Assembly: GCF_905475395.1 (NCBI RefSeq)
Contig: NC_058340.1
Coordinates: 65,574,181 to 65,638,180, forward strand
Source of the DNA: Chrysoperla carnea
Taxonomy: Eukaryota > Arthropoda > Insecta > Neuroptera > Chrysopidae
Length of the DNA: 64,000 nt
Reading direction: 5' to 3'
Position numbers and translations under genes: made by a program
Shown here: in pieces, positions 1 to 64,000 of the stretch
Layout: the number at the start of each line of letters is the position of its first letter
How positions within the stretch are numbered: position 1 is the first letter of the stretch
The notes under the pieces: generated by a model
The model's database searches: none
The model's input: the letters and a program-made list of their open reading frames with translations, nothing else
Told to the model about the DNA's origin: nothing

Positions 1-81
1 TGCATTTGATGATTAGGCTACGAAAAATATCATAATTTTTAATCTATTTCCATTTGTTTTTATTTTTATTTATATTAATAC

Positions 82-1603
82 CGGCATGAAATTAGGCAGA
101 AATGATGGCTTTGGTGGTACTTCATTATTACGATTTGTCAGCAAACCTCGTTCTAATTCTTCAACTGTACAAACGTTTTTTGGCAAAGTCAGTCCATTTG
201 TTAAACCTCCTAGAATTGAATTTGAAATAAATTAGTAAAAATTTTGGAGCAAATAATAGGAGCAAATATTCATGAAATTTATTCAAGGGTAATTAGTTAA
301 AAATATTATATTTGTAATTAATTTCTATTTAAAAAAAAATACATTTTTTTCTTTAGGGTAAAAGATTTTTCGCTCGGACCAATCTACAACATACGTAGAA
401 TTCGTTATCCATTTAAATTTTCCCGCAATTGAGAGTGCGAACAGCCGCAGCCAATCAAAAGCAGGCATATTGCTTGAGGTACAATCTAAATCCATGGATA
501 TAGAAATATTAAAATCTAAAACACACGAAATAGTATCGTTCTATTTGAATTTCTCGCAAATGAGAGCCGTAGCCAATCAAAAGTAGGCACATTGCTTTTC
601 CCCCGGGGTGATACACCCCTCTCGTCTAAAGTAGGACTTTATACCACATCCCTACTATAATTACTAGATCCGTGGGTTAACCACATGTAAAACACTAAAC
701 TAACGGATAATAATAATACAAAAAAAGGTCTGAAAAAGTATGATTTTCTAAAAACTTATATCACGAAAAAATAAAAACTGATCAATTTCATTTTCCTGAA
801 AATATTATCTAAAATCCAATTATTAATAATTACATAATCTGTCATTTCAATTTTTAACTTAAATAATTTCTTTCTTACATAAAAAAAAAATGAAAACATT
901 TTATTTGCACACTAAAGTTCAAATTAAAAAAGACAAATTTACCATTTTTCTGTTGATTGAAAACCGAATTTATATGATTTTCGGGTAGAGATTTGATTAA
1001 CATAGACGCACTATTGGACAAGTCTTTATTTCGAGAACTTGTATGTGGTGTGGATGTTTGCGTCACATCTGGAGGTTTTACAATATTTGCCCAAATATCC
1101 ACATTATTTTGATTCGACGATGCATTTATTAAGTCATCATCAACTAATTTATTTAAGGATTCTTCTAAAAAACAAAAACAAAAAATAGTGTAAACTTGTT
1201 TACAATTGGAAATGCTGTCCATGGAAGATGAATTGGTAATTTCCATACCTAGAGTGTGATTTTTTTTCGAACTTTCTGCTATTTCGGCCAATTGTTCATG
1301 TTGTGCTTCCCAATCATCCAACGGACCTGCACTAGTTTCATTATCATCACCAAATGTCTCATCATTTAAAGCATCATACTCTTGTTCATCATGATCTAAA
1401 TCTTCTAGATCACCGGGACATTCTTCATCACGCTATAAATCAGTTTTTTAATTTATAATAAATTGTTTTTGATTTTTTTTAGAACACGTCAGTAAAGTTC
1501 ATGCAAAGTGTCATTCGTTGGCTATTTATAAAATTTATTTGATTTGATTGATTGAAAAACTTACACTCAAAGAGGTATCAAACCCGAAAAATGAATCTGC
1601 CAT
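82..1603 (-). CDS. Patr-1: PAT1 homolog (mRNA decapping/P-body factor), 5' part only
   Basis: Four coding exons on the minus strand: 1565-1603, 1249-1432, 943-1164 and 82-209. The phases agree (0, 1, 1, 0) and all introns are GT-AG. The protein starts MADSFFGFDTSLS, the N-terminus I associate with insect PAT1. An acidic stretch follows (DEECPGDLEDLDHDEQEYDAL), then DDWEAQHEQLAE and a conserved TVEELE block near the end of the visible part. In the family, PAT1 bridges the DDX6 helicase, the Lsm1-7 ring and the decapping enzyme in cytoplasmic P-bodies. Only about 190 residues are seen. The donor at 80-81 points to further exons left of the window. The 733-bp intron at 210-942 holds a dispersed repeat. 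The short 84-bp intron at 1165-1248 could be read through in one frame, but splicing it gives the family-like sequence. Identification rests on remembered family sequence, not a search. Confidence 0.85.
300..700 (+). repeat. Dispersed repeat, copy 1 (in a PAT1 intron)
   Basis: About 400 bp closely match 13925-14325 in the same orientation. Shared blocks include CTCGGACCAATCTACAAC, TTTAAATTTTCCCGCAATTG, CATGGATATAGAAATATTAA and GTAGGACTTTATAC. The unit has an internal duplication: two related half-units each carry a CCAATCAAAA stretch with a nearby pattern of TGAGAG...GCAGCC. No coding capacity is apparent. It may be a SINE-like or non-autonomous DNA element; I cannot assign a class. Confidence 0.75.
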
Positions 1604-1965
1604 TTGAAAATTAAAAGTAATGTTTCAAACGAAAAAATGTTCATGTCAATATTTCAGTTTTTTGTTAAATTATAAGGTAGACATATGCAAGTTTACGCAT
1701 AAAAGTGTGTACCATAGATAAGAATTATTTTTGCTGAGTGTATCGAACCTACATTCACATCATATTTATTATTTAAATTGAACTTGACTTTATGACCTTA
1801 GAATACCGAAAATTTTTATTATTTTCTTCTTGTTTTCGGATTAATCATCTAGGCCGTTAGCCAATCAATTAATTTATGAATCATAATTTTCAGATTTAAA
1901 ACTCTTGATACATCTATTGAAATGAAAATAAAAATTTTTAAAAATTATCCCCACTTATACCCGAA

Positions 1966-2225
1966 AATGGCTCACTGGCTATACATTACGGTCATTAGAC
2001 CCATACTATTCTATGGGTCACTAGTTTGGTGGACAGTACTAGAAAAGGGAATCCACCAATAGGTACTAGGTAAAGTCCAACGGTTAGCATGCATGCTATA
2101 ATCTCGGGATGCCTACGGACAACTCCATCTAAAGCACTGGGGGTAATTCTGCACTTGCTGCCAACGGACTTCTTCGGAGAGAAATGTGCAGCAGGTGCAG
2201 CTCTAAGGCTAAATCTGGGGTAAGA
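1966..2225 (+). pseudogene. Non-LTR retrotransposon reverse-transcriptase fragment
   Basis: Translation from 1966 gives a tract with VIRPILFYGSLVWW, then KVQRLACM. After a frame change near 2098 it continues LRTTPSKALGV and LHLLPTDFF. This matches the C-terminal part of reverse transcriptases of Jockey/R1-type elements (pattern VIRPIL-YG-VWW, KVQRLA, RTTP--AL). An in-frame TAG near 2060 and the frameshift show it is dead. No poly-A tail or target duplication was found. Confidence 0.75.
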
Positions 2226-3050
2226 TCTTTTGTAGTGCAACCAGTTTTGATTTATTGTAGCTCCTTCTCTTCAAAGGTCTCCCTTGCTCACACTTTCCAG
2301 TCGCTTGAACACCAGTTTTACTTTCATTCTGCGGACAAAAAGACGACCTTCGACCTCTTGACTCCCAATACATAAGTTTAGAATGAATAATGCTTTAATA
2401 TATTAAGTATTGTAAGAAAATGTGCTACTATCTTTATATCTACGGTCACCGTTATCGTACAGAGACAAATAGGCCTGTATCATCAAATCATCAATCTATG
2501 CAGTTTCATCAAAACCCATCCAATAGTTTTTGCGTCAAAGCGTAAACAATATTCATCTATACATCTTCATAAACTTTCATGTGTAGGATTATATAAATAA
2601 GATAATCTCTACCAATGTTTTACCAGGCATTTCAAAATGAAACAATTCACAGGGAATTATTACATTTGTAATAATTCTGTGATCATTGATCGATTAGTTT
2701 ACTGAATATAATGACAACTTAATTACAATGCAGAGGAGGGCACTTAACCCATATCTTCCCAAGGCAAAAAATTCAGAAATAATTGTTATTTTTATTATGT
2801 ATATCAAAGAAGTAGATCTTAAATTAGACAAAAATATGAGTTTTATTTTTTTGCGTTTTACTGAAACTGAATTTCAGGACCGCACCTTAAATGGAGCGTT
2901 GGGAAAATATGCCCATGGACTATGTGTAGAGAAATAATAGACATGATGTTTCATTGGAGCTCTTTTATTTATGAAATGAAAATACACAAAATTATTTTAA
3001 CAAAATCAAGAAACAAACAAATGAAAAAAGGAACCAATCAGAGAAAAAAA

Positions 3051-3590
3051 TTATTTGATTGTGTGGAAAGATTGAGAGCAATGTTGATGTAAACCCACCC
3101 CACATTTGCTGCAACGAAACTTAGTATTCTTGTGGCATTCACGACACCGAATTTGAGTTTCATTTCGGATTGTATAGTGATTCTTTCCATCGAGCCTTAT
3201 CGAATCAGGCAGTTTATTCTTGACTGGCATAGATGACTTAGTTCCAATCGATTTTGAAAGAGATGATGATGCTTTGCCAAGAATTAGGTAACTTTGTACG
3301 ATGTATCTTGTAAATGACAAAAAATCGTGGGAATCTTTAGCTTGACCTGCTGGTGAGAGTCGGTACAATTGGTATGCGTTATTTGCACACACATTTATGG
3401 GGAACATCTTCATTTGCCAATACCATCTCTTTAGCCTTATACCAATTCTATATTTACCAACATTTTGGTCAAGTCTGTCGACTCCACCCATGAACTTGTT
3501 GTATATTTGGTAACAGTGTGGTTGATCTACGTCAACTCTTTTATTGTTGCACCACCTTTTTACCTTTCCAATTGGCTGATTCAGATGTAG
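3051..3590 (-). pseudogene. piggyBac transposase, C-terminal remnant
   Basis: An open frame reads through KVKRWCNNK, VDQPHCYQIYNKFMGGVDRLDQN and KRWYWQMK. NKxMGGVDxxD is the hallmark of the piggyBac transposase (DDE_Tnp_1_7) C-terminal half. The chain ends with a cysteine/histidine cluster (CRECHKNTKFRCSKCGVGLH, then C at a short distance), the zinc-binding C-terminal domain of the family. The part with the first catalytic aspartates is absent. The frame breaks near 3600, where the sequence switches to the N-terminal remnant. Confidence 0.88.
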
Positions 3591-3609
3591 AGTGTTCCTT
3601 CTCAGGTTT

Positions 3610-3978
3610 TGCTGTTATATCCGTCTGCTTCCACTTCCTCTTGAATATAGTCCTAGCTTTCTTTGCAGGATGTTAAACGCCTTGGGATGTGGATGGCTGT
3701 TCCTCTTCTCCTTTCTGATTTATATCATCAATATCTTCTACCGTTTCTAGAACTCCTTCTGATGATAGAACCGTACGTCGAACCTCAGCTTCAGCCAACA
3801 ACTGGCGACGCGATAGATTACTAATCTCCACTACATCCTCGCTTCCACTATCTTCATCACTCAAATCATCATTTCCAGGTGGCGTGATAAAAATGTCAGC
3901 AGAAATTGTAAGACTATCGTCTTCCAAGATCGATATAATTTCATGAACATTCAACCTGTAGCAAGCAAACAAGAGCAC
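3610..3978 (-). pseudogene. piggyBac transposase, N-terminal acidic remnant
   Basis: An open frame of about 100 residues starts at 3978. It is rich in Asp/Glu/Ser (DDLSDEDSGSEDVVE), as is usual for piggyBac transposase N-termini, and stops at 3673. A basic stretch (PAKKARTIFKRKWKQ) follows in another frame down to about 3610, next to the C-terminal remnant. The arrangement fits a large internal deletion that joined the two ends out of frame. Assignment of this half depends on its position inside the element. Confidence 0.6.
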
Positions 3979-4908
3979 AATAACTCCAAATGTATAAAAA
4001 CTACGTTTAAATAAAAATAATGCAACAAACTATCATGGTGCCTCCCATTCCCAACGCACCTCAAATGGGGCGTTCAATTTAACCGAACAAAAGTCACGTA
4101 TAAAAATAAAATATCACCATGTTCATGATATTACCCGATAGTAGAACTAATAACTTACTAAAATACCGTTACACTAAAATTTTAAATAATAAATATAAAA
4201 CTTATCACTTACCCTTTCCGGGAACTCATATTGGTTGAAATTCACAAAACTCGATGGCTTATAAAAATTTAATGAATAACCACAATCACTGTCAAACACT
4301 ATTAAAGTAACTGCGAAGATGTCTAGTATAACATAAAACTATAAAACCTGTCGAACCTTGTTAATATTTTGTTTTGTCACATAAAATGTAAGTGCACCTT
4401 AAATGGTACAGTGGGAAGATATGGGTTAAAAAAGGTTTGATATTAAAATAAAATCTTAATACAATTGTAGTTAATTTTTATTAAAGGTTTGATTTTGAGT
4501 TACACAGTGAATATTACAAAAAAAGAATGATGTTAACACAATTAGTTGAGGAAAACGTAAACAAAAAAAACTTACTTTCTAAAAAGATAATAATAATATA
4601 ATTCAAAATATCAATTTTATATGAAAAAATCGTCCTATAAGTTTTACAAATTAAATATATTTTACATTAATTTGATCCAATTAAGATCATTTTTATGTTT
4701 TAACTTACATTTAATATTGATTTTACTTCTCTTCCATTTTATTTCAAATATCAAAAATTTATTTTATTTTTTTTTTTTAAGTTTTTGTAATAAATTTAAA
4801 ATAAAGTTTGGTTTGTGTGTGGCAATAAAAAACTTATATAATTTTTAAGACTTAATATTATATCATTAATATGTAAAATGAAAAAACATTTTCATATTAG
4901 GATGAAGT

Positions 4909-7900
4909 TTAATCACCATTACGGTCAGCCTCAGCATTGTCGGCTGAATGACTTCGGCTTCGACTCCGACTTCGAGATTTACTATGATCTCGACTGCCTG
5001 AACGTGATCTTGAATGAGATCTATCACTGTAAACAAAAATTTATGAAATCAATATTTATAATCGCTATAAGCATGCAGTTTTTTTAATGAGAAAAATATA
5101 GTGTGTCCCCGGATAGAGGTAACTATACTTGTAAATTTCCTTATTTTGCATTTTAAGAAAGAAAAACTTCTTATAAATAATGACTATACTTGTAAATTTT
5201 CTTATTTTGCATTTTAAGAAAAAAAGTCATTATTTATAAGAAGTTTTTCTTTCTTAAAATGCAAAATAAGAAAATTTACAAGTATAGTTATCTCTATCCG
5301 GGGACACACTGTATATGAAAAACATTAATTTTATAGAAAACTTAAAAGAAGTTAAATTAATATATTAACTTAATGTTCATGAAAGATTTTTTGAAATTAT
5401 TATTGAGACGGCCAAACAAGTGGTCGACATCTCCGATTCTGCTTTTCGGATTGAGGTCAACTTAGACTTAAAATTTCCTCCTTCTGAGTCAAGAGATTCA
5501 ATTTATTTGTCTTTTATTTTCTGAGCGATGGGAAGGTGGTTTAAAATAATATTTTTTTTAGATAGACCTTATGCAGTTTTATTTCTTACTAATATTTATG
5601 CTCATTCAAAGTGGGAAGTTCAAAAACTGCCACAGACAGTCGCAAATCTCTTATAAACAATTTAATTAATTTACTTAAACAATTGCAAAATACGTGAGAT
5701 ATAATAACGTATCTAGTACGTACTTTAGTCGGATTTTAATTATTTGTTAATCCTATTTTCACGTCAAAATGACCTCGAATTAACGAGATTTTTGTGCACA
5801 GAGTTGAATTAAAACAATATACTTACTTGGATTCTTCTTTAGCTTTTGAAACTGATCGTGACTTGGAACGTTTTGATTCTGAACGAGGGCGGGATCGTGA
5901 ACGTGACTTACTCTTTGAACGATCACGTGATTTTGAACGACTACGTCGAGAACCGCTACGGCTAGAAGAATGAGGACTAAAAATTATTTCAATACAAAAT
6001 ACAAATTAAAAATGCTAATTTTCAATTTTACTTACCTTCTGGATCGTGAACGACGATGTGAACGCGATCGAGATCTTGATCGACTATCGGAAGAACGTGA
6101 ACGACGTCCACCAGAGAACTTATCTTCGATTACACGAATTCTACGTCCATTTATTTCGGTGTTGTCCAATTTATCAATTGCTTTTTTCATGTCCGAGTAT
6201 GTAGCGAATTCAACAAGTCTATAAAAGAAAATAAAAAACAAAATTAACTTTTATTTTTTAAATTTAAAACTTTGCGATTAATATTTGGTTTACTAAAAAC
6301 ACTTATTTGGCCTGGAAATAATAAAGAATCATCACAGTAGCTTTTGAGGGGGATTTCTCAAAATGATCCGTTATTTGGAAATGATTCAATTCAGGTTCTT
6401 TTTTTCTAAAGACTAGAGTAACTGAGTAAAATAAAAAAATAAATTCGGATTATTTACCCTTCATTCTTGCGTTTATGCGCATCTGCATATGTAACTTCTC
6501 CAGCTTGACGCATGTAGTCCTTAAGATCCTGCACAGAGAATTATATTAGCAGTGGTATCAAGTTACTTTAAAAATAAAAATAATAAAAAATAAAATGAAA
6601 TAAATGATTTTTTTTAAATATAAACTACATATAAATATAAAAATATCACGCCACACAGAATAAATATTTATATAAGTAATAAGAAATATAATTACTTTGG
6701 CGCGAATCAAATAATGAATTCGAGACAACAATAAATAACAAATACAGTAAAAAAAATATATTTTTTTAACATAAAAGGCGATTTATCTCCCTTCGATTCA
6801 CCTGCTAACCACTAACTTAATTGTTAACATTAGTTTGATTTCATTCATTTGATTATTTTGTATTTTTTATAGAAACATTTTTTTGTATTAAGGTGTTTCG
6901 ATAAGGAAAAACATTAAGTATACATCTAATGGACATCGTAATAAACACTTAACACAAAATTGGACGTCATAATTATGTATAGCCAACTTGACTACATCTA
7001 CGCTACGGTTCAGCGTAGCATTAATCATTCATTTCAGAACGACTAGAAATTTGAGAGACTATTGTGAAAATCGTGTTAATTTTTTATCTACGCAAACATG
7101 GTGTACCACAAGTTGAATTAATTTTAAATATGCCCTGAAAGATAAGAGCCCGGTCTATTACAGCTAACGTTCCTCATTTTAACATAAAATGGTTCGGTTG
7201 TTGTCAGATGAGAAAGGTGACTTTGGTAGACGACGCTCCTTGCAAACATCTAGCACCCCATATTAACTATGACCGCGTTCTAAATGTTTGCAAAGCACGT
7301 AGCCCCCAGTTTCAATAAAATTTGAAGCGTATGAAGTAACCAAGGCAAATATTTACGTTAGATTAAAATCCATGACATTATTAAACAATTGTAAAATAGA
7401 CCCAAGTGCCGACGCTTTTTTTAAAGTCTTAGACAGTTTGCACACGCTAAATAAAACGCATAGTATTACGTAACCCCTTCCAATAACATATATTTTATTG
7501 TAAACGCGATCAGGGGCGAACTAGCACGAAACGGACCACCGGGAACTTATACCAAATTCGTCTTGCAAAAAATTAATCGGATACGCACTTTAATCTTTGG
7601 CAGACATATGTTATCTCTTTCTTAACTCTGAAATGAGCTTTTATACACAATTCAATGAAATTTGAATTCAATATTGGACTATTTAAATTACTTGGAGTGT
7701 AAAACATATTTATAATTGAAAATTTAATATTCGGACATTTTGAACCGACATTTTCTCGTTTTTTGATCATCGGTCTACCGGGAATTTTCTCAAACTCCCA
7801 CATGGCTAGTCCGCCCCCGAATGTATCACTAATAATGGAAGCCGTTTTTGAATCACATTTGTCCTAAATTTTTAAAGTTAAAAAAAAATCGTGAATCATA

Positions 7901-10900
7901 TGAGTTAACTAAAGGCAAATCTAAAATTTGTAGGAGAGTTATGAACATTGAAATGAAAAAAATATTTAAAAGTTTCGTAAAAGTACTAAGAGGGGGAAGG
8001 TATCCCCTATGCAAGACGATACCCTTTAATGTATGGCTTTTCTTTTTCGGATATATATTTTTTAAATATTTTACATTTTCGGTTATGATTTAGTTAGCTC
8101 CAATGAATTTCTGGAGATTGTCTCAAGACATTCCATCTAAAATAGATTGTATTCAGGTTAATAATTTAGATTTGCCTTTAAAATGCATCGAATTCCACCT
8201 TAATACATATAATAAATACAAGTACGAAACATAATTGTTTAAAGTGGCTAAAAATGTTTAAATAATTTAAATTTTATAATTTTAAAACTTTTGTTTTTAG
8301 AAATTGTAAGTTTTTTTTTGTCCGGAAATCACTGTTTTCTAAATTTTTCATTTTCTTTTCAGATAAGTTTAACGTCTATAACAATATACTGCCATTTCTT
8401 GATATTGGAATCCTATCTCGTTTAACCCATGAATTTTCTTGATATTGGAGACTTAATTTTAGATAATTTTTTAAATCGAATATAATTTTTTAGGTATTGG
8501 AAGCTTCTTTTTTAAATTTATTTCGTAGTTGAATAAGATAATAAAATAGTTATTCACATTTTTTTTTAATTATGTTTCATTCTGAATTAATGATTTACTA
8601 TTTCATGACTTGCAATTTCTATTCAAAACTTGCGTGACTTTCATTTTTCGTCAAAATTTCCATGATTTTTAATTTTTCTTCAACAATTGCATGACACTGC
8701 ATCAGCACTTTTTTATATTAGAGGTCAGATTTTTGTCTTCATTTTGGAATATAAATTTTCATACTCGATAGATCTTGTTTTTCTTGCTACAATTTTTTTT
8801 ATCGTATTAATAAAACAGAATATTTTTCAATGAAACAAATGCTTTTTCTCTTCTTAATTACATTTGTTTTTTTTTTATCAAAATTGACGTCCAGGTGAGA
8901 TTTATATCTTAGAAAATTTCATTTTTCTCTGAATTTTCAATATTTTTTCTTTGTAAAACGGAAATTTTAATATCTTCTTAATTTATACACATTTCTTGAT
9001 ATCAATATTTTCAAATTATTTTTCTTTACATAATATAAAAAAATTCGACCTTAAATTGATTTACTTTTTGTAAAAAAATTCATGAACATGATTTTTTGAG
9101 ATTTATAATCTCATATTTATCATTTTGTCTAACTACAATTCGATTGCTATTGTCTTTAACAATTCGGGCTACTATGTTTCATTTTCTCTAATATCAGTAC
9201 GGCTCATTTTCTTCAATACATGGCAACGGAGGATCTATAAAAGTCTTAATGCAGACTTTCTTTTAATTGCTAAGTTCTTGGATATGTTTTATTCAGAATC
9301 AAATCGATAAACTTATTTCGAATACATCAACAGGTAATCACATAAAAAATGATTATCAAAATTTGTAAGTAGGCACTGGCAGCTGTGTAAAATATAAAAG
9401 CATCCAAAAAAAACTTTTGGGGCTCAACAAATTTTAGTTTCGAAATATATGTTTTTAAATTTTAGACCTTCCAGCAATAATAAAAACACTTGAATTGTTT
9501 TGAAATTTATCGTTATTGTTTAAACAAAGAATATATGCTGATTGCCACCTCTTCAGATTTGACCGGGAGATTCCAGAAATTGTATATTTTCCGACTCCCG
9601 ATATCAACATAAATCCTCCAGAGTTCAATAAATAAAGAGATTTTTTGTTAATTTTATTATTCATGAAAATTCGAAAGATTTGAGCAGCTTTGATTTTAAA
9701 TTATTTGAAGGATATTTATTTAAATTTTTAATTGTAATCAGATTAATTTCACCATCTCCCTACTTACTAGAACTTGGGAGGTGGCAGCCTTAAATAGGAA
9801 TTAATATTTTACTCTTCGAAAAAAATATTCTTGGTTTAAATCGCAGTAAATTAAACAATATTGGCACCAGAAAGGCAAATAATTGGATCATTCTAAGAAC
9901 AAATGCGATAATCGTAAAGCAGATCGATATATGAGAATATTTCACCAAACTTGATACATCCAGCCCATTTAGATAAGTTGGAAGTTATTCGATTTAAAAA
10001 CATTAATTTTATTCGTATTGAAATAGTTTACTTCTGTTTTTATTCGAATACAAAAGAGTTTTTGGAGTTTACTCCTAAAGAGCCCATTTTCATTTAGGGC
10101 GTTCGATATGAAAAAACAATGAAGAGTAAAATCTAGTGATCCAATGATCATGTTACGTTTTTGGTGCGAAAATAATCGTGCGCACCTTTCACTTTATAGC
10201 AATGCGTGTGTATAACTTGTATACTTGTGTGCTATCGATAAAGCATCTATTGTTTGAAACTGACAATAATCTGACGAACACAGCATACTATACAACACTT
10301 AAGGAGTAAACTCTAGTCGTGCTTCGGAGCTGATACACACAATTTTTTTTTTCGACGTTTCATATTCTAGTATACTTGGCTAGTGAAGAGAAATCTAGCG
10401 AATTCGAATTTGACCGAAAATAATCAAAGCAACAATTTCTACAAATCTTTTTTTTTTAATTCACTTAAATTTGGATTCTTATCTTTCAATTTATCTCTTT
10501 GAGAGTAGTCTAAAAAGCCTCCGTGATCTAACCATGGAGACGGGTCCCCGTTTTGCAAGTTATGCATTAATAATCAAATTATTGGCCTTTCTGACAAATG
10601 CACATGTGAAAAACTAATGTTATTAATTGAAGCTAATGGTAAATTATTTAGAATAAATTTCGATACCCAGATAGCATGAATATAATTAGCAACAATGCAA
10701 TTTTAATAAAAATTAGGCAAATGAAGGGAGATAAATTTAAAAAATAGCCGATAGAATTGTTATCACTTAAACATAATTTTTTGTTTTATATATTTTTTGA
10801 AAAATAAATACGTGTTTAAAAAAAAATTAAATTAATAAATTAAAAATGCATGCTTAGAAAAAAGTGGGTAGTCTGTGTGCGCTTGGCAATTCCATTTAAT

Positions 10901-12983
10901 TACCTGTCGACGGTAAACTAGTCTGTCTGAAAGGCCGTTGAAAACATCGGCAATGGGAATTTGATACTAGATTCGACTCTGGACCCAACATATAATCGTG
11001 TTTGGGATGTGAATACATGTGTTCCAACCACCTTTGACTTTTTGGATTGAATTGTAGAGTAGTAGAGTAGTCTTGTCTCATAATTCCTTCATTTCGAATT
11101 CGGATAAACCTCTCATAATTCATCTTTGTGTGCAAATTTGATCAAAACCTCATTTCAATTGGGGTGGAACGTTGATGTGAATCATTTTGTATTGATTTGA
11201 TTTGATTGATTGATTTGTCGATCGAGTCGATAACGTGGTTGTGAACCTTACTCTCCGAATTGGGACGCACGCGTGTTATTGATTGAACAAGTGACAAGGG
11301 TTGATCCGACCTCAGACCAGACCTCGGATATCAATTAGACTACCTTGTAACCTTGGCACTGGGTTGACCATGAAGCGGACCAACCTTTAGCCAATATGGA
11401 ACTGCATCAATATGGAATTGGATTGGACTGTTATGAAAATTATTTTTTTTAATAATATATTTCATAGGTAATTAAATATATAAATAAAATTTTGAAAAAA
11501 TAAAATATTAAATAGATTAACAAAAAAAAAGCCCAGAGTTTAATTATGAAAGTGACGTCCATATGTTGCATTTGTTCCCACTGGAATATTCACACGATGT
11601 TCCCTTCAACTGTCACATCACCACAAATTCAGCATTCTTTTTAAGTGTTAGAAGCGTTTTTGGATTCGATAAAGCGTTGGTAATAGGTCTTAAATAATTC
11701 TTCAAAATTCTTGGGTCTTGAAATTACCACACTTTCAAATTAAACAAGGGCTAGAGCTATTTTCATTAAAATTTTTTGCTTTTTGTTTAATATTTGAAAA
11801 ATTTTTGTATTTAACGACAGAAATAATCATTCTAAAGAATTTTTACGTTTTAAACGAAATTTGTTAAATTGCTTACCTGCCAACTGACCCTGCTTGATAA
11901 ATTTTCTACAATCACTCTGTATTCAGTTCGAGTTGGTGGACCATATCTGGAAACATAAATAAATAATAATTTTTTTCAATTATCTTGTTTTATTTTTATA
12001 AGGTTCCAAATGCGGAATCCGGATATTGCAGTCAAAATTTTCAACGCGAAAGCCCCGGATTCAACTAAGCACCGTTGATACGAAAAGATCTTTATTTACC
12101 TTGAATCCATCCTGAAAAAAAGAAATAATATTTTAGAATAATTGATGGATATAATTTTATTTAAAAATTAAATTATTAAAAAGCTGCATCGAAATTTTTT
12201 GTGCACTGGTGGGTATTATTATGTGAAACAGATCTAGAGCTAAGTAAACTTAATAATCTCAAGCATCCTCTATTAAATAGTTTTAAAAAATTTCGAGAAT
12301 CAATTAAATAAAATTTATCATCTATGTTAATACTTCTGGTTTAAAAAATTGAGGTTCATTGACACATACCTTTCACGACTACGCATTCTTGGTGGTGGAT
12401 CATATGACCGACCACCACCGCCTCCGCCACCACCCCCACGCCAGCGATCACTACCTCTGGGTGTTCCACGAGCACGTTCAACGGATACTCTAGAAAAAAA
12501 AATTTATTTAAAATAAAGCAAATTAAAAAAAAAATCAAATTAAAAAATACTAACCTTTCACCCAATAGTTCACGACCGTTTAATTCATAAACCGCATCTT
12601 CAGCATCTCTGTAGTCATCAAACTCCTAAAGAAAATAATAAATTTTATCAAAAAATTGTTAAAACACGTAATTAATCCAAAATTTACATACCACGAAAGC
12701 AAAACCATTTTTAATTGCAATCTCCTTTATTCTACCATATTTACGAAAAAACTTTTCTAAGTCTCGTTCTCGAACGCGGTACGTTAAACCGCCGACGAAA
12801 ACACGAGAGCTCATACTGTAAAGCGACAAAAAAAATCATTAATTTTTTTTTTTTGGGAAAAACACGCCATTGTGAAAAATGCGTAGGTTGGAAAATGCTA
12901 ACATATTTTTTATGATTTTATTAATTGAAAAGAGTAAATTACATTGATTTTAAGTGATAAATTAAAATTATAACTTACTCCAT
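4909..12983 (-). CDS. B52: SR splicing factor SRp55/B52 type (SRSF4/5/6)
   Basis: Nine coding exons on the minus strand: 12979-12983 (ATGGA), 12692-12815, 12555-12625, 12370-12489, 11877-11946, 6458-6528, 6036-6218, 5827-5976 and 4909-5026. They total 912 nt, giving 303 aa with all phases closing. RRM1 is about residues 4-75 (RVFVGGL as RNP2, NGFAFVEF as RNP1). A glycine-rich linker follows (about 84-100). RRM2 is about 111-183 and contains the SR-family signature SWQDLKD at 128-134. An RS domain runs from about 190 to the C-terminus. Family role: nuclear pre-mRNA splicing activator that binds exonic enhancers. The large intron at 6529-11876 (5.3 kb) holds transposon scraps and a candidate cassette exon. 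A start at the ATG two codons into the chain is also possible (MSSRV). The symbol follows the Drosophila orthologue. Confidence 0.93.
5099..5311. mobile_element. Tc1/mariner-like foldback MITE, copy 1
   Basis: About 213 bp that folds on itself. The left arm starts AGTGTGTCCCCGGATAGAGG and the right arm is its complement ending CCGGGGACACACTG. Arm similarity extends about 90-100 bp. TA lies at both edges, consistent with the TA duplication of Tc1/mariner elements. It sits in the last intron of the SR gene (5027-5826). A half copy lies at about 18600-18700. Confidence 0.85.
7511..7820. mobile_element. hAT-like MITE with CAGGGGCG ends, copy 1
   Basis: The left end is CAGGGGCGAACTAGC and the right end is GGCTAGTCCGCCCCCG, near-perfect inverted repeats of about 15 bp. 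CAGGG-type ends are typical of hAT elements. The flanking octamers (AACGCGAT and AATGTATC) do not match well, so the target duplication is decayed or absent. The interior from 7590 matches the reverse complement of 50339-50570. It lies in the 5.3-kb intron of the SR gene. Confidence 0.7.
9540..9795. repeat. Degenerate repeat with GCTGCCACCTC-like ends
   Basis: GCCACCTCTTCAGATTTGAC at 9542 and the complement of GGAGGTGGCAGCCTTAAAT near 9777-9795 resemble the ends of the compact MITE at 15183-15317. The interior is AT-rich and does not align well by eye. This is a weak call; it may be an old, interrupted copy of the same family. Confidence 0.35.
10090..10345 (+). repeat. Dispersed repeat, copy 1 (second copy at 57.9 kb)
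   Basis: It matches 57895-58125 over about 240 bp in the same orientation. Shared blocks include GAGTRAAATCTAGTG, CTTGTATACTTGTGTGCT, GTTTGAAACTGACAATAA and GGAGCTGATACACACAA. No coding capacity is seen. It lies in the 5.3-kb intron of the SR gene. Confidence 0.7.
10906..11427 (-). other. Candidate stop-containing cassette exon region in the SR gene
   Basis: This block in the 5.3-kb intron is less AT-rich than its surroundings. On the minus strand it has an acceptor (CATAACAG before 11427) and several donors: ACAAG|GTAGTC after 11344, GAGA|GTAAGG near 11252 and GACAG|GTAATT near 10906. Exon 11344-11427 entered in phase 0 after SWQ reaches TGA within seven codons, so inclusion would truncate the protein inside RRM2. 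Regulated poison exons are well known in SR-protein genes. That this is one is inference. Confidence 0.45.
12100..12111 (-). CDS. B52: Candidate 12-nt microexon of the SR gene
   Basis: It lies between the exons ending at 12370 and starting at 11946. A strong acceptor (pyrimidine tract TTTCTTTTTTTCAG) and a donor (AAG|GTAAAT) enclose exactly 12 nt. Inclusion keeps frame and phase and inserts four residues (Met-Asp-Ser-Arg, by phase) in the linker just before RRM2. Skipping also gives a perfect reading frame. I treat it as optional. It could be a chance pair of splice-like signals, but the quality of both sites and the preserved phase argue against that. Confidence 0.5.
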
Positions 12984-13617
12984 GATGAACAATTAAAAAT
13001 TCGACGCTTCAGATGTATAAAATTAAAAACAGCCAAAACACGACGGCACTTTCAAACAGCCTTTTTAATAAACAACCGAAAACTAACTAAAAAATTTTTT
13101 TTTAAATTATAGATTTATGTATAACAACTATAAATTAAACACTTTGAGTAAAAAAAATTACCAAATAAACAATCTAATTCGTAAATAAATACAAATTTAC
13201 TTCGAATGCTTTAATGGCGTCTATACTTATATCAAACACTCTCACAATAAAATGGCACTAGTCATATCATTAGCCACATCCCACGTAAGTAATACAAGGA
13301 AGTGTGTACCGCATATAATGCGTCTAATGCCGCTATTCGGATCTAATCGGTCATGTTCGTGAAAAGAATTATGTCGACATGAAGATTTACAGCCACAAAA
13401 ATGATTTTGAAATGCGAAAGTTGAAATAAGAAATATCGCCTAATATGGAAAACATATCAATTTTTTTTAAATATGTGAAAGTTTTTTAGGCGTTTGAATT
13501 CGATCCTTTTTAAACCACCACTTTATTAGTCTAGCTAAAATATAATAATGTTACAACCAAAAAAATATATTTTATTCAAATGTTGAAATCAGAGTCCGTG
13601 AGATGTTTTTTAATAAA

Positions 13618-13675
13618 AACAAGAGATAAAGAAAAATTGACTGAGTTAATTGTTAAAATACCCTGGATAGAAAGT
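13618..13675 (-). repeat. End fragment of dispersed family A
   Basis: AAATTGACTGAGTTAATTGT followed by an AAATACCCTGG stretch matches the terminal part of the family found whole near 26.6, 41.2 and 45.7 kb. Only about 55 bp remain. Confidence 0.6.
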
Positions 13676-13924
13676 GTTGAATATCAGTTATGGCGCCTTT
13701 TCGGCATCCATTTATTTGGTTTTCGAAAATCATTGCATTTATATACTTAACTAGCAGATACCCACTCGCTTTGCTGGCCAAATTCTCCTTTAAAAACAAA
13801 GTCTTTCACGTTATAGGTCTCACTTATCCTCCTTTTTGTTCACAATTTTATGAATTTTAATTTAGTTTTAAGTTCACATTTTTATTTATGATATATTCTT
13901 TAGGTAATTAGTCGGTCATAGGAA

Positions 13925-14325
13925 TATTAAAGGTATATTCCTTCATCCAAGGGTAATTAGTTAAAATATTATACTTGTAATTAGGGCAAAAGATTTTACT
14001 TTAAATAGAAAGATTTTTTGCTCGGACCAATCTACAACACACGCAGAATTCACTACCCATTTAAATTTTCCCGCAATTGAGAGTGTGAACAGCCGCAGCC
14101 AATCAAAAGCAGGCATATTGCTTGAGGCAATCTAAAACCATGGATATAGAAATATTAATATCTAAAACACACGAAGTGTTATCATTCTATTTGAATTTCC
14201 CGCAAATGAGAGCCGCTGCCAATCAAAACTGGGCACATTGATTCTCCCCCTGAGTGATACACCCCCCCTCGTCCAAAGTAGGACTTTATACTAGATCCCT
14301 ACTATAATTACTAGATCCGTGATTT
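13925..14325 (+). repeat. Dispersed repeat, copy 2 (immediately upstream of SMN)
   Basis: It is the second copy of the 300-700 repeat, with the same order of blocks and the same internal half-unit duplication. It ends about 180 bp before the SMN start codon, so it probably lies in or next to that gene's promoter. Two CCAATCAAAA stretches (CCAAT-box-like) are retained. Confidence 0.75.
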
Positions 14326-14505
14326 GTAGGATTTAGTCAAGACTTTTGTTATACTGACAAACTATTGCATGTGTAGCAGGCTTTATATTTTGAAGGTGCT
14401 ATTCGTAATGTTTTAAATTTTAATGAAGTTGGTATCATTGAGTTTTGATGTATGTTATGAAAACATTTCAAAAGAAAATCTGTGTTAATTTTCGTTTTTT
14501 TGAAT

Positions 14506-15177
14506 ATGGCAGCATTATTTTCTCGTAACGGTTGTTCCACATCCAGTGAAAATGATGATTGGGATGATACCGAATTAATAAAAGCATACGACATAGCAAT
14601 AAGTAGTTCGAAGCAAAAAATAAAAGAACGTTTAAACGCACAAAGTGAAAACAAAAGTGAAAAACAATCTTTGAAAACGATTCCAGCTAGAGTTGGAGCA
14701 CCATGTAGAGCTATATACGATGCAGACAACATCGAATATGAAGCGACTATTATAAATATTGAAAACGAACATGAAGTTACTGTACAATATATAGGCTACG
14801 GTAATACACAAAAAGTGCCTATAAAAAGATTACGACCTTCACATGGATCACAAGCGCGTATCGACCAAGAACAGGCGGCAAACGAATTACAGAATATGGA
14901 TACGGAGGTTGGTGATAGCATACCACCTAAACGAACATCAGAGGGCCCTAGAAATCCGTCAGCGAATAAAATGTCACGTTTATCTGCGCCACCGCCACTG
15001 ATTGAAATGAATATGTTTGGTGAAATGTCATTTCCTCCACCTCCTCCATTTCCACCTAGTTTTGCGAAAAATATGAAATCCGAAGAACATGAAGCCTTAA
15101 ATTCTATGCTTATGTCATGGTATATGAGTGGTTATTATACGGGTTATTATCAGGGACTCAAGGAATCTAAGAAATAA
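14506..15177 (+). CDS. Smn: Survival motor neuron protein (SMN)
   Basis: A single-exon gene of 223 aa. The start at 14506 (MAALFSRNG) was preferred over an in-frame ATG eight codons upstream because the latter adds only hydrophobic residues. Residues 19-29 (WDDTELIKAYD) match the Gemin2-binding motif. Residues 60-113 form the Tudor domain (GAPCRAIYDADN, YIGYGN) that binds symmetric dimethyl-arginine on Sm proteins. A proline run lies at about 172-185. The C-terminus WYMSGYYTGYYQG is the YG-box that mediates oligomerisation. Family role: cytoplasmic assembly of Sm rings on spliceosomal snRNAs and Cajal-body function. The length and intronless form resemble Drosophila Smn. A small MITE starts six bases after the stop. 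An AATAAA signal occurs just after the stop and near 15366. Confidence 0.95.
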   Translation: MAALFSRNGCSTSSENDDWDDTELIKAYDIAISSSKQKIKERLNAQSENKSEKQSLKTIPARVGAPCRAIYDADNIEYEATIINIENEHEVTVQYIGYGNTQKVPIKRLRPSHGSQARIDQEQAANELQNMDTEVGDSIPPKRTSEGPRNPSANKMSRLSAPPPLIEMNMFGEMSFPPPPPFPPSFAKNMKSEEHEALNSMLMSWYMSGYYTGYYQGLKESKK

Positions 15178-15182
15178 ATACA

Positions 15183-15317
15183 TTTAGGGCTGCCATCTCT
15201 CAAGATTTGGTCGATTGTATTATGGATTCGGTGGTGTAATTTCATGAATTTCACTCTTTATCGACTTTTACTTGTTTATCTCCCAATTTCCCGGAACTTT
15301 GGAGTGGCATCCCTAAA
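15183..15317. mobile_element. Small MITE in the presumed SMN 3' UTR
   Basis: About 135 bp with ends TTTAGGGCTGCCA and TGGCATCCCTAAA, near-perfect 13-bp inverted repeats. Similarity of the arms continues through CTC and GGGA blocks. It begins six bases after the SMN stop codon and ends before the stronger AATAAATAAA signal near 15366, so it may be transcribed as part of the 3' UTR. Confidence 0.7.
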
Positions 15318-15439
15318 TTAATTTTTAAGTGAATTAAATAGTTTAAAACTTGAATATTGACTGTAATAAATAAATATCGATTTTTTGTTTTAATTTAAGG
15401 TTGAAGTTTTCTTTCCATTAGATTCAAATTTTGTATACC

Positions 15440-16030
15440 GGGTGGTTTTTAGCCCGACATTTGCAAAAAAATAAATACAAAAAATTGTTTTAAACAAAAG
15501 TATCACCATTTGAAAGTCTCTATCAATTCCAAACGCATGTTTATTTTTATGTTAATATTTCTAGGGCCTAGGCCATCTAGACTAAACGGTGGTCAACTAC
15601 ATTTTTTAACTCCCGAACTAAAAAAAGGGTTATTATAAGTTTGATCGCTATATGTGTGTGTCTCTCTGTGGCATCATAGCACCTAAACGGATGAACCGAT
15701 TTCGATTTTTTTTTTATTCGTTTGATAGGTAATTTAATGAAAAGTGTTCTTAACTATGTTTCAAGTGCGAGTGTAGGTTTCCATACTCGAAAAAACTAAA
15801 AAATTGGCGATGATCTTCAAAATCGGTTCAGTTTGGAAAAGCCTTTAAGGGTAAAGGTTATTTAATGGAGAGTGTTCTTAGATATGTTTCAAATTTAACT
15901 TGTTCAAATGAAACCGCATATTTTTTGTAGATGATTCTTATTTTATAGGGGAAAAGATAAAAGATATTTTCATTGCTTTCTTGTGCGAGAACTATTATTT
16001 TTTAAGCAAATTCTAAGAATCTAAGAACAC
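15440..16030 (+). repeat. Dispersed repeat with CACCTAAACGGATGAA core
   Basis: AGGGTTATTATAAGTTTGA, a TGTGTGTGTCT-type stretch, GGCATCATAGCACC and TAAACGGATGAACCGATTT recur at 60620-60725 and, more diverged, at 60930-61010. It is a non-coding transposon remnant of unknown class. Together with AT-rich sequence around it, it fills the gap between SMN and cortactin. Confidence 0.6.
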
Positions 16031-17761
16031 AAAATCCTTGAAAATTTTTTCAAATTATTGTCATACATTTTTTTATTTTTGCAAATGTCGAGTTAAAAAA
16101 ACACCCCGAAAATTGGGTGCGAAATAATGAAGAAATAAAATACACGTATTTATCCATTTTTAATCTATTGCTATATTTGTAGTGTCTTATTAATAAAAGT
16201 TTCAGTTATGCTTTGAATAATTATAGACGAAGTCATACGAAACTTGATTCCGCTCAAATGATATACCCTTTTGGAATTAAAACCCAATGAAATTATGTAA
16301 TAAATCATATTTCTGTTATAAACTTAAATTATGTATTCATAAAAAAAATAAATGACTCCACATTACTTTATTAATATAATTGTATGAATGGACTTATAAG
16401 TCTATGGATTGTTTTTATATATATGGTTTTTAATACGATTTTCTGACAAATTTAAATAGGTAATTACCATTAGAGTGATTCAAGAGGAAGGTTTTTATGT
16501 TTAATAAATTCATAATATAGTAAACACTTATAATTTTAGAGGTTAATGTAATGTTGACGAAATTGTGAACAAAAGGAGGGTAAGTGACGGCAAATGAAGT
16601 GAAGGTTATCTTTGTATTCGAGGCGAAGCGGGTAGTTCAGTAATAAATAAACGAAAAGTTTTGCTTTATATTTATAAAATATATTTTAAAAATTGAACAC
16701 TATGATATACAAAACAATTATTTGGTAATTATTTAATTAATACTCATAATGATTAAAATATAATAATAATAATAGACAACTGGCAAGCGCATTTGGATGA
16801 AATGTCTTTTTACGATATCATACAGCTGAAAATATTCCAAATGTTTGTAATCATTGAAGAAAAAATATTAAATAAAGAAGAATTTACACGGGGTATCAAT
16901 AAATGAATCATAATTAGAAAATTTATAAATTTTTAACTCCTAGGTAAGGTCATATACCTAGTCTATTACCTAGAAAATTTGCATGCAGCGATAATTAAAC
17001 CACAGATTATAGTTTTTAATTTAAAACAGATCTGCAACTCCCTGTATTTTTACTATTTTCGTTCTCTGAAGGTGCTTTTCTCCAGGAGGCTCTACACGTT
17101 ATATTCGTGTAGTTAAATTTCTTCGATCACATTTATTTTCATTTAATGTGATTGTAAATCTTTTGGGATTATATTGCCAGCTTAAAAACCTCTTATATTG
17201 TCTATTATTGGCCGTGGTTACCCAATTCGACGCGTTTTTTTAAAGACGACATTTTTCTAGAGAGTTAGCACCTCATATAAATTTTTCCTTTAATAATTAC
17301 GATGTATGAACTCCGAAATATAAAACAGACGGAGCCGATCGCTAAAAAAGTGGGTCGTATTGGATAACCGTGGTCATTTTTAGTATTAATATATTTTTTT
17401 TATAAAAATAAAAAAATTAGGTTAAAATTAATTACAAAATTAAAAATATATGGAAGCGATACTTCCAAAATATATACGCGTAATTTATTGTGGCGTAAAA
17501 TCAAGAGGTATATTATCTTGTCAATCGAATTTATATGTTCATTTCGTTTTGTATTCAATAGATTAAATTTTTCGGTAATAAATTTTACGCCTGCGTAAAA
17601 TAAAGCATGATGGGGAGGACCTTTTTTATTTATCGACTTGATATAATTCAACCAATCAAATACTAAAGAAATACGATTGAAAATTGATACTGACAGGAAA
17701 GTATGTTTTATATTTCTTTTAAGTACTTCGATTTGATTTATGTATTTATTGGAAGTTCTGA
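16031..17761. other. Intergenic, no gene seen
   Basis: AT-rich sequence between the SMN and cortactin 3' ends. It holds short palindromes (for example CTAGGTAA/TTACCTAG around 16950) and a GCGAAGCGGGTAG scrap near 16625 of a kind common at transposon ends. No exon-like tract is visible. The left part of the cortactin 3' UTR is probably included. Confidence 0.5.
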
Positions 17762-20105
17762 TTATTGTTGTAATTGTACATAATTTGCTGGGAATAGTCC
17801 ATATCTTCCACGGCATAAACCTCGCCACCAACCTTCGTCAATCTAGGGAAAAAATTATTATTGTGATTTACAGTAAACTTAACATAATGTGTTCTTTAAA
17901 TAGGCGTCGTTAAACATAACGTGGCTTGTAATTGTCGGATTCGAAAAACTACTTACCATTTCAATATGTGTAATGATATCTTCTGGATCAAATGATATTT
18001 CATCATCCGCAGCGGATTGATAATCATATAATGCGATTGCTACTAAGCCTGTATCTTCTAATTCAGTAATTTCATCAGCCGCAGCTTCATTTGTTTCTGG
18101 ATTCGCTTGAATATCTATAGGTTCAATTGGTACCTACATATAAAAAAAAGTTATAAGGAAAATAGCAATTTATTAAGAGATCAATAAAAAAAGTGTCTTG
18201 AGCAAGAGGACGGCGAAAGATTTAAAGTATATAAAGCATCATTTTTTATTTGAACAAAGCTCTAATTATAAAAAAAAAACGTAAGAAAGAAAATAGTAAT
18301 AAATCAATTAACATGTACTATTTGAGAGTGTAATTTTTTGTGGATTAGGCTAGAAAATTAAAAAGAAAATTTATTTTCTCTGATAAACATTCACTAAGAA
18401 TGGAATTGTCAAAGTTGGAAAGATCTTCTTGATATTTTGTATGGAGTCATAATTGTTAATTTCGAGTAATTTTTTTTAGTAACATTTTGTCAACTTTTAA
18501 AAACGAAGGGTAGTTTACCCCAAAAAAAAATAGTGATACCAAATTTTTGGCTACCCTGTACATTATTAAGAAGTTTTAAATATACCTACATACTTTTCAG
18601 AATAAGCAAAACTTCTTATAAAGAATGACTTTTTTTCTTAAAATGCAAAATAAGAAAATTTACAAGTATAGTTACCTCTATCGGGGGGACACTGTATATT
18701 AAATAAGTAAACACTTTTATAAATTATGAAATAATTACCTCGGGAACTGAACTTGGGTCGTCTTTAACTACCGAATTTGGTGTTTCCTGTAAATTAAAAA
18801 TTTTAAAATAAGGAAAATGTCCAATAACTGTTTTCAAAAATTTGGTATCTTACGTACATTTACTACAGGTTGCTCGGCTAATTTTTCGTCTGTTTTACTA
18901 CTTTCAATAATCTTTTCAACATTTTTAGTACTTTCAACAACATTCGATGTAACTTGCTCACTAGTTTTCTCAATAATCGTTTGTTTCTTTATAGTCTCCG
19001 TTTTCTCAACGTTCGTTGTAGAGTTTTTATTCAAAAACATACTTGTTTTCGACGCATCTAATTGTTTTACAGCCTTCTTTTCAGGACTTTTTGAATTAGT
19101 AGTTTCTGAAGAATCAGAACGGCTCATATTTTCAAATTTTGCACGAAGATCAGACGGCTTTGCCCCACCTATATCAGGTTTTGTTTTTGTATATGTCGTT
19201 CCTACTTTGGTTGGTTCGTCCGTAAATGTTGCAGCTGATTTATCCATACGATCTGTTTGTATACCAAATTTACCACCAAAACCTTTTTTGTGATCGACTT
19301 GACTCTCGTGTTTGTGTAAGTTTTCATGATGATCCCATCCAACCGCACTTTTATCTTGTCGATCGGATTGTACACCAAATTGACCTCCAAAACCAGTTTT
19401 ATAATCTTTTTGTGATTCATGTTTACCGACTTGTTCAACGTGATCCCATCCCACTGCGGATTTATCTTGACGATCGGCTTGAACACCGAATTTTCCACCA
19501 AAACCGGCACTATAATCTTTTTGAGAGGCATGTTTTTCAATTTTTTCCTTGTAATCCCAATTAACAGCGCTCTATGGAAAAATTAAAAACATACATGCTC
19601 AAATTTTGGAAAAAAATTAAAATCTTAAGAAAATTTGTCCTTACTTTATCAATTCTATCGGTTTGTACTCCAAATTTCCCACCAAATCCAGCACTATAAT
19701 CTTTTTGTGATACATGTTTCTCAACTTTTGCAACATAATCATGTCCTACAGCCGACTGATCCATTCTATCAGCTTCAACACCAAATTTACCACCATAGCC
19801 AAAAGAAGGATTTGGTCCTTCTTCCAACTCTTTACGTTTTCGTTCAGCTTCGGCTTGTTCAGTTTCTTGTCGCAATTTTGCCATACTAAAAATTATTTTT
19901 ATCAATTAGCCAATTAATGAATATTTTTATAAATTAAGTTTACTTACTCAATTGCCCCAACTTGCCGTCCAGATCCTTCGATTGTTTTGGACCCCCATCG
20001 TTGTTCTTGTTCGTCAACATCATTTATAAAATCTGGATCAGTTTCCCAATCGTCGTCTTCAGCGGGTTTTATATCCACATTATTCGCTATACTTGCTTTC
20101 CACAT
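17762..20105 (-). CDS. Cortactin: Cortactin (actin-branching regulator)
   Basis: Six coding exons on the minus strand: 19948-20105, 19645-19885, 18858-19571, 18739-18786, 17957-18133 and 17762-17842. They total 1419 nt, 472 aa, with closing phases. Residues 17-20 hold the acidic DDDW motif that binds Arp2/3. Four 37-residue cortactin/HS1 repeats ([17 protein letters not shown]) run from about 80 to 227, and a partial fifth to about 249. A Ser/Thr/Lys-rich segment follows. The C-terminal SH3 domain (about 416-470) has ALYDYQ, DEGWWRG and FPANYVQL. Family role: binds F-actin and stabilises Arp2/3 branches at the cell cortex. For exon 3 the donor T|GTACGT was chosen over the better-looking GTAAGA three bases later because only the former keeps frame with exon 4. 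A 5' UTR intron is likely (donor at 20179, CTAG|GTGAGT). Confidence 0.95.
18590..18702 (-). mobile_element. Half copy of the Tc1/mariner-like MITE
   Basis: AACTTCTTATAAAGAATGAC, a TTTTTCTTAAAATGCAAAAT tract, then AAGTATAGTTACCTCTATC, GGGGACACTG and TA match the right arm of the element at 5099-5311. The left arm is missing. It sits in the cortactin intron 18134-18738. Confidence 0.75.
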
Positions 20106-20180
20106 TTTATTGTATTATCTTTTTAAAATAAAAAATGTTAATAAGTTGATTTTAGAAAGCCGACACCCGTTTGACTCACC

Positions 20181-21560
20181 TAGATTACCAACGTTAAAAA
20201 AATGTTTTTGTTTATAAATAATTAAAATTTATTTCATTAAAATCATATAAAAAAACTTAAAATAATAAATAAAGTATTTAAAATTAGATAAAATAAGTTA
20301 TTTAAATTAAATTAGTCATTAAAAGTTTTGGGAAAATTCGTCTATTAATGATATGACATTCAGGTTTGACGTTTATCATAATGCAAACATACAACGTTTG
20401 TTGGATAGATGGAGACATATTTGTTCCGGGCTTTATAAAATTGTTGCTTTTTGGAATATACAAACTTTTCCCGCTTTGATGCAATTTTCTTAGGATTTTC
20501 GTATTCTTTTTGGAAAATTTGAGACATTTACTACATAAATGTTTGTTTGTGAATTTGATTGAACGTGTTAGTAGGGTAATTTTGACCCAAACAATAAAAA
20601 AATGCGATTTATTTAAAAATTGTGCGAAAAGCTTTTATTTCAAAGCGATCATGGACATATGAACGATCTTGGAAATTGCCCCAACGATTTCATGAAAATG
20701 AGTCTGTAGGATTTTTTGGGGCGAAAAGTCGATCTAGCTAGGTTTCATTTCTAAAAAACGTCGTTTTATCCACCTTTTCATGAAAAACTGAAACATACAC
20801 TGCAAAATATGACTCTTCCTGACATCTATTGGTATATCGTAGTTAATGAAATAAAGTACATTACCGGGACATTCAAATTGGTTTTTATGTGGAGTTTTAA
20901 ACTGTTATTATATTAGTGATAAAATATGTGTTTTTTTAACTAAAAAAATACCGAGCAAAGCTCGGTCATCCAGGTACTTTAAATATTATACAGACATAAA
21001 AATCTAGTAACTTTACCATTAAACGATGGTACCAGCCGATGATACCTCTCGTTTACGACTTAAGCCAGTATCTCAGGAACTAGAAAATTACTGTGAATCG
21101 AACACGAGCCAAGTTTAATAAAACACACAAAAAGCACAAACCAAATAAATATACTTAGTTTAGTTTACATGAATTGAATATAAACAATTTAATAATGGAT
21201 GAATTCTCAATAATTTATAAAAAGAATTTTTATATAATTTTAAAAATATTTCATAATTTTCAATACCGTTAACGTTTGATATGATTAAGTTTAGTATGCT
21301 TTAACTAACTCAACAATCAACAATTAAACATATAAATTCACAAGAATTAATAATTATTATATCTATTAATTAATTGAATTAAAATATGTGATGACTTTGT
21401 ATGAGAAGATTCATAAATATATAATTCTCTTATCTACAAGGTTGATATAAAATTGTACCTATTTTATATTTTAATCATATTTATATTAAATAGACTGGTC
21501 TTTAGCTCTAAAGATGGACCGGGACTCTGATCCTGATGTTACCCACATTAATTGAAAGAA
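20181..21560. other. Intergenic upstream of cortactin, no gene seen
   Basis: The first 100-200 bases probably include cortactin 5' UTR and promoter. Further on are AT-rich sequence and a TTTTGACCCAAACAATAAAA stretch related to 22490 and 47470. Near 20950, ACCGAGCAAAGCTCGGTCAT is a palindrome of the type seen at transposon ends. The ORFs here do not resemble proteins I know. Confidence 0.5.
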
Positions 21561-21589
21561 TCTCTAATTAAAATATTTATGTAGCCTAC

Positions 21590-21905
21590 TCCGAGAATTC
21601 TCATTCACGTTTACGTTCCCAAAAAAATGAGGGTATGAAATATTTGAGATTTACTTTTCAAATTTTCGGGGTGGATTCTGTTAGAACTTGGCAAAATTAG
21701 ACGAAAAATTAAGAGTAAAATTTTTCGATGTATATCATACGTTTGGAAATATTGATGCCTAAAGATTTAGAGAAAATATCACTTATAGAAGACATATTTA
21801 TTTTCTTAACACAAATGCCATTAATTTCATCTCGTTCAAAGTATTTTATGGAAAAACGAGTGCCGCTTGTTATAAATTTCTTGCCACTAGATACGCGCCT
21901 GCTTT
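21590..21905 (+). repeat. Dispersed family B, copy 1
   Basis: The blocks AAATTAAGAGTAAAATTTTT, ATTTAGAGAAAAT, CACTTATAGAAGA and GGAAAAACGAGTGCCGCTTG recur at 54455-54640. The upstream part (CTCATTCACGTTTACG, CCCAAAAAAATGAG) matches the reverse strand of 28510-28720. It is a non-coding repeat of unknown class; the open frame across 21728-21937 is incidental. Confidence 0.65.
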
Positions 21906-21937
21906 GCCTTACGGATAATTCTCCACTGCCTGATTAG

Positions 21938-24900
21938 TTTGTGATAATCCATGTGAAAAACAGGTAAACGGGCTATCCATATCTTCTGATCTTCTTGCGA
22001 GACTCTACAGGGTTAGGATCTTTACTACTTACTTCTTCAATTTCGAATTTCTGATCTTTTGCTTTATTTAATGAGTTTTGGAAGGAAATTTGATGTGCTA
22101 GAAGAAACTTAATAAAGAATTTTTTTTGCAGAACTGTGTTACCCATTAATTTAATATTAATTTATAATCGATCTGTATTACATAATTAATAAGAAATATT
22201 CTGTGAGATTTTTAGTTCAAGATGAGAAGGTAGGACGTATAGGAATAGAAGACTGAAATCAATATAACTGTTTTAAAGTAAAGTAAACTAATCACATCAA
22301 TTATGTTATGATCAATAATTTTAATTATTGTTAATATATAATTAATAATTATCTACCTATACGTTTTCTTACATACTAATATTGTTGGTATACCCGAAGT
22401 TGGAGAAAAGAGGAGAGAGAGATAGAAAGTATTTTTCTAGTCTATTTTATTTATTATATATCTAAAATCCCTTAAAAAATTTATAGGATAATTTTGACCT
22501 AGACCTAAACAAATACAAAAAAACGGATTTATTTAACGATTAGGTGAACAGTTTTTGAGATATCATCTTAAAATCTTGTACGAAAAACTTTTATTTCGGA
22601 GCTATTCTTAGTATGTATATCTCGAAAATTATTAATCTTACCGAAGCACCCGATTTTTGTATTTTTTGGGTCAAAATATAGGTACTTTAGAAAATGTTTT
22701 TTATACAGTTGTTACCTGTTGAGGTATTACAGCGTTCATACTAGATATTTTTTAACCCCAACTTAATCCTTGGAATCTAAGAAATCAATAAAAAAATTTC
22801 TCAATCAGATATTTAATTTCTTTGAAATGATGATTTTATAATAAAATCAAAATAATAATTAATAAAGTCTCTTAAAAATATCAAACGATTTATTGATTTG
22901 ATTTTTTGGAAATCATTTAATAAAAATAAATTCATTTTTCTACGAAAACAGTAATAGGTTAGCACAATGTAATATCGATATTAATAATAATATCATATCG
23001 ATAATAAATCAATAATTGATATTAGGGGTTGTTGTTATTGATGACTATTGTAAATTCACACCTATAATATAGTGGTTGGTGCCTGAATAAAGTTGAATAT
23101 TGATTCTTAGAAGGTCATTCAAACGTTTATCATTTTATTGAAGAGTGTTACATTAAACATCATAGGTATAAATTAAATTATTTAAATCTGAAGTAAATTG
23201 TACATTTAATTAAATTTACCCTAGATAATGAGATCAAACAATAATATAGGAGGTATTAGTGGATAAAAAAGCGAAATATAGAATTTCATAATAGAGAGCC
23301 GTTTGGGGGAAATTGTCTAAACTTTGAAATGAGATAAAATTGTGTATCTCAATCAAAATCTTAAGATATCGAGACATTTGGAAAAATTCGATAATTCAAA
23401 TATATAGGTATTTTCTAAATATATCATTTATGAAACACAATATGTTCCTCGAAGCCCCATATTTAATTACTGTTTCATTCGACTTCTTCACTAATAATTT
23501 CTGATTCTGAACTGTAGCAACTTCTGATTATTGTTCATAGATGGCTTTTGATACAAAATTTGAAAAACATCTTATGTTTTTCGATTACTATAAACAATAT
23601 CTAATTAAAACAAAATTATTCTGATCTTTGCTAATTTACCGCTAAAATGAAAAAAATACTCTTCCGTAAAATAAATTTAGTATCTAAATTTACTACAAAT
23701 TTTACAATAAATAATTTTATAATAACAATTAATGAAAAAATGTCTTTGAAGTTTTCTGTCAAAGTATGAAGTTTGATAAACGAAAATGCTTTCCTAAAAT
23801 GAACGGAAATTATTGATAAACAGAAAAAATAAGCACTAGTGTGTAATAGGTACTGATTTGAGTGTTTTATTAGATAAATTATATAAAAAAAATTTATATT
23901 TAGAATATTTCTATATTTAATTTTTAAATAATTATAATCGTTTTTAATTCACACGTAATAAATAAAAATATTCTCGGTTAAACATGAAATTATAAAACTA
24001 CTAGGTTCTGAACTTGTAATACTTGTAATGAGTTTTGATTCTATACAAGTTTTTAACTATCTAAATACTTACTGTCTAATTAATTTTCGAAATTATCGGA
24101 TTCATAGATTGATATTTAGAAACAATTAGCGATCAGATCCGGCTTCGCACTTAGGTTGTAATAAATAACCGATAGTTGCACATTCAAAAATTAACCATAG
24201 CACCTGCTAGAGATTCACCCTGGTGACTCACAGGCAACAGTTTATTGAGATTATCGTATAAAAATATCATCAAAATTTCTGACTCTTTCCGGTGAATTTT
24301 CCAAAAATTTTCTCTCATACAAACCTTGTTCATAAAATTACAAGCATAACAAAAAATTAGTCAAGCCGTTCTCAAGAATTGATTGATATGGTGTAAATGT
24401 TGGTGTTGGCGCAGGGTAGTTATAAAAATCGAAAGTACCACGAGTTTGCAGTTTCTATAAGAATACACCTTGAATTGTAGAAACGAGTCTAATTTGTGAT
24501 ATTTTGAAATTTCTGTTATACTCAGCAGTCATTTCCATGCTCTAGCAATAGGAATTCATAATTTTTTTTGCTTTAATAAAAGTTAATTCATGTAACAAAC
24601 AGCAGAAAAAAGTTATTTTTCAATTAACTATAAAAACAATCAAGATAAAAGCCATCAAAGATTTGTCTGCATCTCTTTCTAGCAAAACAGAATTTAGCAT
24701 AAAGTTCTTATGGCAAACATTGTACATGACGTCAAATAATATGTCCGATCTCTCTGTCTAATATCTGTCAAATATTAGTAGTTTAAAATGCATATATAAT
24801 TCGTATTTCTTGACCGATTTTAATTTTAATTTCACTTTTTGTCATCTCTTTTACGGTATTTTCATACTTTGTTAAGAAATGCGAAAAAACATTCAGGAAT

Positions 24901-26620
24901 ATACTCCATTCTGTTTCATTTGGTCTTAGTATGGTTCAATAATAACAACTTTACTCTTCTAAATGATTGTTTTATTATAAGAATGGTTATTTTATATTTA
25001 ATTTTTGGTTTTGAGAACTTAAATGATTTAAGGAATTCAAGGAAATGGAAAATGCCACTTTTAATCTTTCAATAAATATGTCATAGGCTCTGTGCAACCT
25101 CCGTAAATGGGTAGATCAAGATTTTATCAATCTGTGATACGGAATGCTTAAGAAATAGACCATAATTTAATTTACTTCAAATAATTCGAATGAATGTCAG
25201 TGAATAAAAATAATTAGTTAGTGACGAAGAAGACGGTTGAAAGCATCGTCATTAGTATCTAGTTAGTTAAAAGATAAGATATTTTATCATTACATACATA
25301 TTTTACCTACAAGGAAATTATGTTACTTCTTGTAAAACATACTGCTAATATGTTGTTAAATAATTACAGCTATATGTAATATGTAATATGCAGTAGCTAT
25401 TTGTTAACGAACAAATTGATCAAAATTATCTGGACTACAGTTATCTTGTTAACTAACATATCATAGATAAAAATATAATCATTGTCAACTATGTGAAATA
25501 TTTATTTAGTCTACTAGTATGTAAGAGCCTAGAATAACGTCACGAAAAAGTTGATTTCAAGATGACTCGATTTTGGATTTTATTAACATTTATGCGCCTG
25601 TAATCTCTTTAGCGGTCGCAATTTAAGTCCGATTTAAATAAAATTTGGTATCAAGAAGGGTTTTGGTATTTGCTATTTGGTAAAGCTCAAGTTAATGAGA
25701 AAAATCGACAGATAAACAAGGAGTGGGGGTTTTGCAAAGTACAAAATTTTGAATTTTTTCAAAGTAAAAAATATTTTTGTATTTTTTGATCAGTTTTAAG
25801 CTGAAAAGTATTCTTGTGATTTTTTTTCTAAGCATTAGTTTTCGAAATAAAATGGCTTGAAAAATTAAAAATGAAATATTCAATTTTTTTAAGAAAATAT
25901 GTTTTTTTTCCATCTCTGAGGAAATTTGCTTAGCTAATGCAGCTCCTATTCTACGAATTTTTTTCCTTATAGAAATTAGGTAAAGATGAAATCCGTTTGG
26001 TATTTACTAGTGTGTATTTCCGAAAAAAGCTTCGAAAATTACTGATTATTACAAGTTTTTATTTACCTTGCAATGTTTGTATGCATATGTATGTAAGGGT
26101 CAAATCTTGACACAGAAAATAGTCGGTTTAATTTTGATTTAAAAAAAAAATCAAATAAAAGAATTAGTTCTGTAGCAGATAGTCCCGTCGGATGTGATTG
26201 ATAGTTTAAATATGATTATTTCGAATGATTTTATTTATATTCATGGATCGAAAGCATTTAAGAAATAAATTTTGATGACTTTAGAATATGATTATGAGCT
26301 TTTAGACCATGTACATACAATATGTATAAAAAGAGAAGCTTTGGATAAATATATTCATCAATTTTAGAAAATAACATTTTTAAGTTATAACTTAATCTTT
26401 TGATGCGACGGATCACAAAAAGAACCATACAGAATAGAACATACACTTTTCAGATACTTTTTAATAAAAATTTTAGAAAATTTCAAACTTTTATTAATAG
26501 AAATATTTTAAAATATATACAAGAAAAAAATGTATATTTTACTTTATTTTGAGTACACTTTAATGCCATAAATTTCATATAGATACGTCTGTTATTAATA
26601 ATATTTTATGCTTTTTTTTT
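21938..26620. other. Intergenic, no gene seen
   Basis: AT-rich sequence without recognisable exons. A TTTTGACCTAGACC to TTTTTTGGGTCAAAATA tract (22490-22690) is a diverged member of a repeat also seen near 20570, 37440-37660 and 47420-47700. The short open frames here show no family resemblance. Confidence 0.45.
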
Positions 26621-26625
26621 TTTGA

Positions 26626-27360
26626 AATACCGAATACCCTGTATATATGAAATATATAACAAGGTATACTAATTTTAGTCTCAAGTTTGTAACGCGTAGC
26701 TAGAAATATTTATGAAATGCTCAAAACTTTAGTATAGGTGTTCATAAAATCACCTAATTAGTTTATTCCCGTTTGTCAATAAGTCTATTCGTCTGGAAAC
26801 ACTCAAAAACGAAAATATATATATCGAGCTGACATTTTTATAGCGTACTCAGAACGTAAAATGCGAGGTTGAGTTCGTAAATGAGCAATATAGATCAATT
26901 GGATCTTGTAAACCTTAAGAGATAGAACAAAAATTTAAGTGTAAAAAATATTACTTATATAAAAAAATAAACAACTTTTGACTGATACATTTTTTTCGTA
27001 TAAATCTTTGTTTATCCAAATTACGGTAGAACTTAAGTTTTCATTATTTCCAAAACTAAACAAGATAAAGATGAAAAATTGTACGTAGCGTCAAATATTT
27101 AGTCTATTGATTTTGAAGATTATACCAAACCTGTCGCATATATAAAAAGGGTTCAGATAGAACATTTTTCGAAATTTCGGAATGGCGGCCAAGGTTCTTC
27201 AATTTATTTAACATAAATGATTTTGTATTTTTAAAATCTAATTAATAAAACAATATTATCATACAAGATCTGACATTCAACACTGTCCACATCGATATTT
27301 CCACAATTAACTCAGTCAATTTTTTATTTTCACTTGTTTTTTTAATGAATTGATTGACTG
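26626..27360 (+). repeat. Dispersed family A, copy 1
   Basis: It starts with ATACCCTGTATATATGAAAT and ends with AATTAACTCAGTCAATT followed by TTCACTTG. Between these are TAGGTGTTCATAAAATCACC, AACTCAAAAACGAAAA-like and GCGTACTCAGAACGTAAAA blocks, and a TTAAGAGATAGAACAAAA block. The same order of blocks occurs at 41180 and 45715 (plus), 62150-62575 (minus) and partly at 63890-64000. No coding capacity is visible in any copy. The class is unknown. Confidence 0.75.
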
Positions 27361-28505
27361 ATAAATATAGACAAAAACCATTAGAAATTCTTATTTTCTA
27401 GAAAAAATTGCTTTATAAAAATTGACGATAAGTTCAATTTCAAATTATATGTACGATTTTTGTCACTTTTTAGTTTGATTAAAACGATTTAGTTCTGCTT
27501 GAATGTAACTTCATTGTAAATTTAATTGAATATTTAATGCAATTATATTTTTATGTTGGATAAAATATTCAATTTTAAATGTAAATGCTATTTAAGACGG
27601 TTATCTATTTTATGTTTAGAAATGTTTATATGTAATAAAGTTTTCAACAAATTGGTAAGAATATATCAAGAAACGGCTTTAAAAATCAAATATGACTATT
27701 TTATTTATTCTTAAAATAATTTTATCTATTCTTAAAATCACTTTCCTTAAAAATTTGATGAAAATATAGCCCAATAACAGTGGGCTAACAAATGTTTAGA
27801 AAAATTTTGAACTCTTTTTCTCTGATAAAATCAACTATCATCAGTGACAACTATCTTCAAATTTTTGCAAGAAATTAATTAGAAAATGCTTAAAATTAAA
27901 TTCTAAAAGTGTCTTTCTTGGAAATTTATTCAATTTTATTAGCTTTCAAGAAAAAAGGCACGTTTTCTTAAGATCATCTTTAAATCGTGTAAATGTAAAT
28001 TGTGTTAAATTATAGATTTGAACTGTTAAAGTTTGCGTTTTTAATATGTAAATCCTATATTGAAGTGTTTTTAAAGGTATATACTTTATTTTAAAGATAG
28101 CAAAACTTATTTTCTTAAGATTAATTTGGAAAACTAATATTCATTAGTTCAAAGAATTTGCGTTAAGTATTTTTTCTATTCGTTGTGTGCGTAGCCATGG
28201 TAGGGACAATAAAATCGATGCTAGCGCTTCCAGTGAAAAATTTTGGCTATAAAGGAGGCTGTAATGACTAATTTGCAATATTTTACATGTTAATGTTATA
28301 GAAAATGTCAAATTAAAATTATTGAAAAACACGAATTAATTAAACTTATTATTAAACAAATATTAGTTTTCAAATGTAAATTATCATAATTATTTATTTA
28401 AATTTGTGAGACAATAATATTAAATTTTCAAGGAAAGTCATAAATGCAATCCATACAATTATATATGCATCCATACAATTCTATAATTAAAGTAATGTAT
28501 CGTTA
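27361..28505. other. Intergenic, no gene seen
   Basis: AT-rich sequence. A short tandem duplication of GCATCCATACAATT-like units lies at 28447-28485. Nothing else is supportable. Confidence 0.4.
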
Positions 28506-28509
28506 CCAT

Positions 28510-28720
28510 GGAAACGTCTCCAAAAAAACTCACGCACGGTGCGAATAAATGATTTTCTATAAATCTTTAGGCATCAATATTTCAAAAACTATATCGAAAA
28601 ATTTTACTATTAATTTTCGTCTAATTTTCCCAAGTTGTAAAAATAATCCACCCTCAAAATTTGAAACGTAAGACTCAAATATTTGTATACACTCATTTTA
28701 TTGGGAACATCGTTAACGAA
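28510..28720 (-). repeat. Dispersed family B, copy 2
   Basis: The reverse complement of this stretch matches 21600-21780: CTTTAGGCATCAATATTTC, AAAAATTTTACT and ATTTTCGTCTAATTTT correspond on the opposite strand, followed by the AACGTAAGACTCAAATATTT and CACTCATTTTATTGGGAAC blocks. Confidence 0.65.
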
Positions 28721-30950
28721 AATATGATTAAGTTATTTTTGTCTAGGTTTCAAGGATATGCGATTTCAATGGTGGAAGCGCAATGAACACAAAAAGATAT
28801 GTATATCTATAATGCTAAAATTTAAATTGGTGAATTTTATGCGCTTCCACCATAAAAATGTAAATTTATGATGCAAATGGGTCTGCATTTACATTAGACG
28901 CACAAATAAACTACAAAATTTCGTAATAATTTTCTTAAAGAAAATATTAGCTTTCGTGCAGTTAATAATTCAAGTGATTTACATGTATCATCAATTTCAA
29001 AACTATAGTTCATCATTTCAATTTGTATAAATAACTTTTTTTATATTTTTTTATAGATATTTAGATACATTTCACCACGTCCATGATATTACTAATAAAC
29101 TTAAAATTAATTCGATGAAACATGATTATTATGAATCCAGGATTCTGAATATACATTCAGAAAATATACGTTGACTTAATGACTTTAATTTTAATTTGGT
29201 ATACGAAATTTGTTCATTTCAAATCAAGAATTTAAATACATGTCCGAAAAAAGAAGGAAAATTGATTGGATCAAGGTTTTTTTTAACAAACTAAAACAAT
29301 TACGATAAATCGAGATCATTATATTGAACGAGACCAAGATCATAATCATCTGGTTCTTGGTCTTCCATTATTATTTTTAGTCTTGGTCTAGCAAAAATAA
29401 TCTTATAGTTTTGATCTTGATCAATCGAGTCTTGCCTCGATTTAGTCATATTATATTATAATCATAGTCTATCACTCAAACTGTGTTATACAGAAAGTTA
29501 GTAGATTAGTTATTGTTTTTTTCGTTATTTCTCTGGTTTTACTTAAAAAATTTTCTCAGGTATAATAAAAAAGCACCTGGCTAAGAGGTTCATTAATTAT
29601 TTTCAACAATAAGTTTGGTAAAAGTTTTGTAATGAGCCTTGGTACATTGGTCTTGCAGAGTTAGGTCTTGATCATAATTCATGTAAATAGCGTCTTAGTA
29701 TTGGTCTTGTCAAAGTAGTAGGTACTATATTTGTCTTCGTCTTGAAAAATTTTAAGGCGCGAATAAGACTATCCGCCAGAAATATTGTGATATGGCCAAC
29801 CTGCGTATAGGTCTGATGCTCATACCCCATTGACTCGTCCGCCATAACTATTGCCAAAGTTACTATTCCCGTATGACGTTCATATCCATACTAACAAAGT
29901 GATATCCACAAAAACCAGGCATTGTAACGGAAAGAAACTTGTGGAACCAAGTAAGTTAGATGTTTAGAATGGCCAGACTCGGGATATATATTCTGGATTC
30001 CAAAAATTTCCAAAGAATCTCTTATTTTTCGAATTTTATCAGGTTAAAATACACCTCATGACGCATATAAGTCCAGAAATGTTTTAGATAATTCAAATAT
30101 GTAACGGAACCATAACAAAATATATGATAATATTATATTTCATGTTTCGTGATTAAAAAACAAAATAAAAATAAATAAAAAACTCTTCGATATACAAGAA
30201 AATAATTGGTTTTCTGTATACCATAACAGCATGTTAATGATGGCGAACATTTAATAAGCCAATCAGCATATTGTTAACGTTATTTCACAATACAATACAC
30301 ACAAAAAATACAAAAATACAAAAAAGAAAAAGAACAAAGTATTACCCATATAAAAACAATTGGATCGAATTTGATTGGCTGCTGTACGTATCAATAAAGA
30401 ATATGTACCCTGATCTCTTTTTTATCTCTTTTTTTTTTTTTTAAATTGTTTTTGGATGTTCATGTAATAAAAACTTAAGGTAGAAGATTCTATATGAAAC
30501 ACCTTCTGACGTGTTCAAGTTTCGCTTGCTGTGAAATTATCTAGGTATACTAATTAATAGTAGAAAAACAAAATTCAATTATTTTTTTATACGTAGAATG
30601 TTCTGTAATATAAACCTTTCGAACGTGTTCAAGTTTTGTCTGTGTAAAATTATCTTCCGACAGTTTTAACATATATAAAGATTTTTATGAAAAATAATAT
30701 AAAAATTAGAAAATAGAAAAAAAAAGAAGAAGTTATTTTTGTGATATCATGCAAGTGAATCAATAATTCCGTGAAAAATGTTTTCTCGTTAAATGAAAAG
30801 TGTACTTTTAATTGAAAAGTAAGAATATGGTGATTTGATTAAATGTGTGAGATTGTTGAAGTTTAATTTTATTCAGGGAATGTTTTCAGTTTAGGATTTT
30901 GAAAAATTATTGTATTTTTAAATTAAAACAACAAATGTTATATTGAATTT
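28721..30950. other. Intergenic with GGTCTTG-rich low-complexity tract
   Basis: AT-rich intergenic DNA. At 29310-29730 the sequence repeatedly uses GATCTTG, GGTCTTG and CTTGGTC in both orientations, a degenerate low-complexity tract. Near 28750-28860 the phrase GCGCTTCCACCAT and its complement ATGGTGGAAGCGC form inverted arms about 80 bp apart. No exon is supportable. Confidence 0.45.
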
Positions 30951-30959
30951 TTGTTATTA

Positions 30960-31745
30960 AAATTAGGTTAGGATGAAGTACGTTTGGCATTCGAGAGCGA
31001 TTAGGTTGATTCCCTTTACATACTTACAAAATTCGATAAAATTTGGATGTGATAGAGCAACATTAAATTTTTTGGATTCTGATGACGTCATAAAGTTCAA
31101 AATTCGATTTTTTTGATAACATAGACAAATTTGATCCGATTTTATTGGAATTTTTCAAATCCACTAATTTTGGGTCATTCTTTTCATCTGTGATACCAGT
31201 TTTTTGCTAGCTATCACTAATGTGCTTCATTCCAGGACCAGGCTCCACATTCTTGAAACCCATTAGAGTTAGGTTAATTTTTACCACAAATTTGAAAAGT
31301 ATGACCCAAATTTAGTTGGATTACATACTTGGTTTATCAAAATTGGATAAAATTTGGATGTGATAGAGCAACATTAAATTTTTTGGATTCTGATGACGTC
31401 ATAAAGTTCAAAATTCGATTTTTTTGATAACACAGCCAAATTTAATCCGATCTTATTGGAATTTTTTTTGAAACCCACTAACTTTGGGTCATTCTTTTCA
31501 GCTGTGATGTCAGGTTTTCGCTAGATATCACTTGGCTGCTTCCTTCCGGGACCAGGACTCCGCATTCTTGAAACCTATTATAGCTAGGTTAATTTTTATG
31601 ACAAATTTGAAAAGTATGACCCAAATTAAGTAGCATTACATACTTGGTTTACCAATTTTGGATAAAATTTGAATGTGATAGAGCAAAATTAAATTTTTTG
31701 GAGTTTAAAATTTCTAATAAAATTATATACTTTAATTTACGAATG
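30960..31745 (+). repeat. Tandem array of a ~315-bp unit (family C), copy 1
   Basis: GATAAAATTTGGATGTGATA recurs at about 31035, 31345 and, one base changed, 31661, giving a period of about 310-316 bp and roughly 2.4 units. The first two units carry GATTCTGATGACGTCATAAA. All units have TTTGGGTCATTCTTTTCA-like and GAAAAGTATGACCCAAATT blocks and a TTCATTCC-GGACCAGG--TCC--ATTCTTGAAACC block. Further copies lie at 38.5, 39.8 and 59.7 kb. It is non-coding. Confidence 0.85.
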
Positions 31746-32815
31746 TATTTTTTCTCTGTTACAGCTGAAGGTCCGGCGTGTTAAATTGTTTATTTTAGTT
31801 TATAATTTAGGCTGTTAATTATTTCATGCATAATATCATATATAAAATTTTCGTGCTAATTTACGATTCATGAAAATTATATTTTAAATAGAATTAATTT
31901 ATGATTTGATGAAAATTCTTGATGTAATGTTTTCATCGGGTAATAAAGATCTTTTTGTTTATTTGTTAATAATGAAATAATTAATAATAATTACTGGAAA
32001 AACACATCTGTCTTATATCAATTGATATAATGAAAAAATTCATTGCTTTAAAAAATGTACTACATATTTCCAAGATCAGAGAAATAGATTTTTCAACAAA
32101 AATTAAAATAAATTTTAAAGATTTTATCGGAAATTCCTATAATAGTTTTTTAGTATATTGTGTAACAAGAGCGAGATATTGTCAATTTCAGGATAAGTTT
32201 TTGCATTATCTTTTGAGCAATGAGAAAAATAGACAATGAGCCTTTGTCGTAAAATTTTTTTATTGCTTCAAAAGACGTTCATTATCGAACCAAAACTCAT
32301 TTGAAATTAATTTTTGATAACATCAATAACTAAACGATAATATGACGGATTAAAATGTACAAATAGAAAGATAAGAAAATAACACAATTGGTCATAACCC
32401 GCAATTGTCATAGAGACTACATCAAAGTTGTTTTGCAAGAATAAGATAGAAAAAATTATTTAATTTCTTATATCTTTCATGTTTATTAATCGATTTTAAT
32501 TTTGATTTCAGATCTTGTCATCTATTCCCGCAAATGTTCAAATTTTAACGAAAAATATATTGAAATGGACATCTTGACAAAGTCCTATTGCCCAATCCGG
32601 ATGGCAAGTAAATTGTGGTACGGAAAACAGTGCGAAGAGATAGGTCTTATTTTGTATTAGATAAATTATTTATTATTTTTCAGAATAATTCAAAACGTAT
32701 GAGTTTGATTCGAGCTTTAAAGGTCCCGTATGTAAGTGTAGGTTCAGTAAATTTTATATACCAATTTTTGTAAATTTTGACATGATGAATAAATATTTAG
32801 TCCATTCATTGCTAA
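31746..32815. other. Intergenic, no gene seen
   Basis: AT-rich sequence with no recognised exon or repeat. The open frame at 32030-32239 is biased to Lys/Ile/Phe and looks like chance. Confidence 0.4.
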
Positions 32816-32819
32816 ATGA

Positions 32820-33240
32820 AAGAAACAGCTCGCATAATACTAAAACCTCATGGAATGTGTTTCTTAGGTGTCAAATATCATTAGCAACGCATAAGTTAAA
32901 TGTTTCTATTTGTTAATAAACAACAAATTTCTAATTCAATGAAACGATCAATGTTAATGTTAACTTAAAAAATTAGTAATTAGGCAACTTGTATGACGTA
33001 AATGTTGAGTGTTTGTCAAATAATCGAAAACTATTATACATGTATAACGTATACGTAATGCAAGTAGCCTATTTATTAACTTTGTAAGCCAATTTTAACA
33101 TTAATCGTTCCACTGAATTAACAATTTATTGTTTATTAACAAATAGAAATATTTGCATCACTAACTCATCGTTACTAATGAAATTTGACACCTAAGAAAT
33201 ACATTCCATGAGGTTTTAGCAAAGTGCGAGCGGTTTCTTA
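32820..33240. mobile_element. Foldback MITE with ~190-bp arms
   Basis: The left arm (AGAAACAGCTCGCATAATAC, then AAAACCTCATGGAATGTGTT and TCTTAGGTGTCAAAT) is matched in reverse by the right arm ending TGCGAGCGGTTTCTT. CTATTTGTTAATAAACAA and its complement also sit symmetrically. Arms are about 190 bp and the whole about 420 bp. No transposase is present. A clear target duplication was not identified. Confidence 0.8.
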
Positions 33241-34540
33241 TATTTTCCTTTATTTGTAACATCTTAAAATTTTTATAGCATTGCTAATTTAGGTGTTCCT
33301 GAAATGATGCAGGTTCTACTTCTTTGTTTTTTGTATATGGTTTGTATGATTTCAAATCAATCCGTGTTATCTGGTATAGTATATTGGTAGGTAAAGTTAA
33401 GCGTAATCAATTATTATAAGGAAAAGGAGGAAATGCTTTATTAATTTTTGATTTTTATTATTATTAAAAATCATTGATATTCAACAAAATAAGTTTATTC
33501 AGGTTCATAGTTCAGTTAATATTTTATGAATCATTTGGGCATTAAAATAAATGAATAAAAAAATATAGATAACAGATGAATTTATTAAAACTTTTTAGAT
33601 AAACTATTTTAATTAATTTTATGCAATATTATACTAAAAATTCTATTTTACAGTGTATTCCTTATAAATTGTCAACTTTGTCATATTTATTCCCTTCAAT
33701 AGCTTCAGATGAAGGTGATTGTTGAGAATGTTGGGAAAATAGGGCGATCGTTGATGATATAATAATTCGTTACTGATTAATATATCTTTTTTGATTTTAG
33801 ACAGTGTTTTGGAAAACGCTCGCGAAATCGTCAAATCAATATGATTGGTTATTGATTATTCCATACTATTTTTTACATAGAAAATTCAGCTTCTTAAATG
33901 TTTCAAAATCATTCACAGAGCTTCTATTAAAAAGCTCTTATGTAAGATATATAATACTTATCTCATCAGCGTCGAACGGTCGAAATTATGAAAGATACAA
34001 CGGGTGTGCTCATTTACCTTTTGCATTCAGCTTGATAACAGGAATGAATAAAAACCAAGATATGAATATTCCTATAAAATAAACTAGATAAGGTCAAAAC
34101 TTTATAGCCTTTAAATTACTTGATATTTAATTCGTAGCTATACTAATAGCATGATTTTGGAAAACGGTACACAGGTGAAGTAAAAATTGATAAAAAGAAG
34201 GTGTTTAAAATGTTGGTCCTTCGAGCCGGATAGAATGATATAAAAGTTAGAAATTTCAACATTGAACATTTGATAATACATGTACTACGTTTTTAAAATC
34301 TATCTGAGTTATAATGTTTTGAAATTTCAACCATACCCATTATAACTTTGGTACGGAATCTTAAATGCTAATAATTAATATGCGTACAATTATTTTTATA
34401 ATAAAATCAAGTTGGCGGTATCTATGGAATGAGTTGAGTATGAGGCGCCCACAATAATAAATAAATACTATTCACAATATGTCCGTCCCCACCAAATAAA
34501 AAAAAAAAAACTTATAAAAATTTTACCGCCGACGACTATA
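33241..34540. other. Intergenic, no gene recognised
   Basis: It contains a 92-codon open frame (33804-34082, plus) without similarity to anything I know. No consistent splice pattern or composition change supports a gene. Confidence 0.4.
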
Positions 34541-34564
34541 CACACACACACACACACACACACA
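34541..34564 (+). repeat. (CA)n microsatellite
   Basis: About twelve CA dinucleotides in a row; a potentially polymorphic simple repeat. Confidence 0.95.
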
Positions 34565-34774
34565 ATTATACATTTTTCTGAGTGAGTCTACACAATACTC
34601 TCAAAGCACATAATATTTTAATTCATATGTAGAATTGTATTTAGTAATAATTACGGTTTGGTACTGCTAATACACACATAATTGTGCTAATTAAAAAAAA
34701 AAAATTTTAAATACGTGCTTTTAAAAATAAATTTTACCATTTGTATATAAAGTTAACGCAAGATTACACAACAT

Positions 34775-35830
34775 TCTGTCGATTGTCAGTACCTAAATAT
34801 CGCGATTATTAATTTTTTTTTGTATTTAAATATCGCGCTTGTCTCCAATTGTTTCTTATTTTAAAATACGGAGTTCAATTGTTTTTTTTTTTTTTTTCTA
34901 AATATTTGACATTTTGTCGTAACCGTTTGTCAATTGTTTTTATTTAATTTGACATTTGGTCGTACGCGTTTGTTAATTGTTTTAGTGCGTTTATTGTGTA
35001 AAATTAAATTCCGAGAGTTAAAAACACACATACTTTGTAGGTCAGGGTACCAAGGTATCAAAGGATTATAATACATACTATATCAATTTAAACCATTGAC
35101 GTTAGAGTTACATAGACTTAGTGTCAATTGATTGTAAGCGTGCCAATATCTGAGGTAATTGCTTAGGTAAAATCCATTGTAGATTCGTAAGAAAAATTGT
35201 GATACCGTGATAAGTATTTTTTTTAAGTCAAGAAGCGAAAAAGTTCAGGGAAATCACAATATTTTATGTAAAAACATTTTTGATATGAAAATTTAACATT
35301 CAATGTATGTTTTCTTTTGATAATTGTCCCTATTTTGAATGTATACTTTTTTAATAAATGTATTGTTTTGATAAATATCCCTAGCTGACCTAAGCAATTA
35401 CCTCAGATGTTGGTACGTTTCTCACTGTACGGAAAGATAGGCTATTCTTAGTCTATGTATAACTATAAAGTCAATGATTTAAACTCACAGATTCGATTGT
35501 CAATTGTTTCTATTTAAATTGACATTCTGGTCGTAATTTAAAAAAAAAAAAGTTTTTTATGTTTTTTTTTTAATACACCGTGTGAATTCCAAATATAAAT
35601 TTTATATTTAAAAAAAACTAGTTTTTTAAGTTTAGCTACACTAGAATAGTAGAAAAAAATACCCAACAACTTAGCGTGTGTATATTATATTACCTATACA
35701 ACCATAATACGCTGTCAGTGTCTAAATATCGCGACTGTCAATTGTTTCTATTACATAAGAAAAACGAAATTCATTTTGTCATTGAGTTTAAAACATTTAG
35801 TCGTTAATTATTATTAAAGTGTGTTATTAA
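34775..35830 (+). repeat. Degenerate local repeat (ATCGCG / TGTCAATTGTTT units)
   Basis: TAAATATCGCGA-type blocks (about 34796, 34832, 35723) and TGTCAATTGTTT...TTGACATT...GGTCGT blocks (about 34907-34955, 35498-35532, 35737) recur in the same order several times. It looks like decayed tandem copies of a unit of about 100-200 bp, interrupted by the MITE at 35087-35484. Confidence 0.5.
35087..35484. mobile_element. Foldback MITE with TTTAAA-CATTGAC ends
   Basis: Ends TTTAAACCATTGAC and GTCAATGATTTAAA are inverted. Arms continue with ACATAGACTTAG and its partner CTTAGTCTATGT, then ATATCTGAGGTAATTGCTTA and its partner TAAGCAATTACCTCAGAT. Total about 398 bp. The interior is AT-rich and has no ORF. 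Confidence 0.75.
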
Positions 35831-36039
35831 AGTATTTTTCGAGATTAATTTTTGTTTAAAAAAACTAGTTTTGTTCTAGAAATAAAAGTTATATTTATTT
35901 AGAGAGTTTTTTAAAATTACCTTTTGTATTTGTATAGTTGATACACCTATCAAGGTATTTTATAATATCTGTGTGTTGTTATAAAACGTCATTGTAAAGT
36001 GACTCCAATAATACGAAGGTAGATAGATATACCACACGG

Positions 36040-36162
36040 CACAACATAAGCGGCGATACCATATATTTTTGTTGCGTTCACGGTCATATTTTTTTTATGT
36101 ATTGTGTATTGTAGCGGAGAAATATTATTAACAGCAGCAACTATATACACGGTGTTAAGGTA
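36040..36162 (+). other. Possible non-coding first exon
   Basis: A stretch with a more mixed composition (GGCACAACATAAGCGGCGAT, GTAGCGGAGAAATATT) ends in a good donor, GTTAAG|GTAAGA, at 36162. It could be a 5' UTR exon of a plus-strand gene beyond the window. There is no protein evidence, so this is a weak suggestion. Confidence 0.2.
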
Positions 36163-36374
36163 AGAATTGATTCTTTTTATCTAATTAGTATTATTGATTT
36201 TATTTTATAAGGTTATTTTCGTTGAGTTTGTTAATAAAATACGTATTTTGTATACTGTCTCGACTAGAAAACATCTTTATAACTAACAAAGGTCTAAATC
36301 AAGCTAAGAAAAGGAATGTTATAGTTCCTACCGGGTACTATATGTGGTCTTTAAAATATGAGAATATATTTACA

Positions 36375-36447
36375 GCCGAAATAGCTCAGTTGGGAGAGCG
36401 TTAGACTGAAGATCTAAAGGTCCCTGGTTCGATCCCTGGTTTCGGCA
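36375..36447 (+). tRNA. trnF-GAA: tRNA-Phe (anticodon GAA)
   Basis: A 73-nt sequence. The acceptor stem GCCGAAA pairs with TTTCGGC and is followed by the discriminator A. The D-arm has GCTC...GAGC, and the anticodon arm TTAGA-CTGAAGA-TCTAA has GAA in the loop. The T-arm CCTGG-TTCGATC-CCTGG is complete, with the internal promoter B box. No intron. CCA is not encoded, as expected for a nuclear gene. All stems are intact, so it is probably functional. Confidence 0.97.
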
Positions 36448-36449
36448 TA

Positions 36450-38520
36450 TAACTTTTTTTATTATTTATTTTTTCGCTTTAAATGGTAAGAAATGTATTA
36501 CGTTTACTACATTGCTGGTATAGTATAGAGACGGGTTTTTGACTGAGGTTTTGATAAACAAATATGATTCGATACCAAAGTCTTTGATGGTAAGCCCTAA
36601 CGATGAATACAAAATCATTTTTGGTGATACCAGATTTTAGTTTTCTACTAACTCTAAAATTTTCCATTTGCTGAAAAATAAGGAAAGAATGCGCAGTAAA
36701 ACTAAGGAAAAGAGGAAAATTAGTTGTTTGTTCATGCAACATTTCTGGTATGAAAATTTATTATCTTATTTGTCTGAAGCCTCTCATATTATTGACGTCA
36801 GTCTAAATGAATAAATTACAAGGTCCTAGTCACCACAATATTTTGGAGGAGGATGACGTAATAATAAAAATCATTTAAATATTAGCTAAAAACCGTTTAA
36901 AGAATTAATTAAACCCACACGTTTAAAATTTAAAAATTAGTTTTACCAATGAATTCATCAAAAAATTTATTTTGACTATAATTTAAAAATCCAAGACATT
37001 TTTTACGGTCTCTTGTATTCTCTTGTGTTGGATAAATATAAGAAAAATACCTTATATCTAAGAAAATACAAGAAAATTCTTGGAATTTCCTTTTAAACAG
37101 GAAATCTTAAAGTTAAGTGTTTGATTAAAAAGTCATTGTATAATATAAATTGATCTTTGAACCCGGCAATGATTTTTGTATTTATTAATGATGCAAAATT
37201 ATTTGATTAGCATATCGTGCTCAGAACAAACAAAAAATTTATGCATATTTTTAAGAATTTATCAAAAATATTGGTAAGAATGAATCAGGATTCATTACTA
37301 ACATTACTAAGCGTTTTGATACTTATAAGCATTCTTTTTGTAGGTAAAGTATTTATACGGTTTAAAATGTTCTAGAAAACTTCGAAACTTTATTTTCGAT
37401 TAGTTGAAACTCCCTATGTAAGATAATCTGATGACCCAAAGAAACGCGAAAATCGTTTAGTAATTAGATTAATTGTTTTCGGGATTTACCCTTTACGTTT
37501 ACGATTTCATTTCAAAGGTCCCATATTATCAACATATATCGAGAGATCTGATGCCCAAATCATCAAACCAATGCAATTTATGAATTTTTTGGGTTACAAA
37601 TACGTTGTACAGCGAGTTTTACTCAGATCAATGATTTTTGAAAAATAGCTCATGATTTTTTCGATTTTTTGAAAAAATAATTTTTCTTATCTCCGTGCAG
37701 ATAGGGTTAACTTTCTGCTCACTATGCAAAACGAAGTGGCCGCTTTCTTTCTACGTCGGGGAGATAAATAGTATAGGTACATATATCACGGGCTCAAGTA
37801 AAGAATGTCTGAGATCTTATGTTTGTCAATGACCTTGAACATGAGATAGAAGACTTTCTTTACTTTTGCTCCTTAGGTGTGTAATATACTATTATTCCCG
37901 ATTATGTTGAAATTCAGTATATGGTAAATTTGACCCAAAAAAATCGTTTTGTGATTAAACAAATTATTTTCGAGATGTATTTTCATCGTGTAGGTACAAG
38001 TTGATTTCTAGAGACCCTATGACGACTTTCCTTTGACGAGGCGATATATTCTTACAGAAAATGGTGGATCATCAGGCTACGGCATCATAAAAAGTGATTA
38101 ATATTTAATTTGTCATACATCATTATTGAGTATATATACATGATTTGGCTAATTTTCAATTATTAGTTCCAAATAGCCGGAGGCTTCTTCTCAAACAAAC
38201 AAAATCTAAAAAATTTCTTAATCAAACATTAATTACATAAATTTTTCAAGGATCTGTTTGTTTTCATTCCATTAATTTATTTTATACAAATGTAATAATC
38301 CAGTATAGATCGGTGCATTTACTTTAAGAAGAAAACAATTTTTTCTTATTAAAACAATAACCAAATTAATCTTTGTATCAGTGAAATAAACTGTAAATAT
38401 GGCCATAGGTGATATCGAAATTACAGTCAATAAGTATATTTCGAAACACCAATACCGTCTTATACTAGGCTATAACGTTTAAGGTATTTCGATACCAAAA
38501 AAATGAAAATGATAAAAAAG
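36450..38520. other. Intergenic, diverged repeats only
   Basis: AT-rich sequence. At 37420-37680 the phrases TCTGATGACCCAAA, CGAAAATCG and TTTTTTGGGTTACAAA resemble the repeat near 47420-47700. No exon recognised. Confidence 0.45.
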
Positions 38521-38527
38521 AAAGAAA

Positions 38528-38850
38528 GTGGATTTCAAAAAAAATTAAAATAAAATTCGATCAAATTTGACTGTGTTATCAAAAAAAAAATCAAATTTTT
38601 TAACTTTGTGACATCAGAATAAAAAAATTTTAATTTTGCTCTATCATATCCAAATCTTATCAAATTTTGATAAACCAAGTATGTAATCCTACTAAATTTG
38701 GGTCGTACTTTTCAAATTTGTGATTTAAATTAACCTAGCTATAATACGTTTCCAGAATGCGGAGTCCTGGTACCGGAATGAAGCACATAAATGATAGCTA
38801 GCGAAAAACTGACATCACGGCTGAAAAGAATGACCCAAAATTATTGATTA
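38528..38850 (-). repeat. Family C unit, single copy
   Basis: One unit of the ~315-bp repeat in reverse orientation (TTGATAAACCAAGTATGTAA, AATGCGGAGTCCTGGTACC, AAAACTGACATCACGGCTGA). The CRE-like palindrome has decayed here (GTGACATCAG). Confidence 0.8.
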
Positions 38851-39769
38851 AAAAACCAACATTTATTACGACTTCTTCATATACCAACATGTACAAAAGG
38901 CTGTTTTTAATAATTAATTTATCGTAAACCGTACAGAGAATCGACTTGAGATTTATACAGAAAGCGTTTTGAAATTTCAACATAAAAATTCAATTATAAA
39001 ATAAACGACACTCATTGGACTAAATTTTGCCAAGTTGCTTCAAATAATTGAGTATACATTCATTTGAATAACTTTTCGCCTTCTTTTGTGCAGTCGGTTA
39101 ACAAATAAAATTGTTTTAAATTGATTTTTTTATAAAAAATTAAAAAAAAAAACATTAATCTCTGCTTTGTGTGTGTGTGTTTATGTCAACACTTGACATT
39201 AATTAACCTTATGTGAAAATATAATTAAAAGTAATTTATATATCTCAAGGACAAATTTATTATTAAATATATTTTTTAATTATTTTAAATAATATGTGCA
39301 ATTTTTTTGAAATTAATTTAGTTTAATTCATTGAGAAACATGCTTTTTTCTCGAATATAAAGCCTTTAACCATTTTAGTAACTTACTTTTAAAGTACTTA
39401 CTTTTGAATACATAATTTCATTTACATTCGTTGATTAATTAAATTATGCACTTACTTTGAGTAAACAGGATATTTAAGAAATATAAATAAAAAGAAAATT
39501 ATTTATCACTACATAATATTTTTTTATTTAATGAATGCACTTAAGTTAAAATATTTAAGTTACCAGAAATTCCAACATTCCATGTCCTGTAAGGTCTGTC
39601 GATGTCCTTGTGTTAGATATGTACATTAGTCCTATTAAGAAAGTATATAATATGTTTACCCGCATTTTTATTTTTTACGACCGGTTAAGGTTCCTGGTAA
39701 GAGTATTGCCGAAAAAAATTTTTATGTTGATTTATTGTATTACGATCCTGGACCAAAGAAAAAGGGAAA

Positions 39770-40560
39770 ACTTTCCATGTAATCTTACTAAATTTGGGTC
39801 ATTCTTTTCAAATATGTGATTAAAATTAACCTAACTATAATAGGTTTCAAGAATGTGGAGTCCTGGTCCCGGAATTAAGCACATAAGTAATAGCTAGCAA
39901 AAAACTGACACCACGGCTGAAAAAAATGACCCAAAATTAGTGGATTTCAAAAAAAATTCCAATAAGATCGGATTAAATTTGGTTGTGTTATCAAAAAAAT
40001 CGAATTTTTAAACTTGTTGACGTCATCAGAATCCAAAAAATTTAATTTTGCTCTATCACATCCAAATTTTATCCAATTTTGATAAGCGAAGTATGTAATC
40101 CTACTAAATTTGGGCCATACTTTTCAAATTTGTCATCAAAATTAACCTAGCTATAATAGGTTTCAAGAATGTGGAGTCCTGGTACCGGAATGAAGCACAT
40201 AAATGATAGCTAGCGAAAAACTGACATCACGGCTGAAAAGAATGATCCAAAATTAGTGGATTTCAAAAAAAATTCCAATAAGATCGTATTAAATTTGGCT
40301 GTGTTATCAAAAAAATCGAATTTTTAAACTTGATGACGTCATCAGAATCCAAAAAATTTAATTTTGCTATATCACATTCAAATTTTATCCAATTTTGATA
40401 AACGAAGTATGTAATCCTACTAAATTTGGGCCATACTTTTCAAATTTGTCATCAAAATTAACTTAGCTATAATAGATTTCAAGAATGTGGAGTCCTGGTT
40501 CCTTAATTAAACACATAAGTGATAGATAGTTAAAAATTGACAGCTGAAAAGAAAAACCAA
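39770..40560 (-). repeat. Tandem array of family C, ~2.5 units
   Basis: Reverse orientation. TATCCAATTTTGATAA recurs at about 40069 and 40387 (period about 318). Two TGATGACGTCATCAGAATCC-like sites (about 40016 and 40333) keep the TGACGTCA palindrome or one-base variants of it. The units are closely similar to each other, so the array is younger or more homogenised than the 38.5-kb copy. Confidence 0.85.
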
Positions 40561-41175
40561 AAAAGCTTTTACAAGCTTTATTGGAACAAGAATAACATTA
40601 CCATTAACAATGATTGGCTGTTCAATTCTAATTCAATAAAAGGCTCTAATCAATAATTCATAAATAGATAAGGAAATAGTTTATTTTGTTAATTAAATCC
40701 CGTTTAAAATTAAACATTTCTAGTAAATTCTTTTTACGCTTTTCTATATACAAAACGATTAATAAGTGTCTTTCATTTATTGAAACAAATAGGTGATAAG
40801 CGCTTTAATATGCAAATTTTCCAAAGTAAAATACTGTAGGTATTATCTTAACATTTGTCCTTGTAAAACATATAATATTTATTTAACATATATATGTAAT
40901 ACTTACATTGTAATATTAATTACCGTAATCACTAGAGAATGGATTAAATACGCTTTTATTTTTAATTTTAAGTCGCTATTAAATAAACCGCTGCAAATGA
41001 TTTTAAACAGTTTTATTTTTTTACATTAAAATTGTTACAAAAGCTTAAAAGATAATAACTTTATTGGCTTGGCTAAAAATAACTTTATTTGTTCTTAACC
41101 AATGAAAATTTAATATAAAGTTTTAAGCGAGATCTGTTGTGGACACCCGGTACAAAGAATGTCCTTTTCGCTATA
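40561..41175. other. Intergenic, no gene seen
   Basis: AT-rich. A degenerate family C tail may extend to about 40570. No other feature. Confidence 0.4.
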
Positions 41176-41179
41176 ATTT

Positions 41180-41730
41180 TTATACCATGTATATATGAAA
41201 TATACATAGTATATTAAGTTTAGTCCCAAGTTTGTAACGCTTAAAAATAATGATGCTAGGAAAAAAATTTTGTCATAGGTGTTCATAAAATCACCTAATT
41301 AGTCCATTTCCGGTTGTCCGTCCGTCCGTCCGTCTGTGGACACGATAACTCAAAAACGAAAAAAAATATCGAGCTGAAATTTTTACAGCGTACTCAGGAC
41401 GTAAAAAGTGAGGTCAAGTTCGTGAATGAGCATCATAGAGATAGAACAAAAGTTTAAATGTAAAAAATGTTCCTTATTTTACAAAAATTTAACAACTTTT
41501 GTTTGAAACAATTTTTCGTAAACATCACTGTTTACCCGTGAGGGCTCCAATTAGGCGGAAATTTTATAATATGTACTATACTTGATTATCAGTTATGTAT
41601 GTGTCACATGTTTGTATGTGTAATGTGATAAAGAAATCAACACTGACTATATCACGCAGCAACACTGACTATGCATGGTATTTCAACAATTAACTCAGTC
41701 AATTGTTTGTTTTCATTTGTTTGTTTTCAA
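41180..41730 (+). repeat. Dispersed family A, copy 2
   Basis: TATACCATGTATATATGAAA, a CATTTCCGGTTGTCCGTCCG tract with CCGTC repeats, ACGATAACTCAAAAACGAAA, GCGTACTCAGGACGTAAAAA and a terminal AACTCAGTCAATTGTTTG. It is the best-preserved copy in the window. Confidence 0.8.
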
Positions 41731-43590
41731 TTTAAAAAAAATTTTAAAATTGAAGGGAATGGGTTACGGCCTTATGCACGGTGTGAATATAAATTCTTTG
41801 ATTTTTTTCTCTGAGTTTTAATGACGTCACAAAGGTAAATCAAGAACTCTTGATTAACTCGAACACAAATTTTTCCGACTAGATTTTCATTATTAAATAT
41901 TACGTAAGAATAGGCATTAAACTTCCCTCCCCCACGAGATAAGGGCGTGTAAAGATTTGTTTGACCCTTTCGCCCTCGGGATCCTTAAAAGGATAGTTAA
42001 TTACTTAATTAATGGAAAAGGGTACTTAATTAACGAACTTTTTTGAATTTATGTTGGTACTTTGGTTGAATTTTAAATAATAAGTTTGTAAATTGATTAC
42101 ATCGATTAAAATCATCCTCTCAGCAGTATGAATATGAAATCGAGTAATAAAGTAATAGATCTTAAAAAAGTTTTAGAAATTGTCATGTGAGTTATAAGCT
42201 AATCATTTTTTTTTAAATAAGTCCACATTCCGCTATATTTTCAAATTCTCAGGGTCAATGACATTACATATTCAGACATGTTCTTAAAGAAATAAATATA
42301 ATCAATATAGGTATATTTATTACAGTGAATGTCAAACAATTTATAATTTTCAAAGTTTAGATAAGGAAATTTTTGAAAATCTAACGTTGATTGAATTGCG
42401 AAGTATTAAAATTCATATATAATTGATATGGGTAAAGTTTGTCTAGACACAATATTTGGTTACTTCGATGGATGACAATGTTGTCTCAAAAGTCACATTC
42501 GGTCACGTGTGCGCATTCTTAGATATTCAAGGTCAAAGGACACAAAAATTAGTTTTTTGAGATTATTTCGTTAAATTCGCTTTCAATCGTATTTACGTTT
42601 ATTATAAAAGTTTTAGAGGATAAAATTATCTAGAAATTTTGTCTGAATATTACACTAGTGGCACTAATTTTATATATGTACTAAAATAGTATAAGTTTTT
42701 TTGTCTTAAACTTCATCTAGTTACTTTATAATCACACTATTTATAATACAAGTTTAAAATTAAATAAATACTTCGAATCGAATAAATTAATTTAGTACCT
42801 ACCTTGAGTTAAAATAGTTAAATAGCTAATAAAGTAAGTTCATTCTGAAAATTTATTAAAATACACTTTTCATAATAAAATAATATTTATAGGTCAAATG
42901 TATGCACGCATTGTACTATGTCCGTATACAGGATGGTCGAAGATATAAACAGCAGGACTTCAATCAAATGATAAGATTAAAATAGTGACAATTTCTTAGA
43001 GCATTATGATATAACAGCTATTTTATATTTACCAAATTTTTTGTGCCTGGACCATTTTTATCGAATTCATTTGAGTTATAGACCGAGGAACAAGACAGTT
43101 TTTTTTTTTAATGATAAATACAAACTTGTAATATTGTGAGTGGCTTCCTTTTGACGAGTCTACCAAACTTTCCTCTACAATTTCTTTCGAAAAGTCTGCG
43201 TTTTCAAATGAGCATGATGACGTCAAATTTGAGTTATCAGTCTGAAAAAACGCATTAATAATTATTAAATAATAAAATATTTTGTTCAACAAAAATACTA
43301 CACTGATGAGCTTGTATACCACCTCGAGCATGCTGTACTTAATTATTTTTTGTTTTTGAGTACGTATATGGTTCACTTTTTCTGCTTGCTCGACTATAAG
43401 TGTTTTAAGAAATTATCTTGGATGACCCTGTATACTGAAAATAAATTAGAAGGAATTCTATTACGTGGGTTTGAAATTAATTTTGTGGGTATTTGTAGAG
43501 TCGTGATTGAATGAATACACATTTTATTCGGACTTATTCATCTACATTTTACAAGAGTCTGGGGCTATTTTTATTTACAATAATATTCAA
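41731..43590. other. Intergenic, no gene seen
   Basis: AT-rich sequence. The 115-codon minus-strand open frame at 43029-43376 shows no domain I recognise. Its middle part has plausible splice-like signals but no corroboration. Confidence 0.4.
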
Positions 43591-43596
43591 TGTCTA

Positions 43597-44145
43597 ATAG
43601 ACCACTAGCCCATGCTGAAACTTTTCAGGTGAAATGACCCATCATTGAACATGTTGAAAAAGTTGCTAAAAGTAAGTTTAAGCATCTTGGAGTCAGCTTT
43701 GGGCGATACAGGTAAGTAAAGGTGAGAATATGGATGTCATACCTCTTGGTATCTCACCCCTGCACCAGTATTCGAACCCCTGCATAATTATTCGAAGCGA
43801 ATAATAATAATGCCGTACAGAAATAAACACGTAACGTTTCGGAAATTGAAGAGAGATCAAATGCTTTTTAATTTCCGCTATCGAAATTACCGGATTTATT
43901 TCTGTACGGCATTTATTTAATTCGCTTTAAATATCTATACGTGGTTAGTATCCGCCAATGCCGCACATATTTGCTGGTGCAGGGGTGAAACACCAAGGGG
44001 TGTGACATATATATTCTCACCTGTACCGCACAAAACTAACGCCATGTTGGTTAAACATACTTCTACATATAGGAGCATCTTTTTCAACATCATTCCTGGT
44101 GGGTTATTTCACCCGAAAAATTTAAACAAGGGCTTTTGGTCTATA
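43597..44145. mobile_element. Foldback MITE with nested inner hairpin
   Basis: Outer arms start ATAGACCACTAGCCC and end GGGCTTTTGGTCTAT, then match through TGTTGAAAAAG, TACAGGT...GAGAATAT and TTTCACCCCTGCACCAG-like blocks for roughly 230 bp per side. An inner pair, AATGCCGTACAGAAATAAA and TTTATTTCTGTACGGCATT, forms a strong central stem. Whole length is about 549 bp. No ORF. Confidence 0.8.
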
Positions 44146-45710
44146 AATTGAACGAATAGTATCGATATTTTTAGAGGTATGATTCGACCAGATGTTTTAT
44201 TTTGTCTGGCGCTAGACTGTTTTATTTGGCTCTGGTATATAAAATTTAAAATTATGATTAATTTTCAATTTTCACCCACCATAAAGTTATTCAATGTGTT
44301 AATCATTTAATTGCTTCATACTGGGAAATTTCCAACTAATTATACAGTCAAGTTTACTTTTTAAGATCGGGAAATAAAAATAAAAAATACTACTAAAAAG
44401 TAGAAAATAATTTTTACTATGACTCTTATTCATACTTGAGTATTGTTAAAAGCTGAGGGATCCCAATTTAAAATATCAAGAGAGCGCTACAAGCTTTAAC
44501 AAAATAGTAGCAGTATATTTTTAACAACATTTTGAGAAAGTTTGTCTTGAATAATTTCTAATACGAATATTACTTATATCAAAAACATTGTATAAAACGC
44601 AAGTAAGTTTCAATTCATATTTTTAAAATGTTTAAAAAATAAAATAAACTTTAAAAAATCTTGACGAAGTAATTACTGAAACAATTTTTTTTTGTTTACA
44701 AAAAAATGATGTTTTTAAATTATTATACAGAATAATATAATTCTTTTTTTCTTTCATTTCTTCAATATTATGTAACTAAACACACATCTCTATATATTAT
44801 AAATGCGAAAGTATGCATGTTTGTTTGTTTGATTTTTTTAGCTTTTTTTAGCTTTCACGCTAAAACTAGCGAATGATTTTTAATGAAACTGTACAGCAAT
44901 ATAGTTGATATATCAGAATAACACATAAGATATAATTTATAAAGATATATTAATACAAAAACAAGTGAAAACAAACAATTGACTGAGTTAATTGTTGAAA
45001 TACCATGTATAGTCATTGCAGATTTCTGTAAAAATAGTCAATATAAAATATTTCAAGGCCATCTTCTCTGATATACTCAATGAATAATTACTATTATACA
45101 TTTAAAAAAATAGAAAACCATACTTATATTTTATCTGTGTAAAACAATCCGTACCATTATTTCGAGTGTTTCGAGAAAGGGGATAAGCGAGAGCAACCTT
45201 TCCTTTATACCCAGCGAAGCGGGTGGGTATCACTCTAGTAGCCATCCATATTGATAAACTAAAAAAAAATACATTAATCACTTTTGTTGTGTGCTATAAG
45301 ACCCTGAAGGGCTCTCTGTTTAAAAAATAATAATACAAATTTAAAAATAATTTGAAAATAATCAGTTTGTATTATATACGTACAAATATTATTTATTAAG
45401 TGAGAATAACAATTAAGTTCTTGACTAAATTATTTGAATTATTTAGAGTATGTCTCAGGAAATTAAATCACACGGGTCTATCCCCGTCATTTCTCTTTCA
45501 TAAAAGGAATAATTAGAAACAAACGATGAGAAACCTTGAATTATAGGCCACCGGTGAAAAATTGAATCTCGCCTATAAAAATTTGCTTAAAAAACTGAAG
45601 TAAGAATGCGTACGATTAAGATAGTATCAGAATTAGGTCCGTTAATTTATATTTAATCCCTTTTCGAGTCATTCCTGGCAAAATTTATTACCTCCTTTCC
45701 ATTTTCCATT
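44146..45710. other. Intergenic with repeat scraps
   Basis: AT-rich. 44962-45020 is an end fragment of family A in reverse (GTGAAAACAAACAATTGACT, then GAGTTAATTGTTGAAATACC). Near 45205, TACCCAGCGAAGCGGGTGGG is a palindrome-like motif of the type found at Helitron or MITE termini. No gene. Confidence 0.45.
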
Positions 45711-45714
45711 CTGC

Positions 45715-46440
45715 TTTTGATACCCTGTATATATGAAATATTTATCAAGGTACACTGATTTTAGTCCAATGTTTGTAACGCTTGGAAATATCGATGAACA
45801 AAATTTCTTTACCGAAGCCAAACTTGGGAAGTTAAAAGTGTGTTTTCGAGCATAATTGTACAATTTATTTGATTCGGATTTATATTTCTGCTAAATATAA
45901 GTTATTATAAAGCATAAATAAAAGGTCGAACCGCTTAAACTAAACTATATGCTTTAGGGAAGGTACTTTATTTTTTTCAAGGTTGGACCCGTTTAAATAA
46001 CTTAAGCATAATTAGTCCATTTTCTTCGCTGTCTGTCCGTGAAGCTATTATTCTCAAAAACGAAAAACAAAATCAAGCTGAAACATTTATAGCGAGCTAA
46101 GAAAGTAAAAGGTAAGTTTGAGTTCGTAAATGAGCAACGTAGGTGAGTTGGGTCTTGTAAACCATTAGGGTAATCTGTTTTAAACCGATAAATGTTCCTT
46201 ACAAAAGAAAAAACTTTTCTTTGATACATTTTTCGTAAACATCATTGCTACCGTGAATGCGCAAATTAGGACAAAAAGCAACTTCAACTACTGTTCTCGT
46301 GAAAGATTATATAAACAAAAAATATTCTAGAAAATTCTTTTCGAAAAAATTTTCAATTGAACAGAGACACAACACTTTCTAAACAGAGTATTTCAACAAT
46401 TAACTCAGTCAATTGTTTGTTTTCACTTGTTTTCAATAGA
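45715..46440 (+). repeat. Dispersed family A, copy 3
   Basis: It begins GATACCCTGTATATATGAAA and ends AACAATTAACTCAGTCAATT followed by TGTTTTCACTTG. Interior blocks CTCAAAAACGAAAAAC and TAAATGAGCAACGTAGGTGA are present but diverged, and about 100 bp of extra sequence lies near 45840-45970. Confidence 0.75.
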
Positions 46441-48835
46441 ATAGAACGCGGTTTGTATTCAATCCTTTGGGATCTACCTCTTTTGGACATGTACTTCAAC
46501 TGTACAGTTTTCCTTGCGGTTTCTATTTCAAAATCTTTCTACAGGCTTTATTCAGCTTTATCATCAGTTCTGAATTATACCGTTTTTCCATTCAAGTGGC
46601 AATATATTATCTGCTGTTCACGAAAAAAGAACCTTTTCTCATATTCAAGAAAATAGCCCCACTTTTGTGTTCACTTTGGCAATCCATCACACTCAATGCA
46701 CAAACTACTATTAAGCTTGTAAATGTTTTGAATTGCTATTAGATTTACTACTATCAATTCGTTTGAATCATCCAGTAAATCATGGTATTCCTCAGACTTG
46801 AGTGTATATGAAAAGCTATTAAATAATGAATATGTATTTTTTCAAGTACCACAAAAAACTACACAAAGTTAATTCACTTTTTTTTCTTCATCTTTTTAAA
46901 TATTTATTTTTAATTTTTTTATATGTTGTTAATCTTCATCTAACAACACATAGCGTCATCATTGATGTATCTGAGAAAAAAATTCTTGTTCACGTATAAA
47001 ATTTACTAATTTTAAATTAATTAATGGACAATAGATTTCATATTTGAGGAAAAAAAAATTCATTTTTAACTAAAAAAAAAAAGAATTTATTTTTATATGA
47101 TATAAGTTTGTCTGGGAATTATTTGATATTTAACAAGAATTTCATGTATTTCTCTACGAACAAATCTTTACTTTCTTAGAATTCTTCTAGAGTTCTTTTT
47201 TACTATCATTTTTACACTTTTTATAGAAAAATATAAAAAAGTGTTTTATCTCTAAAATTTTAACGAATTAATCTGTTTAGAAATTGAATTAGGTGCAGCG
47301 TAATTCTTATGTGTAATTAATTTAAAAAAATGGGTATTTGTAGTTTTGAGCTATTGATTGAATAAATTGCTTAGGGATTCAAAAACTATTCGTTCACTCG
47401 TCAAAGATTAATTTAATGATTGGATGCAGAGATATTCGACCCGTCATCAAATGCACCCGATTTTTGAACTGTTTGGGTCAAAATTACCTTATATACCGAG
47501 TTTTATCGAAATTGGAGATCATTAAAATTTCTCGATTTTTTGCAATTTTTTTAAGGGTTACCCCTTTAAAATAATCGAGAAAATCGCAAAAATAATTTTT
47601 GTTTAGGAATTTGATGAAACTTGGTGGATGGGTTAATTTTGATCCAAAAAGTATAAAAATCAGGTTAATTTGACGATTTGGATCGATTTTAGCCCGTATC
47701 ACAAAAACTATAATCGTTAAATGAGCTAGATTTTTATATTATTAGGTTCCTAACTGCTCTTAATAATCTAAAGCCACCAAAAATTTATCGAATAAATATT
47801 TTTAAATATCTATTTCAAAAAAAAAAAAAAAAATTATTTTTAAAACTCCCCATAAAAATTCATTCGCTCGAAAATATTTTAATTAGAAATTAAAATCATT
47901 AAAATTTATTAGAATTGTTGATAGACAACGATGAGTTTATATTTATATATATGTTTCCTACAGTTTTTTGACTGTTTCTATTTTTATAATTTTCAATGTA
48001 AGTTATATTGATATATCAAAAATATAACATAAATGCTTGGAATTCGTAGAAAATAGTTAAGTTAAAAATAAAAGTTTTCATGAAAAAGAGCTTGATGTGT
48101 TATACTGTTAGACCATAAATAATGAAAATGTTTTATTTAATTTTCAACTGAATCAGTTATTGTAGAGGAAATGTGGAAATTTAAACTGTGAACTATTTTT
48201 CTAATACTCTTTTTCTTAAGGTAGTCGCTACGCGATTGAAATTTACAGGGTGGACCATTTTAATCTATTAATCCTAATAATTATTTGTAGTTATTCAATC
48301 AAAAAATTACTTAAACACAAGTTGCAGAATTTGATAAGGTATATCATGTTCTGACATTAGATTGAACCTAGTTTTCCAGATTGTATAGTCAATTTAGATC
48401 CTAAATGGTAAGAAATAGAATTACACTTTAAATTAGAAACTTGATCTTCATAAAAAAGAAACATCTTTTACCTAAAATATTTATTCGATAATCCTTAGCT
48501 TTCGAAGGAAATGCGACTTAAAAATATGTCATTATTAGTAATGTAATTTTTAAACAAAAGTTACTAAGGATAACAAAGGTGATTCGCTTATGTTAATAAA
48601 CTTTTAAGTCCAGGTAAAGTTTCAAAATCATTTGAAGATCAAAGTCAAATGACCTTGAAACTACAACTTCAGGTCTAAGTCATGGACACAGGCGAATGTC
48701 CTCTTTTACCCTAAACAACTTTTGGCACAAGCATTTTTCTGTAGGTGGCATGTTTTCGTTCGATTAAATGCAATGATGACATACATTTAAGTCGCACTTC
48801 CTTCGAAAGCTAACGATTTTCTAAAAAATGTTTTA
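46441..48835. other. Intergenic, no gene recognised
   Basis: Overlapping open frames at 46357-46742 are hydrophobic but have no recognisable motif. 47420-47700 carries GATCCAAAAAGTATAAAAAT and TTTGGGTCAAAATTACC, a diverged repeat related to 37440 and 22490. Otherwise AT-rich. Confidence 0.4.
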
Positions 48836-48840
48836 AATAG

Positions 48841-49290
48841 AGATTGCTGGTGAAGATTGGTTGGGGAATTTCCTTAACGTCATCCAGCTCTCTCTATACT
48901 CTATATCTCCTCAAGTTACGAGTTTATTTCGAGTCACATCTTTCAACAAAAACATAGTACAGTTGTTTTTCGATTATCTGAAAATCGTTTACCTACGTTT
49001 AAATCCAAGCCCCGGTGATATTTGGAACGTAGATGAAACAGGGCTGACAATGGTGCACGTTCCTAATAGAGTAATAACTCGCCGTGGCATCAAAACCTTG
49101 GGAAAGTGATTTCCACTGAACGAGGTTTGCTGGTGAAAGTCGCAGTTGCTATCTCGGCGCTCGACAACATGGTCCCTCCGTTCTTCGTTTTCCCACCCGC
49201 CCACTATAAATACCATTTTATAAGGCTCTAATGGTGATGGTAATTCTTCTGAGTGCATGAAGGAGGATAATTTTTTAGTGTTTCTAATCC
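48841..49290 (+). pseudogene. pogo/Tigger-like (DDE_1) transposase fragment
   Basis: Translation gives GEDWLGNFL, then VTSLFRVTSFN, FFDYL, and SPGDIWNVDETGLTMVHVPN with RRGIKTLGK. After a one-base loss at about 49109 it continues VISTERGLLVKVAVA and NMVPPFFVFPPAHY. The NVDETG tract holds the first catalytic Asp of DDE_1 transposases (jerky/Tigger/pogo group), and PPFFVFP is a typical next block. The frameshift, missing second half and no visible terminal repeats make it a dead fragment. A trailing ECMKEDNFLVFL near 49250 fits the same family. Confidence 0.85.
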
Positions 49291-50335
49291 GATTTAACTT
49301 ACCCCAGGTACGGGGTAGATTGACTCGTTTTTCCCATTCTATGAAATCGAGCTTGTAAACTATATTGTAATTAGTAGGGAGAAAATTGGCATTTTTTTTT
49401 TTCAAAGTTTAATAGTGTCACTATCAATAGAATTGCTATTTATAAAAATAAATACTAAAGCAATAAAAATACAAACGTTTAAACTGAAAATTGGTCAAGC
49501 ATCCACGGTTTCCCCTACATCATACTAAAATAAACATATTTATCAGTGTGTATAATAGTTTAGTAGTAAAAAGAATAATAAATTATTAACTTAATATCAG
49601 ATAAAAATTTCTTAGAAACATTATTTTCATATTGCATGTTGCTATATTTTCCGTTCTAAACCTACATACAATGTTTTGAAAAAGGATGAATGAAGAAAGT
49701 TAACAATTTTTATATAGAAAATATATTTTATGTATGTATATAAATAGATTACTATATTTATGTTCACAGAACATAACTAATAATATGTGTTTGATTCGTG
49801 TTCTAAAGGAATTCTATTTCCTTAAAAATAAACTATAAACTTCATTCGACCATTAGTTGCGGCTAAACAAGCATTACATATCGTTGTCGAAAATCGAAAA
49901 TTATTGTGTTCTAAAGTTTAACTCCAAAAATTAGTTTTATTTTTTAATGTTTGTTAAATATTTGTTATTGATTTTATTGAAAAAAAAATATAAGTGTTGT
50001 TTGTTTTTAAGTTTTTTTAAAAGTGTTAAATTTTAATTTAGAAGCCTTAATATTTACAGGCTTTTTTAATTGATGTTTTAATGAAAATTATCGTTTAGTT
50101 TAATTCAAGATTATAGGTAAGTTATTGTTACTTCTTGGTAGTATTTGTATAGCGAAAATTTGACAATAAATTGGGTGAAAATGAATAGTGCTAGTTGCCT
50201 AAATCTCTTAGGAATCTGAAGCTTTGTAATGAATATCGATGACCCAAGTATAAAAAGTATCAAACAACGTTTAATTTGGATATATTGTGTAATATGAAGT
50301 GTAATCGGATGCGGACTAAGATCACATTCTGTGCT
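49291..50335. other. Intergenic, possible non-coding exon
   Basis: AT-rich. A GTTTAATTCAAGATTATAG|GTAAGT donor near 50114 could end a 5' UTR exon, but nothing else supports it. Confidence 0.25.
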
Positions 50336-50338
50336 AAT

Positions 50339-50706
50339 AGGGGTGGACTGACCATATGGGAGTTTGGAAGAATTCCCAATTAGTTGACGTTAGAAAAACG
50401 AAAAAAGAGCCGGTCGGTCCAAAATATCCGAAATGCATTTGAATTTTAAATTATAAATATGTTTTACACTTTTATAAGATCCAAGTAATTTAAGTACTCG
50501 AGTATTGAATTCCCAATTCAAATTTCATTAAATTGCGTATAAAAACTCACTTTCAGAGCCAGTTCAAAAAAAGTGTAATAAATACGGTTGACAAAGATTG
50601 AAGTACTTGGCCGCTTAATTCTTTGCTAAAAGAATTTGTTTCCCTTTTTTTGCACTCTGGACTGAATGAATTCCCGATGGGTTGTTTCCTGCCAGTGTGC
50701 CCCTCT
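50339..50706. mobile_element. hAT-like MITE with AGGGG ends, copy 2
   Basis: The left end TAGGGGTGGACTGACCAT and the right end TGCCAGTGTGCCCCTC are inverted. The left 230 bp match the reverse complement of the element at 7511-7820 (GGGAGTTTG-AGAA, ATTATAAATATGTTTTACAC, AAATTTCATT-AATTG-GTAT). Copy 2 shows the other terminus (CCGATGGGTTGTTTCCTGCC) better than copy 1 does. Confidence 0.7.
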
Positions 50707-51990
50707 GAGCTAGGCTCATTTTAGCCCATTCTTTAAATCAAGAATACAATGGTTAAATTTTTTTAAATTTTGATTATCTTTCTGATGGTTTTGAGATAAA
50801 CTTTTGGTTAAAAATAAAACACGCACTGTTTTAACGGAAATTGTAATTGACCCTAATCATTAATATTTGTGGGTTATTTTTGGAACAATTTAAGAGTAAT
50901 TCTTTAGGTCAAACTGATCTGGATCGAAATGCGTTGAATCGAGAACAGGTTTTTGATATTGCTGAGTTTGGTATTAACGGTTTCGCAGGTATTTAGCTTA
51001 TATTTAAATTAATGTTCATTTAATTTGTACAATGTTTCAAAAATTATTGTATCTTTTTCAAATGCTTAGAAAAAACGTTATAGACAATAAGTTTCAAATC
51101 TTTACTATTGCCTCTACCAAAGTGGAAATGATAATCGTTGAATGCCATATTTATTGTAGAAAGGGTCTAGCCGTATAAGCATATGAAAACTGCACCAGCG
51201 CCTGATGAAGAGTTCTTGCCTTGTTTTTATTGTTTTTCATCTAAAATAGCCATACACTTGATCTCACACTCCTAACCCCCATAGTAAGGGAGTAATAGGG
51301 GTAACAACCCTTAACGAAAAAGTTTTTTTTCTCAGTACCTATTGAAGATATCTTCATGAAATTGAAACTGTACATGACTATAGACAAACTAAATATTATA
51401 TATTTTTTTTAGAATTTTTGCATCATTATAAACTGTAAAAAACGAGAAGTATATTTTTTGGGGGTGGATTTTTATAACAACCCCCAGAGTGACACCTACC
51501 AAAAAAATATATTTTATTTGTTAGTTAGTTGGCTATTACATGCTCAAGTTACAAAAGGATCGAATTGGTGGAACATGGTTAAAAAAAATAAAAATTAATT
51601 ACAGATGCATGCATATATGCACATATTATAAATCAATTTTTACCATAAATATGTAAACGTCTTTGCACTGTTTCAATTTTTTGCATTTGTTTCTTTGCAT
51701 TTGTTTGGGCGATTTTCGAACAGCGTGTTATAGACTCGTTACAATGTTATATTGAACTATAATTATACATAGTGAAATAGTGAACATGTATTGATTTCTT
51801 CATTTTCATGCAAGTTTTGTCAAGCTATAAGAAGTTAACTAGTGAGTCAAAACATAAGTGGCAAGCGACGTATAAGTATATTTAGGCAAAAGAAAATTGT
51901 TTTTTGTTAGGTATTTTGCGAGAGTTTTAAATATCAATTGTGTATTAAGTGCGTTTCAGTTTTTCATGATAACAATTGTGAGCAGAAATA

Positions 51991-53105
51991 ATGGAGAAAA
52001 CAATTGAACTTAATAAAGATGACTAATATGCTAATTGTAAACTAAGCATCAGAAAAGGCAGTCAAAAATTAAAACGTATTATTATAAATGAGGATTTAGA
52101 TCGATATCAACCTTATTGTAAAAATACTTTACATATTGGATCCGTATTTTGTTGCAAATGTAGGCTGATAATATATAGAGTTGCGAAACCGACTACGTCT
52201 ACTAACAGTGGTGATCGTGATGAAAATGAAAGTTACGGCAGTGTTTTGGATGATCCAAACTTTCAAGTGTTTTGACGCAGTAGTTCACGTCAAGAAGAAT
52301 ATTCAGAGTTTCAAATCAAAAGAGTTAAAACAACACATATTTACTGTAAAGCAGGATTCGAGGATATATATCAGTGGATATATATCATGATATATATCCG
52401 ATATATATCAAATGATTATTTATGATATATATCAATACAAACAAGATTTAAAAATCCCCAAATGTAAATGGAGTTCGAGTAGAGTTAAAACATATTCCCT
52501 AATATGTTCTAATCCATAAATGGCAACACTTCTGCCGGCATTAATGGCGTCAGTCGTGTAACTTGTAATTATAGAATATAACCGTTTATTCTATAAATGT
52601 AAATATCAAACTTTTGATATATATCGGATATATATCATAAATATCCGATATTTTGATATTTATAATAAATATCGGATATTTTCGAACCCTACTGTAAAGT
52701 ATGTGAATCTAAAAAGAATCTTACTAGTGTGCCTTTAGATGCTCGCCTGCAAGCATTTATTAAACGAAGAATTTTTTTTCCAAAAGGAAACAGATGTTGC
52801 CAAAACCATTTGATAAAAAAACGGTTTTTTGACGATGATTTACACTTGTTACGAGTTTATTCTTACCATAATTAATTAGAAAAAGGCGAAGTTTCCCAAC
52901 TTTTAATATTTTAGCTAATAATGATGGTTTAACACTACTCAATAGAGTTGACGGATTTGGTGTTTCTGAAGAAGAAATATTTACATGCACAGGTCTTGAA
53001 TGGGGAAATATTATTCGATTAAAGGGAATGCTTCCTAGAATGAGAGATAGTGATGAACGAACGGCATTGCAAGCATTGGTAGTCTTTTTAGTTAAATTCA
53101 GAACT
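51991..53105 (+). pseudogene. Harbinger/ISL2EU-like transposase N-terminal remnant
   Basis: From ATG at 51991 one frame continues, with stops at 52024 (TAA) and 52274 (TGA), to THIYCK at 52351. After the inserted MITE it resumes as VCESKKNLTSVPLDARLQAF, then a RRIFFPKGNRCCQNHL stretch and FFDDDLHLL, stopping at about 52875. A frame change leads to DGLTLLNRVDGFGVSEEEIF, TGLEWGNI and ALQALVVFLVKFRTG. The CKVC...RCCQNHL arrangement and the LxxFLxKxRTG motif resemble N-termini of insect DDE_Tnp_4 (Harbinger/ISL2EU) transposases. The catalytic part is missing. Confidence 0.65.
52352..52691. mobile_element. hAT-type MITE nested in the transposase remnant
   Basis: The element begins CAGGATTCGA and ends TCGAACCCTA, and is flanked by a perfect 8-bp duplication CTGTAAAG (52344-52351 and 52692-52699), the target size of hAT elements. 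The interior near both ends is built of palindromic GATATATATC / GGATATTT units, so it folds strongly. Length is 340 bp, with no ORF. Removing the insert and one duplication restores an uninterrupted reading frame through a CKVC motif, which confirms the insertion site. Confidence 0.92.
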
Positions 53106-53575
53106 GGTACTATATCATATAACTACATATATGTAATTGATTTTTATTTTTTTTAACCATGTTCCACCAATTCGATCCTTTTGTAACTTTAGCATGTAAT
53201 AGCTAACTAACTAACAAATAAAATATATTTTTTTGGTAGGTGTCACTTTGGGGGTTGTTATAAAAATCCACCCCCAAAAAATATACTTCTCGTTTTTTAC
53301 AGTTTATAATGACGCAAAAATTCTAAAAAAAATATATAATATTTAGTTTGTCTATAGTCATGTACAGTTTCAATTTCATGAAGATATCTTCAATAGGTAC
53401 TGAGAAAAAAAACTTTTTCGTTAAGGGTTGTTACCCCTATTACTCCCTTACTATGGGGGTTAGGAGTGTGAGATCAAGTGTATGGCTATTTTAGATGATA
53501 AACAATAAAAACAAGACAAGAACTCTTCATCAGGCGCTGGTGCAGTTTTCATATGCTTATACGGCTAGACCCTTT

Positions 53576-54450
53576 ACTTCTGGCTCAGTTTTACCTAAAA
53601 AAAGGTGAAAAATTACTTAAAAAATGTTACACTAAATCACCACAGTTTTATTTAAAGTTTCATTTGAAAATTTGTTTTTATTCTCTTAACGTATTCAATT
53701 CCAATCAAATTTTCAAGAAAAGTACGTTGATCTTACTCCTTAAGAAGTTCATGATCTTATTTTAATATATATAAATGGCATTTAAGAAATTATGTTACGT
53801 CAAACAAAAAATAATATAAAATAAACAAATGTATTTGGCAGGTGTATATCAACGAAAAATTTATTATCGCGTAATTGAGGAAAATGACTTTGACAATATT
53901 ACAAGAAATACCAATTTTGATAAATGAACTCAATTATATCAACCAGTTTTCTTGACATTTTTTATGTCTCCTTAATAGGGTATTATCGTTAGTCAAAAAT
54001 AAATCATGAAATTTGAAAAAAGTTAAAATTTATATAAAAATATACTTAATGATTTCGAGTCATAAAAGCACATTTTTCTTTTAAAATATTAAAATTATAA
54101 ATCGTAATTTTTAAACTTTATATCACGTGATATCTACTGTGATGTCATAGCGGCATGAGTCATAGACCATCAGCTAGTTCAGTGTAGACAGCTGGGTATA
54201 ATATATACATAGATAATAAGTATTTATATTTATTATAATCAGATGTCAAATTTATTTGTGTTACTTCGTATAATGATACCGATATTACGTCATCAAATTG
54301 GATGCTCGCGTTTTTGACAGTTTAAAATTTAATTTAAGTTTTTGGCAAGATAGCGTGTGTATTTTTCCGAAATAAATTTTTGGTGGCTTTTTATTAGTAA
54401 TTTTTCAAAAATAGTGGAATACCCAATTAAAATTAAAATTTTAATAAAAA
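53576..54450. other. Intergenic, no gene seen
   Basis: AT-rich sequence after the long-TIR element. The 70-codon open frame at 53553-53765 begins inside the right inverted repeat and has no recognisable content. Confidence 0.4.
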
Positions 54451-54454
54451 GGGA

Positions 54455-54640
54455 ACTTTTGACGAAAATTAAGAGTAAAATTTTTCGATATGTATTACAG
54501 TTTTTAAAATATTAATGACTAAACATTTAGAGAAAATCACTTATAGAAGAAATAACGCTCAAATGTATACAGTTTCATCAATTTAAATGTCTTTTATGGA
54601 AAAACGAATGCCGCTTGTTATAATTTTCTCTATTGGAAAA
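54455..54640 (+). repeat. Dispersed family B, copy 3
   Basis: AAAATTAAGAGTAAAATTTT, ACATTTAGAGAAAATCACTT and ATGGAAAAACGAATGCCGCT match 21695-21870. The copy lacks the upstream part found in copies 1 and 2. Confidence 0.65.
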
Positions 54641-54939
54641 TATTTTTCATGCTTTTAACCAATGAATATCAGTTTTCCAAATTAATCTTAAGAAAATTAG
54701 CCTTGTTGCATAATAAAGCATACATTGAAAAACATTTCAATATAGGATTAATATGTTTCAAAACATTTCAATATAGGATGAATAAGCTCAAATCTAAAAA
54801 TTTAGCAACGGAAGGGATATTAAAAAATTGATCTGCTTATAAAAGACATTAATGGGAATTTGAGAATAACATATACACGATTTATAAATGGTCCCAAGAA
54901 AACGTGAAACGTAATATTTTGGTCCTGTCCATCGAACGT

Positions 54940-55315
54940 CCTTAGTTTAGGTTAGGTTAGAGTTGCTGTCTTGGAGTGGGACACATTTAGACCATAGGGT
55001 CCGTTGTGATACCGAAAAAGGGTTGGCCCATCCCCGGCCACTACTCTATGAACCATTTGGAGCTGTTTAAGAACAGCAGGAGAGCTTTGACGTCGACGGA
55101 CTTCAGGTTGGGGAGATCGTCAAAGAGAGACTGACTCAAGTAAGTCCATCTCCTCATGACAGGAGCTGAGCAGTGACAGAGAAGATGAGACATTGTCTCC
55201 TTCTCCTCACCACTGTGACAGCTCCTGCAGTAGTTGTGATACACTACCAGGCCCTGGCGTTCAGAATGCCTGCCGCCCAACCAGTGTCCTGTAATAGCCG
55301 CAACGTCCTTAAAAA
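54940..55315 (-). pseudogene. Non-LTR retrotransposon ORF2 3' end
   Basis: On the minus strand an open frame reads DVAAITGHWLGGRHSERQG, then YCRSCHSGEEKETMSHLLCH with C following. This is the CCHC/HxxxC-type region that ends ORF2 in Jockey/R1-type elements (TGH-xLGxH, CRxCxxxxET-HLLCxC). It continues to a stop at 55041. The stretch is richer in G+C than its neighbours. The downstream end is a CTAACCTAACCTAAAC tail near 54945. The 5' part is missing. Confidence 0.8.
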
Positions 55316-55890
55316 TATTCTATAATATTTAAGATTATTATGTTTTCCAAATCGCTGTTCTGTACGAATCAAAATCACTATTAACCCTTGAAGATGTGAC
55401 AATACAGTCGCAATGTATTATTGTTAGTAAATATTCAGTATTTGCATATGCATAAATGTATTTTAACATATAATGTAGGCTTTATATAATTCATCTAAAC
55501 AATTAGCTAAATTTTATGTCAACTTTGCATTAAATAAGACTTACGTAATGCGAAGATAAGTAACAAGACAGTATGAGGTTTCGTACATCACTTTCTTAAC
55601 TTTTACTAAATTTCTTGTGGGGAAAATGAAATATTAGAAAAAATGAGCCAAAATTTCCCTACCAGTTTTAATGCCAATATACGTACGTGAATCAATCATT
55701 GAAAAATCTGTCAATTCAATCATTGTTACAAATGAAAAGTCACTAATTGTTTGATTTTTGAAATATCTGTGATAACGCTATTAAACTTCTTAATTAGCGG
55801 GAGCTTTCTAGACTGATTTTTGTTTCATAATTAGTCTTATTTTAATTGTCCATTTCAGAGATGTTTATACCCCCGATACCCGTCGGAGTA
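55316..55890. other. Intergenic, no gene seen
   Basis: AT-rich, with no repeat or exon recognised. Confidence 0.4.
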
Positions 55891-55897
55891 CCTATGT

Positions 55898-56210
55898 CAG
55901 GCATGGGCAAACGTGGCTTAGAGAAGTCCCTCAGACTTCTGTATCTAAAATACGAGTAAGACAGTGACAACCTAACCAGTGACAACCAAAAACAAGAGTA
56001 AGACAGAGAGACAACATTTTTTTTCTACCTATCTCATTACTATAAGTTACTATAAGAGAAACTGAGATAGGTAAAAGATTCGTATAGCCGTCTCGCTGCC
56101 TCCTCTATGAGCAATGCGGACTTGGATAAAGAGACACACAATAAAGTTTATGGCACACAATAAAGTTATAACGATGGTGACTTCGACTTAAAATAACTCG
56201 CCCATGCCTG
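55898..56210. mobile_element. hAT-like MITE with CAGGCATGGGC ends
   Basis: Ends CAGGCATGGGC and GCCCATGCCTG are perfect inverted repeats. The flanking octamers ACCTATGT and ATTTATGT agree at six of eight bases, a slightly decayed hAT-size target duplication. The interior has a tandem GTGACAACC / GTAAGACAG pattern and no ORF. Length is 313 bp. Confidence 0.8.
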
Positions 56211-56218
56211 ATTTATGT

Positions 56219-57890
56219 TATCTAAAAGTTAGTAATCTTCTTCCATATCTAGCAATGCTCTTTGGCTTGAATCATTACGAAAGAAATATTCTCGATAGCT
56301 TTTATCAAAATGATTTCTCTTAAATAAGCATTATTATTTATAGTAAGCTTATGGTATATTTAATACGGACCATAAATATGCTAGCTAGATCAATAAAAAG
56401 ATAGACATTCGGCGCCAGAAATATGTTATATGTGTTTTCATATCAGTTATCTGTAAAGGTTTCGCTTCGTAATGTGATTCGTGAAGTTATTCTAATTAAG
56501 TGTATCGTTCAAGTTATAAAATTATAATTGGATATAAGTGTTCTAAAAAAGCTTCAAAATTTGTAATTTTGTAAGTGATTTTTTATTAACTTTATAAGTG
56601 AAAATTATTGGCTTTTTTTATGTTTTTTTTTTTTGGAATTGAAAATTCAAAATGTGTTGTATTTTGAATTTGAAAATGTTGAAAACTGTGTTAAAAAAAC
56701 TTTTTGAAATATTGTTAATATCTATTCACACGCTAGCGTGAGATTCTAGCTTTATTAATGAGTGTTGCAGAGTTCTCACAAGTAGCTAAGTTTTTAATAA
56801 TATTATATCAAAAGTGTTTTGTATTTGAAAATCAGTCCAGGGTAATACATATGATTTTTTGTTGTTGGGAAAATGTGTTTGAATCGATTTTCCAAAATAC
56901 GTAAAAACGCTTAAGGAATTGAATCTGGCACTACTTTTTCAAGTTGTGATGCCTAAAATAATTGCTTTTTTTAGAATATTCTTTAGTTTGTAGGTGGAGC
57001 ATTGTTGAAGCTTAGTTTCAATTATTTAATTATTTAATAATTGACTTCAATATTATTGAAGTGAGATTTTCTACAAAACATAATGGGTAGAATTTTTTCT
57101 AATGCGTGTGAGAAATGTTTAAAATCCTTGCTAGCGTGTGTTTAGTCCGTTTTAAGAATGTAAATTTATTCATTTTTAATAATAGTATGAGCAAAATAAT
57201 TGATTAAATGTAAAGTAAGTTGCATAAACACTACAACAACAAAAGGTAATTTGAATTTTTGTTAATGTCTCTTTTCTCTTTAACTTAATTTGAACATTAT
57301 TTTAATAACTCTCCGTAAATCGATTTTAGAGATGAAATAAAAATTTGTTAAAAAGTTTGTTGTAAACTTTAAAAAGTTAATGATTTATTTAGACATTTAG
57401 ACGATAAAACAGATTTCGTGAATATATTATAGGCTAATTTGCATATATAGTGAAGAAACGAACAACTGAATTATCATATTATATGTTCAGTGTAGTCATT
57501 TACATATAGATGGCAACAGTATATTCAAAATATTGTATTGAATATTTGACCTCGAAAACTGACGGTGGGAAATACTAAATGCTACTCATAATATTATCAG
57601 AATTAATAATTTAAAATTAATAACTTCATCACATTTGTTTATTTACATTTCAAAATCTAAACATTTTCTTTTGTGCTAACTTTCCTTCAAAAAATTATAA
57701 AATAATATGCTCTGAAAATAATTTAATTACGCTTCCTATTGTGTGTAGTTTTTATCCCTTTTAGAATTTTGAATTTTTTACGGAGCTTTTAGCCATTTCC
57801 GGACGTCTACATGAGATCTCAACATTTCGATTATATTTTACGATTTAATAAGTTTGCCTATTAAGAATCGATTTTCATACAAGGAGTAGG
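56219..57890. other. Intergenic, no protein-coding gene seen
   Basis: AT-rich. 56455-56580 (GGTTTCGCTTCGTAATGTGA onward) and 57200-57250 (ending AACAAAAG|GTAATT) could be parts of non-coding exons but lack support. Confidence 0.3.
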
Positions 57891-57894
57891 ATAT

Positions 57895-58125
57895 TAAAAA
57901 AATATAAAGAGTGAAATCTAGTGTTCGAATGATTTCGTTACTTTTTTGCTCGAAAGGTTGTGCTCCTTTCACTTTTTATGGGTGTGTTTAGCTTGTATAC
58001 TTGTGTGCTGTTGACAAAGCATATGGTTTGAAACTGACAATAACCTGACGGGCATAGCTCATGTGCAGTACACTACAGTCGTGAGGAGCTGATACACACA
58101 ACTTTTTGTTACATACCGTCACATT
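57895..58125 (+). repeat. Dispersed repeat, copy 2 (first copy at 10.1 kb)
   Basis: It shares GAGTGAAATCTAGTG, CTTGTATACTTGTGTGCT, TTTGAAACTGACAATAA and GGAGCTGATACACACAA with 10090-10345, in the same order and orientation. Confidence 0.7.
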
Positions 58126-59700
58126 CCATGATCAATGAGCTATTTGATATTGCACAGAAAATAGTGCAGAAAGAAACATCTAATCCCAGATTTGTAAAGA
58201 AAATAATGTGTAGAACCCTCTTGTCCACTCTCACGTTGTTCGTGTTTTCGAATTTAAATCGTGGGTGTAATTAGCTTGTTGTCCAAAATATACTGTCCTC
58301 AAACATTGAATCCATTGACCTTTTACTCGTTCACTTACTGGGACTAACTTTTTAGGTCTTTAACCCTATTAAATTTTAACTCGCATTTTCTTTTCGTATT
58401 ATAGAATCTTGCTAAATTTCATTCATTTATATAAAAAAGACTTGACGCATGTGCAGAACGCGACTAAAGATTACCGAACAGTTGGTGCGAGTGCTAACAT
58501 GTTAAAGACGGCACTGTTTATAAAAAATAACTTTTACCTGAAGCCGTGCCTGAATCTCTTTTTATTCGTAAATCCAATGAGAGTTACATAACACTTTGTA
58601 AGCTGTTCTATTTCTTATTTAATCAGGACATTGTCCGCTTCTTTCAATAAAGAAAATTATTTATCCGTTATCCAGAAAGTAGAAACGTGTTTAAAAGCAC
58701 GTGTATATACATAAAATAAACAATGACGTACAACTTCACTTACATAGTCTAAGTGCCGACTACATCAATAAATGCACGTTAACCAATTTGGTGTGTTTTT
58801 GATTTTCAATTTAATTACTATTTAATATTCTCCGCTTGTTAAGATTAATCATATTTACAACCTATTAACTCACTAATTAAATGTCTTTGCGGTTGTACAA
58901 CGTTTAAGAGGAGACACATCCTTCTTGATTGACGCAACAAGAGTGCCATCATCAAAACTTAGAATTTGTAATGACAAAATATAAAATTTTTAATAATAAA
59001 ATGTGAAAGAAATGTGTGATTATAAATAAATAAAAATTTTACAACAGAAGATTCACACACAATGAATGAAATTGAAGAAGAAATAAATTTTTGAATTAAA
59101 ACAATATGATCAGAATAATTAATTTTTATTTAATAAATTTGTAATAATTAATTAATAATTCAAGTGGTAGTTCCGTTTGATAAATAATCGCACTTCCTTC
59201 CAATTCTTACAACTTACAAAATATGTTTTTATGGGTCTGTTTTATCTTTTTGTTTCAAATACTTTTTTGTTTTATTTTAATACTAGCTGTACTCGGCATG
59301 CGTTGCAATGCCACATAAAGTGCTTGACTGTATTTCCTATTTGTTGAAAAGCTTTTTGATACATAATATTTTTGGTTTTTCCGCCTTGGCGTACACAAAT
59401 AATTCAGACATTTATTCTGGAAGTGGTAGAAAGTTTCTAACATTTATGTCGAGGAACACTTAAGGGCTATCTCCTATCACAACTGCGAGTGAGTGGCAGT
59501 GGGGAAAAGCCAGAGCCTACAGGAAAACCTCTTAGGAAAGTACCTATAGCAGTGAACGTTGATTTTCACTGATTTTCGATTTAGTATAATGTAAAAACAC
59601 AAAAATTAAATTTTGTTGAAGCGAAAGGAAAACTGATTATCAGGTCTGTAACTAAGGCGTGGCAAAGGAACCACCCGCCAATGTAATAGGCGCTTATTAA
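58126..59700. other. Intergenic, no gene seen
   Basis: AT-rich. Near 59280 the phrase ACTAGCTGTACTCGGCATGC with GTTGCAATGCC resembles a motif I have seen at ends of insect non-autonomous elements. No exon. Confidence 0.4.
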
Positions 59701-59709
59701 TTTACATAA

Positions 59710-60240
59710 AGTCATAAACCCACTTTTGAGTCATTTTTATCAGCTGTGATGCTTGTTTTTCACTAGCTTTCATTTATGTGCTTAATTTCAGGACCAGGAC
59801 TCCACATTCTTGAAACCAATTAGAGCTAGGTTAATTTTGAATACAAATTTGAAAAGTGTGACCCAAATTTTGTAGGATTACATACTGGGTTTATTAAGAT
59901 AGGATAAAATTTAAATGTGATTATTAAATTTGCAAAATTAAATTTTTTGGATTCTGATGACGTCATAAAGTTAAAAATTTCTATTTTTTTGATAACACAG
60001 GCAAATTTGATCCGATCTTATTGGAATTTTTTTTTGAAACCCACTAATTTTGTATCATTCTTTTCATCTGTGATGCCAGTTTTTCGCTAGTTATCACTTA
60101 TGTTCAGAATTCCGGAACCAGGATTCTACATTCGTGAAACCTGTTTGAGCTAGGTTAATTTTGATCACAAATTTGAAAAGTATGACCCAAATTAAGTAGA
60201 ATTACACACTTGGTTTATCAAAATTGCCAATATGGTACTT
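59710..60240 (+). repeat. Tandem array of family C, ~1.7 units
   Basis: Plus orientation. TTTTGAGTCATTTTTATCAGCTGTGATGC-like and TTTTGTATCATTCTTTTCATCTGTGATGCC-like starts recur about 310 bp apart. GGATTCTGATGACGTCATAA is intact near 59955. More diverged than the 39.8-kb array. Confidence 0.8.
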
Positions 60241-62145
60241 TTTGATACTTTTGATAATCCAATTTTGAGAATTTTTAACGATCATGGTATCTGAATTTTT
60301 AGTTGAAAGATAAAACAGACCTTTTAAGACTGTAGTATTATTTATTCGTTGATAATTTCATTAACAAATCATCAATATCATTGCTCTATGATTTTAATGT
60401 TCAATTCATCAGAGGAACTATAGTATATAATATACCGGATGTCTCATATAAAATATTTTACATATTTTTAAGATAACTTCACGCATAAATACATTTTGCG
60501 TGAGGTATTGATTGAATACATTTAGAACTTAGCAAAGAATAATGCGGTTGAGTTTTTATTTCTTTTTAAGACGTCTTTTCAATTTAAAAAGAAAAACGCT
60601 ATTTTTTCGCTTTTTAACCCTCGAATTAAAAAAAAAGGGTGTTATAAGTTTGACCGCTATGTGTGTGTGTCTGTGTGTTTGTCTGCCTGTGGCATCGTAG
60701 CACCTAAACGGATGAATCGATTTTTCAGTTTGGAAAAGGCGTGACGTATAATTTTAACATATAAATAATTAGGTAATTCAAAACAATAATTCAAAAGAAC
60801 AAACTAAACTCAAATATTTCAATTTCCATAAAAATATTTCCAAAAATTTGTCTCAAAAAATGATAGCTCTCTAAGTATCCTTTTCATCTCATCTGATGTC
60901 CTTGACCATCACTTTGATAATGATTTAAGAAGGAGTATTATAAGTTTAAAGTGTTTATCTGTGTGTTTCTCAGTGACATTGTAGCCCCTAAACGGTCGAA
61001 CCGCCTTGATTGAGAACATTTTATAGCTAAGTTTCCAAAAATAGGTTTACAAGGAATAAATCGAATTTGTCGGGTTTTTTTTTTTATTTTGTAAATTTCA
61101 TTTGTTTGTATTATTAAATGTGTTTAGACTACACAAATTAAAAAGCAAAATTTGTATTATTTTTGAAGTTTATTAGTACAAAACAAAAATTACCAATTTT
61201 GAGTGTGTTTTTTTACTCTCGTAAAAAGATCAGCAACTTACTTAGGAATAGGAAGAAGCATTTGAGGGATTTTTTAGCTTATTATGTGGTCCAGAAATCG
61301 CTTAAAAAACTGTAAAACGTAAAACCAGATAACTTTTTGACCTATCGACTTAAATCTTTGTTAAATTGTTCAAAATAACTCCAGCTCTCAAATATTGAAA
61401 ATCTGCCAAAAAGATAAAACGGCAATCAAAAACAGATTATTATCTTTTTTTAGCAATTATTGACCAAAAAAATCCTTTTTTTTGTTTGTTTCACAAAATC
61501 TTTGTATAATTTTTTTCGTTTTTTGCGTCGCTGGCGCAAGAGAGGTGTAGATTGTACTTTTCAGGGAGAATACTAAATATTATCGCTAATTAAAAATAAT
61601 TAGCCTCATTAATGTGCATCACACTGTAACTCAAAATATTAAAGTAAAAACAAAAAAACCAAAGAAATTAACTTGTCTCGGACTTATCAACATGCGTTTT
61701 TATATACCTACCTTTATGCATTTGTGTAATGAATTTAAGAGACTAAGTAAGATAATATGAGATTAAACGCACGTAGAGTCGTTTAATTACTATTGTTTAT
61801 TTGCTGAATGTAATTATTATTAAGGCTTTTAGCGTTTGTTGTTGGTTAATACCTAAATCAGTACTCAGAGTATGGTGAATGAGTGGTATGATTTCTCTTT
61901 AAATCCGGTTCATCAAAATCAGCTTACGATTGCTGGTTAATATTTAAATTCTATGAATATTTTAAAATATTTGTATTACGTACGCATTAAACGAAAAAAA
62001 AAAAAATACCGCCAATATACAATTAATAAAATATTTGTTAATATTGCATTTAAATAAGTTAAGTGTTGAAGTGAACTTGAAATACGCAAAGAAATAGGGT
62101 TCAGTAGTGATTTTTTATTCATCTAATATATTGATATGATATTAG
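60241..62145. other. Intergenic with dispersed-repeat scraps
   Basis: 60610-60730 and 60925-61015 are copies of the CACCTAAACGGATGAA-type repeat of 15440. The remainder is AT-rich with no recognised exon. Confidence 0.5.
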
Positions 62146-62149
62146 AACA

Positions 62150-62575
62150 AGTGAAAACAAACAATTTTTGAAATAGTGATGTTCACGAAAAAATGTTTCA
62201 AACAAAATATGTTTATTTTTTTATAAGGAATATTTTTCATATTTAAACTTTTGTTCTATCTCTAACGGCTGACAAGATAGGTCTTACGGACCCAAGACTC
62301 AACTGACCGATCTTGCTCATTTACGAACTCGACCTAATTTATTACGTCTAAACACGCTCTAAAATTTTCAGCTTGATATCTCTTTTTGTTTTTGAGTTAT
62401 CGTGCTTACGGCAGGCAGACGGACGTACAACCGGAAATCGACTAATTTGGTGATTTTATGAATACCTACAGCGGAATTTTAATCGTAGCATCAACATTTT
62501 TAAGTGTTAGAAACTTGGGACTAAACTAGCATACCTTGGCATATTTCATACATATACATGGTATAAAAATGCAGA
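62150..62575 (-). repeat. Dispersed family A, copy 4
   Basis: Reverse orientation. It starts AACAAGTGAAAACAAACAAT. It then has TTTGTTCTATCTCTAACGG, GACCCAAGACTCAACTGACC, TTTTTGTTTTTGAGTTATCG and TTGGTGATTTTATGAATACC, and ends ATACATGGTATAAAAAT. Confidence 0.8.
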
Positions 62576-63885
62576 TACTTATTTCTAAATAAGTATAACA
62601 GAGTACTAACTCGACCAGTGAGGAAATCCGCAGTGTGGTACCCGTGGCTAAAAACAGGCTATGGAAACTGTACTATCAACAGTAATTTACTTTCTTTTTA
62701 TTTATAGGCAAATTTATAACAGATATGATATATAAAAAACATAATGAACAAAATTAAATGTAAATAGTATTTCTCTAGCTTGTTTTCCAAAGAAGTAAAT
62801 TTTTAAAACGTGAGAAATTTTTCGTCAGTAGGAAGCTGATAAGCTTGAAAATTAGTAACAGACTAATAACCAGGCATTTTTATACAAAAATTGAGACTAT
62901 AAAGATTTAAATTTTTTGCTAGGGGTCCCTTAAAAATAATTTTCCGTCTTGTTCCGTTACTTATTTATTCATAATTTAGTTACCTATGTTGTCCACTATT
63001 ATTAGATAGTTTTGTGTATAAATCAATGATGAAATATCTTTAAAATTGCACGTAATCAATTCGACACACTTATGATAGGTATCTGTAAATTCAAAACTAG
63101 TCAGATTGCACGTAACCCACAACAGAACTATTTCCTCGATTCGATTCCTTTTTTATCAAATTTTTTAAATTTTGATAAATAAAACCTTGTTTTTTCAAAT
63201 ATAGCTATAAGTACCGATCGTAAGCTATCTCGTTAGTCATATAAAATATATATGAAGTAAGAAGAATTTTTATGGATGTTCTTATGTATAAAACAAAGAG
63301 GGGGTGTGTACTGTGTGTTATTGGTATTGTATGTGTACAACTTCAAGTGATGAGCCTGACCGGCTGGTTTTATATATACACATATACGATCCCTTTTTGT
63401 TTTATATATAAGAACTTCCGTAAGGACTCTTTTTAATTCACATAATATATATGGCTAACGATATGATTCACAGGCAGTATATACATCAATGTTTACTTTG
63501 TGGAGATTTGCTTTTAGATATTATCGAATCATTCACATCAAATTGCAGCAGGTGTACAAATTGTTGAGATGGCATTTTCTCTTACTATTTATTTCGTCTC
63601 AAATATAAGTACGTATTATTTGTTTTTAAGATGATTTAATTACGTTTGCATTTATTTTACTCATAGTAGATTCTATTATTTAAATGTGTAAGAATCTTAA
63701 AGCAGGCATAGAAAAAGAAGCGATCCTGTGGGATATGAAACCTTTTCCTTGAAAACCCTAAATACCTACTTACAAGTCTTAAGGAATAAAAAATTATGCT
63801 GGCATTACTTCACATTTTCATTTTGTACAAAGTGCAAGCAGTGTAAGTAAAAGGTTTCATATATCAAGTTGAAAAAATGTATCAA
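62576..63885. other. Intergenic, no gene seen
   Basis: AT-rich, no recognised feature. Confidence 0.4.
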
Positions 63886-64000
63886 GTTGTTATTTTTATA
63901 GCGTGCTCAGGACGTAAAAAGTGAGTTCGTAAATGAGCAACATTGGTCAATTGGGTCTTGGGTCCGTAGGACCTATCTTCTAAACCGTTAGAGATAGAAC
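63886..64000 (+). repeat. Dispersed family A, copy 5 (runs off the window)
   Basis: TTTTTATAGCGTGCTCAGGA, CGTAAAAAGTGAGTTCGTAA, TGGTCAATTGGGTCTTGGGT and ACCGTTAGAGATAGAAC match the interior of the family, truncated by the window edge. Confidence 0.8.

Follow-up and report, generated by a model that had tools for sequence, protein, structure and literature searches.

An internally deleted, Spy-like transposon with long terminal arms homogenized within the element

The window (the whole 64-kb stretch of DNA analyzed here, C4:65574181-65638180 of the 559-Mb genome G000) contains, at 51160-53575, a transposon whose two long terminal arms are nearly identical around a ruined transposase gene. We consider it probable that this is a defective, internally deleted cut-and-paste element of the Spy group (PHIS superfamily), the coding part of which decayed neutrally and the arms of which were homogenized by gene conversion within the element. 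As such, the arm likeness is a clear and largely ordinary case of sequence exchange from end to end. Long-arm Spy elements (in the part of PMC11304231 drawn on here) and the near-identity of arms within copies of Galileo (PMC3573991) are already in print; at the level of titles and abstract openings, we found no description of arm homogenization in Spy elements in the literature.

Architecture of the element

The ends of the element are formed by terminal inverted repeats of 444 bp, here termed arms, with the left arm at 51160-51603 (plus strand) and the right arm at 53132-53575 (minus strand). On alignment of the left arm with the reverse complement of the right, 437 of 444 positions match (7 mismatches, 0 gaps), which bears out the original prediction of near-identical arms of about this length. 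A repeat finder extends the pairing to 460 nt at 97% complementarity around a spacer of 1496 nt; it scanned 5001 bases, and the inverted repeat that ranks second in length has 46 nt at 80%. When the 64 kb were base-shuffled once, the 32-base end motif had no match in them even with 11 mismatches allowed. Hence, the pairing of the arms lies far above chance. It ends at the inner border, inward of which the left and right sequences differ. Foldback-type elements have long arms made of internal direct subrepeats; in a scan for direct repeats of at least 20 nt, none was listed inside a single arm of the window copy.

The interior carries a transposase pseudogene on the plus strand, which can be aligned to the open frame of a related copy (L031:4071-6113, described below) and which lies in two parts. 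The first, at 51991-52343, has in-frame stops at 52024-52026 and 52273-52275; the second, at 52692-53109, carries a stop codon with its last base at 52875, has lost one base near 52904, and stops short of the catalytic domain. The two parts are separated by a nested MITE of 340 bp (52352-52691; ends CAGGATTCGA / TCGAACCCTA), flanked by the left (52344-52351) and right (52692-52699) copies of an 8-bp target duplication, CTGTAAAG. We take this insertion to be hAT-like from the features of its ends and duplication. A three-way alignment indicates that the two other copies with a transposase interior lack the MITE and hold its unoccupied site, with a single CTGTAAAG. The MITE has many relatives in the genome, up to 99% identical over parts. 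At 53109/53110 lies the junction of a 1370-bp internal deletion (with a 1-bp overlap, read by eye): L031 bases 4810-6179, from inside the transposase to the 3′ untranslated part, are missing here, which is why the window copy is without the DDE part. The window feature is, then, an internal-deletion derivative, and its stops, frameshift, and lost catalytic part agree with the decayed interior that had been predicted.

Elsewhere in the window, Pfam matches identify survival-motor-neuron (SMN) domains and cortactin HS1 repeats in the frames at 14464-15174 (plus strand) and 18837-19571 (minus strand), domains indicative of animal DNA. A fragment at 3054-3614 (minus strand) has a DDE_Tnp_1_7 match in Pfam and presumably derives from a piggyBac-like transposase.

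Relatives in the genome

Sequences matching the left arm are present at least 48 times in the 559-Mb genome (40 of 46 candidates scored), and single arms are numerous in it. The transposase-bearing interior, in a genome search in which the best 40 of 293 candidates were scored, was found at three places only: the window, a copy at C4:50471308-50474688 (L031, henceforth the C4 copy), and one on C5 (L032, henceforth the C5 copy). The remaining interior matches listed fall inside the nested MITE or a few bases past it, and among the same 40 of 293 candidates the deleted form was matched once, by the window itself.

Both arms are likewise present in the C4 copy, where they share 98.2% identity; this copy supplies the full-length relative with a DDE_Tnp_4 domain that the original prediction had envisaged. 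Its frame (L031:4071-6113) is open over 680 codons and matches DDE_Tnp_4 (Pfam, E 1.1e-15), with a weak HTH_Tnp_4 match under the cut-off of that family. By eye, D319, D399, and E447 are the candidate catalytic residues. A C-terminal CxC...CxH pattern, which to us resembles a SWIM finger, has no match in Pfam, and among solved structures no useful sequence match was found (best E 0.16). Though open, the frame is without 33 bp common to the other two copies, and its product may therefore be inactive. In the C5 copy, the frame is broken and the outer part of one arm is gone.

Two palindromic sequences are of note. An 86-bp near-perfect palindrome at L031 6165-6250 adjoins the right arm of the C4 copy, where it duplicates the inner right sequence in inverted orientation. 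At L061 119-283 lies a palindromic MITE of 165 bp, which consists of two facing arm ends from this family and has AAA/TTT ends with no target duplication.

Class assignment

Fifteen places (the window, L031 to L040, L023, and L061 to L063) were scanned for both ends of the element, and two-ended copies were found at six of them: the window, L031, L036, L038, L023, and L061. Each is bounded by AAA on one side and by TTT on the opposite side; a target duplication, be it AT, TWA, or another, is absent from all six. GGG/CCC follows inward at both ends in the window, L031, and L038, and is mismatched at one end or more in L036, L023, and L061. The same scan, which allowed up to 11 mismatches and no indels over 8-9 kb, gave no second end for L032, L033, L034, L035, L039, and L040 and no end at all for L037. 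Of the 24 single ends read, 22 have AAA; L040 and L017 are without it.

The groups of the superfamily are told apart by their targets, which, in the portion of PMC4482050 used here, are given as TWA for PIF/Harbinger, AT in A/AT/T for ISL2EU, and AAATTT without duplication for Spy. Spy is the sister of ISL2EU and has one open reading frame, according to the part of PMC11304231 consulted. A single DDE transposase gene of more than 500 aa, as in Spy, was found in the C4 copy only (680 codons). That one open-frame copy has no other frame above 71 aa, and hence no partner gene of the YqaJ or Myb/SANT kind is seen in it; neither does its transposase match the THAP domain in Pfam up to E 1. From the AAA/TTT ends and the lack of target duplication in all six two-ended copies, together with the gene layout, we propose that the element functions in the manner of the Spy group (PHIS superfamily) and most likely belongs to it. 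The AAA at 51160-51162 and the TTT at 53573-53575 would then be the putative left and right halves of the AAATTT target.

The original prediction had spoken of a Harbinger/ISL2EU-like transposon, and the wider kinship implied by this holds. It is, in our view, rather unlikely that the element is ISL2EU or PIF/Harbinger proper. The DDE_Tnp_4 domain and the weak, below-cut-off HTH_Tnp_4 match are common to the superfamily, and TIRs starting with GG occur in ISL2EU (as given in part of PMC4482050), but the target duplications expected of either group are absent, the flanks fit Spy, and the C4 copy offers neither a frame for a partner gene nor a THAP match.

Homogenization of the arms

Over 439 aligned columns, the four arms of the window and C4 copies are constant at 411, show a single change at 15, and differ by element at 13, with no site that differs by side or crosswise. 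The by-element sites span arm positions 42-385, so most of the arm is involved. Polarized on four other arms, with 10 columns that lack a clear ancestral state and the gapped columns dropped, the derived bases of the window copy number seven in both arms, four in the left only, and two in the right only; the corresponding counts for the C4 copy are seven, two, and three. A tree of 10 arms, from which the short left-arm piece of the C5 copy was omitted, joins the left and right arms of the window copy with an ultrafast bootstrap support of 97 and those of the C4 copy with a support of 99. The best tree that groups the arms by side is rejected (AU p = 1.2e-5). Further, the window arms differ from the C4 arms by 4.1-5.2%, and in a comparison with 13 other arms over the same columns, each window arm has its partner as the nearest.

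Separate evolution of the two arms would predict that a left arm resembles the left arms of other copies no less than it resembles its partner. As the reverse is seen, the arms of the window and C4 copies have been homogenized within the element. The left and right inner borders are distinct, and each is common to several copies. Both arms were thus already present in the ancestor, and existing arms were overwritten rather than remade from scratch. The preponderance of by-element over by-side sites and the rejection of the by-side tree support gene conversion between the arms, one of the explanations that had been offered for their likeness.

The effect is clear in these two copies only. In L038, the partner arms are nearest by a small margin (0.082 versus 0.084 and 0.093), and in the partial C5 pair, L023, L026, L036, and L037 the partner arm is tied, mixed, or farther rather than clearly nearest. 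For the C5 pair, the two arms differ at 6 of 128 positions where both pair, the figure of 15 of 144 being inflated by a deletion in one arm. Homogenization as a rule for the whole family is accordingly not supported, since the older copies give no clear effect. Most copies without the effect are older or badly worn, and conversion may have been lost once they were immobilized.

Neutral decay and the rate of arm evolution

Over 747 coding columns compared among the three copies, 39 substitutions fall on the window branch, spread as 15/13/11 over the three codon positions, in keeping with an absence of constraint (chi-square p = 0.74). Between the C4 and C5 copies there are 57 differing sites, distributed 16/11/30, third positions being overrepresented (p = 0.006). 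The window branch changed at the same rate in the noncoding interior (16/310, 5.2%) as in the coding part (39/747, 5.2%). The coding part of the window copy has decayed neutrally, and the earlier view that selection on it was lost stands confirmed.

The arms and the interior have not diverged equally, which is the contrast that the original prediction had drawn: the arms differ from each other at 7 of 439 columns (1.6%), compared with the 5.2% of the interior on the window branch. The arm branch itself carries 7 to 11 substitutions in about 408, varying with the arm and the third copy used. Taken at 9/408, it is shorter than that of the interior (55/1057, p = 0.010), and for the window and C4 copies together the arms accumulated changes roughly half as fast as the noncoding interior (19/816 versus 31/620, p = 0.008). 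The shortness of the arm branch suggests that constraint, or exchange with the arms of other copies, may also act. Exchange within the element does not fully account for this halved divergence in the two copies.

Alternative explanations

The halved rate of the arms raises the question of whether constraint alone, with both arms selected as transposase binding sites and no exchange between them, could have kept them alike. The rate is consistent with such selection, but the window and C4 arms stand several percent apart with every shared difference falling by element, and constraint cannot put the same seven derived bases in both arms of one copy. With the by-side tree rejected as well, constraint as the sole cause is contradicted, and we hold it to be quite unlikely. 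Another account, put forward in the original prediction, is recent trans-mobilization, by which the deleted copy would have moved as a foldback passenger with a foreign transposase and so come to have young-looking arms. Such a move would be in keeping with the intact ends of the window copy and with the existence of a genomic copy whose transposase frame is open; transposition as such, however, moves the arms unaltered and does not make them alike. Besides, the search that scored the best 40 of 293 candidates matched the deleted form once, which gives no hint of its multiplication after the deletion. Trans-mobilization is not needed to explain the likeness of the arms and appears unlikely, though movement could have supplied the break whose repair homogenized them.

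Single arms are numerous in the genome, as might be expected if the arms were remnants of two separate elements inserted in opposite orientation. The C4 copy, however, shows left border, gene, and right arm in the same arrangement, and none of the 13 other arms compared is as near to a window arm as its partner is; these observations contradict a separate origin, to which we accord next to no probability. It has also been suggested that the arms could give double-stranded RNA, in which case they might have been retained as the source of a hairpin transcript for silencing by siRNA or piRNA. A transcript spanning both arms would indeed fold into a long, near-perfect duplex, but the arms of older copies have diverged or been lost, with no general retention seen, and this explanation strikes us as highly improbable.

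Proposed mechanism and implications

Homogenization by gene conversion probably took place in the following setting. The element started as a copy with a left and a right arm of about 444 bp around one transposase gene. About 1370 bp, including the catalytic domain, were lost, the hAT-like MITE was gained at some stage of the same history, and the coding part drifted neutrally. After the split from the line of the C4 copy, sequence passed from one arm onto the other. The likeliest occasion is that excision or breakage left a double-strand gap, in the repair of which either broken end could take the inverted partner arm as a template; an interrupted repair of the same kind would also yield the internal deletion. 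We favor gap repair as the occasion over exchange in a cruciform or at a stalled replication fork, either of which may be the alternative. Support for such repair comes from the 86-bp palindrome adjoining the C4 right arm, which resembles a template-switch scar, inasmuch as template switching could leave an inverted duplication of this kind.

A broader conjecture, which we offer tentatively and regard as doubtful, is that excision repair in transposons without target duplication (Spy type) regularly copies one long arm onto the other. If true, the difference between the arms would reflect when the element was last broken, not how old the insertion is; homogenized arms would mark recently moved copies, while copies that can no longer be cut would lose the effect. 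The present element provides a clean, small case of concerted evolution inside a single transposon copy, the evidence being derived bases common to both arms and a test of topology. It also cautions that long-arm elements are not safely dated in the manner of LTR elements, from the divergence of their arms. Further, the analysis contributes a long-arm family of Spy type from an animal genome of 559 Mb, in which one copy has an open frame and another is a deletion derivative.

Comparison with known systems

ISL2EU belongs to the same superfamily and has a DDE transposase and GG-starting TIRs; the AT duplication at A/AT/T, the second gene with YqaJ, and the THAP domain, which the portion of PMC4482050 used here gives for it, are not seen in our element. 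Galileo, of the P superfamily in Drosophila, likewise has long arms, deletion derivatives, and solo arms, and its arms are 98-100% identical within a copy, compared with subfamily means of 92-97% between copies (PMC3573991, PMC4168063). Repair of one arm from the other has been proposed for Galileo as well (PMC3573991). It differs in its superfamily, in its 7-bp target duplications, and in its internally repetitive and sometimes much longer arms (PMC3573991, PMC4168063).

The likeness to Spy is drawn from descriptions of that group, from which the window copy differs in being deleted and pseudogenic and in containing a nested MITE. Within the parts of the sources drawn on (PMC11304231; PMC4482050), Spy elements such as cgSpy of the bee Colletes gigas likewise have AAA/TTT flanks without target duplication and a single DDE transposase gene coding for more than 500 aa, as in the C4 copy. 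The window arms, at 444 bp, lie within the 5-691 bp reported for the group in the part of PMC11304231 consulted and are close in length to the 467 bp of cgSpy.
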